From: Clostridia bacterium
GTDB lineage: Bacteria > Bacillota > Clostridia > Oscillospirales > CAG-272
DNA: 64,000 bases
Assembly: GCA_017387685.1 (NCBI GenBank)
Contig: JAFOEU010000002.1
Coordinates: 85,974-149,973, forward strand
Direction of reading: 5' to 3'
Under the pieces are notes generated by a model. It was not told the origin of the DNA and searched no databases. It saw nothing but the letters and a program-made list of their open reading frames with translations. The position numbers were made by a program, and so were the translations under genes. Positions 1 to 64,000 of the stretch are shown here, in pieces (within the stretch, counting starts at the first letter, position 1; each line of letters opens with the position of its first letter).

Positions 1-62
1 TTGCGGCTATCGAGATAGACGGCGATGTCAAATCACTCATCAAACACGATGTAGTCGAATAA
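1..62 (+). CDS. C-terminal fragment of an unidentified protein
   Basis: The reading frame from base 3 is open and ends with TAA at 60-62, giving a short tail that ends IKHDVVE. It is followed at once by a strong terminator hairpin, which supports it being the true end of a gene that starts outside the window. Too little is present to name a family. Confidence 0.5.
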   Translation, partial: AAIEIDGDVKSLIKHDVVE

Positions 63-68
63 TGAAAA

Positions 69-106
69 CAGGACAGAGAACTTTTTGCTCTCTGTCCTGC
101 TTTTTA
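69..106. terminator. Bidirectional rho-independent terminator
   Basis: An 11-bp perfect stem (CAGGACAGAGA with TCTCTGTCCTG) is followed by a T-run on the plus strand and flanked by A/T-rich sequence on the other side. It lies between the convergent end of the left partial gene and the endonuclease-like gene, and can serve both. Confidence 0.8.
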
Positions 107-110
107 TGTA

Positions 111-971
111 TTAGTTAATTTCAAACTCCGCCCAGAGCATATAGTGGTCGGAAAAGCTCTTGGTTACGGTGCCCGATGCGATCTCCTTGAAGGCGTCGGT
201 ATAAACGATGTTGTCGATCGCGCTGTTGCCGCCGGGGAAGGTGGGATACCAGCGTCCCGCGTTGTTGATGAGATTTGCGCCGAGGATGGTGAATTCGGTG
301 AAATCTGCGGTGTTGAAGTCGCCGGTCAGGATGAAGTTCTGGCAGGCGTCGGTCTTTTCGGAAACCTCAAAGAACTGCTCTTTACGGAGGGTAGTGTCCT
401 CATAGGAGAGGTGAGTGTTGAAGAAGTCGAACCGGAAACCGTTGACGTCGATCACGGCGTGACCGAGTGCGCGGCCTTCCTTATCCCAGGATTCAAGCGG
501 GATGACCTCGCTCGAGATGATGGGGTACTTCGAAAGAATGAGAGTACCGTACTGTCCGCCCTGATAGTCGATTCCGCGAACGAAAACGTAATAGGGCATA
601 TCAGCGTATTCCGAGAGCATGCGGGGCTGATCGATACCGTTTGAGCGTTTGGTTCTGAGGTCGACCTCCTGAATGCCGACGATGTCGAGGTTAGCATCGG
701 TGATTACCTTTGCGATCGTTTTAAGATTGAGACCTGCGTCTGCGGCGTGCTTGATGTTGTAGCTGCCTATTCTGAGCTTCATTTTTACTTCCTCCTCGGT
801 GGTTTCGGGTGCTGCTGTTGTGATCTCCTCGGTTGTCGCTACTTCGGTGATTTCTGCGGTGGTATCGGGCGCGGGTGCTGTGGTTTCCGCGGGTGTACCG
901 CCGTCGCAGGACGCGAAGAGCGGGCAGAGAAGAGCAAACAGCAAAAAGAAAATGATGGATTTGCGATTCAT
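111..971 (-). CDS. Endonuclease/exonuclease/phosphatase-fold lipoprotein
   Basis: This is a predicted exported lipoprotein of the EEP (DNase I / inositol phosphatase-like) superfamily. The start at 971 is chosen over an upstream ATG at 1034 because it has an AGGACGG ribosome site and begins a clean signal peptide (MNRKS, hydrophobic stretch, lipobox LFASC with Cys22). A Thr/Glu-rich linker of about 35 residues follows, then the catalytic domain with the family landmarks IGSYNIKHA, GIQEVD, TGDFN and a terminal SDH. Metal-dependent phosphodiester hydrolysis is inferred from these motifs; the substrate could be nucleic acid, a lipid headgroup or a sugar phosphate. It is divergent from the FAD oxidoreductase and has its own promoter. 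Confidence 0.85.
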   Translation of the reverse strand: MNRKSIIFFLLFALLCPLFASCDGGTPAETTAPAPDTTAEITEVATTEEITTAAPETTEEEVKMKLRIGSYNIKHAADAGLNLKTIAKVITDANLDIVGIQEVDLRTKRSNGIDQPRMLSEYADMPYYVFVRGIDYQGGQYGTLILSKYPIISSEVIPLESWDKEGRALGHAVIDVNGFRFDFFNTHLSYEDTTLRKEQFFEVSEKTDACQNFILTGDFNTADFTEFTILGANLINNAGRWYPTFPGGNSAIDNIVYTDAFKEIASGTVTKSFSDHYMLWAEFEIN

Positions 972-1001
972 TTTATTTCCGTCCTTATTTGTATTAGTGT
1001 A

Positions 1002-1030
1002 ATTATATCTTAAACGAGCAATTTTGTCAA
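1002..1030 (-). promoter_or_regulatory. Sigma-A promoter of the EEP lipoprotein
   Basis: On the minus strand a TTGACA box (1025-1030) and a TATAAT box (1002-1007) are 17 bases apart. It lies back to back with the plus-strand promoter at 1038-1066. Confidence 0.75.
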
Positions 1031-1037
1031 GCAATTA

Positions 1038-1066
1038 TTGACAATTTCTTTGTCGGGTGATATAAT
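1038..1066 (+). promoter_or_regulatory. Sigma-A promoter of the FAD oxidoreductase
   Basis: TTGACA (1038-1043) and TATAAT (1061-1066) with a 17-base spacer, 35 bases before the chosen ATG at 1101. Confidence 0.8.
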
Positions 1067-1100
1067 TATAATGATAATTTTATTTTTCGGGAGAAATCAA

Positions 1101-2435
1101 ATGGCTGAATGTATTTTGTATCAGAGTAGTGTTCCCGTAGTCCGCGAATGCGACGTACTCGTCGTCGGCGCGGGACCTTCGGGTGTTTGCGCGGCAGTTT
1201 CTGCGGCAAGAGAGGGCGCGAAGGTCATCCTTTGCGAGCGTTACGGCTCGGTCGGCGGTATGTTGACGATGGGCAACGTCGATCCCATCCTCGGTGAGGT
1301 TGCGGGCGGAACGTATTACGATGAAATCGTAAGAAGACTTGCGGAAATAGATAAAGGCACAGTTCCCACCACGGGTACGAGAATCGGACGTGAGATCCCT
1401 GTCAACCGCGAGGTGGCAAAGATCGTTCTTGACAGAATGATCGAGGATGCGGGAGTCGAACTTTGGGTAGGCGCAGCATTCGTTGACGCTCTTATCGAAA
1501 ACGGCAAGGTGACGGGCGCAATCTTCGCAACGCAGAACGGACTTAAAGCCGTCCGCGCAAAGATCACGGTCGACTCCACGGGCGACGCTTGCGTTGCCGC
1601 TGCGGCGGGTGCGGAAATCGAGATCGGACGTGAGAGCGACGGCGGTCTTCAGCCGATGACGCTTGAATTTACCGTTACCGGAGTTGACGAGAGCATCGCT
1701 ATCAGCGTTTGGGGCGGCTCCGACCCGATCAAGATTCCCGCGGGCGAATTTGCGGGTATGGAATACCGCGAGCTTTGCAAGCAGAAGAACCGCGAGGGCG
1801 AGCTTCCCGAATTCGTGTCGATCGTCCGTCTTCACAGAACCTCGCACCCCGGCGAGCGTTCGGTAAACGCGACTCAGGTCAACAATCTCTCGCCTCTCGA
1901 TCCCGCTGATATGGGCAAGGCAGAGCTTGAGCTCCGCGATCAGATCAAAAAGTGCGTGGACTTCCTTCAGAAGTATATCCCCGGCTTTGAGAATTGCTCG
2001 ATCAAGACCTCGGCGGATACCGTCGGCGTTCGCGAGTCGAGAAGAGTACGCGGAATCGAATATATCGTTGACAAGGACGTAGAGGACGGCAGACACCGCG
2101 AGGACGGCATCGTTCATAACGCGTGGTTCCTCATCGACATCCACAACCCCAAGGGCGGCGGACAGGCGGAGGGATATTCGCGCCCCGCACAGCCCTACGA
2201 CATCCCCTATGGCGCACTCGTTCCGATCAAGACCGATGGACTCCTCATCGCGGGCAGACCGATCTCGGGAACTCACCGCGCCCATGCATCGTGGAGAGTT
2301 ATGGCGATCTGTATGGCAATGGGCGAAGCCGCAGGCGTTGCCGCATCCAAGTGTTCCGCGCTCGGCGTCGAACCCCGTGACCTCAACCCCGCAGAGGTTC
2401 GCAAGGTCCTCACCTCAAGAGGCGTTGAACTTTAA
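1101..2435 (+). CDS. FAD-dependent oxidoreductase (FAD_oxidored family)
   Basis: A 444-residue flavoprotein. The start at 1101 is preferred to 1038 because 1038 coincides with the promoter -35 box, while 1101 has a GGGAGAA ribosome site. Near the N-terminus is the dinucleotide-binding motif VVGAGPSG followed by an acidic end of the second strand (ILCERYGSVGGM). The segment TVDSTGDACVAAAAGAE and the C-terminal region with LLIAGRPISGTH and MAMGEAAGVAA are typical of the PF12831 FAD-oxidored group. No signal peptide is seen, so it is probably cytoplasmic. The substrate is unknown; relatives often sit in carbohydrate or cofactor loci, but the neighbours here do not decide it. Confidence 0.85.
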   Translation: MAECILYQSSVPVVRECDVLVVGAGPSGVCAAVSAAREGAKVILCERYGSVGGMLTMGNVDPILGEVAGGTYYDEIVRRLAEIDKGTVPTTGTRIGREIPVNREVAKIVLDRMIEDAGVELWVGAAFVDALIENGKVTGAIFATQNGLKAVRAKITVDSTGDACVAAAAGAEIEIGRESDGGLQPMTLEFTVTGVDESIAISVWGGSDPIKIPAGEFAGMEYRELCKQKNREGELPEFVSIVRLHRTSHPGERSVNATQVNNLSPLDPADMGKAELELRDQIKKCVDFLQKYIPGFENCSIKTSADTVGVRESRRVRGIEYIVDKDVEDGRHREDGIVHNAWFLIDIHNPKGGGQAEGYSRPAQPYDIPYGALVPIKTDGLLIAGRPISGTHRAHASWRVMAICMAMGEAAGVAASKCSALGVEPRDLNPAEVRKVLTSRGVEL

Positions 2436-2452
2436 TTTGATACTAATATAAC

Positions 2453-2497
2453 GATCCCCGTCGCGTTCTGATGAATGCGGCGGGGATGCTTGTTATT
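2453..2497 (+). terminator. Terminator after the FAD oxidoreductase
   Basis: An 11-bp stem (ATCCCCGTCGC with GCGGCGGGGAT, one G-U pair) is followed by GCTTGTTATTT. It overlaps the 3' end of the convergent TIR/TPR gene and may also stop that transcript. Confidence 0.7.
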
Positions 2498-4607
2498 TGT
2501 TACGAATCGCAAAAATCTTTGAAAAAAACAACGAAATCTGAGCTATTACGAGTTCGCGCTTGATAGAGCGTTTGGCTTTTGTTAACTCTCTGTCTTTGCG
2601 GTTTACGTTGGAAATACGACTCATAATTTCAAGAGATTTTTTTAGATATTCCGTTTTGTCACTTCGATAAAGGTAGGATATTCTATAATATGACAGCGCA
2701 AGATTGATGTAGTCTTCGACTGTTTCGGTTTTGTGTGCGATCAATTTTTGTATTTCCAAGGACTTGATATAATAATGCTTTGCAGTATCAAGATCATCGC
2801 AAAAATAGTAATAGTCGCCGAGTGAGTTGCAGATCGGTAGAAGTTTGCGCTTTTCCTTCAGAGTGTCTACTTCTTTTGCAAGGCTTTCCCGTAACTCGAA
2901 TGCCTTTAGCAAATAATGTTCAGCACTGTCGAAATCGCTGCAGGATGCGTATATATCACCGACGTTTTTGCAAATTGCCGCGAGCTCGCGCCTTGCGTCT
3001 GCCGTACCGGTTTCCGTTGCTATAGCCTCACTTAATTCCAATGCCTTGAGATAATATTTTTCCGCGCCGTCGCAGTCATCGAAGCGGCTGCGGATATCTC
3101 CGAGAGATCTGCAGATTATTGCCAGATCGCGCTTGGATTCAATGGTTGAGTTTTTTCTTTCGATATCCCTTCTTATTTCCAGAGCTTTAAGATAATATTT
3201 TTCGGCATTATTGAGATCATTGTGTTTAGCACGAATATCACCGACGTCTTTATAAACTATGGAACGGTTGCGTCTGATCTTATCTATATAGGTTGCACTG
3301 TATATGGATTCGGAGATTTCCAATGCCTTGAGAAAATATTTGTTCGCTTCCTCAAGATCGCCGCGATTTCGCCTGATTGATCCCAAGTTGCAGAAAATTA
3401 TAGAAAGATCGCTTCTGTCTTCAATGCTGCCGCTTTGACGTTCAATAGCCTCGGCTATCTCCGCGTGTTTCAGACAGTGCTTTTCAGCGGCACTGTAATC
3501 TTCGTGCGAATAACGCATTACTGAGAGTACGTTATATATATCACTCAAAGCGCGCAGGGAGTCGACGGTGTTGCTTTTGCGTGCAATGATTTCCAATATC
3601 CCCGCAGCCTTAAGATAATACACCTCGGCGCACTCAACGTCGTCAAGTTCCTTTCTGGCGTCTCCGAGCCTGCAGTAAGCGTCGGAAATACAGCGGTGAG
3701 TCCGCTCTGTATTGAATATTTCGTGAATATCCTTGCTCTCGGAAAGCATTTCGTCATATATTTCTTCCGCTTCGTCTGTTTGTGTAAGTTCTAAAAGAAG
3801 ATCTCCGAGAGTCAGAAGATCACATAAATAACCGAGCGCGGAGCCCTCATCTTGCTTTTCCGCAAATGTTTCTTTGCGGGAATCAACGAGCTTTTTCTGC
3901 CATTCTGTTGCCTTGTTTCGGTCCCTTTCGGCTCCATCGCCGTAGCGATAGACCGAAACGAGCTTTTTCACGGCATCTGTGAGACCTGCCTCTGCGGCGG
4001 AAGTTATGAGCGCAAGCGCACGTTCTTCATCTTTTGGCACGTCTATGCCAGAGAGGCAGGCAAGACCGATATGATAATTATCCTCGGGATTATCACATAT
4101 TTCGCGAGATCTTTTGATTTTTTCTGCAAGTTCATCGCTGATGAGAATAGAGGTCAGAAAACGGGTAAGCGTTTCCTCATAGGAGATGACCTCGTCTTTA
4201 TGCAGGTACTTGCCGATAAACTTCAAATCGCCGCATTTGGAGCTGAATAATTCGTCGAGTTTGCTTTCTGTCATGATCGGCAGGATCGGAATATGATTTT
4301 CAATCGCAAGTCTGAATTCGATATCAAGCGCGGGATTTTTCGTTGTCAACAACCTTGTCGTTACGGGCATAACGATAAGGTTCATTTCTTTAAAGCTGAA
4401 TTTAAAGTCATCGTCGCGCTCCGCGTTTGCGTTCTCGAGATAGAAAAAAGCGCAGTTACGGTTGTTTTCTTTTTCGAGAGTATTCAGAATCTCATTCGAG
4501 ATCTTTTCAAAATACCTTCCGTAATCGTCGGGGTGTGCGCAGAAATATGCCTTTTGCTTACCCTGCGCGGTCTGCTCGCCTCGGGTGACGTATTTTAAAA
4601 CTGCCAT
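2493..4607 (-). CDS. TIR-like domain, Sel1 and TPR-repeat protein
   Basis: A 704-residue soluble protein. Residues about 18-150 look like a TIR-type domain: a first strand at KAYFCAHPDD, a central LIVMPVTTRLL strand, and LDIEFRLAIENHIPILPI, where Glu97 sits where TIR NADases carry the catalytic glutamate. Two Sel1-like repeats follow (about 172-243), then about eight TPR-type units (about 265-660) with a regular 52-53 residue period and the core LGDIR..D..GAEKYYLKALE. There is no signal peptide or membrane segment; only a short hydrophobic stretch near the C-terminus. A TIR-plus-scaffold layout is known from bacterial signalling and defence proteins, but Clostridia also carry many of unknown role. 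It is alone in its transcript with its own promoter, and no effector or sensor partner is adjacent. Confidence 0.75.
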   Translation of the reverse strand: MAVLKYVTRGEQTAQGKQKAYFCAHPDDYGRYFEKISNEILNTLEKENNRNCAFFYLENANAERDDDFKFSFKEMNLIVMPVTTRLLTTKNPALDIEFRLAIENHIPILPIMTESKLDELFSSKCGDLKFIGKYLHKDEVISYEETLTRFLTSILISDELAEKIKRSREICDNPEDNYHIGLACLSGIDVPKDEERALALITSAAEAGLTDAVKKLVSVYRYGDGAERDRNKATEWQKKLVDSRKETFAEKQDEGSALGYLCDLLTLGDLLLELTQTDEAEEIYDEMLSESKDIHEIFNTERTHRCISDAYCRLGDARKELDDVECAEVYYLKAAGILEIIARKSNTVDSLRALSDIYNVLSVMRYSHEDYSAAEKHCLKHAEIAEAIERQSGSIEDRSDLSIIFCNLGSIRRNRGDLEEANKYFLKALEISESIYSATYIDKIRRNRSIVYKDVGDIRAKHNDLNNAEKYYLKALEIRRDIERKNSTIESKRDLAIICRSLGDIRSRFDDCDGAEKYYLKALELSEAIATETGTADARRELAAICKNVGDIYASCSDFDSAEHYLLKAFELRESLAKEVDTLKEKRKLLPICNSLGDYYYFCDDLDTAKHYYIKSLEIQKLIAHKTETVEDYINLALSYYRISYLYRSDKTEYLKKSLEIMSRISNVNRKDRELTKAKRSIKRELVIAQISLFFSKIFAIRNK

Positions 4608-4636
4608 ATCGGTATCTCCTTGCGATTTATGTTTTA

Positions 4637-4665
4637 ATTATACATTATCCGTCGTATATTGTCAA
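4637..4665 (-). promoter_or_regulatory. Sigma-A promoter of the TIR/TPR gene
   Basis: Minus-strand TTGACA (4660-4665) and TATAAT (4637-4642), 17-base spacer; an AAGGAGA ribosome site follows before the ATG at 4607. Confidence 0.8.
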
Positions 4666-4738
4666 GGAAAACAATTATTTCCGTTAATAAATATTAATTA
4701 TTGATACACAAAATATTTATCCGAACTAAACACTTGAG

Positions 4739-4747
4739 TGATATAAT
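4739..4747 (+). promoter_or_regulatory. Probable extended -10 promoter of the galK operon
   Basis: TGATATAAT (TG at 4739-4740, TATAAT at 4742-4747) is an extended -10 element 45 bases before the galK ATG. No convincing -35 box is found at 16-18 bases. Confidence 0.5.
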
Positions 4748-4791
4748 AACTTTGAATAATTCTGACTTTTACCAAAAAGGAGAAAAAGATT

Positions 4792-6087
4792 ATGAATGCA
4801 CAGACTTTAAAGGAAAATATACTTTCGGGCGCGCTTGACGTGCGTCTTGCGAAGCTTTACGGCTCGGACGAGACTGTTCTTTCCGCGCAGAGAACAAGAT
4901 ATGCCGCGCTGATCGACGAGTTCGCATCGCGCTACGGTGCTGACCGCGATATCGCGCTTTTCTCGACCCCCGGCAGAAGCGAGCTTTCGGGCAACCACAC
5001 CGACCACAACCACGGCTGCGTAATCGCGGGCAGTATCGACCTCGATATCATCGCGGTTGCCGCAAAGAATGAGGACTCCACCGTCCGCATCAAGAGCGAG
5101 GGCTTCCCCGAGGACGTTGTTGATATCAATGCTTTCAACACTCCCGACGAGGCTCGTTTCGGCAAGTCGGATGCTCTTATCGCGGGCGTTGCTGACGGTT
5201 TCCGCGCGCGCGGATTTGCTGTCGGCGGCTACGATGCTTGCACTACATCGAGCGTTCTCAAGGGCTCGGGACTTTCCTCCTCCGCCGCTTTCGAGAATAT
5301 GGTCGGACTTATGCTTTCGCATTTTTATAATGAAGGCGTCGTTGACTTCGTAACCCTCGCGCAGATCTCTCAGTATTCGGAGAACAAGTTCTTCGGCAAG
5401 CCCTGCGGACTTATGGACCAGGTCGCTTGCGCGGCGGGAGGTATCGTTTCGATCGACTTTGCCGACACATCCGCTCCCATCGTTGAGAAGGTTGATTTCG
5501 ACCTCACCGGCGCTGGCTATTGCCTCTGCATCGTAAACACCGGCGGTAACCACGCAGACCTCACCCCCGATTATGCCGCTGTACCCGCAGAGATGAAGGC
5601 TGTTGCTGCAGAGCTCGGCGCTTCGGTGCTTCGCGAGTCGAGCAGAGAAGAGCTGATGAAGAATATTGCCGCACTCCGCGAGAAGGTCGGCGACCGCGCG
5701 ATCCTTCGTGCGCTTCATTTCTTCGCAGAGAACGAGCGTGTTGCAGAGCAGAAGTCCGCGCTCAAGTCGGGCGATCTTGCTAAGTATTTTGAAGGCGTTC
5801 TTTCCTCGGGAAGGTCCTCCTTCTGCTATCTCCAAAACGTTTACACCACCGCAAACGTATCCGAGCAGGGCATTTCTCTCGCGCTTAATCTCTGCGAGAG
5901 CTATCTCTCGAAGCTCGACGTTCCCACCGCTTGGCGTGTTCACGGCGGCGGCTTTGCGGGTACAGTTCAGGCTTACGTTCCCGCAAAGGATGCCGATGGC
6001 TTCGTAACTCTTCTTGAGAGCGTATTCGGTAAGGGCTCTTGCTACCTGCTCCACGTCAGACCCTCGGGAGCTGTAAAAGTATTTTAA
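4792..6087 (+). CDS. galK: Galactokinase
   Basis: GHMP-family kinase of 431 residues that phosphorylates galactose to galactose 1-phosphate at the entry of the Leloir pathway. The substrate-binding signature is at residues 61-75 (GRSELSGNHTDHNHG), in the variant form common in Clostridia rather than GEHTDY, and the ATP loop is GSGLSSSAAF. A C-terminal HGGGFAGTVQ completes the family pattern. The start has an AAGGAG ribosome site. No galT or galE lies nearby, so the rest of the pathway must be elsewhere. The next gene starts 18 bases downstream without a terminator, so galK probably heads a five-gene transcript of otherwise unrelated function. Confidence 0.92.
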   Translation: MNAQTLKENILSGALDVRLAKLYGSDETVLSAQRTRYAALIDEFASRYGADRDIALFSTPGRSELSGNHTDHNHGCVIAGSIDLDIIAVAAKNEDSTVRIKSEGFPEDVVDINAFNTPDEARFGKSDALIAGVADGFRARGFAVGGYDACTTSSVLKGSGLSSSAAFENMVGLMLSHFYNEGVVDFVTLAQISQYSENKFFGKPCGLMDQVACAAGGIVSIDFADTSAPIVEKVDFDLTGAGYCLCIVNTGGNHADLTPDYAAVPAEMKAVAAELGASVLRESSREELMKNIAALREKVGDRAILRALHFFAENERVAEQKSALKSGDLAKYFEGVLSSGRSSFCYLQNVYTTANVSEQGISLALNLCESYLSKLDVPTAWRVHGGGFAGTVQAYVPAKDADGFVTLLESVFGKGSCYLLHVRPSGAVKVF

Positions 6088-6105
6088 TCGAAAGGAATAT
6101 CTGCC

Positions 6106-6516
6106 GTGAAAAGACAGAATTCACAAAACAAACCTCAGTCGGTCAAGGAAGCCGCTTCCGCTTTCAACTGGCGTCGCGCGCTTATGCTTGCTATGTCGAC
6201 CGTTTGCGCAATGGGCTTCTACTTTTTCCTTTCAAGCACCTCGCTCTGGAAGGTTGCGGTAATTGCATACGTTGCAATCGCTTCGGTGCTTATCGTCGCG
6301 TATTTCATCATCAACCGCGCGTTTACGGGCAGCGGCGTTACCTATGAAATGCTCCCCGATACAATGACCAAGCAGGAAAAGGATGAATACCTTGCTGACG
6401 TTGCAGAGCGCGAAAAGCGTTCTCGCCCGATGCTTATGGTTATTTTCCCTATAATAATTACCCTTCTCATTGATCTTTTCCGTCTCTTCGTGATCGACGG
6501 ATTTGCCGGAAAATGA
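6106..6516 (+). CDS. Small membrane protein of unknown function
   Basis: 136 residues from a GTG start with a GAAAGGA site upstream. Three hydrophobic segments are visible (about 25-45, 48-68 and 108-130); the loop before the last one is charged (MTKQEKDEYLADVAEREKRSR). Its stop overlaps the start of the MBL hydrolase by four bases (ATGA), so the two are translationally coupled. I do not recognise a named family. Position between galK and yycJ suggests only cotranscription, not function. Confidence 0.75.
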   Translation: MKRQNSQNKPQSVKEAASAFNWRRALMLAMSTVCAMGFYFFLSSTSLWKVAVIAYVAIASVLIVAYFIINRAFTGSGVTYEMLPDTMTKQEKDEYLADVAEREKRSRPMLMVIFPIIITLLIDLFRLFVIDGFAGK

Positions 6517-7286
6517 GCGAGATAAAGATAGGAACGCTTTGCTCGGGATCGAAGGGAAACTGCACGCTGATAAAGTACCGCGACACCGCGATCCTCGTTG
6601 ACGCGGGACGCTCGACAAAGTACATAAAGAGCGCTCTTGCCTCCGTCGGACTTGCCCCCGAGGATATCAGCGCAATCTTCCTGACACATTCCCACAGCGA
6701 CCACACCTCTGCGCTCAAGGTATGGAGCTCGCACTATAAGGTGCCGATCCACGCAAGCCGCGCGGTATGCTCTGCCGTTTGCACAAAATGTGACAGAGAA
6801 CTGCTCTGTCCGCATACTCTCATCTTCGAAGAGCAAATCGGTGATATCACCGTCAAAAGCTTTCCGACCGACCACGATTCTGCAGGCTCTGTCGGATACA
6901 GATTTGAAGCGGGAGGCGTCATCCTCGGCGTTGCGACCGACCTTGGACGCGTGACCGATTACGTTCGCGACGGACTTTGCGGATGCACTGCCGCGGTCAT
7001 CGAGTCGAATCACGACGTAGATATGCTGATGAACGGTCCCTATCCGCCTGATCTCAAACAGCGCATTCTTTCGCGCTACGGTCACCTTTCGAACGAAAGC
7101 GGTGCAGAGTTCGCGCGTTACCTTGCCGATCACGGTACAAGGAAGCTTATGCTTGCGCATCTTTCCGAGATCAACAACACTCCCGAGCTTGCGCACCGAG
7201 CATCGGTCGCGGCGCTTTCCGATATTCTTTCCGATATCGAGCTTGCCGTTGCCGAGCCCGCAGAACCCGTGATCTTCGAATTATAA
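6513..7286 (+). CDS. yycJ: MBL-fold metallo-hydrolase, YycJ/WalJ type
   Basis: 257-residue metallo-beta-lactamase-fold hydrolase. The metal-binding motif THSHSDH is at residues 58-64, and the N-terminal LCSGSKGNCTLI is characteristic of the YycJ/WalJ branch. Further ligands are in FPTDHDSAGSVGY and in the C-terminal LAHLSEINN. YycJ proteins are thought to act as nucleases linked to DNA repair or wall homeostasis, often in the walRK operon together with rlmH; here rlmH follows directly, which keeps part of that arrangement without walRK. The start codon overlaps the preceding stop. Confidence 0.88.
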   Translation: MSEIKIGTLCSGSKGNCTLIKYRDTAILVDAGRSTKYIKSALASVGLAPEDISAIFLTHSHSDHTSALKVWSSHYKVPIHASRAVCSAVCTKCDRELLCPHTLIFEEQIGDITVKSFPTDHDSAGSVGYRFEAGGVILGVATDLGRVTDYVRDGLCGCTAAVIESNHDVDMLMNGPYPPDLKQRILSRYGHLSNESGAEFARYLADHGTRKLMLAHLSEINNTPELAHRASVAALSDILSDIELAVAEPAEPVIFEL

Positions 7287-7298
7287 GAGGAAACAAAA

Positions 7299-7778
7299 GT
7301 GATTAATATCAAATTCATAGTCCTCGGTAATATCAAGGAGAGCTATCTCCGCGATGCTATTGCGGAATACGTAAAACGCCTCGGTGCGTTTGCCAAGGTC
7401 GAGCTTTGCGAGCTCAAGGAAGCGCGACTTCCCGACAATCCCTCGCAGAGTCACATCGACGCCGCCCTTGAGGACGAGGCACAGAGAATATGCGCCGCTA
7501 TACCTCCGAGATCGCACGTCGTTGCGCTTGCGGTTGAGGGCAAGCAGATGTCCTCCGAGGATCTCGCGGCACATATCGAAAACGTGTCGCAGAGCGCATC
7601 GACCGTATGCTTCATCATCGGCAGCTCGCACGGACTTGCGGACCGGGTAAAGAATATGGCAAATTACAAGCTCTCTCTCTCAAAAATGACATTCCCGCAT
7701 CAGCTCTTCCGAGTGATGCTCCTTGAGCAGGTCTACCGCGCTTTCAACATAATTAAAGGCACTAAATATCATAAGTGA
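7299..7778 (+). CDS. rlmH: 23S rRNA (pseudouridine1915-N3)-methyltransferase RlmH
   Basis: 159 residues, the normal length for this SPOUT-class methyltransferase that modifies helix 69 of 23S rRNA. Visible family landmarks are LGNIKESYLRDAI near the start, VALAVEGKQMSSE, the knotted cofactor-binding segment FIIGSSHGL, and the terminal LLLEQVYRAFNIIKGTKYHK block (here MLLEQVYRAF). It starts with GTG after an AGAGGA site, 12 bases from the end of yycJ. Confidence 0.95.
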   Translation: MINIKFIVLGNIKESYLRDAIAEYVKRLGAFAKVELCELKEARLPDNPSQSHIDAALEDEAQRICAAIPPRSHVVALAVEGKQMSSEDLAAHIENVSQSASTVCFIIGSSHGLADRVKNMANYKLSLSKMTFPHQLFRVMLLEQVYRAFNIIKGTKYHK

Positions 7779-7803
7779 TATTTTTACATAATTGGAGAAA
7801 AAT

Positions 7804-10053
7804 ATGCGTTTATTCAATGATATAGCGAAGCGTACGGTTGCGTTTCTTCTGCTTGCCGTCACAGCCTTCGCATCTATCACCTATTCGCTCGGGTACTATG
7901 ATTTTTCCTTCATAGAACGCCCAAATAACGGTTATAACGATGCTTGGACTCAGGACTATCTCGGAACTCTCGAGCCGGGTACGAATATTTCGGATTTCAC
8001 CGGTGTTACGGGTGAGTCAACAACTTATCCCGCCACAGACCCCGTAACGTCGCCTGTGACCGATCCGATCACTCAGCCACCGTCAACCTCAACAATCGCC
8101 CCCGATACCACGGCTCGTCCTTCGGTTGATACTACTTCGCCCGAAACAACTCCTCCCGATCAGCCCACCTTCCCCGGCAGCTCATCCACTCTTGCGGACT
8201 ATCTTGCCGAGGGATATAAGATAAGCTGGGCTAATTACGATCCATCAATGCAATTTGCAGAGGTCGTTCTCAACTCCGACGGACTTGACTCCTATACGCA
8301 GGGTAGCTACAAGATGGTCAGAGTTCTTATGGAGCTTGATTACGGTGAGGGACACCGCGAAGTCGGCCAGTATGTCAACAAAAGTGAGCTTCGCCCCTCG
8401 CTCGAGGTCTATATGGGATATATACTCATTGATTCAGGCGTAGGAAACGTTATTTCAGGTATCAGCGATAAGCTTTATACCGATTCCGTCAGAGTCAGCA
8501 TTTACGATTCTGGGGGCAATTTCATCGGTATTTACCCCGGCGAAGAGATCATTCCCGCCTATACCCGCGACAGCAAGGACAGGCCTGTGTTCGTTTATAA
8601 GAACGTCTACTATTATCTGAATGCCGAAACAGGTCGCTTTGAGCTTTCGGATTTCAATCCTACGATTGACTGCCGCGGACTTTATTTCGATTACAATCCC
8701 GATTTTGGCAAGAGCGACAATAAGTATAAGATATACAGCACCGTTCAGACGATCACCGAGACCTTCGTTATGAAGGATACAACGAGCTATTATACGAGAT
8801 ACGGCGTTGACTCCCGTCTTGCGGAGCAGATATATCTTACCTACCCGAAATTCGCAAATCAGATAGCGCAGGAATTCCAACCCGGAAAATATTACAACAG
8901 ACTTTTCGCAGAAAAGCTTGCAGAGGTAATTAAAGGAATTGCAATAAACGGAATTACTACAGAGGTTCCCGTGATTCCCGAAGAAACCGAGCCGCCCGAA
9001 ACAACCGAATCACCCGAAACAACGCTTGATCCCGAAGCAACGGGCGATCCCGAAGCAACGGTCGATCCCGAAGCAACGGGCGAGCCTGAAACTACGTTAG
9101 AACCCGAAACGACAGCAGAACCTGAAACGACAACGGAACCCGAAACTACGATAGAACCCGAAGCTACAGTTGTTCCCGAAGTTACCACCCACGTTATAAC
9201 CGAGGAAACTACCGTCGAGGGACCTCAACCGAGAAGCCTTATCGTCAGCAACGATGATGCGGATAAAGACGGCGTTCCCGACAGAATTACAATCGACCTC
9301 GTCTACGATGCTTACCGATTTACCTATCGCGCGAGCGAGCCGAAGATCGATACCTCAAAGGTTACCACCAATAAGTACACCAAGAATCAGTATATTACCC
9401 ACACTATAAGCTGGAATACCGATTTCAAGTATGCTAAGGCGTATAATTTCAGCGAGAATCGTGCTTATACGGTTGACGATAAGGGCATCGTTAAGATCAT
9501 CAATACGAGCGGCAACTCTGCTGTGTATCTTTATAACGAGTATAAGGCAAGCAGCTCGGGCGGTTCTTATTACCGTCTTCAGTACTATACCGAGCCCTTC
9601 GAACGCGATGAATATATGCTCGGTCATTATTACTTCAATGACGGGCTTATCCGTATGCGCGTAGTTGAGATCCGTCCTCACAAGCCCGACATTTACGAGG
9701 AGCAGTATGAGGTTCTCGTTAATACGAGTGGCAAGCAGGTAGCGGTCGTTCCTGAGGGATACAATCTCGTTTCCTACTCCGACAGCGTTCTTCTTGTCGA
9801 GCGTGACGGAAGATACGGGTATTATCACCGCGATGGCTATTGGGTAGCACAGCCTATCTACACCTATGCAGCTCCCTTTATCGAGGGGCTTGCCGTTGTA
9901 GGCTACACCGACGGCATCAAGGGCGTTATTGACACCGCCGGAAATATCGTAATTCCTTTCCGCTATACCTCGATTTCAAATGCGTCGACAGGTATTTTTG
10001 CTTGCTTCAGCGAGGCGGATGGCTGGAAGGTATACGCGAAATTAAGTAAATGA
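7804..10053 (+). CDS. Exported WG-repeat protein with Pro/Glu/Thr spacer
   Basis: A 749-residue surface-type protein. The ATG at 7804 is chosen because TTGGAGA at 7792-7798 is its ribosome site. Residues 10-30 form a signal or anchor helix. Thr/Pro-rich linkers occupy about 65-130 and again about 395-465, the latter a tandem PET/PEA repeat. The C-terminal 100 residues hold WG-type beta repeats (GRYGYYHRDGYW, KGVIDTAGNIVIPF), a fold used for binding at cell surfaces. The middle part is not recognised; it contains tyrosine-rich segments such as YYTRYGVDSRLAEQIYLTYP. It ends the galK transcript, and a good terminator follows. Function unknown; ligand binding is a guess. Confidence 0.8.
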   Translation: MRLFNDIAKRTVAFLLLAVTAFASITYSLGYYDFSFIERPNNGYNDAWTQDYLGTLEPGTNISDFTGVTGESTTYPATDPVTSPVTDPITQPPSTSTIAPDTTARPSVDTTSPETTPPDQPTFPGSSSTLADYLAEGYKISWANYDPSMQFAEVVLNSDGLDSYTQGSYKMVRVLMELDYGEGHREVGQYVNKSELRPSLEVYMGYILIDSGVGNVISGISDKLYTDSVRVSIYDSGGNFIGIYPGEEIIPAYTRDSKDRPVFVYKNVYYYLNAETGRFELSDFNPTIDCRGLYFDYNPDFGKSDNKYKIYSTVQTITETFVMKDTTSYYTRYGVDSRLAEQIYLTYPKFANQIAQEFQPGKYYNRLFAEKLAEVIKGIAINGITTEVPVIPEETEPPETTESPETTLDPEATGDPEATVDPEATGEPETTLEPETTAEPETTTEPETTIEPEATVVPEVTTHVITEETTVEGPQPRSLIVSNDDADKDGVPDRITIDLVYDAYRFTYRASEPKIDTSKVTTNKYTKNQYITHTISWNTDFKYAKAYNFSENRAYTVDDKGIVKIINTSGNSAVYLYNEYKASSSGGSYYRLQYYTEPFERDEYMLGHYYFNDGLIRMRVVEIRPHKPDIYEEQYEVLVNTSGKQVAVVPEGYNLVSYSDSVLLVERDGRYGYYHRDGYWVAQPIYTYAAPFIEGLAVVGYTDGIKGVIDTAGNIVIPFRYTSISNASTGIFACFSEADGWKVYAKLSK
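8976..9186 (+). repeat. Degenerate tandem repeat coding for PE(T/A)T units
   Basis: Within the WG-repeat gene, 12-base units of the type CCCGAAACAACG recur about fifteen times with small changes, encoding a PETT/PEAT spacer. Such tracts can change length by slippage in units of 12 bases without frameshift. Confidence 0.7.
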
Positions 10054-10060
10054 TTTATTA

Positions 10061-10093
10061 AAGAGCATCTTTTTTGAAAAGGTGCTCTTTTGT
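10061..10093 (+). terminator. Terminator of the galK operon
   Basis: AGAGCATCTTTT pairs with AAAAGGTGCTCT (one G-U pair), followed by TTTTGTT. Confidence 0.8.
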
Positions 10094-10102
10094 TAATAAA
10101 AA

Positions 10103-10146
10103 CTATGCTTTTTCGTCTTATTGAGTCGAAAAACATAGAGTATAAT
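10103..10146 (+). promoter_or_regulatory. Inverted repeat next to a TATAAT box before the OB-fold lipoprotein
   Basis: CTATGCTTTTTCG and CGAAAAACATAG form an imperfect inverted repeat spaced by about ten bases (10103-10138), directly before TATAAT at 10141-10146. The -35 region therefore falls inside the repeat, and no consensus -35 is visible. This is the geometry of an operator, but no regulator is known. Confidence 0.4.
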
Positions 10147-10179
10147 ATTGAGGTTAAAAATACCGAAAGGAAAAAGAAA

Positions 10180-12672
10180 ATGACGTTCAGAAGAATTACG
10201 GCTCTTCTCCTTCTCGTTGCTATGTCGCTCACTATGCTTGCGGCTTGCGGCACAGAGGCACAGAGCGAAGACACAACCGCTCCCGTAACCGAAAATACGG
10301 AGGCTCCCGCAGACACCACCGAGGCACCCGCCGAGGACACAACGGCTGAAAATACGGATGCCGTCACAGAAGCTCCTGCGGACACCACAGAGCCTACGGA
10401 GGTCTACAACACCATCACTATCGCCGAAGCACTCACGCTTTGCGAAAAGTACGTTGAAACTCCTTCCACCGAAAGATACTACATCCGCGGTATCGTAAAA
10501 GAGCTCCAGAGCGAGCAGTACGGTCAGATGATCATTGAGGACTCGACCGGCTCGATTATGGTCTACGGCTCTTACAGCGCGGACGGAACCGTAAGATACA
10601 GCTCGCTTACCGAAAAGCCCGTAGTCGGTGATGAGGTCCTTTTCTACGGAACTCTTCAGAATTACAAGGGCAACACCAAGGAGATCCAGAGCGGCTGGAT
10701 CATCGAGTTCAAGGCGAACGGATACGTTCCCGAGGCTCCCAAGCTTCCCGCGTTTGATACCGCTCTCACCGTAGCGGAGCTTCTCGCTCTTCCTCTTTCC
10801 TCGAATCAGATCACCGAGGGACGCTACTACGTTACCGCCAAGATCGAGTCTGTCACCAACGCGACATACGGCGCGATGGTTATCGCTGACTCCACCGGCA
10901 GCATTTCGGTTTACAACAGCAAGAGCGCTGACGGCAAGACCGATTATCAGAATATGACCGACAAACCCGTCAAGGGCGACGAGGTCAGGCTTTACTGCAC
11001 CGTTCAGAATTTCAACGGCACTTATGAGATCAAGAGCGCGTATATCGTTGAGTTCAAGCACAACACCGTTGACGAGTCCGCTTACACTTCTATGAGCATC
11101 GCGGACGCGCGCAATGCCGCAGAGGGCGCAAAGGTCAAGGTAGAGGGCGTTGTTGCCGCTATTACCTACGCGACCGGTATGGTTCCCTCCGGCGTTATCC
11201 TCGTTGACAACACAGGCTCGATTTACCTCTACGACGGCGACCTCGCGGCTACCGTTGCAAAGGGCAACAAGATCACCGTTGCGGCAGAGAAGACCTGGTG
11301 GGTTCTCGACACCGAGCAGGCAAACGCGCAGAAATTCGGCTATAAGGGCTGCAACCAGCTCACCGCCGCTTGGCTCATTTCCAACGATAAGGGCAACCAC
11401 GATTTTGATAAGTCATGGATCACCGAATCTACCGTAAAGACCATCGTTGACACTCCCGTCACCGAGGACGTAAGCTCGATCCTCTACAAGGTTACCGCGC
11501 TCATCAAGGAAGTTCCCGGCAGCGGATTTACCAACTACTACATCTTCGATCTCGACGGCGAGACCGGAACCTATTCTTACTCCCAGTGCAACGGCGGCGA
11601 TTTTGAGTGGCTCCGCGCGTTCGACGGTAAGATCTGCACCGTTTACGTAATGGCACTTAACGCAAAGTCCACCGCTTCCGATTGCTTCTGGAGATTCCTT
11701 CCCGTTGCTGTGATCGACGAGGGCTTTGATCCCGCAAGCGTCAACGCCGCAGAATTTGCGGTCAAGTATTACGCCGTTCCTCAGTTCAAGTCTACCACCT
11801 TCTCGGGCGATCCCGCGCTTGAGCTTCTTGAAAGCGCATCCTCCGATATCATCGGATTCAGCGGTATCAAGTTTACTTATACCTCGAGCAATACCTCTGT
11901 TGTTTCCATCTCAAATGAAAACGGCAAGAATGTTCTTCATTGCAATTCCGCAGGTACTGCGGTCGTAACCGTTAAGGCTGAGCATAACGGCAAGACCTAC
12001 ACCGAGGATATCACCTTCACCGTAACCTCCTCCGAGAGCATTTCCGCGATCACCGTCAAGGATGCGATCGCATCCGCGGCTGATACCAAGGTCACCGTCA
12101 AGGGTATCGTCGGACCCTCGCTCGTAAATCAGTCAGGCTTCTACCTCATCGACGAGACGGGTATCATCGCAGTTCTTTGCGATGCGAGCGTATTCGACGG
12201 CATCAAGATCGGTAACGAGGTTGTTATCGAGGGCGTAAGAACCGTCAAGACCAAGGGCGGCGACGCATACTTCGGTCAGAGCCATCTCGCAGAGGGCAAG
12301 GTAGTTGCAAACTATTACGGCACTCACAACTACGCGGATTCCTTCTTCGTAATCGATAAGACCGTTGCCGACTTCTACGCGCTCGATCCCAAGACCGACT
12401 ATTCGACCACCGTATTCGTTCTCAAGGCAAAGGTTGAATTCACGGGCGGCGGATACTCCACGAGCGTAAACCTCGTTTCGGGCAACAGTAAGATCAGCCT
12501 CTACTGCTCGGGCTCGGGACAGTACAGCTGGCTTCAGGCTTATGACGGACAGGAGGTAACCCTCGAGGTTGCAGCCTGCAACTGGAACTCGAAGGACTAC
12601 TGGCGCGGATGCGTTCTCGCAGTACGCACCGCAGACGGTAAGGTTCTCAACGAGCTTAACTTCGCACACTGA
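10180..12672 (+). CDS. Lipoprotein with multiple OB-fold-like domains and a Big_2-like domain
   Basis: 830 residues from the ATG at 10180, which follows a GAAAGG site; the lipobox ends at Cys23 (LAAC). After a Thr/Glu/Pro linker come repeated OB-fold-like units of about 100 residues with the pattern YYIRGIV..DSTGSI.VY..GDEV...G...NYKG; at least three are clear near residues 85-290, and related ones lie near 310-400 and 640-830. A bacterial Ig-like (Big_2) segment with VTVKAEHNGKTY precedes the last ones. OB-fold lipoproteins of this sort can bind nucleic acid or sugars outside the cell. It is monocistronic, between its own terminator and the previous one. Confidence 0.75.
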   Translation: MTFRRITALLLLVAMSLTMLAACGTEAQSEDTTAPVTENTEAPADTTEAPAEDTTAENTDAVTEAPADTTEPTEVYNTITIAEALTLCEKYVETPSTERYYIRGIVKELQSEQYGQMIIEDSTGSIMVYGSYSADGTVRYSSLTEKPVVGDEVLFYGTLQNYKGNTKEIQSGWIIEFKANGYVPEAPKLPAFDTALTVAELLALPLSSNQITEGRYYVTAKIESVTNATYGAMVIADSTGSISVYNSKSADGKTDYQNMTDKPVKGDEVRLYCTVQNFNGTYEIKSAYIVEFKHNTVDESAYTSMSIADARNAAEGAKVKVEGVVAAITYATGMVPSGVILVDNTGSIYLYDGDLAATVAKGNKITVAAEKTWWVLDTEQANAQKFGYKGCNQLTAAWLISNDKGNHDFDKSWITESTVKTIVDTPVTEDVSSILYKVTALIKEVPGSGFTNYYIFDLDGETGTYSYSQCNGGDFEWLRAFDGKICTVYVMALNAKSTASDCFWRFLPVAVIDEGFDPASVNAAEFAVKYYAVPQFKSTTFSGDPALELLESASSDIIGFSGIKFTYTSSNTSVVSISNENGKNVLHCNSAGTAVVTVKAEHNGKTYTEDITFTVTSSESISAITVKDAIASAADTKVTVKGIVGPSLVNQSGFYLIDETGIIAVLCDASVFDGIKIGNEVVIEGVRTVKTKGGDAYFGQSHLAEGKVVANYYGTHNYADSFFVIDKTVADFYALDPKTDYSTTVFVLKAKVEFTGGGYSTSVNLVSGNSKISLYCSGSGQYSWLQAYDGQEVTLEVAACNWNSKDYWRGCVLAVRTADGKVLNELNFAH

Positions 12673-12680
12673 TAACAATA

Positions 12681-12720
12681 GAAACGCCGCCGCGCATCAA
12701 GCGCGGCGGCGTTTCTTTTA
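12681..12720. terminator. Strong GC-rich terminator shared by convergent genes
   Basis: AAACGCCGCCGCGC pairs perfectly with GCGCGGCGGCGTTT, loop ATCAA, then TTTTAC on the plus strand. It overlaps the last codons of the convergent MATE gene. Confidence 0.85.
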
Positions 12721-14148
12721 CTTAACTATTCTTGATTTTGACATATTGAATCTGCTGAAATAAATGAGCAGAGTGGTTGCGCAGGCGAGCCAGCCGAGGG
12801 GGTATGCCATACCGATCGGAACGAGATTGCCCGAAATGAATGTTGAGATAACGAAGAGCATAAGCTGTCTGAAGCCGACGAAGGTGGCAAGCATTATAAC
12901 CATCGGCGCGGTAGTATTGCCCGAGCCTCTGAGCGCCGCCGAAATCACCTGATTCACACAGCAACAAACGTAGAAGGGCGAAATACAGCGCAAGAGGATC
13001 GCCGCGTTCTTTACAACGTCGGGATTGGAATTGAAGATCGAGGTCCAGAAGGGAGCCCAGATCATGATCGGGATTATGATCGCAACTGCTGAAACAAACG
13101 CCATTCCGAGAGCGAGATAAGTGCCCTTCTTTGCGCGTTTGGTATCGTTCACGCCGAGGTTCTGACCGACGAAGGTGGTAACTGCGAGTCCTATCGATTG
13201 AATAGGCAGGAATATGAATTGGTCTATCTTCGAATATGCCGTCCAAGCCGCAAGAACGACGGTCTGCATATCCTCACCCGAGGTGAGTCCGCCGGGTACT
13301 GTTGCCCCTGCTATGTAATACTGAACGAAAACATTGGAGAAGGACGTGATCGCCATCTGAATTGCCGCAGGGAAGCCGACCTTGGCGATCTTTTTGAGGT
13401 AAAATGCTTCAAATCGGATCTTCTTGACGTAAAGCTTAACGCAAGTGTCGGTTTTGAAGAGCGCGATCAGTGTCATAATGGCTGAAAGAGTCTGCGCGAT
13501 AACCGTTGCAAGGGCAACTCCCGCAACGCCCATATCGAGCCAAAATACGAACACAAGGTCAAGAACGGTGTTGGTGATGGCAGCGGCGATAAGGAAGTAG
13601 AACGGTCTCTGCGAGTCGCCGATCGCGCGGAGAAATCCCGCGCCCATATTGTAGATCATCAGCGAGGTAACGCCCGCAAAGTATATGGTAAGGTAAGTTT
13701 TTGCTTCCTTAAATACAGGATTTGCATCACCCGCACCGTCTGTCTGCAGTATCAGATCGAGGGCAAACGGAGTCATAAGGATTCCGACGATCGTGAAGAT
13801 GACAGCCATAACGAGCGTCATAGCCATTGCCGTGTGAACCGTCTTGTTTGCCTTTTCCTCGTCCTTTGCACCGAAATACTGCGATATGATTACGCCCGCA
13901 CCGCTTGAAAATCCAAGAAAGAAGCCTATGAGTATGTTGATGACCTGACCGACACTTCCGACAGCCGCGAATGCCGCGGTATTGCCCGTTTGACCTATGA
14001 CCCAAGTGTCAACAAGATTATATAATTGCTGAAAAAGATTGCCGACGAGCAGAGGAAGGGCAAAGATGATTATGTTCTTCGCTATGCTGCCGTGAGTCAT
14101 ATCCATTGCTTTCTTTTTGCCGAATCCAAGACGTTTTATTGCTTCCAT
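12718..14148 (-). CDS. MATE-family efflux transporter
   Basis: 476 residues with twelve predicted membrane helices, in the DinF/NorM-like multidrug and toxic compound extrusion family. The N-terminal block (IFALPLLVGNLFQQLYNLVDTWVIGQ) and the VGFLRAIGDSQRPF-type loop (here GAGFLRAIGDSQRPF) are typical, as is the mid-protein AWTAYSKIDQF segment. It would export cationic compounds or metabolites against sodium or proton gradients; the substrate cannot be read. GAGGCGG precedes the ATG. Divergent from the isomerase-like gene. Confidence 0.92.
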   Translation of the reverse strand: MEAIKRLGFGKKKAMDMTHGSIAKNIIIFALPLLVGNLFQQLYNLVDTWVIGQTGNTAAFAAVGSVGQVINILIGFFLGFSSGAGVIISQYFGAKDEEKANKTVHTAMAMTLVMAVIFTIVGILMTPFALDLILQTDGAGDANPVFKEAKTYLTIYFAGVTSLMIYNMGAGFLRAIGDSQRPFYFLIAAAITNTVLDLVFVFWLDMGVAGVALATVIAQTLSAIMTLIALFKTDTCVKLYVKKIRFEAFYLKKIAKVGFPAAIQMAITSFSNVFVQYYIAGATVPGGLTSGEDMQTVVLAAWTAYSKIDQFIFLPIQSIGLAVTTFVGQNLGVNDTKRAKKGTYLALGMAFVSAVAIIIPIMIWAPFWTSIFNSNPDVVKNAAILLRCISPFYVCCCVNQVISAALRGSGNTTAPMVIMLATFVGFRQLMLFVISTFISGNLVPIGMAYPLGWLACATTLLIYFSRFNMSKSRIVK

Positions 14149-14183
14149 AATGCCGCCTCAACAGAAAAATATTGTTGTATGAT

Positions 14184-14212
14184 ATTATATCACATAAAAT
14201 CGAAAAATGCAA
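14184..14212 (-). promoter_or_regulatory. Promoter of the MATE gene
   Basis: Minus-strand TTGCAT (14207-14212) and TATAAT (14184-14189), 17-base spacer. Confidence 0.65.
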
Positions 14213-14314
14213 GTTATGTCCGCAAAAATAATTATGCATAGCGGTTTTAGTTTATTGAGGCTCTGATAAGCTTAATAGGAAGGTTGAAAAAATCTTGAAA
14301 TTTCCTCAAACAGG

Positions 14315-14343
14315 TTGACAAATTATACCGCTTGTTGTATAAT
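14315..14343 (+). promoter_or_regulatory. Promoter of the 14.4-kb isomerase-like gene
   Basis: TTGACA (14315-14320) and TATAAT (14338-14343), 17-base spacer; the ATG follows at 14412 after a CGGAGGTG ribosome site. Confidence 0.8.
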
Positions 14344-14411
14344 TTATAATGTATTGGTTTAGGTGAACAATATCCTCAACAGTCGGTTCCCCTATATTTC
14401 GGAGGTGTAAT

Positions 14412-15302
14412 ATGTCAGTATTAAAGCCGGGCACGATGACCAATCTGTTTTATAAATACAGACCCGGAAAAGAAAACGTAGTTGAATCAATGCGCCGTCT
14501 GCGCGAGATCGGATTTGAGGTTATGGATCTTTGTATGTGCCCGATGCAGAGAAATAAATTTGAGCTCTGCGAGGATGAAAACTGGGAGCGCTTCACCGAT
14601 AATATCGGTAACGAGGCGGCAAAGCTCGGAATCTCCTTCGTTCAGTGCCATCCCGTTTATCCCAAGCCTCTTTGCCGCCGCAAATCGGCTGATGAGGACG
14701 GATGCGAAAAGAACGAGTTCTTTGCTAAAATGCTCGACCGTTCGCTCGATATTGCGTCAAGACTCGGAATTCCGTGGGCAGTAATGCATCCGCTTGAAGA
14801 AGCGATCGAGTGTGAATATGATCTTGAGTTCAACACCAAATACAATCTCGAGGTTTACGGTCCTTTGTATGAAAAGTACGCTCACAGAGGACTCGGATTT
14901 GCATTCGAGAATATGTGCGACGTTGACGGCAGACGCCGCTTCGGCGTAACTCCTGACGAGCTTAAAATGATCCTCAATGCATTCGGCGACCGCAAGGTCG
15001 GTATTTGCTGGGACACCGGACATGCCAATCGCATTTATAACGACGGCATCGCCCCCTTGCGCAGAGTAGGGAAGGACCTTGTCTGCACCCACATCGACGA
15101 TAACATCGGCACCGTTGACCTCCACCAGATGCCCTTTATGGGAACAGTTCCGTGGGCGAAGGTTATGCAGACCCTCAAGGAGATCGGCTACGAAGGCGGA
15201 TTTGTCTACGAGCTCTCGACAACCAAGCGTCTCCCCGACGAGCTCAAGAAGCCCGCTGTCGAGTATTCCTACAAGATCGCGGAATATCTCGTAAATCTTT
15301 AA
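14412..15302 (+). CDS. Sugar phosphate isomerase/epimerase-like TIM-barrel protein
   Basis: 296 residues of the AP_endonuc_2 / xylose isomerase-like barrel family. Metal-site residues are suggested by QCHPVY, WAVMHPLEEA, FENMCD, ICWDTGHANR and THIDDN, the usual His/Glu/Asp ladder of this fold. These enzymes isomerise or epimerise keto sugars and inositols. No signal peptide. It may be cotranscribed with the following surface protein, as no terminator lies in the 70-base gap. A second, unrelated-looking member of the same superfamily is at 62449-63303. Confidence 0.85.
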   Translation: MSVLKPGTMTNLFYKYRPGKENVVESMRRLREIGFEVMDLCMCPMQRNKFELCEDENWERFTDNIGNEAAKLGISFVQCHPVYPKPLCRRKSADEDGCEKNEFFAKMLDRSLDIASRLGIPWAVMHPLEEAIECEYDLEFNTKYNLEVYGPLYEKYAHRGLGFAFENMCDVDGRRRFGVTPDELKMILNAFGDRKVGICWDTGHANRIYNDGIAPLRRVGKDLVCTHIDDNIGTVDLHQMPFMGTVPWAKVMQTLKEIGYEGGFVYELSTTKRLPDELKKPAVEYSYKIAEYLVNL

Positions 15303-15374
15303 GATTTTTTGCTGTGCGTTCACACGGCTGAAAATAGAAATATTTTTAATTACGAAAGGCAAGGTATTTCAATT

Positions 15375-16949
15375 ATGAAAAAATTTACCTCGATGCTCAT
15401 TGCTCTTGCAATGCTTGCAGCAATGACTGTCATTATGATCCCCACGGCATCTGCCGCTTGGGACGGAACTTCCGTTTCCGCCGCTCTTGTTGGCTCGGGT
15501 ACTGAGTACGATCCATTCATCATTTCCGGCGAAAATGATCTCGCTTTCGTAGCAAAGCAGGTCAATGACGGTGTTACTACCTTCGAAGGACAGTATTTCA
15601 AACTCGCCGTAGACCTCGACCTCGGCGGCAAACTCTGGACTCCAATCGGAGTTGCAAAGACATACTTCTTCGGCAACTTTGACGGTGACGGACATACCAT
15701 CACCGGACTTAACGTAAAGACCGATCCCGCAAATTCCTCCGCACAGTACGGCGGACTTTTCGGCAGAATCTGTGACGGTGTTGTCAAGAATCTTACGATC
15801 GAGAACGCAAAGGTTATCTCTCTTAAGTATGGAGGCACCGTAGCGGGTCTTCTTTCCTGCACCAAAGAAACGGGTTCCGCCGCTATCATCAATTGCCGAG
15901 TAATCAACTCCGAAATTTACGCAACTCAGCCCGGCGGTATCGTAGGCCGTTCCGCTACGACCGGTGCTACTAAGGGTCAGCTCCGCATCACCGGTTGCTC
16001 GGTAGAAAATCTTTATATCGGTCAGGTATCCATCGACGAGTACCCCAAGGCAGAGGTCAAGAACCACTACGTTGGTGGTATCGCGGGATGCTCGGGTGCA
16101 ACCGTTATCGACGGCTGTTCCGTTAAGAACTTTACCGCGGACGTTTGCGGAACAAGTATGGCTCCTGCAGGCGGAATCATCGGATGTCTGGGCGCAAGCA
16201 GCCTTGCTACCGACGTTACAAACTGCTACGTTGTAGGCGTTAAATTTACCGCTTTGGCTGAAAGCCACGCGGAAAAGACCAACCTCGGCGGTCTTATCGG
16301 TAAAGCGGCTCACGCTGCTGTTTCGGCAGGTGACCCCAATACCGAATACAATATCTTTAACTGCTTCGTTTCCGACATTGAATTAACAAATAACACCACC
16401 TCTATCCGTAACGGTGTCGTTATCGGTTGGGTAGCTGATACTATTTTCTTCAATGACGTTTACTACGTTCCCGCAGGAGAACTCCCCTCCTTTGGCGAGG
16501 ATACATATTTTAACGAATGGCCCTTTATGGAGATCGCTGCCGCATCTCTTCTTACTGCAGAACAGCTCAACAAGGGCAACTCTACCGCAGTTTGGGTTGA
16601 TGACGTTGTAGCAGGATACCCCACTATCGATGTTGATGCAGCTATTGCAAACACTCCTTCCTTTATTGACTACTTTGTAGAGAATGCAGAGGAGACCACT
16701 GCAGAGGTAACTACCGAGGCTCCCACTCCCGAAACCACTAAGGCGCCCGAGACCGAAGCTCCCGCAGAGACCACTGAGGCTGTTGTTGAAACCACCGAGG
16801 CTCCCATTGCGACCAACGCTCCCGAGGCTACCAAGGCACCCGAAACCGAGGCTCCCAAGTCCGAGGGCGGATGCGGCTCCGCTATTGCAAGCGGCGTTGC
16901 AATCGTGGCTCTTCTTGGTTCCGCTATCGTATTCAAAAAGAGAAAGTGA
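15375..16949 (+). CDS. Surface protein with GLUG-like repeats and C-terminal anchor
   Basis: 524 residues from ATG 15375. A signal peptide (cut near ASAAW) leads into a repeat region with GLUG-like motifs (GGLFGR, GGIVGRS, GGIAGCS, GGIIGCL, GGLIGKA), each followed by an NCYV/GCSV strand. A Thr/Glu/Ala/Pro linker (about 455-500) leads to a C-terminal hydrophobic helix and KKRK tail, preceded by GGCGSA. There is no LPXTG, so anchoring is probably by the tail helix. It is followed 21 bases later by the first solute-binding-like lipoprotein, suggesting a common transcript. Adhesion or glycan binding is plausible but not shown. Confidence 0.8.
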   Translation: MKKFTSMLIALAMLAAMTVIMIPTASAAWDGTSVSAALVGSGTEYDPFIISGENDLAFVAKQVNDGVTTFEGQYFKLAVDLDLGGKLWTPIGVAKTYFFGNFDGDGHTITGLNVKTDPANSSAQYGGLFGRICDGVVKNLTIENAKVISLKYGGTVAGLLSCTKETGSAAIINCRVINSEIYATQPGGIVGRSATTGATKGQLRITGCSVENLYIGQVSIDEYPKAEVKNHYVGGIAGCSGATVIDGCSVKNFTADVCGTSMAPAGGIIGCLGASSLATDVTNCYVVGVKFTALAESHAEKTNLGGLIGKAAHAAVSAGDPNTEYNIFNCFVSDIELTNNTTSIRNGVVIGWVADTIFFNDVYYVPAGELPSFGEDTYFNEWPFMEIAAASLLTAEQLNKGNSTAVWVDDVVAGYPTIDVDAAIANTPSFIDYFVENAEETTAEVTTEAPTPETTKAPETEAPAETTEAVVETTEAPIATNAPEATKAPETEAPKSEGGCGSAIASGVAIVALLGSAIVFKKRK

Positions 16950-16970
16950 TAACTTATTAAGGTGAAGAAT

Positions 16971-18464
16971 ATGAAAAAATACATCAGAATCATTGCGCTG
17001 ATTATGGCGCTCCTTACTCTCTCCGGTATGGTTGCCGCTTGCGCTGAAACCGGTAATGTCGAAACCACTACCGAAGCGGGGGTTGCCGAAACTCAGGCTC
17101 CCACAGTTGAGACTACCGCCGAGCAGACTCTCTACGCTCTCGACGATCTTAAGGAAAGCTACAACTTCAACGAAACCATCACCATCTTTATGTGGTCTGA
17201 CTACACTATGATGGAGTTCTATGCGGAAGAGACCGGTGACGTCATCGACGATGCTATCTTCAACCGTAATATCGCTGTTGAGGACCGTCTCGGCATTCAG
17301 TTCGAGTATGTTGAGGACAAAGGCGCTTCTGACAACTATACCAAGTGGATCCAGAAGGCGGAAAACGATTGGCAGGCGGATAACTCTTTTGATATCTACG
17401 CAGGCTACAGCCGTTGCGCGCCCCTTATGACCCTCAAGGGTATGACCGTTAACCTTCTCGAGCATGAGGCGTTTAGCGTAGATAAGCCCTGGTGGCCCGC
17501 GGCTCTTACAACCGAGTGCACCATCAACGACAAGCTCTATTTCTGTTCCGGCGATATCTCCACCAACCTCCTTTGGATGATGATCGGTACTTTCTATAAC
17601 AAGGAGCTCTTCAAGCAGTATTTCCCCGAAGAGAAGAGCCCTATGGATATGGTAGAGTCAAACGAATGGACTATGGAGAAGCTGTTCTCTATGGTTCAGG
17701 ATATCTACACAGATGACGGCGACCAGAAGAAGAATGATGCAGACGTTTACGGTTACGTTCTTTACGAGACCAATGCCGATGCATTCCAGACCGGTGCAGG
17801 TATTATCTCTATCGAAAAGGATGAAGAAAAGGGACTCAGAGTCTCCGCAGGATGGAACAGCCAGAGATGTGCTGATGCTTGCGAGCTTGTAGGCAACTTC
17901 CTTAAATCTGATGGTGTTTTTTATAACAATAAGACCTCTATCCGTAATATTTTCTACGAGGAGCGCGCTCTCTTTATCACCGACCGTCTCTTTATCGTAG
18001 CAGGTAAGGATACTAAGGAGACCGGCAAGATCGAGTTCTCATACGGTCTTGTACCTCAGCCTAAGTTTGACACCGAGCAGGCATCCTTCCTCACCAACGT
18101 AGGACATCCCTTCACTATGTATGCAGTAAACTCTCAATCCAAAGCTCTCGAGGCTGCAGTTACCACTCTCGAGGCTATCGGCTCTGCTAACCACCGCACC
18201 GTTACTCCCGCAGTATTCGAGGTAGCGATGAAGGTCAGATATACCGACGATCCTCAGACCTCTGAAATGTATGACCTCCTCCGCGAGGGTATCTCCTTCG
18301 ATATCGGTCGTCTTTACGCTTCCACCTTCCAGAACGGTACCGCAAACCTCTTCAGAACTACCGCTCTGTCCGGTAACCCCGCAGGTCTTCTCTCTAATAT
18401 CAAGAAGAACCTGAAGGTTATTGAAAAGGGTATCGGCACCATTATGGAGTTCTACGGTAAATAA
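16971..18464 (+). CDS. Solute-binding-like lipoprotein, paralog 1
   Basis: 497 residues; ATG 16971 is preferred to a GTG nine bases earlier because AAGGTGAAG is its ribosome site. Lipobox VAAC with Cys24, a Thr/Glu linker, then a domain resembling ABC extracellular solute-binding proteins: TITIFMWSD at the first strand, YAEETGD, NRNIAVEDRLGI, DIYAGYSR, a PWWP motif, LYFCSGDIS, and a C-terminal AVTTLEAIGS/VMKVRYTDDPQ block. All six such proteins in the window share this order. A role in capturing sugars or oligosaccharides is likely from fold, but no permease or ATPase gene is near. Confidence 0.8.
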   Translation: MKKYIRIIALIMALLTLSGMVAACAETGNVETTTEAGVAETQAPTVETTAEQTLYALDDLKESYNFNETITIFMWSDYTMMEFYAEETGDVIDDAIFNRNIAVEDRLGIQFEYVEDKGASDNYTKWIQKAENDWQADNSFDIYAGYSRCAPLMTLKGMTVNLLEHEAFSVDKPWWPAALTTECTINDKLYFCSGDISTNLLWMMIGTFYNKELFKQYFPEEKSPMDMVESNEWTMEKLFSMVQDIYTDDGDQKKNDADVYGYVLYETNADAFQTGAGIISIEKDEEKGLRVSAGWNSQRCADACELVGNFLKSDGVFYNNKTSIRNIFYEERALFITDRLFIVAGKDTKETGKIEFSYGLVPQPKFDTEQASFLTNVGHPFTMYAVNSQSKALEAAVTTLEAIGSANHRTVTPAVFEVAMKVRYTDDPQTSEMYDLLREGISFDIGRLYASTFQNGTANLFRTTALSGNPAGLLSNIKKNLKVIEKGIGTIMEFYGK

Positions 18465-18476
18465 TTGACCTACAGT

Positions 18477-18508
18477 AAACCCGCCCCACAATGGGGCGGG
18501 TTTTAAAT
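18477..18508 (+). terminator. Terminator after paralog 1
   Basis: AAACCCGCCCCA pairs with TGGGGCGGGTTT, loop CAA, then TTTAAAT. Confidence 0.85.
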
Positions 18509-18520
18509 ATTTAAAAAACA

Positions 18521-18549
18521 TTGACAAAAAACATTTATTATGCTATAAT
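18521..18549 (+). promoter_or_regulatory. Promoter of paralog 2
   Basis: TTGACA (18521-18526) and TATAAT (18544-18549), 17-base spacer, 13 bases after the previous terminator. Confidence 0.85.
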
Positions 18550-18581
18550 AAGGCAACTAATTAATTCTACGGAGGAATATT

Positions 18582-20087
18582 ATGAAAAAGACAATCCGAA
18601 TTATTGCCATGCTGTTAGCGCTTGTAACGCTTACTGCACTTGTCGCTGCTTGCGCAGAAACAACAGGCGAGGAAACTACCGAAGAGCTCGCAGTTACCGA
18701 AGCACCCGCAAACGATGCTACCGAAGCTCCCGTCACCGAAGAGATCACTCTCTTTACTCCCGACTGTCTTGACGAAAAGTACAATTTCGACACCACTATC
18801 ACCATTTTGATGTGGGATGACTACCGTATGACCGAGTTTTACGCAGAGGAGACCGGTGATATTATAGACGACTCGATCTACCACAGAAATGTAAAAGTCA
18901 GCGAAAGACTTGGTATCACTCTCGAATTCGTTGAAGAACCCGGTGATTCCGGTGACTACAAGGCATGGATCCAGAAGGCAGAGAACGACAGAGCGGCAGA
19001 TAACGCTTACGATATCTATGCAGGATATAGCCGTTCCGCTCCCCTTATGGCAACCAAGGGTATGACCACCAACCTTCTCGATCACGAGGCATTCAGCGTA
19101 GAAAAGCCCTGGTGGCCTGAGGCGCTTACCTCTGAGTGTACCGTAAACGATAAGCTCTATTTCTGTACCGGCGATATTGCAACCAGTATGCTTTGGTATA
19201 TGAACGGCTTTATGTATAATAAGGAACTCTACGAATCCAACATTTCCACCGAGAGAACACCTATGGATATGGTTCTTGCGAACGAGTGGACGATGGATAT
19301 CTTCTTTACCATGGTTAAGGATCTCTACATAGATAATAACCAGGACGGTAAGAAGGACAAGGGTGACTTCTTTGGTTGTACCATGTATTCCACTGACCTT
19401 GGCGCTTTCCAGATCGGTGCGGGTATTACCTCCCTCGAAAAGACCGAGGACGGCGGACTCCGCATTTCCGAAAAATGGAACAGCCAGCTTTGCTCTGATA
19501 TCTGTGCGCTTCTCGGAAGCTACATTCAGCAGCCCGGCGTTTTCTCCGCTACCTCCGACTCCAGAAGACCTTTCTTTGACGGTACCTCCATCTTCCATAT
19601 GGACCGTATCTTCCTTATCAAGGGCGTAGATAACGGTAACTCTGAGGATAAGGTTGAGTTCCCCTGCGGCGTTGTTCCCGTACCGAAGTACGATAACAAC
19701 CAGGAAAAGTACAGAACCAACCTCGGTAACCCCTACACTATCTATGCAGTTAATGCCACCTCCAAGAATCTCGAGGCAGCTGTAACCACCCTTGAGGCTA
19801 TGGGATCTGAGAACTACCGCAGCGTAACTCCCGCAGTGTTTGAGGTTGCAATGAAGGTAAGATATTCCGACGATGCTCAGACCTCTCAGGTCTTCGACAT
19901 CCTCAAGGAAGGCGTATCCTTCGACCTCGGTAAGCTTTACGGAACAAGCTTCGGTGACGTGACCGCAAACCTCTTCCCGAATACCGCAAATTCTACAAGC
20001 TATACCTCCTTCCTTACCGCTCTCAAGAGAAGCGAAAGACTTATTGAAAAAGGTATCGCCGACCTGATGAAGGCTTACGGTGATTAA
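18582..20087 (+). CDS. Solute-binding-like lipoprotein, paralog 2
   Basis: 501 residues with an ACGGAGG ribosome site. Lipobox VAAC, Cys24. The body follows paralog 1 closely (TITILMWDDYRM, FYAEETGDIIDDSIYHRNVKV, DIYAGYSRSAPL, KPWWPEALTSECTVNDKLYFCTGDI) and differs mostly in the central 330-380 region. An acidic DNNQDGKKDKGDF loop resembles a dockerin/EF-hand type calcium loop, as in paralog 3. It is monocistronic with a promoter and terminator of its own, so its expression can be set apart from its neighbours. Confidence 0.8.
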   Translation: MKKTIRIIAMLLALVTLTALVAACAETTGEETTEELAVTEAPANDATEAPVTEEITLFTPDCLDEKYNFDTTITILMWDDYRMTEFYAEETGDIIDDSIYHRNVKVSERLGITLEFVEEPGDSGDYKAWIQKAENDRAADNAYDIYAGYSRSAPLMATKGMTTNLLDHEAFSVEKPWWPEALTSECTVNDKLYFCTGDIATSMLWYMNGFMYNKELYESNISTERTPMDMVLANEWTMDIFFTMVKDLYIDNNQDGKKDKGDFFGCTMYSTDLGAFQIGAGITSLEKTEDGGLRISEKWNSQLCSDICALLGSYIQQPGVFSATSDSRRPFFDGTSIFHMDRIFLIKGVDNGNSEDKVEFPCGVVPVPKYDNNQEKYRTNLGNPYTIYAVNATSKNLEAAVTTLEAMGSENYRSVTPAVFEVAMKVRYSDDAQTSQVFDILKEGVSFDLGKLYGTSFGDVTANLFPNTANSTSYTSFLTALKRSERLIEKGIADLMKAYGD

Positions 20088-20099
20088 TCCATAAACAAA

Positions 20100-20137
20100 G
20101 CCACCCGACGAAAAAACGTTCGTCGGGTGGCTTTGTG
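20100..20137 (+). terminator. Terminator after paralog 2
   Basis: GCCACCCGACG pairs with CGTCGGGTGGC, followed by TTTGTG. Confidence 0.8.
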
Positions 20138-20196
20138 TAAAATGAACAAATTGACAGGAAATATCTATTTAAAATGCCGAAATTTGATCAAATCGG

Positions 20197-20225
20197 TTGA
20201 CAAAATCGAAGGATTATGGTATAAT
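20197..20225 (+). promoter_or_regulatory. Promoter of paralog 3
   Basis: TTGACA (20197-20202) and TATAAT (20220-20225), 17-base spacer. Confidence 0.85.
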
Positions 20226-20316
20226 TACCGCAACAAAAGTATGATTGCAAATGCGAAGCGGATGAGTATTTCCGTGCGAATTTACAATGATATTACTAAT
20301 AAAAACGGAGGCTACT

Positions 20317-21813
20317 ATGAAAAAGTACGTCAAATTGACAACACTGCTTCTTGTGTTTGCAACAATGCTTTCTCTCTTTGCAGCATGCGCTAACACCGGC
20401 GGCGAAGACACTACAGCTCCCTCTGGCGCTCAGACTCAGGCTCCTACCGAGTCGGGTGAAGTAACCGAGGAAGTAACTCTTTACGTTCCCGACGATCTTA
20501 ATGAAACCTACAACTTCGGCGAAACCATTACCTTCTTCATTTGGGATGACTGGCGCATGATGGAGTTCTACTCCGACGAGACCGGCGACCTTATCGACGA
20601 CGCTATCTATCACCGTAACATCGCTGTTACCGAGAGACTCGGCGTTGAGTTCGCATGGGTTGAGGCTCCCGGCGACTCCGGCGACTACTCCTCTTGGCTT
20701 ACTCAGGCTGAAAACGACTGGGCTGCAGATAACGAGTACGATATCTACGCAGGCTACAGCCGTACCATCCCGCTCCTTACCATCAGAGGTATGGCAGCAA
20801 ACCTTCTCCAGCAGGAAGCTTTCAACGTAGAAAAGCCCTGGTGGCCTGAGGCTCTTACCACCGAGTGCACCATCAATGACAGACTTTATTTCTGTACCGG
20901 TGATATCGCAACCAGTATGCTTTGGTACATGGTAGCATTTATGTACAACAAGGATCTCTATGAGGCTCACATTCTTGATAAGAATGGCGGCAAGACTCCT
21001 ATGGATATGGTAGATGAGGATAACTGGACCCTCGAGTCCTTCCTTAACCTCGTTCAGGATATCTACATAGATGCAGATAACAACGGTCAGAAGGATATTA
21101 CCGACTTCTACGGTTCTACTATCTACTCCACCGACATTACCGCATTCATGATCGGTGCAGGCATCACCTCCTTCGAAAAGGCAGAGGATGGCAGCCTCCG
21201 TATCTCCGAGAAGTGGAACAGCCAGCGTTGCGCAGATATCTGTGAGACCGTTGGTAACGCAATGAAGCTTACCGGTATCCTCTGTAACGATGACAGAACC
21301 ACCTTCCGTACTCAGCAGTCCATCTTCCACATGGACCGTGTATTCAACATCCCCGGTACCGATACCGGTGGCGAAGGTCTTGACTTCACCGTTGGCGTAG
21401 TTCCCGTACCTAAGTTCGATAAGTCTCAGCAGGAATATAAGACCAACCTCGGTAACCCCTACACCATGTACGCTATCAATGCACAGTCCAAGGAAATGGA
21501 AGCAACCGCTACCACTCTTGAGGCTATGGCATCTCAGAACTACCGCGCTGTAACTCCCGTTGTATTCGAGGTTGCAATGAAGGTAAGATATACCGATGAC
21601 TCTCAGGTTGCAGGTATGTTCGATATCCTTAAGGAAAACGTTTCCTTCGACGTTGGACAGCTTTACTACTACGCAACCGAAAAGCTCCCTGCAAAGGTAT
21701 TCAGCGATACTTGTCTCTCCGGTAACCCCGCAGGATTCCTCTCCGCACTCAAGAGAAGTGAAAGAGTTATCAACAACAAGATCAAGGATATTATGAAGGG
21801 CTACACCGACTAA
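20317..21813 (+). CDS. Solute-binding-like lipoprotein, paralog 3
   Basis: 498 residues from ATG 20317, which has an ACGGAGG site; an earlier ATG at 20287 lacks one. Lipobox FAAC, Cys24. Family blocks are all present (TITFFIWDDWRMMEFYSDETGD, split by me here as ITFFIWDD and FYSDETGD; DIYAGYSR; PWWPEALTTEC; LYFCTGDIATSM). The loop DADNNGQKDITDF again looks like a calcium-binding loop. Its wobble bases favour C/T-ending codons strongly, as expected for a highly expressed gene. Own promoter and terminator. Confidence 0.8.
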   Translation: MKKYVKLTTLLLVFATMLSLFAACANTGGEDTTAPSGAQTQAPTESGEVTEEVTLYVPDDLNETYNFGETITFFIWDDWRMMEFYSDETGDLIDDAIYHRNIAVTERLGVEFAWVEAPGDSGDYSSWLTQAENDWAADNEYDIYAGYSRTIPLLTIRGMAANLLQQEAFNVEKPWWPEALTTECTINDRLYFCTGDIATSMLWYMVAFMYNKDLYEAHILDKNGGKTPMDMVDEDNWTLESFLNLVQDIYIDADNNGQKDITDFYGSTIYSTDITAFMIGAGITSFEKAEDGSLRISEKWNSQRCADICETVGNAMKLTGILCNDDRTTFRTQQSIFHMDRVFNIPGTDTGGEGLDFTVGVVPVPKFDKSQQEYKTNLGNPYTMYAINAQSKEMEATATTLEAMASQNYRAVTPVVFEVAMKVRYTDDSQVAGMFDILKENVSFDVGQLYYYATEKLPAKVFSDTCLSGNPAGFLSALKRSERVINNKIKDIMKGYTD

Positions 21814-21825
21814 TATTTTAATAAA

Positions 21826-21868
21826 ATACACGCTTGACGCATTTGTTTGTGTCAAGCGTGTATTTTTT
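21826..21868 (+). terminator. Terminator after paralog 3
   Basis: ATACACGCTTGAC pairs perfectly with GTCAAGCGTGTAT, followed by TTTTT. Confidence 0.85.
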
Positions 21869-21879
21869 GCAATTTCCTA

Positions 21880-21908
21880 TTGACAAAACTTGCAAAATGT
21901 GATACAAT
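21880..21908 (+). promoter_or_regulatory. Promoter of glyA
   Basis: TTGACA (21880-21885) and TACAAT (21903-21908), 17-base spacer. Confidence 0.75.
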
Positions 21909-21937
21909 TAAGCATATTTTATTTGGAGGACATTGAT

Positions 21938-23176
21938 ATGTTTTTTGAAAGAGTAAAGGATTTCGACGCCGAAGTCGGCGCGGCGTGCGGCAGAGAGTTT
22001 GCGCGCCAGTGCGGTAACATCGAGCTTATCGCGTCCGAAAATATCGTTTCCGAGGCAGTTCTTCTTGCAGCGGGCGGCGTTCTTACCAACAAGTATGCCG
22101 AGGGTTATCCCGGCAAGCGTTACTACGGCGGATGTGAATTCGTTGATGAGGTCGAGGAGATCGCTCGCACCCGTGCTTGCAAGCTTTGGGGAGCAGATCA
22201 CGCAAACGTTCAGCCTCATTCCGGTGCGAACGCAAACCTTGCGGCTTTCTTTGCACTTCTTCAGCCCGGTGACAAGGTTCTTTCTATGAATCTCGCACAC
22301 GGCGGACATATTTCCCACGGTCTGCCTATCAACATTTCGGGTAAGTACTTCACCATCTATCAGTACGGTGTTGACGCCGAAACAGGCCTTATAGATTACG
22401 ACGAGGTACGCCGTATGGCTCTCGAGTGCCGTCCCAAGATGATCCTTGCGGGCGCAAGCGCATACCCCAGAATTATTGATTTTGCAAAGTTCCGTGAGAT
22501 TGCAGACGAGGTTGGCGCATACCTTATGGTCGATATGGCTCATATCGCAGGTCTCGTTGCAGCAGGCGTTCATCCATCGCCCGTTCCTTATGCAGATATC
22601 GTAACCACCACCACCCACAAGACTCTCCGCGGTCCCCGCGGCGGTCTCATCCTTTGCCGCGAGCAGTTCGCAACCGCTATCGACAAGGCGATCTTCCCCG
22701 GCACTCAGGGCGGTCCCCTTATGCACATCATCGCTGCAAAGGCGGTTGCACTCGGCGAGGCACTCCGTCCCGAGTTCGTTGAATATCAGAAGCAGGTTGT
22801 AGCAAACGCTGCACGTCTCGCTAAGGGTCTTAACGATCGCGGTATCAAGCTCGTTTCGGGCGGCACCGAGAACCACCTTATGCTTCTTGACCTCCGTGAC
22901 ACCGGTATGACCGGACGTGAGCTTGAGGTAAACCTTGATAAGGTACACATCACTGCAAATAAGAATGCGATCCCCAACGACCCCCAGAAGCCCGCTTATA
23001 CCTCGGGTCTCCGCGTAGGTACTCCCGCAGTTACCACCCGTGGCTTCGGTCTTGAGGAAATGGATAAGATCGCCGGCTTCATCGCAGATACCGTTTACGA
23101 TTTCGAGGGCAAGAAGGCTTCCATCGCCGAGGGCGTTGCAGAGCTCTGCGCAAAGTTCCCCATTTACGTTGGTTAA
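21938..23176 (+). CDS. glyA: Serine hydroxymethyltransferase
   Basis: 412-residue PLP enzyme that interconverts serine and glycine with tetrahydrofolate, the main source of one-carbon units. The start at 21938 has a TTTGGAGGA site. Signatures are [12 protein letters not shown] near the N-terminus, [13 protein letters not shown], the PLP-lysine motif [14 protein letters not shown], and the C-terminal [15 protein letters not shown]. Length is normal. It lies within the binding-protein array but has its own promoter and terminator, so it is probably a housekeeping gene between duplications. Confidence 0.96.
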
Positions 23177-23191
23177 TCAGCTCATATAATT

Positions 23192-23219
23192 GACGGGCAG
23201 TTTACTGCCCGTCTTTTTG
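23192..23219 (+). terminator. Terminator of glyA
   Basis: GACGGGCAG pairs with CTGCCCGTC, loop TTTA, then TTTTTGT. Confidence 0.85.
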
Positions 23220-23256
23220 TATAGCAATATTTGTCTATAATAGGGTTGCTTTTGTC

Positions 23257-23285
23257 TTGACAATTCTGCGTTTGTATGGTATATT
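23257..23285 (+). promoter_or_regulatory. Promoter of paralog 4
   Basis: TTGACA (23257-23262) and TATATT (23280-23285), 17-base spacer. Confidence 0.75.
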
Positions 23286-23316
23286 TATATCAAATAATTA
23301 AGGAGAGTGTTGAGAT

Positions 23317-24816
23317 ATGAAAAAACACATCAGATTACTGACAGCAATTCTTGCCCTCGTTATGATCCTCCCCTCTATTGTTTCTTGTGCAGAAACTAAG
23401 GGTACGGATGTAGTAACCACCGCTCCCGAGGCTGCTACCGAAGCACCGAGCGCGGAGACAACTGTCGTTATAGAAGAGACTACTCAGTATGAGCCCGACG
23501 ATCTTGAAGAGAAGTATAATTTTGACGAAGTTGTAACCTTCTTTATTTGGTCAGACCACAGAATGAAGGAGTTCTTCTCCGAGGATGGCGGAAACACGAT
23601 CGATCACGCTATATATAACAGAAATATCAAGGTTTCGGAAAGACTCGGCATCACCATCGATTTCGTTCAGGAGAAGGGATCTCTCGACTTCTACAAGGAA
23701 TGGAATAAGAAGGCTGAAAACGATTGGAATTCGGATAATGCTTATGATATTTATTCCGGCTACAGCCGTGCAGTACCCTTGCTTGCGATTAACGGTATGA
23801 CCGCAAATCTTCTTGATTACGATACCTTCAGCGTCGAAAAGCCTTGGTGGCCTGAGGCGTTGACAACCGAATGTACAATCAAGGATAAGTTGCTTTTCTG
23901 CACCGGTGATATTGCAACAAGCCTTCTTTGGTTTATGGATGCCGTTCTTTATAATAAGGAGCTTTACAACGCTTATTATAACGGTCAGCAGACTCCTATG
24001 GATATGGTTGATGCGAACGAGTGGACCTTTGAAAAGCTTTTCAATCTGACAAAGGAGATTTACACTCCCGCTGCTGACGGCTCTGCAGAAAACGCTTCCT
24101 ACGGTATTTCGGTTTATGAGACCGATATCGACGCCTTCCAGACCGCTGCAGGAATTACCTCGCTTGAAAAGACAGAGGATGGCGGACTTCGAATCTCCGA
24201 AAAATGGGATAGCCAGCGCTGTGCAGATGCTTGCGAAATGGTTGGAAATTTCCTCTTGAGTCAGGGTGTATACCACGGCGATGATAAGGAAACAAGAAGA
24301 ATATTCTTCAACGAGCAGTCGATCTTCCACGTAGACCGCGTGCTTATTATGGCGGGACAGGATAATGCCGACACGGGTAAGGTTGAATTTGCTTGCGGAA
24401 TCGTTCCCGTTCCTAAGTTCGAAGCAACCCAGGAGGATTATCAAACCAACCTTGGAAACTCCTTCTCGATCTATGCGGTAAACAACAATTCCAAGCTCGC
24501 AGATATCGCTGTTACAACTCTTGAGGCGATGGGCTCCGAGAACTATCGCAGCGTAACTCCCGCGGTATTTGAGGTAACTATGAAGCAGAGATACGCTGAC
24601 GATGCGCAGTCCTCGAGAATGTACGATATTCTTCGCGGTACTGTATCCTTCGATATGGGACGACTTTTCTCGGCTCATTTCAGCAACTACACATCAAAGA
24701 GCTTCCGCGTTACTACTCTTTCTACAAATCCCTCGGGATTCCTCACTCTTGTTGAAGCGCGCTCCAAGGGAATCAAGAAAAGCCTTGAAACTCTTATGAA
24801 GGCATTTGAAGACTAA
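23317..24816 (+). CDS. Solute-binding-like lipoprotein, paralog 4
   Basis: 499 residues with an AAGGAGAG site. Lipobox IVSC, Cys24. The body keeps the array's blocks (VTFFIWSDHRM, IYNRNIKVSERLGI, DIYSGYSR, KPWWPEALTTEC, LLFCTGDIATSLLWF) and ends in the common GYSR/SENYRSVTPAVFEV pattern. It lacks the acidic calcium-like loop of paralogs 2 and 3, having TPAADGSAENASYG there. Codon use is less optimised than in paralog 3. Own promoter; a terminator follows. Confidence 0.8.
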   Translation: MKKHIRLLTAILALVMILPSIVSCAETKGTDVVTTAPEAATEAPSAETTVVIEETTQYEPDDLEEKYNFDEVVTFFIWSDHRMKEFFSEDGGNTIDHAIYNRNIKVSERLGITIDFVQEKGSLDFYKEWNKKAENDWNSDNAYDIYSGYSRAVPLLAINGMTANLLDYDTFSVEKPWWPEALTTECTIKDKLLFCTGDIATSLLWFMDAVLYNKELYNAYYNGQQTPMDMVDANEWTFEKLFNLTKEIYTPAADGSAENASYGISVYETDIDAFQTAAGITSLEKTEDGGLRISEKWDSQRCADACEMVGNFLLSQGVYHGDDKETRRIFFNEQSIFHVDRVLIMAGQDNADTGKVEFACGIVPVPKFEATQEDYQTNLGNSFSIYAVNNNSKLADIAVTTLEAMGSENYRSVTPAVFEVTMKQRYADDAQSSRMYDILRGTVSFDMGRLFSAHFSNYTSKSFRVTTLSTNPSGFLTLVEARSKGIKKSLETLMKAFED

Positions 24817-24821
24817 ATAAT

Positions 24822-24853
24822 AATCCCGAGGCGATATGCCTCGGGATTATTTA
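24822..24853. terminator. Bidirectional terminator between paralog 4 and the GpsA-like gene
   Basis: AATCCCGAGGC pairs with GCCTCGGGATT, loop GATAT, T/A-rich on both sides. It serves the two convergent genes. Confidence 0.8.
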
Positions 24854-24861
24854 TGTATAAA

Positions 24862-25926
24862 TTAATAAACTTCCTTTTCGAACTTCTTCCACGGAACGTC
24901 GATGCCGGTCTCGTTGTCGAGAAGTCTGCCGATATGGTAGAGAAGGGGAAGATCGTCAGCCTTGATGACGCCCATAGCCTCGAGAGTCTTAGCCGCCTCA
25001 ACTGTTCTGCCTGCAATAGCGATGGACTCGAGGGTAACACCCTTGAGAGCATCCATAGCGTCCTTGAAGCTCATGCCGGTTCCAAGGAGAGTACCGATCT
25101 TACGGGTTCTGCCGCCGAATACGGTAACGTAGAGGTCGCCTGCGCCAAGCTCGATGTTGTCGGGATGACCGCCACAAAGGCCCAAGAGAATTCTCATCTC
25201 GCGAACAGCCTGACCGAAGAGGGCTGCCTGAGAGTTGTAATGCTCAAACTCACGTCCCTCGCGCTTGTAGGACATACCGATAGCGAGAGATACACCGAGA
25301 GCGTAAGCGTTCTTGAGAGCAACCGCGCACTCAACACCGCGAACGTCGGTGGAAAGGCTTACGTGGTAGTAGGGAGCCTCAAAGAGATCGCGGATCTCGC
25401 GGAGAAGCTCGATCTTACGGCCGCAGAAGGTTACGCAAGAGGGATCGAGGTCTGCAAGCTCATAGGATGTGCAAGGACCGCCAACTGCGCAGAAGTCAAT
25501 GTTCTTCTTGCCGCAAGCTGCAGCAACCTCTTCCATACGCTCGGGGTAAGAGATCATCTTACCTTCGCCAAGGTGGATCATACCCTTGGAGATAGAGAGA
25601 ACAGGAACGCCGTCGGGAAGGCGCGGAATTACGTAATCGAGATACCAGTCAAGACCGAAGCTGGAAACGCCGCAGATGGAGAGGTCTGCTCCCTCGAGAG
25701 CCTTTTCCATTTCGTCAACGGTGTAGAATTCGGTGCCTGCGGGAATGGGGCGCTTGAGGGTGAGATGCTCACCGGTAGCGCGAGCGTGCGCGATGATCTC
25801 GCCGTCAAGGGGAGAGCCTACATAGCGGATCTTGCAGCCGTTGTAAGCAGCGGGCCAGGTGATGGAGGAGCCCATCATACCGCAGCCGATAACTGTGATA
25901 ATGGGATGTTCGGACTTGTTTCTCAT
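24862..25926 (-). CDS. NAD(P)-dependent glycerol-3-phosphate dehydrogenase-like protein
   Basis: 354 residues. The N-terminal Rossmann motif VIGCGMMGSS and the order of SISKGM, AVGGPC and the helical C-terminal block (DVRGVECAVALKNAYALGVSLAIG with KNAYA) fit the GpsA family, which makes sn-glycerol 3-phosphate for lipid synthesis. It is divergent from canonical GpsA in the first 100 residues (PLDGEIIAHARATG insert), so it may act on another polyol phosphate. Cytoplasmic. AAGGAAG precedes the start. Confidence 0.8.
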   Translation of the reverse strand: MRNKSEHPIITVIGCGMMGSSITWPAAYNGCKIRYVGSPLDGEIIAHARATGEHLTLKRPIPAGTEFYTVDEMEKALEGADLSICGVSSFGLDWYLDYVIPRLPDGVPVLSISKGMIHLGEGKMISYPERMEEVAAACGKKNIDFCAVGGPCTSYELADLDPSCVTFCGRKIELLREIRDLFEAPYYHVSLSTDVRGVECAVALKNAYALGVSLAIGMSYKREGREFEHYNSQAALFGQAVREMRILLGLCGGHPDNIELGAGDLYVTVFGGRTRKIGTLLGTGMSFKDAMDALKGVTLESIAIAGRTVEAAKTLEAMGVIKADDLPLLYHIGRLLDNETGIDVPWKKFEKEVY

Positions 25927-25962
25927 GTTTATCTTCCTTTGTATAAAATTTTTCCCAATATT

Positions 25963-25991
25963 ATTATACTACAAAAATATATCTATTTCAA
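25963..25991 (-). promoter_or_regulatory. Promoter of the GpsA-like gene
   Basis: Minus-strand TTGAAA (25986-25991) and TATAAT (25963-25968), 17-base spacer. Confidence 0.75.
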
Positions 25992-26054
25992 TACTTTTTT
26001 GAAAAAACGGCGATTTGCATATTTTGTGGTATAAGCGACATTGTTTTTATAGTA

Positions 26055-26087
26055 AAAATAACACCCGACGGATCGGGTGTTATTTTT
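26055..26087 (-). terminator. Terminator of paralog 5
   Basis: AAAATAACACCCGA pairs with TCGGGTGTTATTTT; on the minus strand the second arm ends in a T-rich run. Confidence 0.8.
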
Positions 26088-26093
26088 ATGTAA

Positions 26094-27590
26094 TTAACCG
26101 AGAGTTTCGATGATCTTGCCGAGTGATCTGGACCAAAGCTTACCGTTGGTAGCATAGTAGCTGCTCCAAGAGGTGCTTCCGGTTTCCTGAGCTGCCTGAC
26201 GGAATGCCGCGAAGCAGTTGAGCTGGTCTGCGAAGAGACGACCGGGATCGAATACGAGAGTATCGTGGAGAAGGTCGAACATCTGCGCGTTCTCAAGAGT
26301 ATCGAGGTAACGGTACTGGAATGCTTCCTGATACATAACAGGAGTCAGGTAGCGGTAGCCGTAGGAGGAAAGACACTCAAGAACAGCTGCGGACATAGAG
26401 GGATCGGGTGCATTGACGGGGATGGAGAAGAGGCTGAGCCAATAGCTTGTAATGGTGTAGTACTCTTCCTGATCCTTGTCGTAAAGCGGGAAGGGAAGAA
26501 CTGCAAAGTCGAAGCTTACCTCCTGAAGGGAGTTCTGAACGTCAGAAACGCCACCGCAGTGGAAGAGAACGTTGCCGGATGTGAATCCGTTTGCACCGTT
26601 GATAGCGAGGATCTCAACGTCCGAGTTATCAAAGAGGAAGCTACGGCAGGTCTGGAACCAAGCCTCGAGGCGGTCGCCGGTGAGCTCGTCGGACATAACA
26701 AGCTTGTTGTCAGCATCGTGCTCAACGAAGCGGAAGCCTGCGCCATAGAAAAGGCTGTCGTACTCAACGTTGTTGGGGAAGGTTACACTGTAAGCTGCGG
26801 AGCCATCGGGATTGATGCCCTGAATGGTACCGAGAGCAACCTCTGCGAACTTATCCATAGTCCATTCCATGTTGTTTACGAGCTCGTAAAGGTTAGGAAG
26901 CTGATGGGTTTCAGCAAGATCGAGGTTAGCGATAATGCAGTGAATGTTACGTACGAGTGTACCGGTAATATCACCGGTGGTGAAGTAAACGTTGTTGTTG
27001 ATATGGCAGGACTCCTGAATATCGGAGGGCCACCAGGGGCGCTCCCAGTCAAGATACTCGATCTCGGAGATATCATGGTAGAGTCCCTTCATAGCGCCGA
27101 TAGGAGCAGCGGGGGTGTACTGACCGACGAGGTCGAAAGCATCCTTGGTGCCTGCGGAAACGTTAGCTTCAACAGTGGTGATGAAGGAGTTACGGTTGCT
27201 CCAGTCACCGTTCTGCTTGGAGAGAACGATGTCGAGGCCGAGACGCTCTTCGGTTCTTACCTGACGGTCATAGATAGCGTCGTGGATCTTTTCGCCGTTG
27301 GTGGTGTCATCCTCGTTCCACTCCCACATTACCTGGTTGGACCAGGTGAAAATAACGAATTCCTCGTTATTGTAGTTGAGTTCGGGAAGTCTGTCGAGTT
27401 CGTAACCGTTTTCGTCAACGGGGTAGGTGGTTTCTGCGGGTTCGGTAGAGCCTGCTACGGGAGCTTCGGTGGATGCATTCTCGCCTGCGGTGGTTGTTTC
27501 AGGGTCAACGGGAGTGTTGGCGCAAGAAGCAAAGCAGAGCGCGAGCATCAGAAGTGCCATAATGCCGGCAAAGATGCGGATCTTTTTCAT
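26094..27590 (-). CDS. Solute-binding-like lipoprotein, paralog 5
   Basis: 498 residues, on the opposite strand to paralogs 1-4. Lipobox FASC, Cys23, followed by a Thr/Ala/Pro linker. It is more distant: FVIFTWSNQVMWEW replaces the first strand block, and DIQESCHINNNVYFTTGDITGTLV replaces TTEC..LYFCTGDI, but PWWP, ERLGLDI and the C-terminal ECLSSYGYRYLTPVMYQEAFQYR block keep the order. AAAGGAA lies before the ATG. Own promoter and terminator. Confidence 0.78.
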   Translation of the reverse strand: MKKIRIFAGIMALLMLALCFASCANTPVDPETTTAGENASTEAPVAGSTEPAETTYPVDENGYELDRLPELNYNNEEFVIFTWSNQVMWEWNEDDTTNGEKIHDAIYDRQVRTEERLGLDIVLSKQNGDWSNRNSFITTVEANVSAGTKDAFDLVGQYTPAAPIGAMKGLYHDISEIEYLDWERPWWPSDIQESCHINNNVYFTTGDITGTLVRNIHCIIANLDLAETHQLPNLYELVNNMEWTMDKFAEVALGTIQGINPDGSAAYSVTFPNNVEYDSLFYGAGFRFVEHDADNKLVMSDELTGDRLEAWFQTCRSFLFDNSDVEILAINGANGFTSGNVLFHCGGVSDVQNSLQEVSFDFAVLPFPLYDKDQEEYYTITSYWLSLFSIPVNAPDPSMSAAVLECLSSYGYRYLTPVMYQEAFQYRYLDTLENAQMFDLLHDTLVFDPGRLFADQLNCFAAFRQAAQETGSTSWSSYYATNGKLWSRSLGKIIETLG

Positions 27591-27624
27591 TGTATAGATT
27601 CCTTTCTAAAATATAGTTAACATT

Positions 27625-27653
27625 ATGATATCATTTTTTTACCCCGCTGTCAA
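27625..27653 (-). promoter_or_regulatory. Promoter of paralog 5, -35 box inside an inverted repeat
   Basis: Minus-strand TTGACA (27648-27653) and TATCAT (27625-27630), 17-base spacer. The -35 box is part of ACCCCGCTGTCAA (27641-27653), which is nearly repeated in inverted form as TTGACAACGGGGT at 27680-27692. Confidence 0.7.
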
Positions 27654-27692
27654 GAGATTTTGCAAAAATATGCAAAAAATTGACAACGGGGT
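27641..27692. repeat. Inverted repeat with TTGACA in both arms
   Basis: Two 13-base arms (one mismatch) are separated by 26 bases. Each arm reads TTGACA outward, the left one serving as the -35 of paralog 5. The site lies between the mutase stop and paralog 5 start. An operator or a weak attenuator are both possible. Confidence 0.45.
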
Positions 27693-27702
27693 GTTATTTT
27701 AT

Positions 27703-29397
27703 TTATATTTTAGGTTCAAAGGCAGTCTTGAGTGCTTTGTATTTTTCTTCAGCACTTGCCTTGTCGGGTGCGCAAACGCAGTAGTAGAACTTACACTTCG
27801 GCTCTGTTCCGCTGGGACGAACGGCAACCCAACAGCCGTCCTCGAAGATGAAACGGAGAACGTCGGATGCGGGGAAGCCTGCGGCTTTCGTCTCGTCGGA
27901 GAGGTAGTCTTCAACTTTTATGACCTTCACGCCTCCGACCTCTGCGGGAGCGTTTTCACGCAGACCTGCGGTGAGTGCCGCGATCTTCGCCTTGCCGTCG
28001 AGTCCGGGGAAGTAGAAGTTCGATTGCGAATCAAGGAAATAGCCGTACTTTTCGTGAATAGCGGCGAGGACGTCGATAAGGGTCAAGCCGTAATTCTTGT
28101 AGTAAGCCGCCGCCTCGCAGAGCATCATAGAAGCCTGAACGCCGTCCTTGTCGCGAACGAAATCAGAGATCAGACAGCCGTAGCTTTCCTCATAGCCGAA
28201 AACAAAGCCGTAATTGCCCTCGGCACGGTGGCGCGCGATCTTCTCTCCAATGAACTTGAAGCCCGTGAGGGTCTTTTCGACCTTAACTCCGTATCTGTCG
28301 CAGATGCGGTCGCCGAGATCGGAGGTTACGATGGTGGTCACCATATAAGCGTCGGTGGGGAGGGAAGAGTCATCGGTACGGCGCGAAAGTATATATTCAA
28401 GGAGCACAGCCGCAGATTGGTTACCCGTCATAAGCACCATTTCGCCGTCTTTATTAAGAGCGGCAACGCCGAGACGGTCGCAGTCGGGGTCTGTGGTGAT
28501 AACGATATCAGCTGCGGTTTCCTTCGCAATACGAAGAGCCTCGGTGTAAGCCTTAGGCGACTCGGGATTGGGAGATTCAGTTCCCGAAAAATCGGGATCG
28601 GGATCACACTGCGAAAGGACGGGGATCACCTCATAACCGCAATCGGCAAGCACGCGGCGAACGGGCACGTTACCCGTACCGTGCTGAGGCGAATAAACGA
28701 CCTTCAGTTTTGCAGCACTCTCTCTGTCACGCGAGATCGAGATATTTTCAACGCGCATAGCGTATTCGTCATCGATCGACGGATCGAGCATAACGATCCT
28801 ATCGCCCGCTTCCTCGAGGGTGAGGCAAGGAACGGCAAGCTCATCCTTAACTTCTTTTACAAGCGCGATAACCTTCTCGCTTTCTTCAAGCGAAAGCTGA
28901 CAGCCTTCTGCGTCGTAGATTTTGTATCCGTTATATTCGGGCGGATTGTGCGAAGCCGTGATCATAACCCCTCCCGCCGCGCGCATCTTGCGAACGGAGA
29001 AGGAAAGCATAGGCGTGGGACGAAGCGAATCGAAGATATAAGCGCGAACACCCGCGGCGGCAAAAACACCCGCGGTCGCAAGCGCAAATTCACGCGAATA
29101 GCGGCGGTTATCGTGCGAGATAACAACGCCCTTTTCTGCGGCATCAGCACCAAGGCTCTTGATATATTCTGCAAAACCGAGGCTGACGCGCATAACGGTG
29201 TAGATGTTCATTCTTCCGATACCCGCGCCGAGAATACCGCGCATACCGCCCGTGCCGAATTCCAGCTCGGCGGCAAAACGCTCGGCAATAGCCTTTTTGT
29301 CATCCTTTATAGAAATCAACTCTGCCTTGATGTCGGGCGCAATACCCTCAAATCCAAGCCAGCGATCAAAGTCAGTCATATACTTTTCGGTAGACAT
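27703..29397 (-). CDS. pgcA: Phospho-sugar mutase (phosphoglucomutase/phosphomannomutase type)
   Basis: 564 residues from the ATG at 29397, chosen because GAGGAG lies just upstream; an ATG at 29415 would overlap that site. The phosphoserine loop is TASHNPPEYNGYK, the metal-binding loop is DPDCDRLG, the sugar-binding loop has GYEESYG and the phosphate-binding loop VRPSGTEPK. This is the long alpha-phosphoglucomutase form of Bacillota (PgcA), which converts glucose 6-phosphate and glucose 1-phosphate for glycogen, lipoteichoic acid and UDP-glucose synthesis. Own promoter. Confidence 0.92.
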   Translation of the reverse strand: MSTEKYMTDFDRWLGFEGIAPDIKAELISIKDDKKAIAERFAAELEFGTGGMRGILGAGIGRMNIYTVMRVSLGFAEYIKSLGADAAEKGVVISHDNRRYSREFALATAGVFAAAGVRAYIFDSLRPTPMLSFSVRKMRAAGGVMITASHNPPEYNGYKIYDAEGCQLSLEESEKVIALVKEVKDELAVPCLTLEEAGDRIVMLDPSIDDEYAMRVENISISRDRESAAKLKVVYSPQHGTGNVPVRRVLADCGYEVIPVLSQCDPDPDFSGTESPNPESPKAYTEALRIAKETAADIVITTDPDCDRLGVAALNKDGEMVLMTGNQSAAVLLEYILSRRTDDSSLPTDAYMVTTIVTSDLGDRICDRYGVKVEKTLTGFKFIGEKIARHRAEGNYGFVFGYEESYGCLISDFVRDKDGVQASMMLCEAAAYYKNYGLTLIDVLAAIHEKYGYFLDSQSNFYFPGLDGKAKIAALTAGLRENAPAEVGGVKVIKVEDYLSDETKAAGFPASDVLRFIFEDGCWVAVRPSGTEPKCKFYYCVCAPDKASAEEKYKALKTAFEPKI

Positions 29398-29430
29398 TAA
29401 AATCTCCTCTTTCAAAAATAATACCGTATT

Positions 29431-29459
29431 ATTATACTATATTTGCGTGCATTTTTCAA
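29431..29459 (-). promoter_or_regulatory. Promoter of the phospho-sugar mutase gene
   Basis: Minus-strand TTGAAA (29454-29459) and TATAAT (29431-29436), 17-base spacer. Confidence 0.75.
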
Positions 29460-29540
29460 GTCCTGACAAGTAAAAAAGCAGAGTTTTCATCGCGGAAAGG
29501 GACAAAAGGAGAGAAATTTTGATAAAAACTGGAACTTGTA

Positions 29541-29569
29541 TTGACTTTTAATAAAATATGGTGTATAAT
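29541..29569 (+). promoter_or_regulatory. Promoter of the 29.6-kb structured RNA
   Basis: TTGACT (29541-29546) and TATAAT (29564-29569), 17-base spacer. The expected start, six or seven bases downstream, coincides with the first base of the RNA's closing stem at 29576. Confidence 0.85.
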
Positions 29570-29575
29570 GAAGAA

Positions 29576-29800
29576 GCCAAACTAACTTAATAAACGTGAA
29601 CGAATGGGTGTACTATCTTTATTTATGGGGATAGGTAGACTCTTTTTTGGGTATACTTTCATTTGTCGATGAATTTGATAAAATGCAAATTCCTCTTACG
29701 GCAAATGAATGTATACTGCACTCATAATTCACGTAAAGTTAGTTTGGCGACTATCGGAGTTTGCGTTTTTGTGCGTCTGCTTCGGTAGGCGCACTTTTTA
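29576..29800 (+). ncRNA. Structured non-coding RNA of about 225 nt, class not certain
   Basis: No plausible gene lies here, but strong long-range pairing does. A 13-bp perfect closing stem joins 29576-29588 to 29736-29748; ACGTGAA/TTCACGT and a 9-bp helix with two G-U pairs (about 29604-29612 with 29717-29725) continue it. Inside are a small hairpin CTATC/GATAG (29613-29634), a 14-of-15-bp stem 29651-29665 with 29702-29716, and an apical hairpin GAATTTG/CAAATTC. After the closing stem, CTATC at 29751-29755 could pair alternatively with GATAG, as in a pseudoknot. It ends in a perfect terminator. The size, architecture and Clostridia context fit the raiA-motif class best, with 6S RNA as another option; I cannot confirm either without a covariance search. 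No raiA gene follows. Confidence 0.75.
29771..29800 (+). terminator. Terminator of the structured RNA
   Basis: GTGCGTCTGC and GTAGGCGCAC pair around a TTCG tetraloop, followed by TTTTTATTTTAT. Confidence 0.9.
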
Positions 29801-29828
29801 TTTTATATTTTTTAAGGAGGTTATCGTT

Positions 29829-30443
29829 ATGTATGATAACATTGGTGGAAAAATCAAAGGTTTAGCGAAAGCAACTTTTTTTGTGGAAGCAATTAGTGCA
29901 ATAATTGTAGGTATCATTTGGATGTCAGAAACCGATGTGGATAATATCGGTGCTTGGTGTTTGATAATTTTTGGACCGTATATTGCTTGGAGTTCAAGTT
30001 GGGTTTTGTATGGTTTCGGGGAATTGATTGTAAGGTCGTGTGATACGAACCAAAAGGTAATTGATATTGCTAAACTTGTTTGCGAAAATAAAAAAACAAA
30101 TAACAATATTGATGCCAACATTGAAGTTATTGCGTACTGGATTAAAGATCAACCTTCCGTGTTTGATGAGAATGAAGAGCAAAAAACTCAAGGACAGCAA
30201 GTAGAGGAGAAAGAGAAAGCGCAACCGCAAGCTCAAAGTGCGCCTACAATAAAAACTATTGTTAAACCTGAAAAGTCCTTTAAGGAAAAATTAACATATT
30301 CACTGAAATATCAGACCGTTGATGGAATGATTAGTTACTTAAGTGAAATAGATGATATAAGAGTAAAAATGATTTTGAAAGGGCCGATAGAATTGGTTAG
30401 ATCAAAAATAATCGATTTGTTGAATTCATTACAAGACGAATAA
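29829..30443 (+). CDS. Two-helix membrane protein with cytoplasmic tail, unknown function
   Basis: 204 residues; ATG 29829 has a near-perfect AAGGAGG site. Two hydrophobic helices (about 15-32 and 42-60) are followed by a long soluble part with a Gln/Glu/Lys-rich stretch (about 115-140) and a C-terminal helical segment (SYLSEIDDIRVKMILKGPIEL). It is clearly AT-richer than its neighbours, with many AAA, ATT and GAT codons, which suggests recent acquisition or low expression. It lies 29 bases after the structured RNA's terminator and may be reached only by read-through. No family recognised. Confidence 0.75.
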   Translation: MYDNIGGKIKGLAKATFFVEAISAIIVGIIWMSETDVDNIGAWCLIIFGPYIAWSSSWVLYGFGELIVRSCDTNQKVIDIAKLVCENKKTNNNIDANIEVIAYWIKDQPSVFDENEEQKTQGQQVEEKEKAQPQAQSAPTIKTIVKPEKSFKEKLTYSLKYQTVDGMISYLSEIDDIRVKMILKGPIELVRSKIIDLLNSLQDE

Positions 30444-30475
30444 GGAAGCCTCCCTGTGCGGGAGGCTTCCTTAAT
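30442..30475. terminator. Terminator between convergent genes
   Basis: AAGGAAGCCTCCC pairs perfectly with GGGAGGCTTCCTT, loop TGTGC. It serves the membrane protein and, on the other strand, the kinase gene. Confidence 0.85.
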
Positions 30476-30507
30476 TTTGGAATCAAGATTTGTCATTTAA
30501 TCAGTAT

Positions 30508-31977
30508 TTATGTTTCAGAAAACAACGGCGCAAGCGTCTTATAAATCTTCTCAAAAGTACGGTATCCCTTTTCATAAGCGGCTACCGCCTCGGGGTTGGG
30601 CTTGTAGACGTTTGCGATCTTCACGCGGCTTGCGGCGTCCTCTACGTCGTTGCAAAGCCCGAGACCAACGAGGGCGCAATATGCCGTGCCGAGTGTTCCC
30701 GCGTGGCGGGTTGCGGCGGGGACTTCGATGGTTACGTTCAGCACGTCTGCGAGTATCTGCATCCAGATTCCGCTGCAAGAACCGCCGCCGATGGCGCGTA
30801 CCTTGTCGGGCAAGGGACGTCCAATGTTGGCGTTATATTCCGCGCCCATTCTGAGCTGATAGCAAACGCCCTCCATCACCGCGCGAGTCATATGACGGCG
30901 GTCGTGGATCGCGCCGAGACCGAGAAAATTACCTCTTGCATCTCTGCCGAAGAGTGGTGGACGCTCACCGTAAAACCACGGCGTCGCAAAAACTCCTTCC
31001 GAGCCCGCGGGGATTTCGGACAATTGCTGATCGAGCAGGGCATAAATACCGTCGCCGAGAGCCTTCTTTTCCTCGCCGTAAAAACGATCGATTGCCCAGT
31101 TGTAGGAAAGTCCGATCGCCTGCGAACCCATTATGTGAACATCTCTCTTATTATCAAATGGAGAGAAGTACAACTCTTTGAATTCGTGTGCAAGAGTGTA
31201 ACCGATCCACCCCGACGAGCCGAAATATATATGCACGCCGCCGACAGCGGCAGTACCCGCGCCCATGGCGATTGCATTTATATCGCTTGTGCCGCCGAAA
31301 ACTGGCACGCCTGCGGGCAGACCGAGTTCGTGGGAAGCCTCCTCTGTAACGTGTCCCACAAGACCGCACGAGGGCGCGACCTGCGGGAATTTTTCACGCG
31401 GGATATCCATAAAAGCCATCAGCTCGGCGTAAAAAGCATCAAGTTTGGGGTCGGTTGAATGCACGAAGTTGTTGCCCTCATCCACCGATGCCACGCCGGT
31501 CGCACGCCACTTGATATAGGAATTGACCTCGAAAACCGTGACGGCATTCTCAAATACGTCGGGGCGGTTTCGGCGAAGCCAAAAGAGCTTGGGCCAATAA
31601 TCTGCCGAGGTGAACGTACCTTCTCCGAACCGTTCGTTCAGAATCCGCGCCTCCTCCACGGAGCGCGAATCGAGCCAAATGATACTGCGATGAAGCACAC
31701 GTCCCGCCTCGTCAACGGGAATAATGCCCTTCCACATAGTATCGAGAGCCATTCCGATCACCGCATCGGGCGAAACTTTGCCCTTTTCGAGCACGGCGCG
31801 TGTGACGGAGCAAACGCCCTGCCAATAATCCGACGGCTCCTGCTCTGCGATACCGCCCTCTGCCGTATAGAGCGGATAAGAAACCGTAGCGGTAAAAGCA
31901 ACCTCGCCATCGGGCGTGACCAACGCGCCCTTGACACCGCTTGTACCGAGATCGTATGCCAAAACGTATTTTTTCAT
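30508..31977 (-). CDS. FGGY-family carbohydrate kinase (xylulokinase-like)
   Basis: 489 residues from ATG 31977, which has GAGGG upstream; an ATG at 31998 is less well placed. The ATP-binding start YDLGTSGVKGAL, IIWLDSRS, and the C-terminal block RAIGGGSCSGIWMQILADVL belong to the FGGY_N/FGGY_C fold. The sugar cannot be fixed by eye; xylulose, gluconate or a related pentose or hexonate are candidates. Transcribed alone from its own promoter, upstream of a minus-strand oxidoreductase that may act on related sugars. Confidence 0.88.
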   Translation of the reverse strand: MKKYVLAYDLGTSGVKGALVTPDGEVAFTATVSYPLYTAEGGIAEQEPSDYWQGVCSVTRAVLEKGKVSPDAVIGMALDTMWKGIIPVDEAGRVLHRSIIWLDSRSVEEARILNERFGEGTFTSADYWPKLFWLRRNRPDVFENAVTVFEVNSYIKWRATGVASVDEGNNFVHSTDPKLDAFYAELMAFMDIPREKFPQVAPSCGLVGHVTEEASHELGLPAGVPVFGGTSDINAIAMGAGTAAVGGVHIYFGSSGWIGYTLAHEFKELYFSPFDNKRDVHIMGSQAIGLSYNWAIDRFYGEEKKALGDGIYALLDQQLSEIPAGSEGVFATPWFYGERPPLFGRDARGNFLGLGAIHDRRHMTRAVMEGVCYQLRMGAEYNANIGRPLPDKVRAIGGGSCSGIWMQILADVLNVTIEVPAATRHAGTLGTAYCALVGLGLCNDVEDAASRVKIANVYKPNPEAVAAYEKGYRTFEKIYKTLAPLFSET

Positions 31978-32027
31978 ACAGATATCCCTCGCATTCATAA
32001 AAATTGAAGCATAAGTCTTTCGGGTTC

Positions 32028-32056
32028 ATTATAGCACACTATGGGGAAAATGTCAA
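32028..32056 (-). promoter_or_regulatory. Promoter of the FGGY kinase gene
   Basis: Minus-strand TTGACA (32051-32056) and TATAAT (32028-32033), 17-base spacer. Confidence 0.85.
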
Positions 32057-32078
32057 CGCGATAAAGCAAAATACAAAT

Positions 32079-32105
32079 AAAAAGGAGCAGTATTTGCCCC
32101 TTTTT
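32079..32105 (-). terminator. Terminator of the Gfo/Idh/MocA gene
   Basis: On the minus strand AAAAAGGGGCA pairs with TGCTCCTTTTT (one mismatch), with the T-run as the end. Confidence 0.6.
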
Positions 32106-32116
32106 ATCCGAATCGA

Positions 32117-33391
32117 TTAATCCTTGAATTCGTTGATATATTCCTCAATCGTCACAACGCTGCCCTCGTGTCTTGATCTTTCAGCCGCGAAGGTGACGAG
32201 GTGGTTTTCGATGGAGGTGGTGATCTCGGTCACGGAGTTGCCCGTGTACGTGCCGCAGAGATATTGGCAGAAGGAACGCATAATTCCTCTGTCGCCGCCG
32301 CCGTGACCGCCGGTGATCTCCTCGTCCGCAACCGCATCCGAAACGGGTATTTCGCTCTTCTTTCCGGTCTCGAATTCGTAAAGCGTTACCGTCTTGTCAG
32401 CCATACCTGCATAAATTTCGCCCTTAGTGCCCATAATGTGGATCTTTCTGCCGCCCTTGTTGAAGGCACTCATAGTAAAGGAAACGGTCGCGCCGCTTTC
32501 GTATTCAAGGTTTACTACCTGATGGTCGACAACGTCGTTGTCGCAACCGAATACACAGCGTCCGTAGTTGGTTTCGGTAAGAACGCGGCGAACGTCCTCT
32601 TCGGTGGGATTGTGCTTTTTGGATGCTCTGCCAATGTAAGAGGACTTTTCGGAGGCGTAGATCTTTACCGCGTTATAGGGACAGCTCTCGCCTACGGGAC
32701 AGCCCATATAGCAGAACTCGGGCGCGCCCTCGGGCTTGTTCGCCGCGCAGAAATAGGTAAGCGAGCCGAAGCTGTGAACGCGAGTACACTTCTCACCGAG
32801 AAGCCATTGAAGAATGTCGATATCGTGACAGCTCTTGGCAAGGAGCATAGGAGTGCTGTCGGCTTCCTTGTGCCAGTTGCCTCGGACGTAGCTGTGGCTC
32901 TGATGGATGTTTCCGACACCTTCCTGATGAACGATATTCATTATTTTACCGATCTTGCCGTCGTCGATGATCTTCTTGAGCGTGCGGAAGAAGGGAGTGA
33001 AGCGGAGCACGTGGCAGACGATAACGTGAACGCCCTTTTTGTTAGCCGCGTCCGCGATCTTGTAGCACTCCTCGGGAGTGGGAGCAGCGGGCTTCTCAAG
33101 CAGAAGGTGATATCCGAGCTCGATAGCCTTCATAGCGGGCTCGAAGTGCATCTGATCCTGCGTTGCGATAATAGCCGCATCGGCAAACTTCGGCAGAGCA
33201 AGAATATCCTCCCAGTTTTCAAAGCAAGCGGAATCGTCGAGCTGACATTTTTCCTTAACGTAATTTCTTCTCACGGGATCGGGATCGGCAATTCCGACGA
33301 GCTCGAATTCGGGACAAGCGTCAAAGCCGTGCTTTGCATAAGTAGTGCCTCTGCTGCCGAGACCAATGACGATAACCTTAAGTTTCTTCAT
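32117..33391 (-). CDS. Gfo/Idh/MocA-family oxidoreductase
   Basis: 424 residues from ATG 33391, with AGAGG upstream; the upstream ATG at 33460 lies in the promoter. N-terminal NAD-binding motif VIGLGSRGTTYA, then the family's EKPAAPTPEE motif with the conserved lysine, and a helical C-terminal domain. A cysteine-rich insert (CYMGCPVGESC.YNAVKIY) near residue 220 is a distinctive addition found in a subset of these enzymes and may bind metal. It probably oxidises or reduces a sugar or inositol derivative. Own promoter; no operon partner. Confidence 0.88.
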   Translation of the reverse strand: MKKLKVIVIGLGSRGTTYAKHGFDACPEFELVGIADPDPVRRNYVKEKCQLDDSACFENWEDILALPKFADAAIIATQDQMHFEPAMKAIELGYHLLLEKPAAPTPEECYKIADAANKKGVHVIVCHVLRFTPFFRTLKKIIDDGKIGKIMNIVHQEGVGNIHQSHSYVRGNWHKEADSTPMLLAKSCHDIDILQWLLGEKCTRVHSFGSLTYFCAANKPEGAPEFCYMGCPVGESCPYNAVKIYASEKSSYIGRASKKHNPTEEDVRRVLTETNYGRCVFGCDNDVVDHQVVNLEYESGATVSFTMSAFNKGGRKIHIMGTKGEIYAGMADKTVTLYEFETGKKSEIPVSDAVADEEITGGHGGGDRGIMRSFCQYLCGTYTGNSVTEITTSIENHLVTFAAERSRHEGSVVTIEEYINEFKD

Positions 33392-33431
33392 TTTTATACC
33401 TCTTGTGAAATTGATAGACAAATGTTGCTTA

Positions 33432-33460
33432 ATTATACCATATAATTTTGAGAATTGCAA
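33432..33460 (-). promoter_or_regulatory. Promoter of the Gfo/Idh/MocA gene
   Basis: Minus-strand TTGCAA (33455-33460) and TATAAT (33432-33437), 17-base spacer. Confidence 0.7.
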
Positions 33461-33607
33461 GGGATATTGGAAAAAAAGTGCTATAAATTAATAATGATAA
33501 ATCCAAATTGTTATGGTGATCCGATTCCCGACGTAAAAGTGCTGTATATTAGGCATCGTCTTGCCGAAGAAATCTGATTGAATTTACTGTAGATATATTT
33601 TTCGGGA

Positions 33608-33636
33608 TTGAAAAATGATAGATAATGTGATATAAT
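33608..33636 (+). promoter_or_regulatory. Promoter of pepT
   Basis: TTGAAA (33608-33613) and TATAAT (33631-33636), 17-base spacer. Confidence 0.75.
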
Positions 33637-33682
33637 TATAAAAAATACGTCTATTGATTCACAAATCAAAAACGGAGGAACT

Positions 33683-34894
33683 ATGAAAGCATACGAAAGA
33701 TTTTTAAAATACGCAAGAATGCATACGACAAGCGATGAGATGAGCGGAACACATCCGTCTTCCTCTATCCAATTTGCCTTGGCACACCTTTTGGTCGATG
33801 AGCTGAAAGCTCTGGGAATTTCGGCTGAGTGCGATGAATACTGCTATGTTTACGCGACGATCCCTGCCACCGAGGGATGCGAGAATGCGCCCGCTATCGG
33901 GTTTATAGCTCACATGGACACGTCTCCCGATTTTTGCGGAGAAAACGTTTCTCCCCGTATCATTGAAAATTATGACGGCGAGGACGTAGAGCTGGGAGAG
34001 GGAAGAATTCTCAAACGCTCCGATTTTCCGCATCTTGCGGAGTTGAAGGGAAGAACCTTGATCGTTACCGATGGAAAGACACTTCTCGGAGCAGATGACA
34101 AGGCGGGAATTGCCGAGATTATGACCTTGGCGGAGACCTTGATTGAGAAAAATCTGCCTCACGGAAAGATCTGTATTGCATTCACTCCTGACGAGGAGAT
34201 CGGAGAGGGCGCGGATCATTTTGACGTGGCACGCTTCGGAGCCGACTTTGCTTATACCGCGGACGGTGACGTAGAGGGCGGAATTGAATACGAGAATTTT
34301 AACGCCGCGGGTGCTCTTTTTGAGATCAATGGCTTCAATATTCATCCGGGATCTGCAAAGGATAAGATGATCAACGCTTCATTGATAGCGATGGAGATCA
34401 ATTCGCTTCTGCCCGCCGATGAGATACCGTCCAAAACCGAGGGCTATGAAGGATTTTTCCATTTGACGGATATGGAGGGATGCGTGGAGCACGCAACCCT
34501 TAAATATATCATTCGCGACCACTCCGCGGAATCCTTCGCAAAGCGCTGTGAGTTAGCCCGTCAGATTGAAAAGCAGATCAATGCAGCCTACGGAGAGGGA
34601 ACTGTTACCCTTGCGCTTAAGGAGCAGTACAGAAATATGGAAGAGAAGATCCGCCCCTGCTTCCACGTTGTTGAGACAGCAAAGCGCGCAACCCTCGCGG
34701 CAGGACTCGAGCCCATCATCAAGCCCATCAGAGGCGGAACGGATGGCGCAAGACTCTCCTTCGAGGGCTTACCCTGTCCCAACCTCGGCACCGGCGGCTA
34801 TGCCTTCCACGGTCCGTACGAGCATATCACCGTTGAGGGAATGGATAAAGCGGTTGAGATTTTGCTTGGAATTGTTAGATTGTATCAGGAATAA
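33683..34894 (+). CDS. pepT: Peptidase T (tripeptide aminopeptidase)
   Basis: 403-residue cytoplasmic zinc aminopeptidase of the M20B family that frees N-terminal residues from tripeptides. Visible marks are GFIAHMDTSPD, LGADDKAGIAEI with the bridging aspartate, TPDEEIGEGADHFD with the catalytic glutamate, YTADGDVEGGIEYE and IRGGTDGARLS. Length and order match the family. An ACGGAGG site precedes the ATG. Monocistronic. Confidence 0.95.
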   Translation: MKAYERFLKYARMHTTSDEMSGTHPSSSIQFALAHLLVDELKALGISAECDEYCYVYATIPATEGCENAPAIGFIAHMDTSPDFCGENVSPRIIENYDGEDVELGEGRILKRSDFPHLAELKGRTLIVTDGKTLLGADDKAGIAEIMTLAETLIEKNLPHGKICIAFTPDEEIGEGADHFDVARFGADFAYTADGDVEGGIEYENFNAAGALFEINGFNIHPGSAKDKMINASLIAMEINSLLPADEIPSKTEGYEGFFHLTDMEGCVEHATLKYIIRDHSAESFAKRCELARQIEKQINAAYGEGTVTLALKEQYRNMEEKIRPCFHVVETAKRATLAAGLEPIIKPIRGGTDGARLSFEGLPCPNLGTGGYAFHGPYEHITVEGMDKAVEILLGIVRLYQE

Positions 34895-34908
34895 CTTAAA
34901 ACGAAACA

Positions 34909-34940
34909 AAAATGCCCCGAAAACGTTTGGGGCATTTTTG
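34909..34940 (+). terminator. Terminator of pepT
   Basis: AAAATGCCCC pairs with GGGGCATTTT, loop GAAAACGTTT, then TTGTTT. Confidence 0.85.
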
Positions 34941-34989
34941 TTTGAATACTGATTATAATTTGGATATGACTGCCAAGGCGGTGCAAAAA

Positions 34990-35017
34990 GCGGTGCTGAC
35001 AGGGACACTTATCTTTT
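34990..35017 (+). repeat. Left copy of a 28-bp imperfect direct repeat
   Basis: GCGGTGC, seven variable bases, then GACACTTATCTTTT. The same 7-7-14 pattern is found at 36128-36155 on the other side of the DUF2726/CFI-box gene. Confidence 0.65.
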
Positions 35018-35041
35018 TTTGAAGATACAAACAAGCAATCA

Positions 35042-35971
35042 TTACCAATGTTTATCTTCATAGGGCGTGTTTTCAACACCATTTTTTTCGAGTTTCTTAA
35101 CCATCCGGTCAAGTGTACCTTTCCACATTTTCTTAAACCATGTGGTGTTTCCAAACCATTTTACGAGCGTAGGGCTAATTGCATAATATGTGCGAATGAA
35201 AGCGCGTCCATACCAAGTTGAACCCAGAGTATTATCGCGGAAGCGGCGAAGCGTCCAAACTTCAGGACAGTCGTATGAACCATAAACGCAAGTTGCTACA
35301 TAGCAGCCATTTGATCGCTTCCTTTGTGGAATATATGATGGATGCTGTTGTGTTTCCGATGGAGTAATAGTTGTAACTTGCGGTTTTTTTTCGCTTTGCG
35401 AGAAATGATGAACACGCGCTATCGGTAACGAAGATATAGTTTCATTGATTTTTGTCTTTATGTAAGCACCGTTAACCCCGTAAGAAGTCCAAAATTTTAC
35501 GACAGGAATACCAGCTTCATCACAAATGTTTTTAACCTTTTCGTCGCGTTCTTTTCGATCTGAATTTAGATGGGTTTGGTCGTTAATTTCTATTACGATT
35601 AGCGGTTTGAAATTTTCGTCGGTTATTAAGAAATCTATGTTCCTGAATAATTCGTTATGAAACGGCGAATCATCGTTTTTGATAATAAAAGAAGCTAAGT
35701 TAACTTGCGGGAATACATGATAACCCGTTGGTAATGAATTTACGATAGACTTGAAATATTCCTGTTCAGAACGACTAATAAGAACATTTTTGGATTCGTA
35801 AACGAAATCACGACCATTGTTATTAGGATTGGGAAAAATGCATGGAGCAACTATTGAATGCCAATTGCCGCATTTGTTGCACTTAACTATCTCGCCCTTT
35901 TCTTTTTTGATATTACACGCGCGGCATAATGGATATTTCCCGCTTTCTGCACCGCAAACCTTGCATTTCAT
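35042..35971 (-). CDS. Zinc-ribbon, DUF2726 nuclease-like and CFI-box C-terminal protein
   Basis: 309 residues from ATG 35971, which has AGGAGAG upstream. Residues 3-44 hold two Cys pairs that look like zinc ribbons (Cys3, 6, 16, 19 and Cys31, 34, 44). Residues about 60-185 match the DUF2726 fold, related to restriction-endonuclease-like PD-(D/E)XK enzymes, with Asp113 and Glu128 in NIDFLITDE and VIEIND. Residues 221-275 match the CFI-box C-terminal motif (CYVATCVYGSYDCPEVWTLR, then RFRDNTLG and GRAFIRTYYAISP). The gene is AT-rich compared with its neighbours, alone, and lies between direct repeats, suggesting transfer. Nucleic-acid cleavage or DNA handling is inferred only. Confidence 0.75.
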   Translation of the reverse strand: MKCKVCGAESGKYPLCRACNIKKEKGEIVKCNKCGNWHSIVAPCIFPNPNNNGRDFVYESKNVLISRSEQEYFKSIVNSLPTGYHVFPQVNLASFIIKNDDSPFHNELFRNIDFLITDENFKPLIVIEINDQTHLNSDRKERDEKVKNICDEAGIPVVKFWTSYGVNGAYIKTKINETISSLPIARVHHFSQSEKKPQVTTITPSETQQHPSYIPQRKRSNGCYVATCVYGSYDCPEVWTLRRFRDNTLGSTWYGRAFIRTYYAISPTLVKWFGNTTWFKKMWKGTLDRMVKKLEKNGVENTPYEDKHW

Positions 35972-36016
35972 AATAATCTCTCCTGTAATGATTGTTTCCA
36001 ATAAAGTGTTATAAAT

Positions 36017-36045
36017 ATTATACCACACTTTTTAATAAAACACAA
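36017..36045 (-). promoter_or_regulatory. Promoter of the DUF2726/CFI-box gene
   Basis: Minus-strand TTGTGT (36040-36045) and TATAAT (36017-36022), 17-base spacer. Confidence 0.55.
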
Positions 36046-36127
36046 GAAGTGTTGAAAAAATTAATGTTTTTCTCACGTCATAAAAAATCTATATTAAAAA
36101 ATCTGCTATGTTATGGTAAAAAATGAT

Positions 36128-36155
36128 GCGGTGCACACTCTGACACTTATCTTTT
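36128..36155 (+). repeat. Right copy of the 28-bp imperfect direct repeat
   Basis: GCGGTGC, seven bases, GACACTTATCTTTT, in the same orientation as 34990-35017; 21 of the 28 positions are fixed by the two conserved blocks. Confidence 0.65.
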
Positions 36156-36352
36156 GTAAAGTTTCAGAATAATTATCATATTCACATTTTTGAAGTTTAA
36201 ATTCTCAAAAATCAGTAGAACGAAACCTGATAATTTTGATAGAAATACTTATCTAACCCCAAAAACAAGAAAAGCCTTATAAATCAAGGCTTCCCGATAA
36301 AAACCAAGCACCGCTTTTACGACACGGTTTCGTATCATAATTACGGTGCTTA
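36156..36352. other. Non-coding AT-rich stretch with hairpins
   Basis: No gene is supported here. Two hairpins are visible, AAGCCTT/AAGGCTT around 36277-36297 and AGCACCG/CGGTGCT around 36307-36350. I see no start sites with ribosome-binding sequences. Confidence 0.5.
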
Positions 36353-36370
36353 TTTGGTGCGGGTGACAGG
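36353..36370 (-). repeat. Partial copy of the tRNA-Leu 3' end
   Basis: These 18 bases are identical to 36526-36543, the 3' end of the tRNA-Leu including CCA, and have the same orientation. The next bases could form a T-arm of ATAGG/CCTGT with an 8-base loop, but no anticodon arm follows, so this is a fragment and not a working tRNA. Confidence 0.75.
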
Positions 36371-36437
36371 GGTCAGAACCTATATTTGCGCGCATAATTA
36401 GATGATGAAACGAAATGCGGCGGTAGCGCGCAAATGA

Positions 36438-36460
36438 TTGCTGTTGCGGAGCAACAGCAA
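36438..36460. repeat. Perfect hairpin downstream of the tRNA-Leu
   Basis: TTGCTGTTGC and GCAACAGCAA form a 10-bp perfect stem around GGA. There is no T-run, so it is not a typical terminator. Confidence 0.5.
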
Positions 36461-36493
36461 GAGGTTCTTCACCATTACAATCCAAACGAAACA

Positions 36494-36523
36494 AAGGCAA
36501 CCCGAACAGGTTCGGATTGCCTT
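36494..36523 (-). terminator. Probable terminator of tRNA-Leu
   Basis: AAGGCAAnCCGAAC and GTTCGGnTTGCCTT form a stem with one internal mismatch, five bases past the tRNA end, followed on the minus strand by TTTGTTTCG. Confidence 0.6.
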
Positions 36524-36527
36524 GGTT

Positions 36528-36610
36528 TGGTGCGGGTGACAGGACTTGAACCTGCACGAATTAACACAAGATCCTAAATCTTGCGCGTCTGCCAATTCCG
36601 CCACACCCGC
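36528..36610 (-). tRNA. tRNA-Leu, anticodon TAG
   Basis: On the minus strand the acceptor stem GCGGGTG pairs with CACCCGC, the D-arm has AATTGGCAGA, the anticodon stem CAAGA/TCTTG encloses TTTAGGA with anticodon TAG at 34-36, a long variable arm of 11 bases follows as in class II tRNAs, and the T-arm is GCAGG-TTCAAGT-CCTGT. The discriminator is A and the 3' CCA is encoded. It should read CUN leucine codons. Confidence 0.95.
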
Positions 36611-36619
36611 GAGTAAAGA

Positions 36620-36790
36620 TATTTAATTATAATTGCGCGAGACGGCTTGCAACATAGTCGATTTGCTCCCGTCGGTCGCAAATCTCGTTGTTGCTGCGCT
36701 TTCTCAGGCTCGCTTCATCGCCCACCGGGCGCGCTCGCCATCGAAACTGCCAATTCCGCCGTAGGTGGAATTGCTTCCGCACACACCCGC
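36620..36790 (-). repeat. Palindrome-rich element holding a split copy of the tRNA-Leu 5' end
   Basis: Read on the minus strand, CACACCCGC-type sequence at 36782-36790 and CTGCCAATTCCGCC at 36747-36760 match the first 22 or so bases of the tRNA, but are separated by a 21-base insert that pairs back with the tRNA-like part (CAATTCC/GGAATTG). Further nested stems follow, GCGCCC/GGGCG near 36726 and GATTTGC/GCAAATC with GCAACA/TGTTGC at 36651-36697. The true tRNA lies about 18 bases beyond. The element is inside the probable tRNA transcript. Confidence 0.6.
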
Positions 36791-36802
36791 TAATGCTTTA
36801 AT

Positions 36803-36831
36803 AGTTTACCACATTTCTCGGGAAAAGTCAA
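36803..36831 (-). promoter_or_regulatory. Promoter for the tRNA-Leu transcript
   Basis: Minus-strand TTGACT (36826-36831) and TAAACT (36803-36808), 17-base spacer. Transcription would start just before the split 5' copy, about 185 bases upstream of the tRNA. Confidence 0.6.
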
Positions 36832-36839
36832 GTCGAATG

Positions 36840-36868
36840 TTGATTTTTTCTTTAGATTATGATATAAT
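36840..36868 (+). promoter_or_regulatory. Promoter of the HAD hydrolase gene
   Basis: TTGATT (36840-36845) and TATAAT (36863-36868), 17-base spacer; also an extended TG before TATAAT. Confidence 0.7.
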
Positions 36869-36895
36869 AAATAAAAATCCTTACGGAGATGTCAT

Positions 36896-37546
36896 ATGAG
36901 CAGAGAATATAAATACGTTATCTTCGATCTTGACGGCACGCTGACCGATTCCGCGCTCGGTATCACCAACTCGGTTGCTTTTGCGCTGAAGCGTTGGAAT
37001 ATCGAGGTCGAGGACAAAAGCACGCTGAATTGCTTCGTCGGACCTCCTCTCGTGTGGTCCTTCAAGAATTACTTCGGATTTTCCGAGGAGCAGGCACTCG
37101 AGGCGGTTGAGGAATACCGAGTTTATTACCGCGACCGCGGAATATTTGAAAACCTCGTTTATCCCGGTGTTCCCGAGATGCTTCAGGCGGTCAGAGATAT
37201 GGGCCAAAAGGTGATCCTTGCTACCTCAAAGCCCGAGCACTTTGCAAAGCAGATCCTTGATCATTTCGATCTCACCAAATACTTCGACCTCGTTGCGGGC
37301 GCGACGATGGACTATTCCCGCGCAAAGAAGGGACAGGTCATCGCATACGCCCTTGAGAATTTCGGTGTAACCGATAGAGCGGAGTGCATAATGGTCGGCG
37401 ACCGCGATCAGGACGTAAACGGCGCGCGCGAGCAGGGATTTGACTGCATCGGCGTTCTTTACGGCTACGGCGGCAGAGAAGAGCTTGAAGGCGCGGGCGC
37501 GAAGTATATCGCCGAAACGGTTGAAGATATTCTGAAGTTCATTTGA
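36896..37546 (+). CDS. HAD-superfamily phosphatase, phosphoglycolate phosphatase-like
   Basis: 216 residues. Motif I is FDLDGTLTDS with Asp11 and Asp13, motif II is ATSKPE, motif III includes the lysine in YSRAKKG, and motif IV is MVGDRDQDV. The helical cap after motif I marks subfamily IA. Relatives include PpaX and Gph; the substrate may be phosphoglycolate, pyrophosphate or a nucleotide. Its stop is nine bases before the ATG of the isochorismatase-like gene, so the two are cotranscribed. Confidence 0.9.
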   Translation: MSREYKYVIFDLDGTLTDSALGITNSVAFALKRWNIEVEDKSTLNCFVGPPLVWSFKNYFGFSEEQALEAVEEYRVYYRDRGIFENLVYPGVPEMLQAVRDMGQKVILATSKPEHFAKQILDHFDLTKYFDLVAGATMDYSRAKKGQVIAYALENFGVTDRAECIMVGDRDQDVNGAREQGFDCIGVLYGYGGREELEGAGAKYIAETVEDILKFI

Positions 37547-37554
37547 GGTGCAAA

Positions 37555-38076
37555 ATGAGAAAACTGTTGCTTGTAATTGATATGCAGACCGATTTCGTCG
37601 ACGGCGCGCTCGGCACTGCCGAAGCAGTTGCGATCATCCCGAACGTATTGCGAGAGATCGCAAAATATGAAAAGGCAGATATAATCGCAACGCGCGACAC
37701 TCATCCCGATGAATATATGGAAACACGAGAGGGCAGGCATCTTCCCGTACCGCATTGTATTAAAGGTACCGACGGCTGGCAGATTCACCCCGCAATCGCG
37801 CCCGCGCTTGAAGGCTGTCTTGTGATCGATAAGCCCACATTCGGTTCGACCGAGCTTTGCGATCATATCGTCAAGCTTGCAAGTGAGGAGGATATCGAGG
37901 TCACACTCATCGGACTTTGCACCGACATATGTGTCGTTTCCAATGCGATGCTCATCAAGGCGGCGCTCCCCGAGATCGAGGTCTCTGTGGTAGCCGACGC
38001 TTGTGCCGGAGTCACACCCGACACTCACTCCGCCGCACTGACCACAATGAAGATGTGTCAGATCAATATTATATAA
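37555..38076 (+). CDS. Isochorismatase-family cysteine hydrolase (nicotinamidase-like)
   Basis: 173 residues from ATG 37555, with GAGGTG upstream. The catalytic triad can be placed as Asp9 in VIDMQTDF, Lys93 in VIDKPTFG and Cys126 in LCTDICVVSN; metal ligands lie in TRDTHPDEY. This matches nicotinamidase PncA more than true isochorismatases, so hydrolysis of nicotinamide for NAD salvage is the first choice. Cotranscribed with the HAD phosphatase; a terminator follows. Confidence 0.88.
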   Translation: MRKLLLVIDMQTDFVDGALGTAEAVAIIPNVLREIAKYEKADIIATRDTHPDEYMETREGRHLPVPHCIKGTDGWQIHPAIAPALEGCLVIDKPTFGSTELCDHIVKLASEEDIEVTLIGLCTDICVVSNAMLIKAALPEIEVSVVADACAGVTPDTHSAALTTMKMCQINII

Positions 38077-38081
38077 AAGGA

Positions 38082-38112
38082 AATCCCGACCGTGCGGTCG
38101 GGATTCTTTTAC
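38082..38112. terminator. Terminator between convergent genes
   Basis: AATCCCGACCG and CGGTCGGGATT form a perfect stem around TG, then CTTTT. It also lies at the end of the convergent DUF2974 gene. Confidence 0.85.
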
Positions 38113-39386
38113 TTTTTAATAGATTTTTTCGCCTTATAAATCGCTTCCCTTTGCATTCTGCAAGCGACGGAATTGCGGCGGCGTTTGTATTTTTTCTTTT
38201 TCGCGACCGCTTTTTTGAGCTTTTTGTCAGGCTTTGGGGTCTCGGGTTTCTTTTCCGTAGGTTTCTCCTCGTCGGACTTCTTTTTCAGAAGCTCGCGGAT
38301 CGACTCGGAGATCGCAGATTTACCCTCACCGAGGAAGAATTTCACTCCCGACATAAGAGCTTGACGGGTTTCGGGCTCGATGTTCGAGAATGCCTTTATG
38401 ACTGTGCTGCGGTTTGCGGCAAGATCGGTGACAGTCTTGGCGCTCGTGGAGCAGAGAATATCGAAAAATCCTTCAACGAACGCGCGCCTTTCGTCGGGCT
38501 CCATAGAATAGATCCATTTGCCGACGACCTCGTGCGCACGCTTGACCTCAGGCGCGACGTCCTCGTCGCAGACGAACTCCACACCCTCGACCTCCCAGGT
38601 CAGAGCATCGTGCTGATGAAGATATCCCTTCGCGCTCGATTTTGTAACTCGGTAATTCTTATCGTATTTGAGAAGCAGACCAACCACCGAGCCCGTTGGT
38701 ATGACTGTAGATATCTTGCCCGCAACACGCTCGTAGAGCTCGCTCTCCCATACGTCATCAAGAAATCCGGGACCGTCGAAATTATATACCTTTTCGATCC
38801 TCTCGGCGATCTCGTCGGACGCATTCATAGCCGCCCAAAGCGCGAGATTACCGCCCTTGCTGTGTCCCGCGACGTAGATGTTTTTTGCATCCTCCGATGC
38901 TTTGAGAAGATATTCTTCGGCGCGCTTCTGCGCGGGTACGGGAGTGAGAAATGCCATTCTGAAATCCTCACGCCATCCTGTTATCGTATCGTCGGTGCCT
39001 CGGTAAGCAACAAAAACCGTTTCATCATCGGGATAAAACGAGATCGCGGAAAACTGCTCGACGGTCTCATCGTCGATTATATTGACAAAGTGTGATAGCG
39101 GAATTTTCGAGAATCTTTTTGATGCCGCCGTCATTCTGAACAGCGTAACGATCTCTTTCGGAACTATCTCGCCGAGCGAAATCTCCTCCTGCCCCGCGTT
39201 TCGTTCAAAGAAGATCTCCGCCGCTTCTGCAAGTGTAATGTATCCCTCGTTTGGGTCTTCGGGAACGATGCCGTCAAAAAATATATATGAAAGCTCGCAG
39301 AAAATCAGCGCATCTATTTCATTCATCGGCGACTGCTCAAAGGTCAAGTCTCCGCGCCATTTTATATAATCAAATACGTTCGCCAT
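38109..39386 (-). CDS. DUF2974 alpha/beta-hydrolase (lipase-like)
   Basis: 425 residues without signal peptide. The nucleophile elbow is AGHSKGGNLA, preceded by VFVAYRGTDDT (oxyanion region) and followed by FDGPGF; this is the DUF2974/Mbeg1-like pattern of intracellular lipases. The C-terminal 60 residues are very rich in lysine (KKKKYKRRRNS), a basic tail that may bind membranes or nucleic acid. Substrate unknown. GAAGGAGA precedes the ATG. Confidence 0.85.
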   Translation of the reverse strand: MANVFDYIKWRGDLTFEQSPMNEIDALIFCELSYIFFDGIVPEDPNEGYITLAEAAEIFFERNAGQEEISLGEIVPKEIVTLFRMTAASKRFSKIPLSHFVNIIDDETVEQFSAISFYPDDETVFVAYRGTDDTITGWREDFRMAFLTPVPAQKRAEEYLLKASEDAKNIYVAGHSKGGNLALWAAMNASDEIAERIEKVYNFDGPGFLDDVWESELYERVAGKISTVIPTGSVVGLLLKYDKNYRVTKSSAKGYLHQHDALTWEVEGVEFVCDEDVAPEVKRAHEVVGKWIYSMEPDERRAFVEGFFDILCSTSAKTVTDLAANRSTVIKAFSNIEPETRQALMSGVKFFLGEGKSAISESIRELLKKKSDEEKPTEKKPETPKPDKKLKKAVAKKKKYKRRRNSVACRMQREAIYKAKKSIKK

Positions 39387-39415
39387 CGGCGGTCTCCTTC
39401 CTTTTTACTGAATTA

Positions 39416-39444
39416 ATTATATCATATATTATAATGCAAGTCAA
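39416..39444 (-). promoter_or_regulatory. Promoter of the DUF2974 gene
   Basis: Minus-strand TTGACT (39439-39444) and TATAAT (39416-39421), 17-base spacer. Confidence 0.75.
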
Positions 39445-39481
39445 CCGAATATTTACGCGAAAAGAGTCGAAATAATAATTC

Positions 39482-39511
39482 TTGACAAAAATACTTTTGA
39501 TGTGATATAAT
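39482..39511 (+). promoter_or_regulatory. Promoter of the vanW-type gene
   Basis: TTGACA (39482-39487) and TATAAT (39506-39511), 18-base spacer, TG before the -10. Confidence 0.75.
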
Positions 39512-39537
39512 AAAGAAAAACGAAAGGAAGAACCAAT

Positions 39538-40401
39538 ATGAAAAGATCCGAAAAAACGATTGACCGCTCACCTCTTCGTTTTAAACTCGGCTGCGCATAC
39601 TACGGAGCGCGCCGACGACTCAAATGGCTCACAATGGAGCATAAGTTTGCGAAAAAACGTCAGGAAGAACGTCTGCCCGCCGTGTATTTCACACACAGAA
39701 CTCCCATGCGCCGCAAGCTCAAGGATCTTGAAATGTGGATGCAGGAAAATAAAGTAACGAATCTGAAAATTGCCGTGTCGCGTATGGACGGACTTCTTCT
39801 TCGCCCCGGCGAGATATTCAGCTATTGGCGCCTTATCGGCAAGCCTACATACCGCCGAGGTTTTCTTGACGGAATGATACTGCGAAACGGTAAGATAACT
39901 CCCGGTGTCGGCGGCGGACTCTGTCAGCTTGCGAATATGATCTTCTGGATGACGGCACACACTCCTCTGACAGTTATCGAGCGCCACCGCCACGGCTACG
40001 ACGTCTTTCCCGACGCCAACCGTACCCAACCCTTCGCAAGTGGCGCGACCTGCTTTTATCCTCACGTTGACCTTATGATCCGCAACGATACGGACGAGGT
40101 CTTTCAGCTCTGCCTGACTGTTGAAAAGGACGATCTCGTCGGTGAATGGCGAGTCGTAAATGAACCGTTGGTAAAGTACGAAGTTATTGAACGTAATCAC
40201 GAAATGCGCCTTGAATATTGGGGCGGATATACACGCCACAACGAGCTTTATAAGCAGAAGTTAACGCTTGACGGAGAACTGATAGATGAGCAACTTCTCG
40301 TGCAGAATTCGGCGATAATGATGTATTCACCCTATTTAAACGAACCGGGCGAAACAAAGAGATACGACGGATCGCAGTATAATATGTGGGAAGATAATTA
40401 A
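39538..40401 (+). CDS. VanW-family protein
   Basis: 287 residues, no signal peptide. The VanW core is visible in NLKIAVSRMDGLLLRPGEIFSYW (shown in part by LRPGEIFSYW), TPGVGGGLCQLANMIFW, ERHRHGYDVFPD and TCFYPHVDLMIRN. VanW accompanies some vancomycin-resistance clusters, but its biochemical role is not known and most chromosomal copies, like this, have no van genes near. The C-terminal 70 residues are less conserved. GAAAGGAA lies before the ATG. Confidence 0.88.
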   Translation: MKRSEKTIDRSPLRFKLGCAYYGARRRLKWLTMEHKFAKKRQEERLPAVYFTHRTPMRRKLKDLEMWMQENKVTNLKIAVSRMDGLLLRPGEIFSYWRLIGKPTYRRGFLDGMILRNGKITPGVGGGLCQLANMIFWMTAHTPLTVIERHRHGYDVFPDANRTQPFASGATCFYPHVDLMIRNDTDEVFQLCLTVEKDDLVGEWRVVNEPLVKYEVIERNHEMRLEYWGGYTRHNELYKQKLTLDGELIDEQLLVQNSAIMMYSPYLNEPGETKRYDGSQYNMWEDN

Positions 40402-40404
40402 AAA

Positions 40405-40432
40405 CAGCGGATGCCTCGGCATCCGCTGAAAA
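40405..40432. terminator. Bidirectional terminator
   Basis: CAGCGGATGCC and GGCATCCGCTG pair around TC; A-rich before and T-rich after. Between the convergent VanW and CNNM genes. Confidence 0.8.
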
Positions 40433-40433
40433 T

Positions 40434-41792
40434 TTATTCGTCTTTATCCTCGGAAGAGAGAAGTTTCGTTACGATCGCACTTTCGATGCGTCGATCCTCA
40501 ACCCGCTCGACTTTTATATGTAAGCCGCAGGCGGTGACCTCGATCGCAGCCGTGCCGTCATCGGGGATTTCGGAAAGCTCGTTCATTATCATACCGCCGA
40601 GGGTGGAGAATTCCGCATTCTCGGGAAGCTCGAAGCCGATCGTGTCGGCGAGCTTTTCAAGCTCTGCAGATCCCGCGACGCGCCATACGTTTTCCTTAAT
40701 CTTAAGGATATCGCTTTCTTCCTCTGCCTTTTCCTCGTCATCGTATTCGTCGTAGATGTTGCCTACGATCTCCTCGACAAGGTCCTCAAGTGTTACAATA
40801 CCGCTGACCGCGCCGAACTCATCAACTGCAATTGCGATGTGGCAGTTATTTTTCTGCATATCGCGGAACAGCACGTCGCAGCGAACGGTCTCGGGCACGA
40901 AATGAGCGGGGCGGAGAAGCTCGGCGAGAGGTTTATTTTCATTTTGTGAAAGACGGTCAAGGTAGTAATCCTTTGAGTAAAGAACACCGATAACGTCGTT
41001 TTTATCCTCGCCGCAAACGGGGTAGCGTGAGTATGCGCTTTCTTTGAGGACGGTGAAAATCTCATCGTCGGTAGCATCGCACGAGATCGTGACAACGTCG
41101 ATAGCGCGGGTCATAACGCTTCGCGCGGTATTGTTGTCGAATTCGAATATATTGTCGATCATCTCTCCGGCTGTGCCGTCGATAGTTCCGCTTTCCTCAC
41201 CGATGTCGACCATAAGACGGATCTCGTCCTCGGTTACCTGCTCGTTTTCCTTGTCGGGATCAATACGGCAGATGCGCAGACAGAGGTTTGTTGACTTGGT
41301 CAGCACCCAAATGATGGGCTTGAGTACCGTTTTGATTGCCGATACAACGGGGCAAACGAGACGCGCTATCTTTTCGGGTGAATTCTGAGCCAGACGCTTG
41401 GGAACAAGCTCGCCGAGCACAAGCGTGAAATAGGAGAGCACAAGAGTGATCAGGATGACTGTGATCGAATTAAGTGTTTCCTCTCCGATAACAGTGAAGC
41501 CGAGCTTATTGTAAATGAGGTCGGTCAGCGGGTCTGAAAAGTTATCCGCCGCGAACGCCGAGCCGAGAAAGCCCGCGAGCGTGATCGCGATCTGAATAGC
41601 GGAGAGAAATGCGGTGGGTTCTTCTGAAAGTCTCAATAGCTGCTTGGCTTTTTTGTCGCCATCTTCAGCCTGCTTGCGGAGAAGATTAGCGTTGATCGAA
41701 ACGAGTGCCATTTCGGATGCCGCGAAAAACGCGTTGATGCCGATCAGCACAAGCTGGAGTAAAATAAGCCAAAATAATCGGTCGCCTTCCAT
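40434..41792 (-). CDS. CNNM/CBS-domain membrane protein (HlyC/CorC family)
   Basis: 452 residues. A DUF21 (CNNM) membrane domain with about four helices fills residues 1-165 (SEMALVSINANLL, LGELVPKRLA), then a CBS pair (about 215-340, with MTRAIDVVTI and EFGAVSGIVTLEDLVEEI) and a C-terminal CorC_HlyC domain (about 360-440). The family is linked to magnesium or cobalt efflux and is often mislabelled as hemolysin; a transport role is more likely. AAAGGAA lies somewhat far, about 17 bases, from the ATG. Confidence 0.92.
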   Translation of the reverse strand: MEGDRLFWLILLQLVLIGINAFFAASEMALVSINANLLRKQAEDGDKKAKQLLRLSEEPTAFLSAIQIAITLAGFLGSAFAADNFSDPLTDLIYNKLGFTVIGEETLNSITVILITLVLSYFTLVLGELVPKRLAQNSPEKIARLVCPVVSAIKTVLKPIIWVLTKSTNLCLRICRIDPDKENEQVTEDEIRLMVDIGEESGTIDGTAGEMIDNIFEFDNNTARSVMTRAIDVVTISCDATDDEIFTVLKESAYSRYPVCGEDKNDVIGVLYSKDYYLDRLSQNENKPLAELLRPAHFVPETVRCDVLFRDMQKNNCHIAIAVDEFGAVSGIVTLEDLVEEIVGNIYDEYDDEEKAEEESDILKIKENVWRVAGSAELEKLADTIGFELPENAEFSTLGGMIMNELSEIPDDGTAAIEVTACGLHIKVERVEDRRIESAIVTKLLSSEDKDE

Positions 41793-41850
41793 GGTTTTGT
41801 TTAATAGTTCCTTTCTTTGCCGCGTAGATTTTTTGTGTGCGGCATAATAT

Positions 41851-41879
41851 ATTATATCATACTATGACCGCAAAGTCAA
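41851..41879 (-). promoter_or_regulatory. Promoter of the CNNM gene
   Basis: Minus-strand TTGACT (41874-41879) and TATAAT (41851-41856), 17-base spacer. Confidence 0.8.
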
Positions 41880-41928
41880 GTACAATGATTAACAAACGAT
41901 AAATTTGCCGTAAAATCTCAAAAAACTC

Positions 41929-41957
41929 TTGACAAAACGCATATTTAATGATATACT
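41929..41957 (+). promoter_or_regulatory. Promoter of the valS T-box transcript
   Basis: TTGACA (41929-41934) and TATACT (41952-41957), 17-base spacer. Confidence 0.8.
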
Positions 41958-41964
41958 TATAATG

Positions 41965-42185
41965 TATGAATATGAAAACGCTGTGATGCGGAGTAGTAGA
42001 GCGCGTATTATTTCAGAGAGCGGACGGTTGGTGCGAGTCCGTATAAGAAGCCATCGAAGTCGCCGCGGAGCGGTCGGAGTGAAGAGAAGTAGCCCCGAAC
42101 GGTTTATCCCCGAGATAGGATATAAGAGAGCGCGCTTCGGCGCGAATACAGGTGGTACCGCGCGCAAGCGTCCTGTTTTTTGGGA
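41965..42185 (+). promoter_or_regulatory. T-box leader controlling valS
   Basis: A tRNA-sensing leader of about 220 bases. Stem I carries the distal AGAGAGCGG and GGTTGGTGCGAGTCC blocks (42014-42039); the T-box sequence AGGTGGTACCGCG lies at 42150-42162, where it would pair with the CCA end of uncharged tRNA. The specifier is best placed at GTC (42059-42061), a valine codon, in agreement with the downstream gene. Uncharged tRNA-Val should stabilise the antiterminator and allow valS expression. Confidence 0.92.
42148..42181 (+). terminator. T-box terminator
   Basis: ACAGG pairs with CCTGT across the T-box sequence, followed by TTTTTT; it competes with the antiterminator. Confidence 0.75.
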
Positions 42186-42233
42186 TGTTTGTGCTTTTTT
42201 ATTTAGTAATTAATTTTTGAAAGGACGATAAAA

Positions 42234-44888
42234 ATGAATTCCGAGATCAATATGGGTCTGCCGAAGACCTATAATCCCTCAGAGTTTGAAGACAGACTCT
42301 ACGCTATGTGGACAGAGAAGGGCTATTTCACCCCCGAAGTCGACTACAGCAAAGAACATTATTCCATAGTTATTCCCCCTCCAAACATCACAGGACAGCT
42401 CCACATGGGCCACGCGCTTGACAATACTCTTCAGGATATCCTTATCCGTTACAAGAGAATGTCGGGCTACAGCACCCTCTGGCTCCCCGGTACCGACCAC
42501 GCCTCCATCGCAACCGAGGCGAAGATCGTTGAGGCAATGCGCAAGGAAGGTCTCACTAAGGAAGACCTCGGACGCGACGGCTTCCTCGAGCGCGCTTGGG
42601 CTTGGAAGGAGCAGTACGGCGGACGTATCATTTCCCAGCTTAAGAAGATGGGCTCCTCCTGCGACTGGACCCGCGAACGCTTTACTCTCGACGAGGGCTG
42701 TAGCCGCGCGGTTCGTGACGTTTTCGAGCGTCTCTATAAGAAGGGACTTATCTACCGCGGCGAGCGCATCATCAACTGGTGCCCTCACTGCAAGACCTCG
42801 ATCTCTAACGCCGAGGTTGATTACGTTGAGCAGGACGGACATTTCTGGCACATCAAGTATCCCCTCGTTGGCGGTGGAGGATACGTTGAGGTCGCTACTA
42901 CCCGTCCCGAAACCCTCCTTGGCGATACCGCAGTAGCGGTTAACCCCGAGGATGAGAGATATAAGGATCTCATCGGTAAGTACTGCGTGCTTCCTCTCGT
43001 TGGACGCCGCATCCCGATCGTTGCCGACGAGCACGCACAGCTCGATAAGGGTACAGGTTGCGTTAAGATCACTCCCGCGCACGACCCCAACGACTTCGAG
43101 GTCGGACGCCGTCAGAAGCTCCCGATGGAGGTCGTTCTCACCGAAGACGCAAAGATCACCGATGCGTACCCCAAGTATGCGGGTATGGATCGCTACGAGG
43201 CAAGAAAGGCTATCCTCAAGGATCTTGAAGAGGGCGGTTACCTCTGTCAGATCGATAACATCAAGCACGAGGTCGGCACCTGCTACCGTTGCGGCACCAC
43301 CATCGAGCCGATGATCAGCCTTCAGTGGTTCGTAAAGATGGAGCCCCTCGCAAAGCCCGCTATCGAGGCTGTTCGCGACGGTCGCATCAAGTTCGTTCCC
43401 GAAAGATTTGATAAGAACTATTTCCACTGGATGGAGAACACTCAGGACTGGTGCATTTCGCGTCAGCTTTGGTGGGGTCATAGAATCCCCGCATATTACT
43501 GCGACAAGTGCGGCGAGACCGTTGTTTCTGCAGATCACGTTGACACCTGCCCCAAGTGCGGCGGCAGCATGACTCAGGATCCCGACACCCTCGACACTTG
43601 GTTCTCCTCCGCGCTCTGGCCCTTCTCGACCATGGGTTGGCCGGATAACACCGAGGATCTCAAGTACTTCTATCCCACCAATACCCTCGTAACGGGTTAC
43701 GATATCATCACCTTCTGGGTATCGAGAATGATCTTCTCGGCACTTGAATATACCGATACCATACCTTTCGACACCGTACTTATCCACGGTCTCGTCCGTG
43801 ACGCGCAGGGCAGAAAGATGTCCAAGTCGCTCGGCAACGGTATTGATCCCCTTGAGATCATCTCCACCTACGGCGCAGACGCTCTCCGCTTTGCTCTCGC
43901 AACGGGTAACAGCCCCGGAAACGATATGCGTTTCTCGGACGAAAAGATCGAGGCTGCCCGTAACTTTGCAAACAAGCTCTGGAACGCATCGCGCTTCGTA
44001 AGAATGAACCTCACCATCGACAAGGTCGAGCTGCCCGAAGCATCGAAGCTCGCTCCCGAGGATAAGTGGATCCTCTGCCGCTTCAATAAGCTCTGCGCGG
44101 CAGTTGAGGCTTCGCTCGATAAGTACGAGATCGGTATCGCGCTTTCCAACCTCTACGACTTCGTATGGGATATCTTCTGCGACTGGTACATCGAGCTCTC
44201 CAAGGCTCGCCTTGCTGACAAGGAAAGCGAAAGCGGACTTGTTGCGCAGAATGTTCTCGCTTACGTCCTCACAGGAACTCTCAAGATGCTCCATCCCTTT
44301 ATGCCCTTCATTACCGAGGAGATCTATCAGGCACTTCCTCACGCGGGCGATGCAGAGAGCATCATGATCTCCACCTATCCCAAGTTCGATGCGGCTCTTG
44401 ATTTCGAGACCGACGCGGCTCATACCGAGAAGCTCATCACCGTGATCAAGGCTATCCGCGCGAGACGTACCGAGATGAACGTTCCTCCCTCCAGAAAGGC
44501 AAAGGTATATCTTGAGACCAAGTATGCCGATTCCTTCACCGAGGCAACCTTCCCCTTCTTCGTTCGTCTTGCATCGGCATCCGAGGTTGAGGTTTCCGCT
44601 GATTTTGCAGGTGCTATCTCCGCTGATAATGCGGCACAGATCGTTACCGAGGCGGCAACCGTATATCTGCCTCTCTCCGAGCTTATCGACACCGAGAAGG
44701 AAAGAGCACGCCTTACAAAGGAACTCGAGAAGACTCAGGGCGAGATCAAGCGTCTCGACGGCAAACTTTCCAATGCAGGATTTGTCGCAAAGGCTCCCGC
44801 AAACGTCGTTGAAGCCGAGAAGGCAAAGCTTGAAAAGTATAAGGAAACCCTTGCTGCAATCGAAGCAGCACTTGCAAAGCTTAACTAA
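42234..44888 (+). CDS. valS: Valine--tRNA ligase
   Basis: 884-residue class I aminoacyl-tRNA synthetase. HIGH-type motif is [15 protein letters not shown] is at [12 protein letters not shown], and the editing domain has [18 protein letters not shown] zinc-binding region is suggested by CDKCGETV and CPKCGGS, and the C-terminal coiled coil typical of ValRS ([19 protein letters not shown] region) is present. Start ATG 42234 with GAAAGGA upstream. Regulated by the T-box leader. Confidence 0.97.
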
Positions 44889-44899
44889 ATAATTTATAA

Positions 44900-44935
44900 G
44901 TGCGGTTCGCCGAAAAGGTGAACCGCACATTTTTC
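44900..44935 (+). terminator. Terminator of valS
   Basis: GTGCGGTTCGCC pairs with GGTGAACCGCAC (one G-U or mismatch), then ATTTTTC. The next promoter's -35 begins one base later. Confidence 0.8.
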
Positions 44936-44964
44936 TTGACTTTTACGCTGTAGTGTGCTATAAT
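44936..44964 (+). promoter_or_regulatory. Promoter of the DUF4349 lipoprotein
   Basis: TTGACT (44936-44941) and TATAAT (44959-44964), 17-base spacer. Confidence 0.8.
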
Positions 44965-45007
44965 AAATTTACCGATAATAAAATTATAGCAGAAAAGGAG
45001 AATTATT

Positions 45008-45949
45008 ATGAAAAAGACAATCAGATACACGTCGTTCGCTCTCGTCCTGGTGGCTTTGCTCATCATTCCCCTATTTGCTTCTTGCTCTGCATCAGGCAAT
45101 TATGCAAATGACGAGGCGTATCCCGAATTAGATTATTCCAAGGATGAGAATTATGAAGGCGGCGTTTCCTACGCTCCCGACGGTAGCTTGACTACCGATA
45201 ATGCCGTCAGCACAAACCGCAAGATCATCCGCACCTTCACCGTCTATGGCGAGACCAAGACCTATGATGATGCTCTGGAAGCGATCAATACCTCGATAGC
45301 GGCGGCGGGCGGATTTATCAGCGAATCTCGCGTGAACGGCGCAAGCTACAATCATTACGGCTCCTACAGCCGCACGGCGCATCTTGTTATCAAGATCCCT
45401 GCAGAAAACCTTGACGCATTTATCTCACAGATCGGCGGCACACTCAACGTCACCTCGAGCGCATCGACTCAGCAGGACGTTAGCGAGGCTTATTACAGCG
45501 TTGAGGCACGAATGAAGACTCTCGAAACCGAGCGCGAAAGTCTGCTTGCAATGATGGCTTCGATCGACTCGGCAAAGGACTACGATTTCTGGTACACTCT
45601 CCAGAAGAAGATCTCCGAGACCGAGCAGCAGATCGCGGAATATCAGGCAATCCTTAAATCCTACGACGGACAGGTCGCGTATTCCACCGTCAACCTCACT
45701 ATCGATGAGGTCGTTGAATACACGCCCATCAAGGATGACGAGCCCACCTTCGGCGAGCGAATTGCCGAGGCGTTCGTAGAAAGCTGGAAGAATTTCGGCG
45801 AAGGCTGGATGGACTTTACTGTGTTCTTCGTTTCCGCGATCCCCACACTTCTTATTTTCCCCGGTATCCCTGCAATCATAATACTGATCATCGTATTGGT
45901 GCATAAGAAAAAGAAGAAGCAGGAAAAGAAAAAGGAAGAAGAAAAGTAA
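45008..45949 (+). CDS. DUF4349 domain lipoprotein
   Basis: 313 residues. Signal peptide with lipobox LFASC, Cys26. The DUF4349 domain occupies about 70-245 (KIIRTFTVYGETKTYDDALE..., ending TVNLTIDEV), including the central coiled-coil segment with ARMKTLETERESL. A C-terminal helix (about 265-300, FFVSAIPTLLIFPGIPAIIILIIVLV in part) and a tail of lysines and glutamates anchor it a second time. AAAGGAGA precedes the ATG. Function unknown; relatives are envelope proteins. Confidence 0.85.
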   Translation: MKKTIRYTSFALVLVALLIIPLFASCSASGNYANDEAYPELDYSKDENYEGGVSYAPDGSLTTDNAVSTNRKIIRTFTVYGETKTYDDALEAINTSIAAAGGFISESRVNGASYNHYGSYSRTAHLVIKIPAENLDAFISQIGGTLNVTSSASTQQDVSEAYYSVEARMKTLETERESLLAMMASIDSAKDYDFWYTLQKKISETEQQIAEYQAILKSYDGQVAYSTVNLTIDEVVEYTPIKDDEPTFGERIAEAFVESWKNFGEGWMDFTVFFVSAIPTLLIFPGIPAIIILIIVLVHKKKKKQEKKKEEEK

Positions 45950-45958
45950 ATAAAAACA

Positions 45959-45992
45959 AACCGCTTGCGCCGCAAGCGGTTTTGTTTTTTTT
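45959..45992. terminator. Terminator between convergent genes
   Basis: AACCGCTTGC pairs with GCAAGCGGTT, loop GCC, then TTTGTTTTTTTT. Confidence 0.85.
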
Positions 45993-46980
45993 AGATTATG
46001 TCGCATCCCACCGGTGTATTGAATATCTTTGCGAATTCCTCTGCGGTTCTCGACTGCGGTAGTGCCCACATAACTTTGGCAAGCACGGTTTCTGTCGTCA
46101 TACTGTATGCCTCGGGGAGCTCGTATTTTTGCTTGATGCGAAGACCGACCTGATATATCGACATATCGCTGCCCTCGTGAGGCACCTGAGTTGTGATAAC
46201 GATTCGCACGCCTTTTTCAATCAGCATCTCGATCTTATCCGCAAATTCATCATTCTCGTAATAGGGAAGTCCCCCTACGCCGAAGGATTCGATGATGACC
46301 GCGTGAGCGCGCTCGGCAACGTAGTCGAAGATATCCGCGCTCATACCGGGAGTGAGCTTGACGAGCATTACGTTTGTGTCGATCTCATTATAAAAGCGGG
46401 TGGGCTCGGTGAATTTTTCTTTTATATAATACCTCATCGAACCCCCTCGGATAAATCCGATCTCGGGGTAATCGACGCTTGAGAATGCATTAGCACTTCT
46501 CGTTCTGTTCTTCCGCGCTCTCGGCGCGCAGATGATCTTGCCGTCGAAAACAACGTGTATGCCGCAAGCATCGTCGTCAGCGGCGTAAATGAATGCATCG
46601 CGAAGATTCTCGCGAGCGTCGGTATCGCGGCTCTCCATAGGTGTCTGTGCGCCCGTCAGCACGATCGGCTTCTGGCTGTTTTGAATGAGAAAGTGGAGCA
46701 GGGCGGCGGCGTAAGCCATCGTATCCGTGCCGTGAGTGATGACAAAACCGTCGTAATTGAAATATTCCTCACGGATCTTCATAGCGAGCTTCAGCCAATA
46801 TTCCGGGCGCATATTTGTGCTGTCGAGATTGAAAAGTGATGTGACACTAACGCGGCAAACGTCGCGCACCTCGGGGATGTGCTCGAGCAGACGCTCACCC
46901 GAAACGGTGGGAACAAGCCCGTCCGCACCCGCGGCGGATGCAATCGTTCCGCCCGTTGTGATAAGGAGTATATGCTTCAT
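45991..46980 (-). CDS. ansA: L-asparaginase
   Basis: 329 residues, no signal peptide, so of the cytoplasmic type I kind. The two catalytic threonine motifs are TTGGTIAS (Thr12) and HGTDTMAYAA; TGAQTPMESRDTDARENL is the third block. It hydrolyses asparagine to aspartate and ammonia. AAGGAAG precedes the ATG and a promoter lies upstream. Its neighbours give no operon link. Confidence 0.93.
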   Translation of the reverse strand: MKHILLITTGGTIASAAGADGLVPTVSGERLLEHIPEVRDVCRVSVTSLFNLDSTNMRPEYWLKLAMKIREEYFNYDGFVITHGTDTMAYAAALLHFLIQNSQKPIVLTGAQTPMESRDTDARENLRDAFIYAADDDACGIHVVFDGKIICAPRARKNRTRSANAFSSVDYPEIGFIRGGSMRYYIKEKFTEPTRFYNEIDTNVMLVKLTPGMSADIFDYVAERAHAVIIESFGVGGLPYYENDEFADKIEMLIEKGVRIVITTQVPHEGSDMSIYQVGLRIKQKYELPEAYSMTTETVLAKVMWALPQSRTAEEFAKIFNTPVGCDII

Positions 46981-47009
46981 TTTTGTCTTCCTTGTGATAT
47001 TATATTATA

Positions 47010-47038
47010 ATTATACCACTCTTTTTATAATATGACAA
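47010..47038 (-). promoter_or_regulatory. Promoter of ansA
   Basis: Minus-strand TTGTCA (47033-47038) and TATAAT (47010-47015), 17-base spacer. Confidence 0.65.
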
Positions 47039-47057
47039 GTATTTTACGCAAAAAGAC

Positions 47058-47086
47058 TTGACAAAATGCAAAAAATAGTTCATAAT
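47058..47086 (+). promoter_or_regulatory. Promoter of the PHP-MoxR-DUF58 operon
   Basis: TTGACA (47058-47063) and CATAAT (47081-47086), 17-base spacer. An ATG at 47102 lies too near to this promoter to be the start of the gene. Confidence 0.6.
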
Positions 47087-47122
47087 TATAATAATACACT
47101 TATGAAAGAGAGGCAAGAGAAT

Positions 47123-47821
47123 ATGTTTATTGATCTTGGCGGAAATCTCTTGCCTGCTTTTGCAGAGGGATCGAGGGACGTTAAGGCTTGTGCTGAAAGA
47201 ATTTCGGCTCTTTATAATGCGGGGGTGGATGCCGCCGTGCTGACTCCGCGATACTATCCTGCAAAGAGAAGTGTAGAGGACTTCCTCAACTTCCGCGAAA
47301 GTATGCTCCTTTCGCTCTCTTATCATATGCCCGAGATGTGCCCTGCGCTCTATCTTGGATGCGAGGTATACGTTGATGAAAGGCTGAAATACATTCCTAC
47401 GATCGATGAGCTTACGGTTCTTGGTACGCGTACGCTGATTGCGTATATGCCCGAGGGAGAATGGGACGGTTCCTTGATCGATACTCTTGAAACGTTAAGA
47501 GCCGTAGGCATCGAGGTGTTGATCGCTCATATTGATAGATATCCCGAAAGCTACGCCGAGGATCTTTTCAAGTGTGGATACCGCGCGATCGCAGATGCTT
47601 CTGCATTCATCGGTATGGCAAATCTTCGTCGCAGAAAAAAGCTTCTTTCGTGGATAGACGAAGGACACGTCGCGGGAATCGGAACCGGATTTGATCCGGA
47701 TGAAAAGCGCGTTGAAGAAATAATGGCAAAGGTCTTCGACATACTCGGTGAAGAGCGAGTAGAAAAGATTGCGGAATCAAGCGCAAGATTGCTTGCGGGC
47801 GCGGTACAGATAACAAATTAA
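47123..47821 (+). CDS. Degenerate PHP-domain protein, CpsB/YwqE-like
   Basis: 232 residues from ATG 47123. The overall plan follows CpsB/YwqE tyrosine phosphatases: DLGGNLLPAFAEGSRD for the usual DIHSHILPGxDDG start, LTPRYYP for ATPHY, LGCEVYVDERL for GxEIY, LIAHIDRYPE for LAHPERY, and GTGFDPDEKRVE for SDAH. The metal ligands are therefore lost at the first (HxH), second and last positions, with only His in AHIDRY kept. A phosphatase seems excluded unless the ligands are replaced; a pseudoenzyme or regulatory role is inferred. It is first in the operon with MoxR and DUF58, and 12 bases separate it from moxR. Confidence 0.75.
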   Translation: MFIDLGGNLLPAFAEGSRDVKACAERISALYNAGVDAAVLTPRYYPAKRSVEDFLNFRESMLLSLSYHMPEMCPALYLGCEVYVDERLKYIPTIDELTVLGTRTLIAYMPEGEWDGSLIDTLETLRAVGIEVLIAHIDRYPESYAEDLFKCGYRAIADASAFIGMANLRRRKKLLSWIDEGHVAGIGTGFDPDEKRVEEIMAKVFDILGEERVEKIAESSARLLAGAVQITN

Positions 47822-47833
47822 ACGGAGGCTAAT

Positions 47834-48799
47834 ATGGCAAATATTGAAATTATCACAAGCGTATACAACAGAATTAAAGAAAATATAGGTAAGGTCATCG
47901 TCGGTAAGAATGAAACGATAGATATGATCTGTGTCTCGCTTCTCGCCGGCGGTCACGTTCTCCTCGAGGACGTTCCCGGCACGGGCAAGACTGTGCTCAT
48001 CAAATCTCTAGCCGCAAGCGTGGGATGTGATTTCAAGCGTATTCAGTTCACCCCCGACCTTCTGCCGTCGGATATTACGGGCATCAATTTCTTTAATATG
48101 AAATCCTCCGAGTTCGAGTTTGTTCCCGGACCTGTATTCACGAACATTCTTCTCGCCGACGAGATCAACCGCGCTACTCCCAAAACGCAGTCGGGTCTGC
48201 TCGAGTGTATGGAGGAGCGTCAGGCAACCATCGACGGCAAGACTATGCGCATTTCCGATCCCTTTATGGTCATTGCAACACAGAACCCCGTTGAAACACT
48301 TGGCACGTTCCCCCTCCCCGAGGCACAGCTCGACCGTTTCCTGATGAAGGGTAAAATGGAATATCCCTCCCACGCCGAAAACGTAAATATTCTGGCGCGC
48401 TTTGATAAGGTGAGCCCTCTTGATGAGCTTACCGCCGTTGTAAACGAGGAGGAGCTCTGCGAGGCGATCCGTGCGCTTCCCGAGGTCTATATCTGCCCCG
48501 AGCTTATGGAATATATTTCTTACATAGTAGAAGCAACGAGAACCTACCCTCACGTTGTCCTCGGCGTCAGCCCCCGTGGCGCGCTTGCTCTGATGAAGGC
48601 AGCAAAGGGCTATGCCGCAATTGCGGGACGATCCTACGTCTTGCCCGACGATATTCAGCGCGCGGCACATCCCGTGCTTGAGCATAGAATTATGATCGAA
48701 TCTGCGGCGAGAATACGCAAGAACGCCGTTGGCGAGATCGTTGACAATATCATAAAATCCACCCGCGTGCCCACCGAAGCTGTATTTGAAGGTCTCTGA
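47834..48799 (+). CDS. MoxR-family AAA+ ATPase
   Basis: 321 residues. Walker A is EDVPGTGKT, Walker B is LLADEINRA with the sensor ATQNP, and the C-terminal lid has GVSPRGALALMKAAKG. MoxR ATPases act as chaperones that insert cofactors or assemble protein complexes, usually with a DUF58/VWA partner; here the DUF58 gene overlaps its stop by one base. An ACGGAGG site lies before the ATG. Confidence 0.92.
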   Translation: MANIEIITSVYNRIKENIGKVIVGKNETIDMICVSLLAGGHVLLEDVPGTGKTVLIKSLAASVGCDFKRIQFTPDLLPSDITGINFFNMKSSEFEFVPGPVFTNILLADEINRATPKTQSGLLECMEERQATIDGKTMRISDPFMVIATQNPVETLGTFPLPEAQLDRFLMKGKMEYPSHAENVNILARFDKVSPLDELTAVVNEEELCEAIRALPEVYICPELMEYISYIVEATRTYPHVVLGVSPRGALALMKAAKGYAAIAGRSYVLPDDIQRAAHPVLEHRIMIESAARIRKNAVGEIVDNIIKSTRVPTEAVFEGL

Positions 48800-49992
48800 T
48801 GAAGGATATAGTTGACGTTTTCATCGGATTCCTCGCGAAGCTGATCGAAGGCTTTGTGCGATTTCTGCTGTCGCCCGTCTTTCCGTACGTCTTTTGGGTA
48901 CTCGTCAGCGCGCTCGTTCTGTGGATACTTTGGAAGATATATCTCCGTCTGCGCGAGAAAAATTTAAAAAACATATCCTATTCGCGCGAGTTCACCGAAA
49001 AGGGCGTCTATGCGGGTGACGAGGTTGAGCTGATCGAAACCGTGGTCAACAACGGCTTTTTCCCGCTGATCGCAGTCGATATCGAGGCTTACCTATATAA
49101 CGAGCTCCGTCTTTCGGGCTTTGAGCCTCCGAAGCGCGACGGAATGCAGTATTTTATCAGCCGATTCAATCTCTGGCCCTATATGCGCATCCGCCGACGC
49201 CATAAGCTGACCTGCCTCAAACGCGGACATTACAGACTTCAAAGCGCGGTGGTGCAAAAGAAGCTCGGCGAGGAGGTTTTTGAGTGCCCCGCCGAAATAT
49301 ACGTCTATCCGCGCCCGTTCGAAATTGATCCCGCGCTCCCCGCAGTCAGTATGATGCAGGGCGAGGAGAGGGCACTCAGACAGCTTTTTGCCGATCCATT
49401 TTCGCTTTCGGGAGTTCGCGACTACCGCTTCGGCGACTCGGTCTCGCAGATCAATTTCAAGGCGAGCGCAAAGACATGGCTCGGCTCTCGAAGAAGCGCG
49501 ACCCCTCTTATGGTCAACGACCGCGATTTCTGCGCCGCACGCCGTCTGTGTGTCTTTATGGATTATCACCTCGAGCGCGACTGCGGAATCGACGGTGAGG
49601 AATACGAAAAGCTTACAGAGCTTGCGCTATCCTATTCGGCGCATATCATCAGAAACGCCGTCTACGAGGGCTACAGCGTAGGCTTCTACGCCAACTGCAA
49701 GGGTCAGGATGGAACGATGTTCCAGCGTTTCCCGCTTGAGGGCGGAGAGCCGCACATGCTTGATATTTTCAGGACTATGGCAGCGATGCGCGCGGCGGAC
49801 GGCGGTTCTTTCCCCGCGCTCCTCGATGAGCTGCTTGAATCGGGCGAAAACAGCGCGGAGATACTGATCTTCGTCCTCTGCGACACGCCCGAGACCGATG
49901 CCCGCGCCTTTGAGCTTGAACGCCGAGGCAACGGCGTGCGCGTTTATTCGCTACCCGAACTATTCTTCAGCGAGGAGGCGGGCAATGAATAA
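48799..49992 (+). CDS. DUF58 protein (MoxR partner)
   Basis: 397 residues. Two hydrophobic helices lie near the N-terminus (about 7-45), then a beta-rich region, and DUF58's marker DYRFGDSVSQINFKASAKT near residue 213, leading to a VWA-like fold with CVFMDYH and FVLCDT. A Gly/Glu-rich tail ends it. With MoxR it probably forms a membrane-bound chaperone system. The following gene overlaps by eight bases. Confidence 0.88.
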   Translation: MKDIVDVFIGFLAKLIEGFVRFLLSPVFPYVFWVLVSALVLWILWKIYLRLREKNLKNISYSREFTEKGVYAGDEVELIETVVNNGFFPLIAVDIEAYLYNELRLSGFEPPKRDGMQYFISRFNLWPYMRIRRRHKLTCLKRGHYRLQSAVVQKKLGEEVFECPAEIYVYPRPFEIDPALPAVSMMQGEERALRQLFADPFSLSGVRDYRFGDSVSQINFKASAKTWLGSRRSATPLMVNDRDFCAARRLCVFMDYHLERDCGIDGEEYEKLTELALSYSAHIIRNAVYEGYSVGFYANCKGQDGTMFQRFPLEGGEPHMLDIFRTMAAMRAADGGSFPALLDELLESGENSAEILIFVLCDTPETDARAFELERRGNGVRVYSLPELFFSEEAGNE

Positions 49993-50665
49993 GTTAAAGG
50001 ATCTGATCACCGCGATCATAGAATCGCGCGGTTTCTCGCCGATAAGAGTTATCCTGACCTTCCTTTATGCCTTTTCGATAGGTTACGGTGCTGTTCTGTT
50101 TACAGAGTCAATAGGAAATTACTTCTTGCAAGCTGCCGCTATTTTAATGTTCGGCGGCGGACTGTATCTGGGTCTGAAGTCATTAAAGAAGATGTTTGAC
50201 CGCAAAATGCGCGAGAGGATTGCAAGGATAAGAGATCGCATTTCGCAGGCAATATCTAAATATCTTGACAAGATCATCAAGCGCGTTGCCAAAAAGCTCG
50301 GTATCGAGCGCAAGCGCGTTAAGGGCGAGGATGAGCGCGACTTCATCTTCAAGGAACGCTCGGGAGGCAGACGGCGCAAAAACCGTATGAAAAATCCGCA
50401 CCCGTGGAATGACGCCGATAACGCCACACGTGTCCGCTTCATCTTCACTGAGTATATGTTCGGAAAGATCCGCGAGGGATATTTCATTCAACCGAAATTC
50501 ACTCCCGCCAAAATGGAGCGCGACCTTGCGCACGAAGAGCTCGAACACACCCTTTTCGACACCTACACCGCCGCCCGCTATTCCGGCGGCACCGAGCCGA
50601 TCTCCGATACCACCGTTGAAGAGCTCGACGAGCTGGTAGAGAAGAAGAGGAAAAAGAAAAGATAA
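49985..50665 (+). CDS. Unknown membrane protein, third gene of the MoxR operon
   Basis: 226 residues from ATG 49985, with GAGGAGGCGGG upstream. Two hydrophobic helices (about 20-40 and 45-63) are followed by a basic region (KMRERIARIRDRISQAISKYL; KKLGIERKRVKG) and a C-terminal part that ends in lysine/arginine repeats. In typical MoxR-DUF58 operons the next gene encodes a transglutaminase-like protein, and none is here. Unique to this arrangement as far as I can see; function unknown. Confidence 0.7.
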   Translation: MNKLKDLITAIIESRGFSPIRVILTFLYAFSIGYGAVLFTESIGNYFLQAAAILMFGGGLYLGLKSLKKMFDRKMRERIARIRDRISQAISKYLDKIIKRVAKKLGIERKRVKGEDERDFIFKERSGGRRRKNRMKNPHPWNDADNATRVRFIFTEYMFGKIREGYFIQPKFTPAKMERDLAHEELEHTLFDTYTAARYSGGTEPISDTTVEELDELVEKKRKKKR

Positions 50666-50699
50666 AAATAAAGCCTCGACCGCGAGGCTTTATTTTTAT
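50666..50699. terminator. Terminator between convergent genes
   Basis: AAAGCCTCG and CGAGGCTTT pair around ACCG; T-run ATTTTTAT on the plus strand and A/T-rich on the other. Serves the MoxR operon and spo0A. Confidence 0.85.
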
Positions 50700-50716
50700 G
50701 CTTGTTTTCGGGAGAT

Positions 50717-51478
50717 TTATTTATAAAGCTTATATTTAAGCCGTAGATTATCCGCTATCATCGCGATAAATTCAGAGTTCGTCGGCTTGCCGCGCTGATC
50801 CTGAATAGTGTATCCGAAATAGGAATTGAGCGTATCAACGTCGCCGCGATCCCAAGCGACTTCGATGGCGTGGCGGATGGCACGCTCGACGCGCGAGGTA
50901 GTGGTCTGATACTTCTTTGCAACGGTGGGGTAGAGTATCTTCGTTACCGAATTGATAATGTCGCTGTCGCGGACCGTGAGGAGGATGGCGGTACGGAGAT
51001 ACTGATAACCCTTGATGTGCGCGGGCACTCCTATCTGGTGGATTATCTTGGTAACTTGTGTTTCGATGTCGGGAGTTCTGTCCTCGCGGGACGAGCGGTC
51101 GCGGTTGAGAGTAAGCAGATGCTCCGCAAGACTTGCGGCATCGAGAGGCTTTAAAAGACACAGCGCGGCACCCGCATTCATAGCATCAACGAAAATGCTC
51201 TGATTTGATATCGCCGACGTTACAATGAAGATGGGAGGCAGTGCACCGCCGAAGTCGATCGCGCGGCTTTGTCGGAGAACGCCGATCCCGTCGAGCTTTG
51301 AGAGCCATACGTCGGTGATAACAATATCGTAATTGCCCGAGGCAAGTCGGTTGATGACCTCCTCACCGTTTTGAGCTTCCTCAACGCGATGGAATCCCGA
51401 ACGGCGAAGACCGTCTGCGGTACGGCGGCGATCAATTTCATTTTCGTCTGCTATAAGTATCTTGATATTCTTTTCCAT
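50717..51478 (-). CDS. spo0A: Sporulation transcription factor Spo0A
   Basis: 253 residues. The receiver domain has Asp11/Glu12 in the acidic pocket and the phosphoacceptor Asp56 in DIVITDVWLS, with the lysine in LCLLKPLD. The C-terminal domain (about 145-250) carries the conserved recognition sequence, such as RVERAIRHAIEVAWDRG and GKPTNSEFIAMIADNLRLKYK. It commits the cell to sporulation and also regulates stationary-phase genes. Own promoter; a TTGGAGGA site precedes the ATG. Confidence 0.97.
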   Translation of the reverse strand: MEKNIKILIADENEIDRRRTADGLRRSGFHRVEEAQNGEEVINRLASGNYDIVITDVWLSKLDGIGVLRQSRAIDFGGALPPIFIVTSAISNQSIFVDAMNAGAALCLLKPLDAASLAEHLLTLNRDRSSREDRTPDIETQVTKIIHQIGVPAHIKGYQYLRTAILLTVRDSDIINSVTKILYPTVAKKYQTTTSRVERAIRHAIEVAWDRGDVDTLNSYFGYTIQDQRGKPTNSEFIAMIADNLRLKYKLYK

Positions 51479-51517
51479 AAGTTTTTATTCCTCCAATTGG
51501 ATAATTTTTACAGTAAT

Positions 51518-51546
51518 ATTTTACCATAAATCTCCAAATTTTGCAA
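51518..51546 (-). promoter_or_regulatory. Promoter of spo0A
   Basis: Minus-strand TTGCAA (51541-51546) and TAAAAT (51518-51523), 17-base spacer. A sigma-H promoter is not evident, and I see no certain 0A box. Confidence 0.6.
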
Positions 51547-51670
51547 GAGGAGAATGCGAAAAAGTTTGCACAAAAATTTGCCGTCGCATTTGTGCATAAT
51601 TGACATAAATTACCATACAAAACACAAAATATAGTGTTTCACCCCGACTTTTGTCGGAATATATTGTAAA

Positions 51671-51699
51671 ACCCCGTCGGTGCGGAGCACCGACGGGGT
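51671..51699 (-). terminator. Terminator of the lon-scp-rluB cluster
   Basis: ACCCCGTCGGTGC pairs perfectly with GCACCGACGGGGT, loop GGA. On the minus strand it is followed by TTTTACAATAT. It lies just after rluB. Confidence 0.75.
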
Positions 51700-51704
51700 G
51701 GATA

Positions 51705-52460
51705 TTATTCCTCTTCGTATTTGGTTTCGGGCTTCAGCTTTGCCATTCTGCGAAGCCAAGCAACCTCGTCGTCGCGGAGCTTTCTCCAAGTGCCGGGTGC
51801 GATGCCGTTTACGGATATCGGACCGATCTTTATCCGGCGCAGACGGGTGACCTCGAGTCCTGCCGCCTCGCACATCTTGCGGATCTGTCTGTTTCTGCCC
51901 TCGAAAATAACAAAATTCAGGCGAGCGCCGTCCTTCTGCGTGTCAATGATATCGACCTCGGCGGGCGTGATCTTGTATCCGTCGATAACGAGCGCGGAGC
52001 GGAGAATTTCAAGTGCCTTTTCGTCAACCTTTCCCTTGACGCTGACCTTATACTCCTTCGGAATATGGTGCTTGGGATGCATCATAAGGTTAGCAAATGC
52101 TCCGTCATCCGTCATAAGCAGAAGTCCCTCGGACTGCATATCAAGGCGTCCGATAGGGTAGAGTCTGCCGCCCGCATCCTCAACGAGCTCGGTGACGATC
52201 TTTCTGCCTTGCTCATCGGATGCCGTGCAAACGTATCCGCGAGGCTTGTTGAGCGCGATGACGCGCTTAGCTACGTTCTGCTTGAAAACGATGCCTCTGC
52301 CGTTCCATACGACCTTATCAACACCCGGCATGACCTTGTCACCGACCTTGGCGATCTGTCCGTTGACCTTAACGTGTCCCGCCTCGATCTCGCGTTCTGC
52401 GGCACGGCGCGAAAGCACGCCGCAATCGGTAAAATATTTTTGAAGTCTGATCTTTTCCAT
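51705..52460 (-). CDS. rluB: Ribosomal large-subunit pseudouridine synthase B
   Basis: 251 residues. An S4 domain (residues 1-60, LQKYFTDCGVLSRRAAE) precedes the synthase fold with GRLDMQSEGLLLMTDDG carrying the catalytic aspartate, and LHPKHHIPKEYKV-type strand (MMHPKHHIPKEYKV). The RluB/RsuA subfamily modifies position 2605 of 23S rRNA, or the 16S rRNA for RsuA; the genome context with scpB favours RluB. Gap to dacF is 15 bases. Confidence 0.92.
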   Translation of the reverse strand: MEKIRLQKYFTDCGVLSRRAAEREIEAGHVKVNGQIAKVGDKVMPGVDKVVWNGRGIVFKQNVAKRVIALNKPRGYVCTASDEQGRKIVTELVEDAGGRLYPIGRLDMQSEGLLLMTDDGAFANLMMHPKHHIPKEYKVSVKGKVDEKALEILRSALVIDGYKITPAEVDIIDTQKDGARLNFVIFEGRNRQIRKMCEAAGLEVTRLRRIKIGPISVNGIAPGTWRKLRDDEVAWLRRMAKLKPETKYEEE

Positions 52461-52475
52461 ATTATATATAGGGAC

Positions 52476-53642
52476 TCATCCGAACAGGCGATCCCAAAAT
52501 CCTTTTTCTTTTTTCTTTGCCGCCGCGTAGGCGGTCACAAGTGATACGCGAGCTATTTCCTTACCGCCGCAAGTGAAAATTACTTCACCAACGCCTTGCC
52601 CGCGTGACAGTGGGGCAGGAAGAGAAGAAATGCTATCAATTTTGCATTCGATCTTTGCTCCGCTTTTCGGAAGAGTTACGAAGACACTGTCTGTCACGGC
52701 TGTTCTGACGCGGGATTGCTCGCCATTGGTTACGTCTATCTCGGGCAACGTGATATTCGTATACTCGCAAAGCTCAACGCGCTCATAAGCTTCAAATCCC
52801 GCCTCGAGCATCATAGTGTGATCGTGCCAATCGTTGCCGTCATCGAGAGTGACCGCGATTATCCGCAATCCGTCGCGCTCTGCCGCAGAAACAAGACACC
52901 TGCCGTTTGACTTGGTGTAGCCCGTCTTGACGCCTATGCAACCCTCAATCGACCTCAAAAGTCTGTTGTGGTTGATAAGCAGACGAACACCGCCGTCGGG
53001 CGCGGCAACTGTCATTTTATATGTAGAGAATATTTTGCGCAAAGCCTCATTTTCGAGTGCCGCTGCGGCGATAATGCCGAGCTCGCGCGCGGTCGTGTAA
53101 TGCGCATCATCGTCAAGCCCGTGAGGATTTGTGAAATGAGTGTCAACAAGATCAAGCTCGGCGCACTTTTCGTTCATCATAGCGGCAAAATCTTCAATGC
53201 TTCCCCCGACCGCAATCGCAACTGCCACGGCGGCATCGTTGGCGGATTCAAGCAGAGTACAGCAGAGCAATTCTTCGAGCGTGAACACCTCACCCTCGGT
53301 CAGATAGACGGAAGAACCCTCGACTCCAACTGCTTCCTTCGTAACCGTGATCTTAGCCGACAGCGGCATCCGCTCGGCGGCGATGAGAGCCGTCATTATC
53401 TTTGTGGTGCTCGCGGGACCGCGCCGTTTGTCTGCATTTTGTTCCCACAGAGTACGAACTGTCTGTCCGCTTGCATCAAGAAGCACCGCAGAGCCTGCCG
53501 ACGTCGCGATATCAAGCGGAACGGTCGGCAGGTTTCCTTCTGCGGTAAGATATTCGGGTGTACCCGAAACGGCTTGAGCTCGTGTGGGCAACAGCATAAG
53601 TGCGGAGAGGAGTAACGCGATAAGCTTGCGCGGGATATTCAT
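52476..53642 (-). CDS. dacF: D-alanyl-D-alanine carboxypeptidase, DacF/DacB type
   Basis: 388 residues. Signal peptide (cut near ALMLLPTRAQA), then the low-molecular-mass PBP5-type peptidase with SxxK in PASTTKIM, SxN in LLESANDA and KTG in GVKTGYTKSNG; the C-terminal PBP5_C domain and a short amphipathic tail (KKKEKGFWDRLFG) follow. It trims peptidoglycan stem peptides and, by context with scpAB and gerW, may act in spore cortex. The ribosome site GAGGTG is inside a long hairpin (53643-53692). Confidence 0.92.
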   Translation of the reverse strand: MNIPRKLIALLLSALMLLPTRAQAVSGTPEYLTAEGNLPTVPLDIATSAGSAVLLDASGQTVRTLWEQNADKRRGPASTTKIMTALIAAERMPLSAKITVTKEAVGVEGSSVYLTEGEVFTLEELLCCTLLESANDAAVAVAIAVGGSIEDFAAMMNEKCAELDLVDTHFTNPHGLDDDAHYTTARELGIIAAAALENEALRKIFSTYKMTVAAPDGGVRLLINHNRLLRSIEGCIGVKTGYTKSNGRCLVSAAERDGLRIIAVTLDDGNDWHDHTMMLEAGFEAYERVELCEYTNITLPEIDVTNGEQSRVRTAVTDSVFVTLPKSGAKIECKIDSISSLPAPLSRGQGVGEVIFTCGGKEIARVSLVTAYAAAKKKEKGFWDRLFG

Positions 53643-53692
53643 TTTTCACCTCGAAATATATTCTTACAAAAATATATTTCGGAAGGTGAAAA
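53643..53692 (-). promoter_or_regulatory. dacF: Long hairpin sequestering the dacF ribosome-binding site
   Basis: On the minus strand TTTTCACCT-TC-CGAAATATATT pairs with AATATATTTCG-AGGTGAAAA, giving 20 bp with a 2-base bulge and an 8-base loop, ending at the base before the dacF ATG. The Shine-Dalgarno GAGGTG lies wholly in the 3' arm. Translation of dacF should be low unless the helix is opened. Confidence 0.7.
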
Positions 53693-53699
53693 GATATTC

Positions 53700-54128
53700 T
53701 TATTCTTCCTCGGTATCGGGCTCTGCGTCCTTTGCGAAGAATGCCTTGATCTTTGCGATGATCTCGGGAGCGCGCTCAACAACGTCGGCAACCTGCTCAA
53801 TGGGACCGCTCTTGTATTCCATACCTACGTTGATCATATCAACAGAGCCGTCGGGAGATACTACGAGGAAGCCTACGGGAACAACGGAAAGACCTGTTCC
53901 TCCGCCGCCGCCGAAATTCTGAAGACGTGCGCGGACAGCCTCTTCGGTTTTGCTTGCGTAATCAAGACCGCCCGATGCGAAGCCGAGAGAGATCTTGGAA
54001 ACAGGGATGATGGTAGTACCCTGAGGTGTGTTGATGGGATTGCCGATAACGGTGTTCGCGTCAACCATAGAACGGATATTTTCGAGGGACGCGGCGATGA
54101 TTTCCTGAAGCTTGTTTTCGTTTGCCAT
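53700..54128 (-). CDS. gerW: GerW/YtfJ family sporulation protein
   Basis: 142 residues from ATG 54128, with AAAGGA upstream; an ATG at 54146 overlaps that site. Family marks are VIGNPINTPQGTTIIPVSKIS, the glycine run FGGGGGTGLSVVPVGF and the hydrophobic core SVDMINV. GerW (YtfJ) is needed for spore germination in Bacillus. The DUF2953 gene (YtfI) precedes it, as in Bacillus. Confidence 0.9.
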   Translation of the reverse strand: MANENKLQEIIAASLENIRSMVDANTVIGNPINTPQGTTIIPVSKISLGFASGGLDYASKTEEAVRARLQNFGGGGGTGLSVVPVGFLVVSPDGSVDMINVGMEYKSGPIEQVADVVERAPEIIAKIKAFFAKDAEPDTEEE

Positions 54129-54165
54129 AGCTTTAGATCCTTTCATATATGAATCAAATATTATT

Positions 54166-54849
54166 TTACAAGTGTTTTGTGAGCCTGAAGCCCGTGCGGA
54201 AGAGAATGTCGAAAAGCTGCCATACGCATATCGAGAATCCGATCTCGATATCTATGACCATCTTTTCCGAGAGATAATCTGCGTGAATGTCTACGTCTGT
54301 CTTTGCGGGATGACGAAGGGTTGAAGTTGAGTCGAGAAATGCCGCGATGCAGGCAACTGAAGGCGCGATAGCGCCGTAGAGAATGGCGGTTGATGCGGCA
54401 TCTCCTGTTGCAACGCCTATGTGAAGACGCGCGATGCGGATGCGAAGATGCTTGCCGAATCTGCCGACCGCGACCTTGACGAGGTCGAGGATCATATCGA
54501 TCGTTTCTGATAAAGGCTTTTTAGGCTTTACCTTGCCTGCTGCCTTGTCAGCTTTTTTCTTTGCCTTTGCGGCATCTTTTTTCTTTTTCTTTTCGGCTTT
54601 CTTCTTGGATTTTTTGATAGCCTTTTCCTTTTGCGCCTCTTCGTATTTGGCGCGGTTCTTTTTTGAATAGGCGGAGAGCTTTATCTTTTTCTTCTTTTTA
54701 GGGATGATCTTTATCGGTATACCGAGCACCCGGACTGTCAGGGCGAATTCATCCGAATATGCAATTAAGACCTCGGCACGCAGAGATGCGATGAAGGCGA
54801 AAAAGAGCAAGATACCGCCGATGATGTAAAGCGCGATCAGATGAATCAC
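54166..54849 (-). CDS. DUF2953 protein (YtfI type)
   Basis: 227 residues. An N-terminal helix (about 1-22) is followed by a very lysine/alanine-rich linker (about 50-110, KKKKKDAAKAKKKADK) and a C-terminal domain with RIARLHIGVATGDAA-STAILYGAI, the DUF2953 signature. It pairs with gerW in spore formers. The ribosome site AGGCAGGTGAT precedes ATG 54849. Confidence 0.82.
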   Translation of the reverse strand: MIHLIALYIIGGILLFFAFIASLRAEVLIAYSDEFALTVRVLGIPIKIIPKKKKKIKLSAYSKKNRAKYEEAQKEKAIKKSKKKAEKKKKKDAAKAKKKADKAAGKVKPKKPLSETIDMILDLVKVAVGRFGKHLRIRIARLHIGVATGDAASTAILYGAIAPSVACIAAFLDSTSTLRHPAKTDVDIHADYLSEKMVIDIEIGFSICVWQLFDILFRTGFRLTKHL

Positions 54850-54874
54850 CTGCCTTTACTATAGTTTATTGAGT

Positions 54875-55537
54875 TCATTCCTCGTCGGGAACGTAAACCT
54901 CTTCCTCTTCGTCCGTATCGGGAGCGATTTCTCCCTCCTCGATGTCGATCGAAAGCTGTTCTTCTTCCTCTTCGGCTTCAAGCAGAGCGTCAGCCGCACC
55001 GCGGAGTGCGCCGCCCTCGGGGAGATCACCGAGATTATTGAGCCCGAACACACGAAGGAATTTTTCGGTGGTTGCGAGAAGAGTAGGTCTGCCGGGGGCG
55101 TCAAGCTTGCCGCAAGGCTCGATGAGTTCCTTGTCGAGAAGCGAGCCGACAGCGTAAGCCGAGTCAACTCCGCGCACCGTGTCGATGAAGGAACGCGTTA
55201 CCGGCTGATTGTACGCGACGATGGCAAGTACCTCAAGAGCCGAGTTCGAAAGATTTCCTCCGCGGCGGATACCGAGTGCAATGCGGACGTAGGGGATGTA
55301 ATCCTCGCGCGAGCAAAGCTGACAGGTATCGGGGAAGAGGAGCATCATAATGCCGCCGTCGGTGTTATTGTTGTATTTTTCCGCAAGATGCTCGGCAATT
55401 CTCTTGGCATCGCCGGGAGTAAGCTCAAGAGCCTCGCCGATCTTTTCATAGCTGACGGGGTGTCCCGCCGCAAAGAGTATAGCCTCAAGCGCGCCCTCTA
55501 TCTTGCGAATTTCCGAAAGTTTATTTTCCTGATCCAT
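54875..55537 (-). CDS. scpB: Segregation and condensation protein B
   Basis: 220 residues from ATG 55537, with AAGG before it; the longer frame lacks a plausible site. It contains two winged-helix domains typical of ScpB (EAILFAAGHPVSYEKIGEAL; LEVLAIVAYNQPVTRSFIDTVRGVDS), and an acidic C-terminal tail (EEEEEQLSIDIEEGE). It is a regulatory subunit of the Smc-ScpAB condensin. The distance to scpA is 19 bases. Confidence 0.94.
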   Translation of the reverse strand: MDQENKLSEIRKIEGALEAILFAAGHPVSYEKIGEALELTPGDAKRIAEHLAEKYNNNTDGGIMMLLFPDTCQLCSREDYIPYVRIALGIRRGGNLSNSALEVLAIVAYNQPVTRSFIDTVRGVDSAYAVGSLLDKELIEPCGKLDAPGRPTLLATTEKFLRVFGLNNLGDLPEGGALRGAADALLEAEEEEEQLSIDIEEGEIAPDTDEEEEVYVPDEE

Positions 55538-55556
55538 TTTGTTTACCTTAAATATG

Positions 55557-56348
55557 TTATTCGTTGTAGCCGTCGATCTCAAGGTCGTCGGGCAACTCTG
55601 TGCCGAATTCGGGGTTTGCTTTGAATCTCGTTGAAATTCCGCGTGGATTTCCGAATTCATCAAGCTCGTCGACGAGAAGCACGCGCTTCATTTTGATAAG
55701 CTCGAGAACGCCTATGAAGATCGCAACGAGCTCGGGACGAGTATCTGCCTCGTCAAGAAGCTCCTCAAGCGAGGGCCGGGATTCGAGATCCTTGAAGTGC
55801 CTCATTATTCCCATAATTTTTATACGCACGGGCACTATCGGGCGCGCCACGATCGGGCGGACGAGTCCCGTCGAAATCGCCTCGGTGTCGCGGTATTCCG
55901 CAAGCACGCGGCGCATAGCGGGAACGAGCACCGCGGCGTCGTAGTCCTTAACGTATGTCTTGTCGGGCGAAATATCCTCCGAGTCCTTTGCCATACGTCC
56001 CGAATACTGCGCGTAACGCTTACCGAGCTCGCCCGCAACGCTCTTTGCGGCTTCGAGTCTTGCAAGTGCATCCGCAAGCTTGGCGCGAGGGTCCTCCTCG
56101 GGCTCATCCTCCTCGCGCGGCAGAAGCATCTTGCTCTTGATGAGCATCAGATCGCTTGCCATAACGAGGAATTCCACCGCAAGCTCCATATCGAGCTTCT
56201 GCGCCTTGGCTATATATTCAACGTATTGTTCGCAGATGAGGGATATCGGAATATCCTCTATCTGAACCTTGTTTTTTTTGATCAGCGAGAGAAGCAGGTC
56301 GAGAGGGCCTTCAAACTTCTCCAGCTTGTATGAAATGATTTCTTCCAT
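55557..56348 (-). CDS. scpA: Segregation and condensation protein A
   Basis: 263 residues from ATG 56348, which has GAGGAC before it. ScpA landmarks: KLEKFEGPLDLLLSLIKKNKVQIEDIPI, AKQLDMELAVEFLVMASDLMLIKSKMLLP (as in YIAKAQKLDMELAVEF), and the C-terminal EVVAIFIGVLELIKMKRV (here ELVAIFIGVLELIK). It is the kleisin that bridges Smc heads. Seven bases separate it from the upstream protease gene. Confidence 0.95.
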   Translation of the reverse strand: MEEIISYKLEKFEGPLDLLLSLIKKNKVQIEDIPISLICEQYVEYIAKAQKLDMELAVEFLVMASDLMLIKSKMLLPREEDEPEEDPRAKLADALARLEAAKSVAGELGKRYAQYSGRMAKDSEDISPDKTYVKDYDAAVLVPAMRRVLAEYRDTEAISTGLVRPIVARPIVPVRIKIMGIMRHFKDLESRPSLEELLDEADTRPELVAIFIGVLELIKMKRVLLVDELDEFGNPRGISTRFKANPEFGTELPDDLEIDGYNE

Positions 56349-56355
56349 AATGTCC

Positions 56356-57063
56356 TCAGAAGATCGGGATGAGACCGACGAGCCAATACATGCCGTCAAG
56401 GATGAGTCCCGAAATGAAATCAAGCGGTATCGAAAGTATACCGAAATAAAACAGAACGAGAATGCCGATCATAATGTATCTTTCGTACTGCATAACCTTG
56501 AAGTACCACTTGGGCGGCAGAAATACATAGAAGAATCTCGAGCCGTCGAATGGCGGTACGGGAAGGAGGTTGAATACCGCGAGGTAGACGTTGAGCATCG
56601 CTCCAAGCTCAAAGAAAGTGAGAACGAGCCCCGCGATGATGAGCGATCTTTCACTTGAAAGTCCACCGTTCTGCAAAGCAATCCCGAATCCGAAATTTGA
56701 AAGATTATAAAGGATGACGAAGCAAAAGCCGAGGAGCAGATTGCTGATCGGTCCCGCGATAGCGGAGATCGCCATACCCTTGCGCGGATTCTTGAAGTTG
56801 CGAACCACGATCGGTACGGGCTTTGCCCAACCGTAGCCGAAAACGAGCATACAAAGGAAGCCGATCGGATCGAGGTGCTTTATCGGATTGAGCGTAAGTC
56901 TGCCGAGGTTATACGCCGTGCGGTCGCCGAGCTTCATAGCCATCCAACCGTGTGCACATTCGTGCAGAGTCAGCGAGAAGAGAATAATCGGCAGAGTAAG
57001 GGCAAGGGAGACAAGGTAGCCTTGCATCCCGTCGAGCCCGTTTGTAATAAGATATCTGAACAT
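56356..57063 (-). CDS. M50-family site-2 protease-like membrane peptidase
   Basis: 235 residues with about five membrane helices. The zinc motif HExxH is HECAHGW in LTLHECAHGWMA, and the second motif is NLLPVPPFDG. This short form without a PDZ domain is often next to scpA in Clostridia. The start has only a weak ribosome site and lies 6 bases after engB's stop, so translation is probably coupled. Confidence 0.9.
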   Translation of the reverse strand: MFRYLITNGLDGMQGYLVSLALTLPIILFSLTLHECAHGWMAMKLGDRTAYNLGRLTLNPIKHLDPIGFLCMLVFGYGWAKPVPIVVRNFKNPRKGMAISAIAGPISNLLLGFCFVILYNLSNFGFGIALQNGGLSSERSLIIAGLVLTFFELGAMLNVYLAVFNLLPVPPFDGSRFFYVFLPPKWYFKVMQYERYIMIGILVLFYFGILSIPLDFISGLILDGMYWLVGLIPIF

Positions 57064-57069
57064 TTTAGT

Positions 57070-57675
57070 TTACTTTTGCGATGTTACCGCAAAGAAGAGC
57101 TTCCAGAGCTGCTCCTTTCCTTCACCCGATTTTGCGGAGAAGGGGATTATCTCGGTTCCCTCGGGAATGTACTCGTGGTTATGAAGAAGCTCGAGAGCCT
57201 TTGCGCGGTTGGTTTTGTTGGGTTTGTCTGCTTTGGATGCCACGATGACGAAGGGAATCTCCATCTCTGCGAGATAGTTTATCATCATCAAGTCATCCTG
57301 AGTGGGACCTACCTCAAGGTCGACGAGCTGAACTGCGAGCTTGAGACGGTCGAAATTGGGGTTGTTGGTGAAATAACCGTCGGTAAGAGCACTCCAACGC
57401 TTTTTCTCACTCTCGGGACGCTTCGCAAAGCCGTAGCCGGGAAGGTCGACGAGCATGATTTTGTTGTCTACGTTGTAGAAATTGACGGTGATGGTCTTGC
57501 CGGGCGCGGAGCTGACTCTTGCAAGCGACTTTCTGCCGAGCATGGTATTGATAAGCGAGCTCTTGCCGACGTTCGATCTGCCCGAGAAAACTATCTGGGG
57601 GATCGCTTTGCTCGGAAACTGATCAATTCTGCCGGCGGTGATCTCAAGATTGGAATTCTGAATATTAATTGCCAT
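57070..57675 (-). CDS. engB: Ribosome biogenesis GTPase EngB/YsxC
   Basis: 201 residues. G1 is GRSNVGKSS, G3 is DLPGYG, and G4 is SKADK (VASKADK). It assembles the large ribosomal subunit. Its start overlaps lon's end by 11 bases; AGAGGA inside lon is its ribosome site. Confidence 0.95.
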   Translation of the reverse strand: MAINIQNSNLEITAGRIDQFPSKAIPQIVFSGRSNVGKSSLINTMLGRKSLARVSSAPGKTITVNFYNVDNKIMLVDLPGYGFAKRPESEKKRWSALTDGYFTNNPNFDRLKLAVQLVDLEVGPTQDDLMMINYLAEMEIPFVIVASKADKPNKTNRAKALELLHNHEYIPEGTEIIPFSAKSGEGKEQLWKLFFAVTSQK

Positions 57676-60121
57676 TTTCTTTTCCTCTTATAGCGGGGAT
57701 CTCTGCCGCGGGTGCATTGACGATAACGCCGGGGAGAGCACTCTCAAATTTCTCCTCTTTCTTTCCATTCTCGGTGAAAATCACGTTCGAAGGTGCGTAT
57801 ACGAGTGCGTGGGATAGAACTTCGCTTGCATGGCGGCAGGGGATGAATTTAATGTTGGCGCGAACTTCCTCGTCAACCTCCTCGAGATTTACCTCGTTGT
57901 CGGCGGGGATGAGCACGGTCTTTATGCCTGCTGCGTAGGCAGCCATAGTCTTTTCGCGGAGTCCTCCGATTGCGAGAACTCTGCCGGTGAGAGTGACTTC
58001 ACCTGTCATAGCCACGTCATGACGTACGGGAATACCCGAAAGAGCCGAGCAGAGAGCAGTCGTCATAGTCACGCCCGCAGAAGGACCGTCCTTGGGAACT
58101 GCACCCTCGGGAACGTGGATATGTATGTCTTGGGTCTTATAGAAATCAGCGGGTATGCCGTATTTCGATGCAATCGATCGGATGTAGGTGAGAGCCGCCT
58201 TGGCGGACTCCTTCATAACGTCGCCGAGCGAACCGGTCAGCTCAAGCTTGCCGGTTCCTTCAAGAACCGCAACCTCAACCTTCAGCATATCTCCGCCCAC
58301 TTCAGTGTATGCAAGACCGTTTACAACGCCAACGAGGTCTTCCTTAGCGGTGAGCTCGGGAAGAATTTTTCTGCCGCCGAGATAGGATGCGATATCGTTT
58401 TTATCAATAGTGATGCGCTTGATCGTACCTTCGGATTCAACGAGCTTTTTGGCAGCCTTGCGGCAAAGCTCCGCAATGGTGCGTTCAAGATTACGGACAC
58501 CCGCCTCACGGACGTAGCAGTCGATGATCTCGTAAAGTGCGTCATCGGTCATTCTGAGCTTGCGACCGTCAAGACCGTGACGCTCGCGCTGCTTCGGAAG
58601 AAGATGGTTTTTCGCGATAGCGAGCTTTTCGCGGCGTGTGTAGCTTGAAAGCTCGATAACCTCCATACGGTCGAGCAGGGGGCGCGGGATGGTATCAAGA
58701 GTATTTGCCGTGGTGATGAACAGACATTCCGAAAGATCGAAATCAAGCTCGATAAAGTGGTCGCGGAAGGTCTTGTTCTGCTCGGGGTCGAGAACCTCGA
58801 GGAGCGCCGATGCGGGGTCACCTCGCATATCGGAGGTCAGCTTGTCGATCTCGTCGAGAAGCATTAAGGGGTTCTTGACGCCGACCTTTTCCATAGCCGC
58901 CATAATGCGTCCGGGCATCGAGGCAACGTAGGTCTTTCTGTGACCGCGGATGTCAGATTCGTCGTGAATACCGCCGAGTGATACGCGGATGTATTTGCGG
59001 TTCATAGCGTTAGCTATCGAAGCCGCAATAGAGGTCTTGCCCGTGCCGGGAGGGCCGACAAGGCAGATGATCTGATTCTTAAGCTCGGGAGAAAGCTGCT
59101 TGACTGCAAGGTATTCAAGGATGCGCTCCTTGACCTTCTTCATACCGTCGTGATCGGCATCAAGTATCTTTTTCGCCGCCGAAACGCTGACTCGGTCTGC
59201 AGTTCTCTTGTTCCAGGGAAGCTCGAGAACGGTTTCGATATAGTTGCGGAGAACAGCCGCCTCGGCAGAGCCGAAGGGAGTTTTGGAAAGACGGTCGTTT
59301 TCCTTGAAGAGCTTTTCACGGACCTCGTCGGGCAGATCGGCGTTTCTGATCTTTGCCGTGCAATCATCGGGGTCCTCCTCGTTCATACCCAGCTCGTCCT
59401 CAAGCGCTTTAAGCTGCTCGCGCAGATAATATTCGCGCTGATTCTGCGCCACGCGTGAGCGTGTTTTTTCCTGAATCTCGTTTTCGTAGCGCATCAGATC
59501 GCATTCGCTTCTGAGAATTTCGAGCATGAGCTCTGCGCGCTCAAAGGGATCGAACTCCGCGAGTATCTTACGCTTGTCGGAGAAGCGGACGAGAACCGAG
59601 GATGCGATGAAGTCGCAGAGAAGAGCGGGATCGGTCATTCTTTTAGCCTCGTCGCGTATAGTGCTTGAAGCCTTACCTACGTATCCCAGCATACGGTCGA
59701 GCTCGCGGCGCAGCTCACGGCAGTATGCCTCGCCCTTCAGACCGCCGTCATCTACGAGTGAGATCTCCTTTGCAATGAGGGAGGCTGTTATGATCTTGCC
59801 GGTTTTTTTGTAGTCGATTGCGATGGCACGGGAGCGGCATTCGCAGAGAAGATTCGTTCCGTTGTCGTTTTTTACACTTTGTCTGATCTTTGCGATAGTA
59901 CCTACGTTGAACAGGCTCTCGGGCGGCTGCGCGCCTTCGAGCTCGTTGTTTTCGGAAACAAGGAAAACGAGCATTCCGGTTGCCCCCGCTGCCTCAACGG
60001 CGGCGGAAACTGTCTTATCGTCAAGCTCGATTCCGATGGGAAAGGGCGGAAAAGCAACCGCATCGCCTATCGGAATGACGGGAAGTGTGATCTGGTCGAT
60101 TTTTTCTGTGTAATGGGGCAT
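57665..60121 (-). CDS. lon: ATP-dependent protease Lon
   Basis: 818 residues in the standard LonA order: N-terminal substrate-binding domain ([17 protein letters not shown] at the start), coiled coil, AAA+ module with Walker [10 protein letters not shown] and LLDEIDKL, then the serine protease domain with the catalytic Ser in PKDGPSAG. It degrades misfolded proteins and regulators. It heads the cluster of minus-strand genes, with a GAAAGGAT site and a promoter region upstream. Confidence 0.97.
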
Positions 60122-60184
60122 TTATTCTATCCTTTCGGTAATGCGCACCGCACCGCATGGCGGAAATATATCTGAATGCAGATG
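60122..60184 (-). other. lon leader segment
   Basis: The 5' untranslated segment of lon has no further gene. It contains a GC-rich block with GCGGTGCGGTGCGC just before the ribosome site. Confidence 0.4.
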
Positions 60185-60198
60185 CGCATAATTATGCG
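60185..60198. promoter_or_regulatory. 14-bp perfect palindrome in the lon leader
   Basis: CGCATAATTATGCG lies downstream of the probable -10 of lon. This is neither a CtsR tandem repeat nor a CIRCE element. A dimeric repressor site is possible. Confidence 0.4.
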
Positions 60199-60216
60199 AT
60201 TATAATTTATTATAAT

Positions 60217-60225
60217 ATTATATCA
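60217..60225 (-). promoter_or_regulatory. Extended -10 element of lon
   Basis: On the minus strand TGATATAAT is preceded by an inverted repeat (ATAGATTTTT/AAAAATCTAT, 60225-60246) in the -35 region. No canonical -35 box is seen. Confidence 0.5.
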
Positions 60226-60246
60226 TAGATTTTTGAAAAAATCTAT

Positions 60247-60479
60247 ACATTATGAAAATATTTAATAAAAAAATAAAAAAAGATACCCTTTGGTAAAAAT
60301 CGAAAAATGGAGCCGGGTTTGTTAAATGTGCAAAAATTTGTAGTTATATTTTGTGTATATTGCCATGTCGCAGCTCGTGTCGTTGTGATAATGCACTAAA
60401 AATGGGCGTTTTTTATAGCCTATTTTCTACTTTGTCGCTTTTGCACGAAAAAAAGTGTAAATATTCGTCATTTTGGATA
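60247..60479. other. Non-coding AT-rich stretch
   Basis: No supported gene. The sequence is rich in T and A runs and has no strong ribosome-binding sites before an ATG. It separates the lon promoter from the small RNA promoter. Confidence 0.5.
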
Positions 60480-60508
60480 TTTACTTTTTGCCGAAAATGT
60501 TGTATAAT
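60480..60508 (+). promoter_or_regulatory. Promoter of the candidate small RNA at 60.5 kb
   Basis: TTTACT (60480-60485) and TATAAT (60503-60508), 17-base spacer. Confidence 0.6.
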
Positions 60509-60514
60509 GTCAAC

Positions 60515-60660
60515 ACGCAACGCAATAGTGTCGCGGCCTCGAATGCACGACGGTCACCTTTTTCTGCGGACTATCAAGCTTATGATACGTTTTGACGCGG
60601 AGATCGGTCACCGCCGTTGCTTTTTATTTACCCTACGGAGTCGGTTGCGGCTCTTTTTTA
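60515..60660 (+). ncRNA. Candidate small RNA of about 145 nt
   Basis: Between the promoter at 60480-60508 and the terminator at 60638-60660 there is no gene. GCAACG (60517-60522) can pair with CGTTGC (60615-60620), a hairpin TATCA/TGATA lies at 60572-60587, and CGGTCACC occurs twice (60551-60558 and 60605-60612). It does not look like any riboswitch I know. The next gene has its own promoter at 60702, so this RNA is not simply its leader. Confidence 0.5.
60638..60660 (+). terminator. Terminator of the candidate small RNA
   Basis: GAGTCG and CGGCTC pair around GTTG (one G-U pair), followed by TTTTTTATTT. Confidence 0.7.
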
Positions 60661-60701
60661 TTTAATTTTACACGATGCGTTCATAAATTATCAAAACTAT
60701 A

Positions 60702-60730
60702 TTGACAATTGCTCGGATATTTTGTATAAT
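60702..60730 (+). promoter_or_regulatory. Promoter of paralog 6
   Basis: TTGACA (60702-60707) and TATAAT (60725-60730), 17-base spacer. Confidence 0.85.
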
Positions 60731-60779
60731 AATTATATCGGAAACTATACCGAAATACATTTGTCAGTGAGGTATTATA

Positions 60780-62288
60780 ATGAAAAAACACGTTATACGT
60801 TCAGTTTCTTGGATATTGACTTTAATTTTGATACTGATGTCGGCTTCTTTGGCTTCCTGCGCAGATACAGAGAACGAAACCGTTGATACTACCGAAGCCC
60901 CCTCCGCAATTGATACGGCGGGAGCAACCGCGGAGGCTACCGCAGAGGATACAACTCCCGAATTCCCCGAAGCGAATTACGGTGGTGATTCTTTCGTAAT
61001 CATTTCCCGCAGCCCCACGGCTTCCTCGTACCCTGCATTTTACATAGGAACTGAAGAACCTACCGACGTTATGAGCTCTGCTGTATACACCAGAAACACC
61101 GTAACCGAGGAAAAGTACGGAATTAAGATCGAGCAGCTTGTCTCTGACAGCATCGATACAAGCATCCGCAACGGTATTTCTGCCGGCTCGCTTGAGTTCG
61201 ACGTCGTTCTCAATCAGCGCGAAAAGCTCGCGGCTCTCGCAACGAGCGGATATCTTTACGATTTCAATAATCTCGGAATTGATTTCAACACTCCTTGGTG
61301 GGATGCAAACTGCGCCAAGGGCTACGAGATCGACGGCAAGCTTTACATTATGGCTAACGATACCAGTGTCAGCAATCTTGCGGGCGCGAGATTCTTCTTC
61401 TTTAACAAGAACCTCATCAAGAATTATCAGCTCACAAGTCCTTATGCTTACATTCAGGAGGATAATTGGACTCTCGATAACTTCCTCGGTCTCGTCAATG
61501 CCGTATACTCCGATGACGGCGACCAGATAAGAACGGGTAACGATATTTACGGTCTTCTTATGGAGACCGGTGCAACAAACGGCAATGCTATCCACCTTCT
61601 CGTTGGATGCGGAATTGAATTTTCGACTAAGGACGAAGAGGGAATGCTTAAGGTAGATCTTGATATCGATAAGATCGACAATATCTTCGGCAAGCTTTCA
61701 GCCGTTCTCAAGGGAGATACCTGCCTTGACTATACCGGCGCTGCGGACGGCGCAGAATATTCCGAATTCGGTAATAAGTACAACTACGGCAGAAATCTCT
61801 TTGCTCAGGACCACTTCCTCTTCGTTCAGGCTAATATGGGCGTTACCAATCAGGTAAGCGATATGGAGGGCGAGGGCTATGGCATCGCTCCCAATCCCAA
61901 ATATTCCCCGGATCAGGAATCCTATTATCACAAGATGGATAAGCTCTCCCTTATTTGGGGTATCCCGAACTCCGAGTCTCTTGATTTCACCAAGATCGCA
62001 AACGTAATGGATTATTGGGCTTACGAATCAAGCCGCACGGTAATGCCCGCTTACTATGAGATCACCATCAAGAGCCGCCGTATCAACGATCCCAACGATA
62101 TCGGTATGCTTGATATTGTAAAATCCACCATCGTATACGATATCTCCGAGGTCTTCGGAATCGACGTAACCTCCGCGCTTTGGAACGGTTATACTAACAA
62201 TGCCATCGCCTCCGCGTGGGCAACTCAGAATAAGGCAGTGCAGAGACAGATCACTACGTTCAATAACGGTATCCAAAAGCTTGGATAA
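60780..62288 (+). CDS. Solute-binding-like lipoprotein, paralog 6
   Basis: 502 residues, more distant from the 17-27 kb array. Lipobox LASC with Cys27 and a Thr/Ala/Glu linker. Core blocks include SFVIISRSPTASSYP, VYTRNTVTEEKYGIKI, TPWWDANCAKGYEIDGKLYIMANDTSVSN, FFFNKNLIKNYQL and the C-terminal DYWAYESSRTVMPAYYEITIKSRR. The PWW motif and the order of segments show common origin with paralogs 1-5. GTGAGG precedes the ATG. No permease nearby; a downstream convergent isomerase/HAD pair may handle sugar phosphates. Confidence 0.78.
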   Translation: MKKHVIRSVSWILTLILILMSASLASCADTENETVDTTEAPSAIDTAGATAEATAEDTTPEFPEANYGGDSFVIISRSPTASSYPAFYIGTEEPTDVMSSAVYTRNTVTEEKYGIKIEQLVSDSIDTSIRNGISAGSLEFDVVLNQREKLAALATSGYLYDFNNLGIDFNTPWWDANCAKGYEIDGKLYIMANDTSVSNLAGARFFFFNKNLIKNYQLTSPYAYIQEDNWTLDNFLGLVNAVYSDDGDQIRTGNDIYGLLMETGATNGNAIHLLVGCGIEFSTKDEEGMLKVDLDIDKIDNIFGKLSAVLKGDTCLDYTGAADGAEYSEFGNKYNYGRNLFAQDHFLFVQANMGVTNQVSDMEGEGYGIAPNPKYSPDQESYYHKMDKLSLIWGIPNSESLDFTKIANVMDYWAYESSRTVMPAYYEITIKSRRINDPNDIGMLDIVKSTIVYDISEVFGIDVTSALWNGYTNNAIASAWATQNKAVQRQITTFNNGIQKLG

Positions 62289-62340
62289 AAAGCAGAGCGC
62301 AAAATTCACGCAATGCTCTGAAAATATTTTGAATAAAGCC

Positions 62341-62377
62341 AAAAGCTCGGAAGACCGTTTGATCTTCCGAGCTTTTT
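62341..62377. terminator. Bidirectional terminator
   Basis: AAAAGCTCGGAAGA pairs perfectly with TCTTCCGAGCTTTT, loop CCGTTTGA. Between paralog 6 and the convergent isomerase-like gene. Confidence 0.9.
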
Positions 62378-62448
62378 AATTATAGAAAATGTTTAGCGCA
62401 GCGGCACTTTAAATGCAGCACACGGAAATATTGAGGGTCAATTGGAAT

Positions 62449-63303
62449 TTAATTGATCTTTCCGTCTCTGAGGTCTCTCATATTTGCGACGAGCTCATCG
62501 GGGGTGATGGGATCCTCGGGATCGCGATTCTTTGCCTTGGAGGGGACCTCGTACATAAGAGGACCTTCGTATCCGCGGGCAACGAGGGTGTCCACGATGT
62601 CGTTCCAGTTGTTGATACCTGTGCCGGGGAGAGTGTGACGCTCGTCGAGAACACCGTTTTCGTCGCGGTAGTAGTCGGAAATATGCACAGAAAGGAGCTC
62701 GAGCCCCGCATTGGCTACGTTGTTGATGTAATCCACGTTGTCCTCGATGAGGTTGTGGTTGGTGTCGAAAATAACGCCCGCGCCCGTGTCCATGACAAGC
62801 GCGATCATTTCGTCGGAGGTTCTGGTCAGGCAGGTACGGGGGAGATTCTCGACCGCAAGGCGCACGCCGTTTGCGTTTGCAACCTCCGCAAGCTCAATGA
62901 TTGCTTCGCGGGAAAGACGGAGTCTCTCGGGACGGTCCTCGTCGGTGATGGGCTCGGAGGATGGGTGAAGAACAATGACCTTGACTCCGGCGCGAGCCGC
63001 AGCCTCAATCAAAGTACGGTTTGTTACGATTGTAATGGCACGAAGCTCCTTATCCATATTAGAAATATCGAGCTTGCGCGAGAAGGGAAGGTGGAAGGAC
63101 CAGGGCTCGAGACCGCTCTTGCGGACGGTTTCGAGGATCTTTTCCGCATTCTTGGGAAAATCACAGCTTCTCATATAGAAAGCGTAGTTTCCTGTGTATT
63201 CAAGGCAATCAAGCCCCGCTTTTGCGAGAGGGGCGAGCTTTTCCTCTGTAAGGCTTCCGGTAAAACAGCTCGAAGAGCCGATCTTCATTTCGCTTCTTTT
63301 CAT
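62449..63303 (-). CDS. Sugar phosphate isomerase/epimerase-like protein
   Basis: 284 residues from ATG 63303, which has AAAGGAG before it; a second ATG 15 bases later is also possible. TIM-barrel of the AP_endonuc_2 kind, with ligands suggested by HLPFSRK, IVLHPSSEP, VENLPRTC, VIFDTNHN and VHISDYY. A sugar or inositol is its likely substrate. It is cotranscribed with the HAD gene upstream (14-base gap). Confidence 0.88.
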   Translation of the reverse strand: MKRSEMKIGSSSCFTGSLTEEKLAPLAKAGLDCLEYTGNYAFYMRSCDFPKNAEKILETVRKSGLEPWSFHLPFSRKLDISNMDKELRAITIVTNRTLIEAAARAGVKVIVLHPSSEPITDEDRPERLRLSREAIIELAEVANANGVRLAVENLPRTCLTRTSDEMIALVMDTGAGVIFDTNHNLIEDNVDYINNVANAGLELLSVHISDYYRDENGVLDERHTLPGTGINNWNDIVDTLVARGYEGPLMYEVPSKAKNRDPEDPITPDELVANMRDLRDGKIN

Positions 63304-63317
63304 TTCAGTTTTCTCCT

Positions 63318-63929
63318 TTATTTGTCGGATAATAATTTTGTCAGATATTCCTTGAGACGAGCCACGTCGCCGTCGAAAATGTAACCCCTGATGCCGTAGC
63401 ATTCTGCGCCTTCGATATTGTCCGCGCGGTCGTCAATGAAAATGCATTCCTCGGGGATCAGCGAAAATTTTGAGCAGATGTGATCGTAAATCTCGCGGTG
63501 TGGCTTCGTGAAGCCGCAAGTGGAGGATAACACCAATCCGTCAAATTCGCCAAGACAGGAGATCTCGGAGACGTGGGAGGCAAAGTATTTGCTTATATTG
63601 GAAAGCAGATATACCTTTACCCCGAATCTCTCCTTCATTTCTCGGACGAGCTCGGACATTCCGGAGATCTCCGGGATGTTGTATATCCAATTGTAATAAA
63701 TATCGCGCGCATAGCTGTGAAGCCTTTCGGGCAGACGCTCGCAAACAAGACGTAAGGCTTCCTCGTCTGTAATGGTTCCCGCATCAAGTCTGTCCCAATA
63801 TAGTCGGTCGAAGACTACCTTTTGCAGAAGAGCGGAATCGTCCGCATCGGAGACAAACCTTTCAACCATATATTTCCGCTTGAAGCTAACCATCACCTGA
63901 CCGAAGTCGAATATCAGATTTTTGATCAA
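63318..63929 (-). CDS. HAD-superfamily hydrolase, subfamily IA
   Basis: 203 residues. The start is set at the TTG codon at 63929 because AAGAGGTGAT lies six bases upstream; an earlier TTG at 63947 overlaps this site. Motif I is FDFGQVMV with the second aspartate replaced by glycine (DxG instead of DxD), as in the epoxide-hydrolase-like/2-haloacid dehalogenase branch. Motif II is LLSNIS, motif III KPHREIY and motif IV FIDDRADN. The DxG form usually marks hydrolases that use a phosphate or halide with altered chemistry, so phosphatase activity is not certain. Confidence 0.85.
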   Translation of the reverse strand: MIKNLIFDFGQVMVSFKRKYMVERFVSDADDSALLQKVVFDRLYWDRLDAGTITDEEALRLVCERLPERLHSYARDIYYNWIYNIPEISGMSELVREMKERFGVKVYLLSNISKYFASHVSEISCLGEFDGLVLSSTCGFTKPHREIYDHICSKFSLIPEECIFIDDRADNIEGAECYGIRGYIFDGDVARLKEYLTKLLSDK

Positions 63930-63949
63930 GTAAATCACCTCTTTCAATA

Positions 63950-63979
63950 ATTATAGCACTTTAACTGCGGTCTTGTCAA
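63950..63979 (-). promoter_or_regulatory. Promoter of the HAD/isomerase pair
   Basis: Minus-strand TTGACA (63974-63979) and TATAAT (63950-63955), 18-base spacer. Confidence 0.75.
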
Positions 63980-64000
63980 GGTATAGTTGAAAGGCAAAAT

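Follow-up and report, generated by a model that had tools for sequence, protein, structure and literature searches.

A candidate family of clostridial leader RNAs with overlapping pseudoknot, antiterminator and terminator helices

Introduction

The window analysed here is a 64,000-nt stretch of DNA from a Clostridia bacterium. Close to position 29600, a preliminary description had placed a free-standing structured RNA, likened to the raiA motif and possibly of a new class. The locus raises two questions, namely to which kind of RNA the element belongs, and whether it acts on its own or in cis on the gene that follows it. The results below support an RNA that is structured and conserved and that has a promoter and a terminator of its own.

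Promoter and extent of the leader

The promoter is read directly from the sequence (29541–29569, + strand). Its hexamers TTGACT (−35, 29541–29546) and TATAAT (−10, 29564–29569) are separated by a 17-nt spacer, in line with the consensus-like promoter described before. G29576, the first base of the closing stem P1, lies 7 nt downstream of the −10 hexamer and is the presumed transcript start, with RNA polymerase beginning at about 29576. The extent of the leader RNA, from this putative start to the T-run of the terminator (29576–29799, +), is backed by a covariance model and by the folding energy. The model scores the leader at 151.3 bits over 29576–29777, the window itself being among the model's sequences. 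The 230 nt from 29574 to 29803 fold at −84.2 kcal/mol, compared with a mean of −47.35 (sd 3.71) for 200 dinucleotide shuffles, none of which reaches the native energy (0/200; z −9.93). The rod of paired segments noticed earlier is present, and the fold is far stronger than that of shuffled sequence.

Upstream sequence of 45 nt was present for 116 leader copies. A −10 hexamer with five or six of six matches was found in 96 of these, compared with 45 of 116 for shuffled upstream sequence, and the hexamer ends 6 nt ahead of the GCC in 77. The optimal −35 hexamer is located at spacer 17 in 94/116 copies (spacers 16 to 18 were tried) and has five or six of six matches in 52/116. The promoters of the family are regular in layout.

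Distribution of the family

Of 59 genomes searched at the DNA level, the own genome included, 18 gave a match, in several cases more than one. From 26 of the 30 loci of this search, 23 sequences were drawn, with L015, L018 and L025 omitted as truncated or oddly bounded. This set was assembled from sequences resembling the window, with no motif pattern imposed, and was used to build the covariance model, in which P1 alone is paired. At E ≤ 1e-4, the model matches 69 of 245 genomes of the order and 62 of 291 of the class (own genome counted in both), and none of the 397 other genomes in a phylum-wide sample (1/398 being the own genome). The own genome contains at least four copies, on contigs C7 and C18 (the window) and twice on C48. 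As these searches score few candidates per genome (10 for the order, 9 for the class and 6 for the phylum-wide sample), copy numbers are lower bounds.

A DNA pattern for the 3' element matches at least 118 stretches of named genome contigs. Among the 80 titles listed, 75 name MAGs of Clostridia, Clostridiales, Oscillospiraceae or Ruminococcaceae, often with an animal gut as source, while the other five are titled Ruminococcus, Christensenella, Roseburia, Bacillota bacterium and Candidatus Protoclostridium gallicola. Two viral contigs match the pattern as well. The 118 full-length copies used below (window included) were obtained with the covariance model from 97 of 116 and 21 of 27 matches, leaving out 15 and 6 opposite-strand echoes and four cut-off matches; L152 and L153, two near-identical phage contigs, are both counted. 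The agreement of this total with the number of pattern hits is a coincidence. Because the search pattern behind this set prescribes a large part of the 3' strand, some of the conservation there is due to how the copies were selected. A shorter subtype comprises 14 further copies with a simpler rod and a like P1, apical A-tract, 3' element and terminator (helices assigned by eye).

Fold of the leader

P1 pairs 29576–29588 with 29736–29748 (both +) in a perfect 13-bp stem starting at G29576, as the preliminary description had it. The covariation in homologues that it proposed to look for is present, since 8 of the 13 pairs change on both sides among the 23 sequences with pairing kept. When P1 and the pseudoknot described below are considered together in these sequences, 97.5% of the cells are paired (90.9% in shuffles) and 12 of 28 pairs show both-side changes. 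The corresponding covariation score is 0.268, compared with 0.139 in shuffles and at most 0.074 in slid registers. RNAalifold, unaided, proposed little beyond P1.

P1 is followed by an unpaired AAUA (29589–29592, +), a candidate tertiary contact or sensor, and AATA is found inside nucleotides 11 to 22 of the RNA in 95/118 copies. The variable rod (29594–29734, +) is predicted by the MFE fold to contain the helices 29594–29600/29728–29734, 29604–29611/29718–29725, 29650–29656/29711–29717 and 29658–29668/29699–29709. The previously described CTATC/GATAG hairpin is present in the MFE fold as the P3 side hairpin (29613–29634) and is followed by a U run at 29643–29648 (together 29613–29648, +). A run of at least five T between nucleotide 46 and the apical motif is found in 84/118 copies. 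At the tip of the rod, the MFE fold contains an apical hairpin, GAAUUUG/CAAAUUC (29671–29692, +), which competes with the pseudoknot.

Pseudoknot, antiterminator and terminator

The pseudoknot is formed by the apical strand AAAAUGCAAAUUCC (29680–29693, +) and by GGAGUUUGCGUUUU (29756–29769, +), directly 3' of P1, and measures 14 bp in the window. Neither this helix nor the antiterminator was part of the preliminary description. In the 23 sequences, the 15-column helix is 97.6% paired, with 4 of 15 pairs changing on both sides. In the 118 copies, which contain 44 distinct strand combinations, 96.1% is paired, compared with 33–63% in slid registers. Exchange of partners lowers this value to 95.4% only (2/1000 exchanges are at least as well paired as the copies themselves), owing to a 3' strand that is nearly invariant and partly fixed by the search pattern. 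A fully stacked rod may hold the apical strand too distant from the 3' tail; formation of the pseudoknot therefore probably requires a bend at the P3 junction or a partial opening of the rod. A triple helix of U-run and A-tract that would stabilise the pseudoknot is an idea only.

The antiterminator is a helix of 10 bp between CUAUCGGAGU (29751–29760, +), which overlaps the 3' strand of the pseudoknot, and GCUUCGGUAG (29779–29788, +), which lies within the terminator hairpin. It is contained in the MFE structure of the window, while the centroid shows the terminator instead. Covariation of both strands was analysed in an alignment of the window and 71 of the 97 distinct 3' regions (71 distinct rows). 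These were chosen from 80 regions, of which nine were omitted, four of them with irregular terminators (L111, L065, L066 and L114). The helix is 98.0% paired, with both-side changes at 5 of 10 positions and a score of 0.296, compared with 0.193 in shuffles (0/500 as high) and at most 0.078 in slid registers. A second set of 37 distinct rows, consisting of the nine omitted rows, the window and 28 others chosen for diversity, is 97.3% paired with both-side changes in 4 of 10 pairs (score 0.355 versus 0.225). The count of pair types is unexceptional (60/500 shuffles for 71 rows, 121/500 for 37 rows), and the earliest test, on 14 sequences, gave a moderate result (8/500 shuffles). When the three copies cut off at contig ends are set aside, 89 of 115 copies pair at all 10 positions, 23 at nine and three at eight. 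The mean over 110 distinct combinations is 9.75 pairs, compared with 9.17 after tails were exchanged (sd 0.05; highest of 1000, 9.32).

The TTCG-loop terminator noted earlier is present as a 10-bp hairpin with a UUCG loop (29771–29794, +) and a T-run at 29795–29799. It is 98.9% paired with both-side changes in 6 of 10 pairs, a count made without L111, L065, L066 and L114. It follows directly from the sequence that GGAGU is common to pseudoknot and antiterminator, and that one 3' strand is common to antiterminator and terminator; this strand therefore stays complementary to two different partners. The preliminary description had proposed 29751–29755 as an alternative partner of the GATAG hairpin, which did not hold up, as an exact complement upstream of the apical motif occurs in 8/118 copies. 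The conserved partner of 29751–29755 is the terminator strand instead.

Proposed switching mechanism

Comparison of the copies establishes the three predicted helices, their overlap and the position of the leader before an ORF. As in attenuators, an intrinsic terminator lies between promoter and ORF, and a conserved alternative helix excludes this terminator; as in riboswitches, a conserved fold is joined to an expression platform. The leader very probably represents a new family of cis-acting transcription attenuators, that is, an orphan riboswitch-like leader with putative switching.

In the proposed mechanism, P1, the variable rod and the conserved apical segment would fold first as a sensor domain, whose sensing part would consist of P1, the AAUA after P1 and the apical segment. 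Two conserved structures would then vie for the same nucleotides. In the OFF state, the apical strand would take GGAGUUUGCGUUUU just 3' of P1, leaving the antiterminator CUAUCGGAGU:GCUUCGGUAG incomplete, so that the terminator folds and the message ends. In the ON state, without the pseudoknot, the antiterminator would open the terminator and the downstream gene would be transcribed. The direction of the switch, with the pseudoknot as OFF state, is our inference; a default of read-through fits best. Median energies over 114 copies are −17.4 kcal/mol for the antiterminator, −14.1 for the terminator, −16.8 for the pseudoknot duplex and −4.4 for the apical hairpin, and the antiterminator is stabler than the terminator in 102/114 copies. 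In the window, the rod with the antiterminator reaches −84.5 kcal/mol, with the terminator −83.0, and pseudoknot plus terminator −93.3 kcal/mol, any pseudoknot penalty not yet included. The switch is energetically balanced. A leader-peptide mechanism was considered and rejected, as an SD-ATG arrangement, by the criterion applied here, occurs inside only 5/118 leaders.

The balance between pseudoknot and antiterminator would be set by a cellular signal. As a first guess, given about an even chance, a small molecule would act as this signal, binding at the junction of the pseudoknot with P1 and the AAUA. Large size, conservation and a pseudoknot give the fold a likeness to metabolite aptamers, which speaks against the main competing view. 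In that view, the attenuator works as described but responds to a protein, to another RNA or to the kinetics of transcription. We place this view appreciably below even. It is favoured by U runs and a conserved apical loop that could be targets of a protein or an RNA, and by controlled genes that have no evident shared pathway. The latter point also weighs against a new attenuator family as such, since the genes controlled by most metabolite riboswitches share a pathway.

The diversity of the controlled genes was assessed on 76 of 77 closed ORFs of 45–700 aa located at most 120 nt from a leader, that of L153 being omitted. The 76 proteins contain 39 Pfam families, of which BspA-type repeats (7) and zinc ribbons (4) are the commonest, followed by AMP-binding, MazE-type and SLOG-type (two each). 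Many further proteins look, by eye, like lipoproteins. A family of small Cys-rich proteins (...FECCCDECDY...) recurs behind the leaders L008, L014, L017, L042, L054 and L065.

With regard to its architecture, the leader resembles terminating riboswitches and leader attenuators in having a folded domain in a 5' leader, an overlapping antiterminator and intrinsic terminator, and an adjacent RBS. It differs from them in the absence of an Rfam match, the apical-loop pseudoknot as an anti-antiterminator, genes without a common pathway and a ligand that is putative. Since every base pair of the proposed three-way switch is specified, the leader is ready for termination assays and ligand screens.

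Possible mobility of the unit

The sequences around the leader are mostly unrelated. Of 547 pairs of leaders aligned over at least 150 nt, 5 have similar DNA downstream and 4 upstream. ORFs were called behind both leaders in 463 of these pairs, and 23 of the 463 encode similar downstream proteins. Among the 42 of these 463 whose leaders are at least 85% identical, 3 do so, one of which consists of the near-identical phage contigs. Judged by eye in 12 pairs, similarity in most extends from the GCC, promoter hexamers included, to just beyond the T-run; exceptions are L064/L141, which are also similar upstream, and L079/L095, which remain similar into the start of the ORF.

In the window, the unit of promoter, leader and gene lies within 29508–30498 (+), these limits being the ends of alignments to congeners in which the stretch is missing. 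In two of 12 congeners, G004 and G009, the genes flanking the unit are adjacent and the alignments end 59–76 nt apart, too short for the unit. It was seen at the same place in none of the 12 congeners, among which only these two could be judged; both a gain in the lineage of the window and repeated loss are possible.

Leaders also occur in phages. On phage contig L152, which encodes portal and major head genes, a leader and an ORF of 101 aa are located on the strand that the head genes do not use. The phage record MT835503.1, marked unverified, matches over 52 bases of the query and appears by eye to contain a whole leader, followed by an ORF resembling those of L134 and L139; an EcoRI-type methylase occurs once among the 76 scanned proteins, a set that includes the protein of L134. 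A search of 72,556 plasmid records gave no match at E 1e-5. Phage morons are independent promoter-gene units set between other genes. The units described here are alike in organisation, with one copy so placed in a phage contig, and differ in carrying a conserved switch-like RNA in front of the gene.

The mostly unrelated flanks and the absence of the whole unit from two congeners would also suit a mobile-element terminator exapted upstream of genes, with no sensing of a signal. Naville and Gautheret (2010, PMC2965389) describe such mobile attenuators as terminators of IS or prophages, and similar terminator-bearing leaders ahead of unrelated genes are indeed the shared trait. The leader differs from them in its own promoter, covarying antiterminator and pseudoknot, and the covariation of the latter two suggests selection on switching. 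In addition, no IS source was seen, and an unsystematic look noticed no transposase or element ends with the leader. An origin of this kind without sensing is considered unlikely.

Within the attenuator reading preferred here, the leader may tentatively be regarded, at a little under an even chance, as a new riboswitch class, or as an RNA that senses a single global signal, and that provides single-gene accessory units with a shared, portable control head. If so, promoter-leader-gene units would be gained and lost between core genes and would turn up in phages, and one switch would time many unrelated accessory genes, from those for surface proteins to phage-borne ones. The family may illustrate the repeated use of a single regulatory RNA as a portable part. 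Since no evident pathway connects the genes it heads, it may also lead to a global signal that governs accessory genes in uncultured bacteria and their phages.

Two kinds of rearrangement were observed at the 3' end of leaders. An inserted sequence, TCTTGATGTCCCATA..., breaks the terminator at its CTTC loop in three genomes (L004, L018 and L151), and an ORF of 123 aa, possibly for a transposon protein, comes after it in L004 and L018. About 60–100 nt behind the leaders L006 and L030, an apparent inverted remnant of the 3' element of another leader, TAGTCGCCAA..., was recognised by eye.

The downstream gene and cis action

In the window, the terminator is followed by a ribosome-binding site AAGGAGG (29814–29820, +) and the controlled ORF of 204 aa (29829–30443, +). 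A Pfam scan of its product gave no match at E 0.1, and the N-terminal part looks membrane-embedded by eye. A hairpin, GGAAGCCTCCC/GGGAGGCTTCC (30444–30470), closes the unit.

This arrangement recurs in the family. An ORF with an RBS starts at most 120 nt behind the T-run in 101/118 copies and farther away in six; six have none, and in five the contig ends or the T-run is unrecognised. Expressed per leader with readable sequence behind the T-run, the count is 101/113, compared with 22/115 in the control direction (outward from the promoter on the opposite strand, with the same loose ORF/RBS criterion) and 9/113 in shuffled downstream sequence. The corresponding counts for a limit of 40 nt are 79/113, 3/115 and 3/113. 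The median gap between T-run and ORF is 24 nt (107 copies with an ORF). The excess over the control direction (101/118 versus 22/115) indicates a cis-acting leader, and the free-standing RNA of the preliminary description is not upheld.

A trans-acting small RNA, with the next gene as a chance neighbour or expressed by leak-through, would account for the presence of a promoter and a terminator, for a compact terminated transcript of about 224 nt and for the six copies without a clear ORF. Against it stand the same-direction ORFs (101/113 within 120 nt and 79 within 40 nt, versus 22/115 in the control), the scant space left for a second promoter, and the conserved antiterminator inside the terminator, which makes sense if read-through is regulated. 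This reading is regarded as improbable.

The cis-acting leader has no fixed partner gene. Relatives of the 204-aa protein are present in 16/147 genomes, own included; at the 17 loci of these relatives, a leader match (E ≤ 0.01) was found only at the own locus (151.3 bits) and at one other (35.2 bits, E 1e-5), with a covariance model that is weak for the short subtype.

Relation to known RNA classes

A cmscan search with all of Rfam 15 returned nothing for the region above gathering thresholds. When the limit was relaxed to E 10, nine matches were obtained over 29400–29900, the best with E 0.12 and all far below their cut-offs; they are to implausible families, among them a CRISPR repeat, a snoRNA and microRNAs, and none is to raiA, 6S or T-box. 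6S (RF00013) is not among the matches at either threshold. The scan itself works, as it detects a T-box (41974–42178) and a tRNA in the same window. The raiA model (RF03072), which is absent even at E up to 10, matches neither the own genome nor any of 14 control genomes, so that absence is not proven. The suggested likeness to the raiA motif finds no support. No Rfam 15 family reaches its gathering cut-off, and the results as a whole speak for the alternative of a new class. Membership in a known large class such as 6S, raiA motif, T-box or another Rfam family, which the rod shape with its side hairpin (recalling 6S) and the clostridial host might suggest, is very improbable given the nine far-below-cut-off matches as the only ones, the T-box detected elsewhere by a working scan and a separate 6S-like candidate on contig C55. 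A relation beyond the reach of the Rfam models is possible.

T-box leaders measure about 200 nt, choose between terminator and antiterminator, and carry a UGGN bulge in the antiterminator. The present leader resembles T-box (RF00230) in length and in this choice and differs in the absence of a T-box match and, by eye, of a UGGN bulge. Like the raiA motif, also named ModT, it is a structured RNA from clostridia, comparable in size and equipped with a promoter of its own and with pseudoknot pairing. PMC11706538 reports comFC and raiA as frequent neighbours of this motif at variable orientation and distance; here, by contrast, the model does not match and the ORF mostly follows close behind the terminator in the same direction. 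The leader would represent an RNA family that is new but belongs to a known kind, the attenuating leaders, and that is unusual in its pseudoknot switch and gene set. A large, well-supported family outside Rfam 15, with well over a hundred clostridial copies and many of them from the gut, is uncommon. A literature search covering titles and starts of abstracts found no paper describing the leader; it may figure, without a name, in a list of candidates like that of PMC8040213.

A retron-like RNA was considered as well and rejected, as no reverse transcriptase was recognised among the ORF translations of the 24–36 kb region (by eye, with three proteins Pfam-scanned). A DUF2726 protein is encoded at 35045–35968 (−). 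The T-box leader of the window (41974–42178, +) scores 125.1 bits against a cut-off of 93. A probable 6S RNA is located in the own genome (G000) on contig C55 at 20733–20954 (L001), with 45.7 bits against a cut-off of 46.4. Finally, tandem leaders about 320 nt apart, both with terminators, were observed in L042 (2160–2678) and in L160 (two copies).
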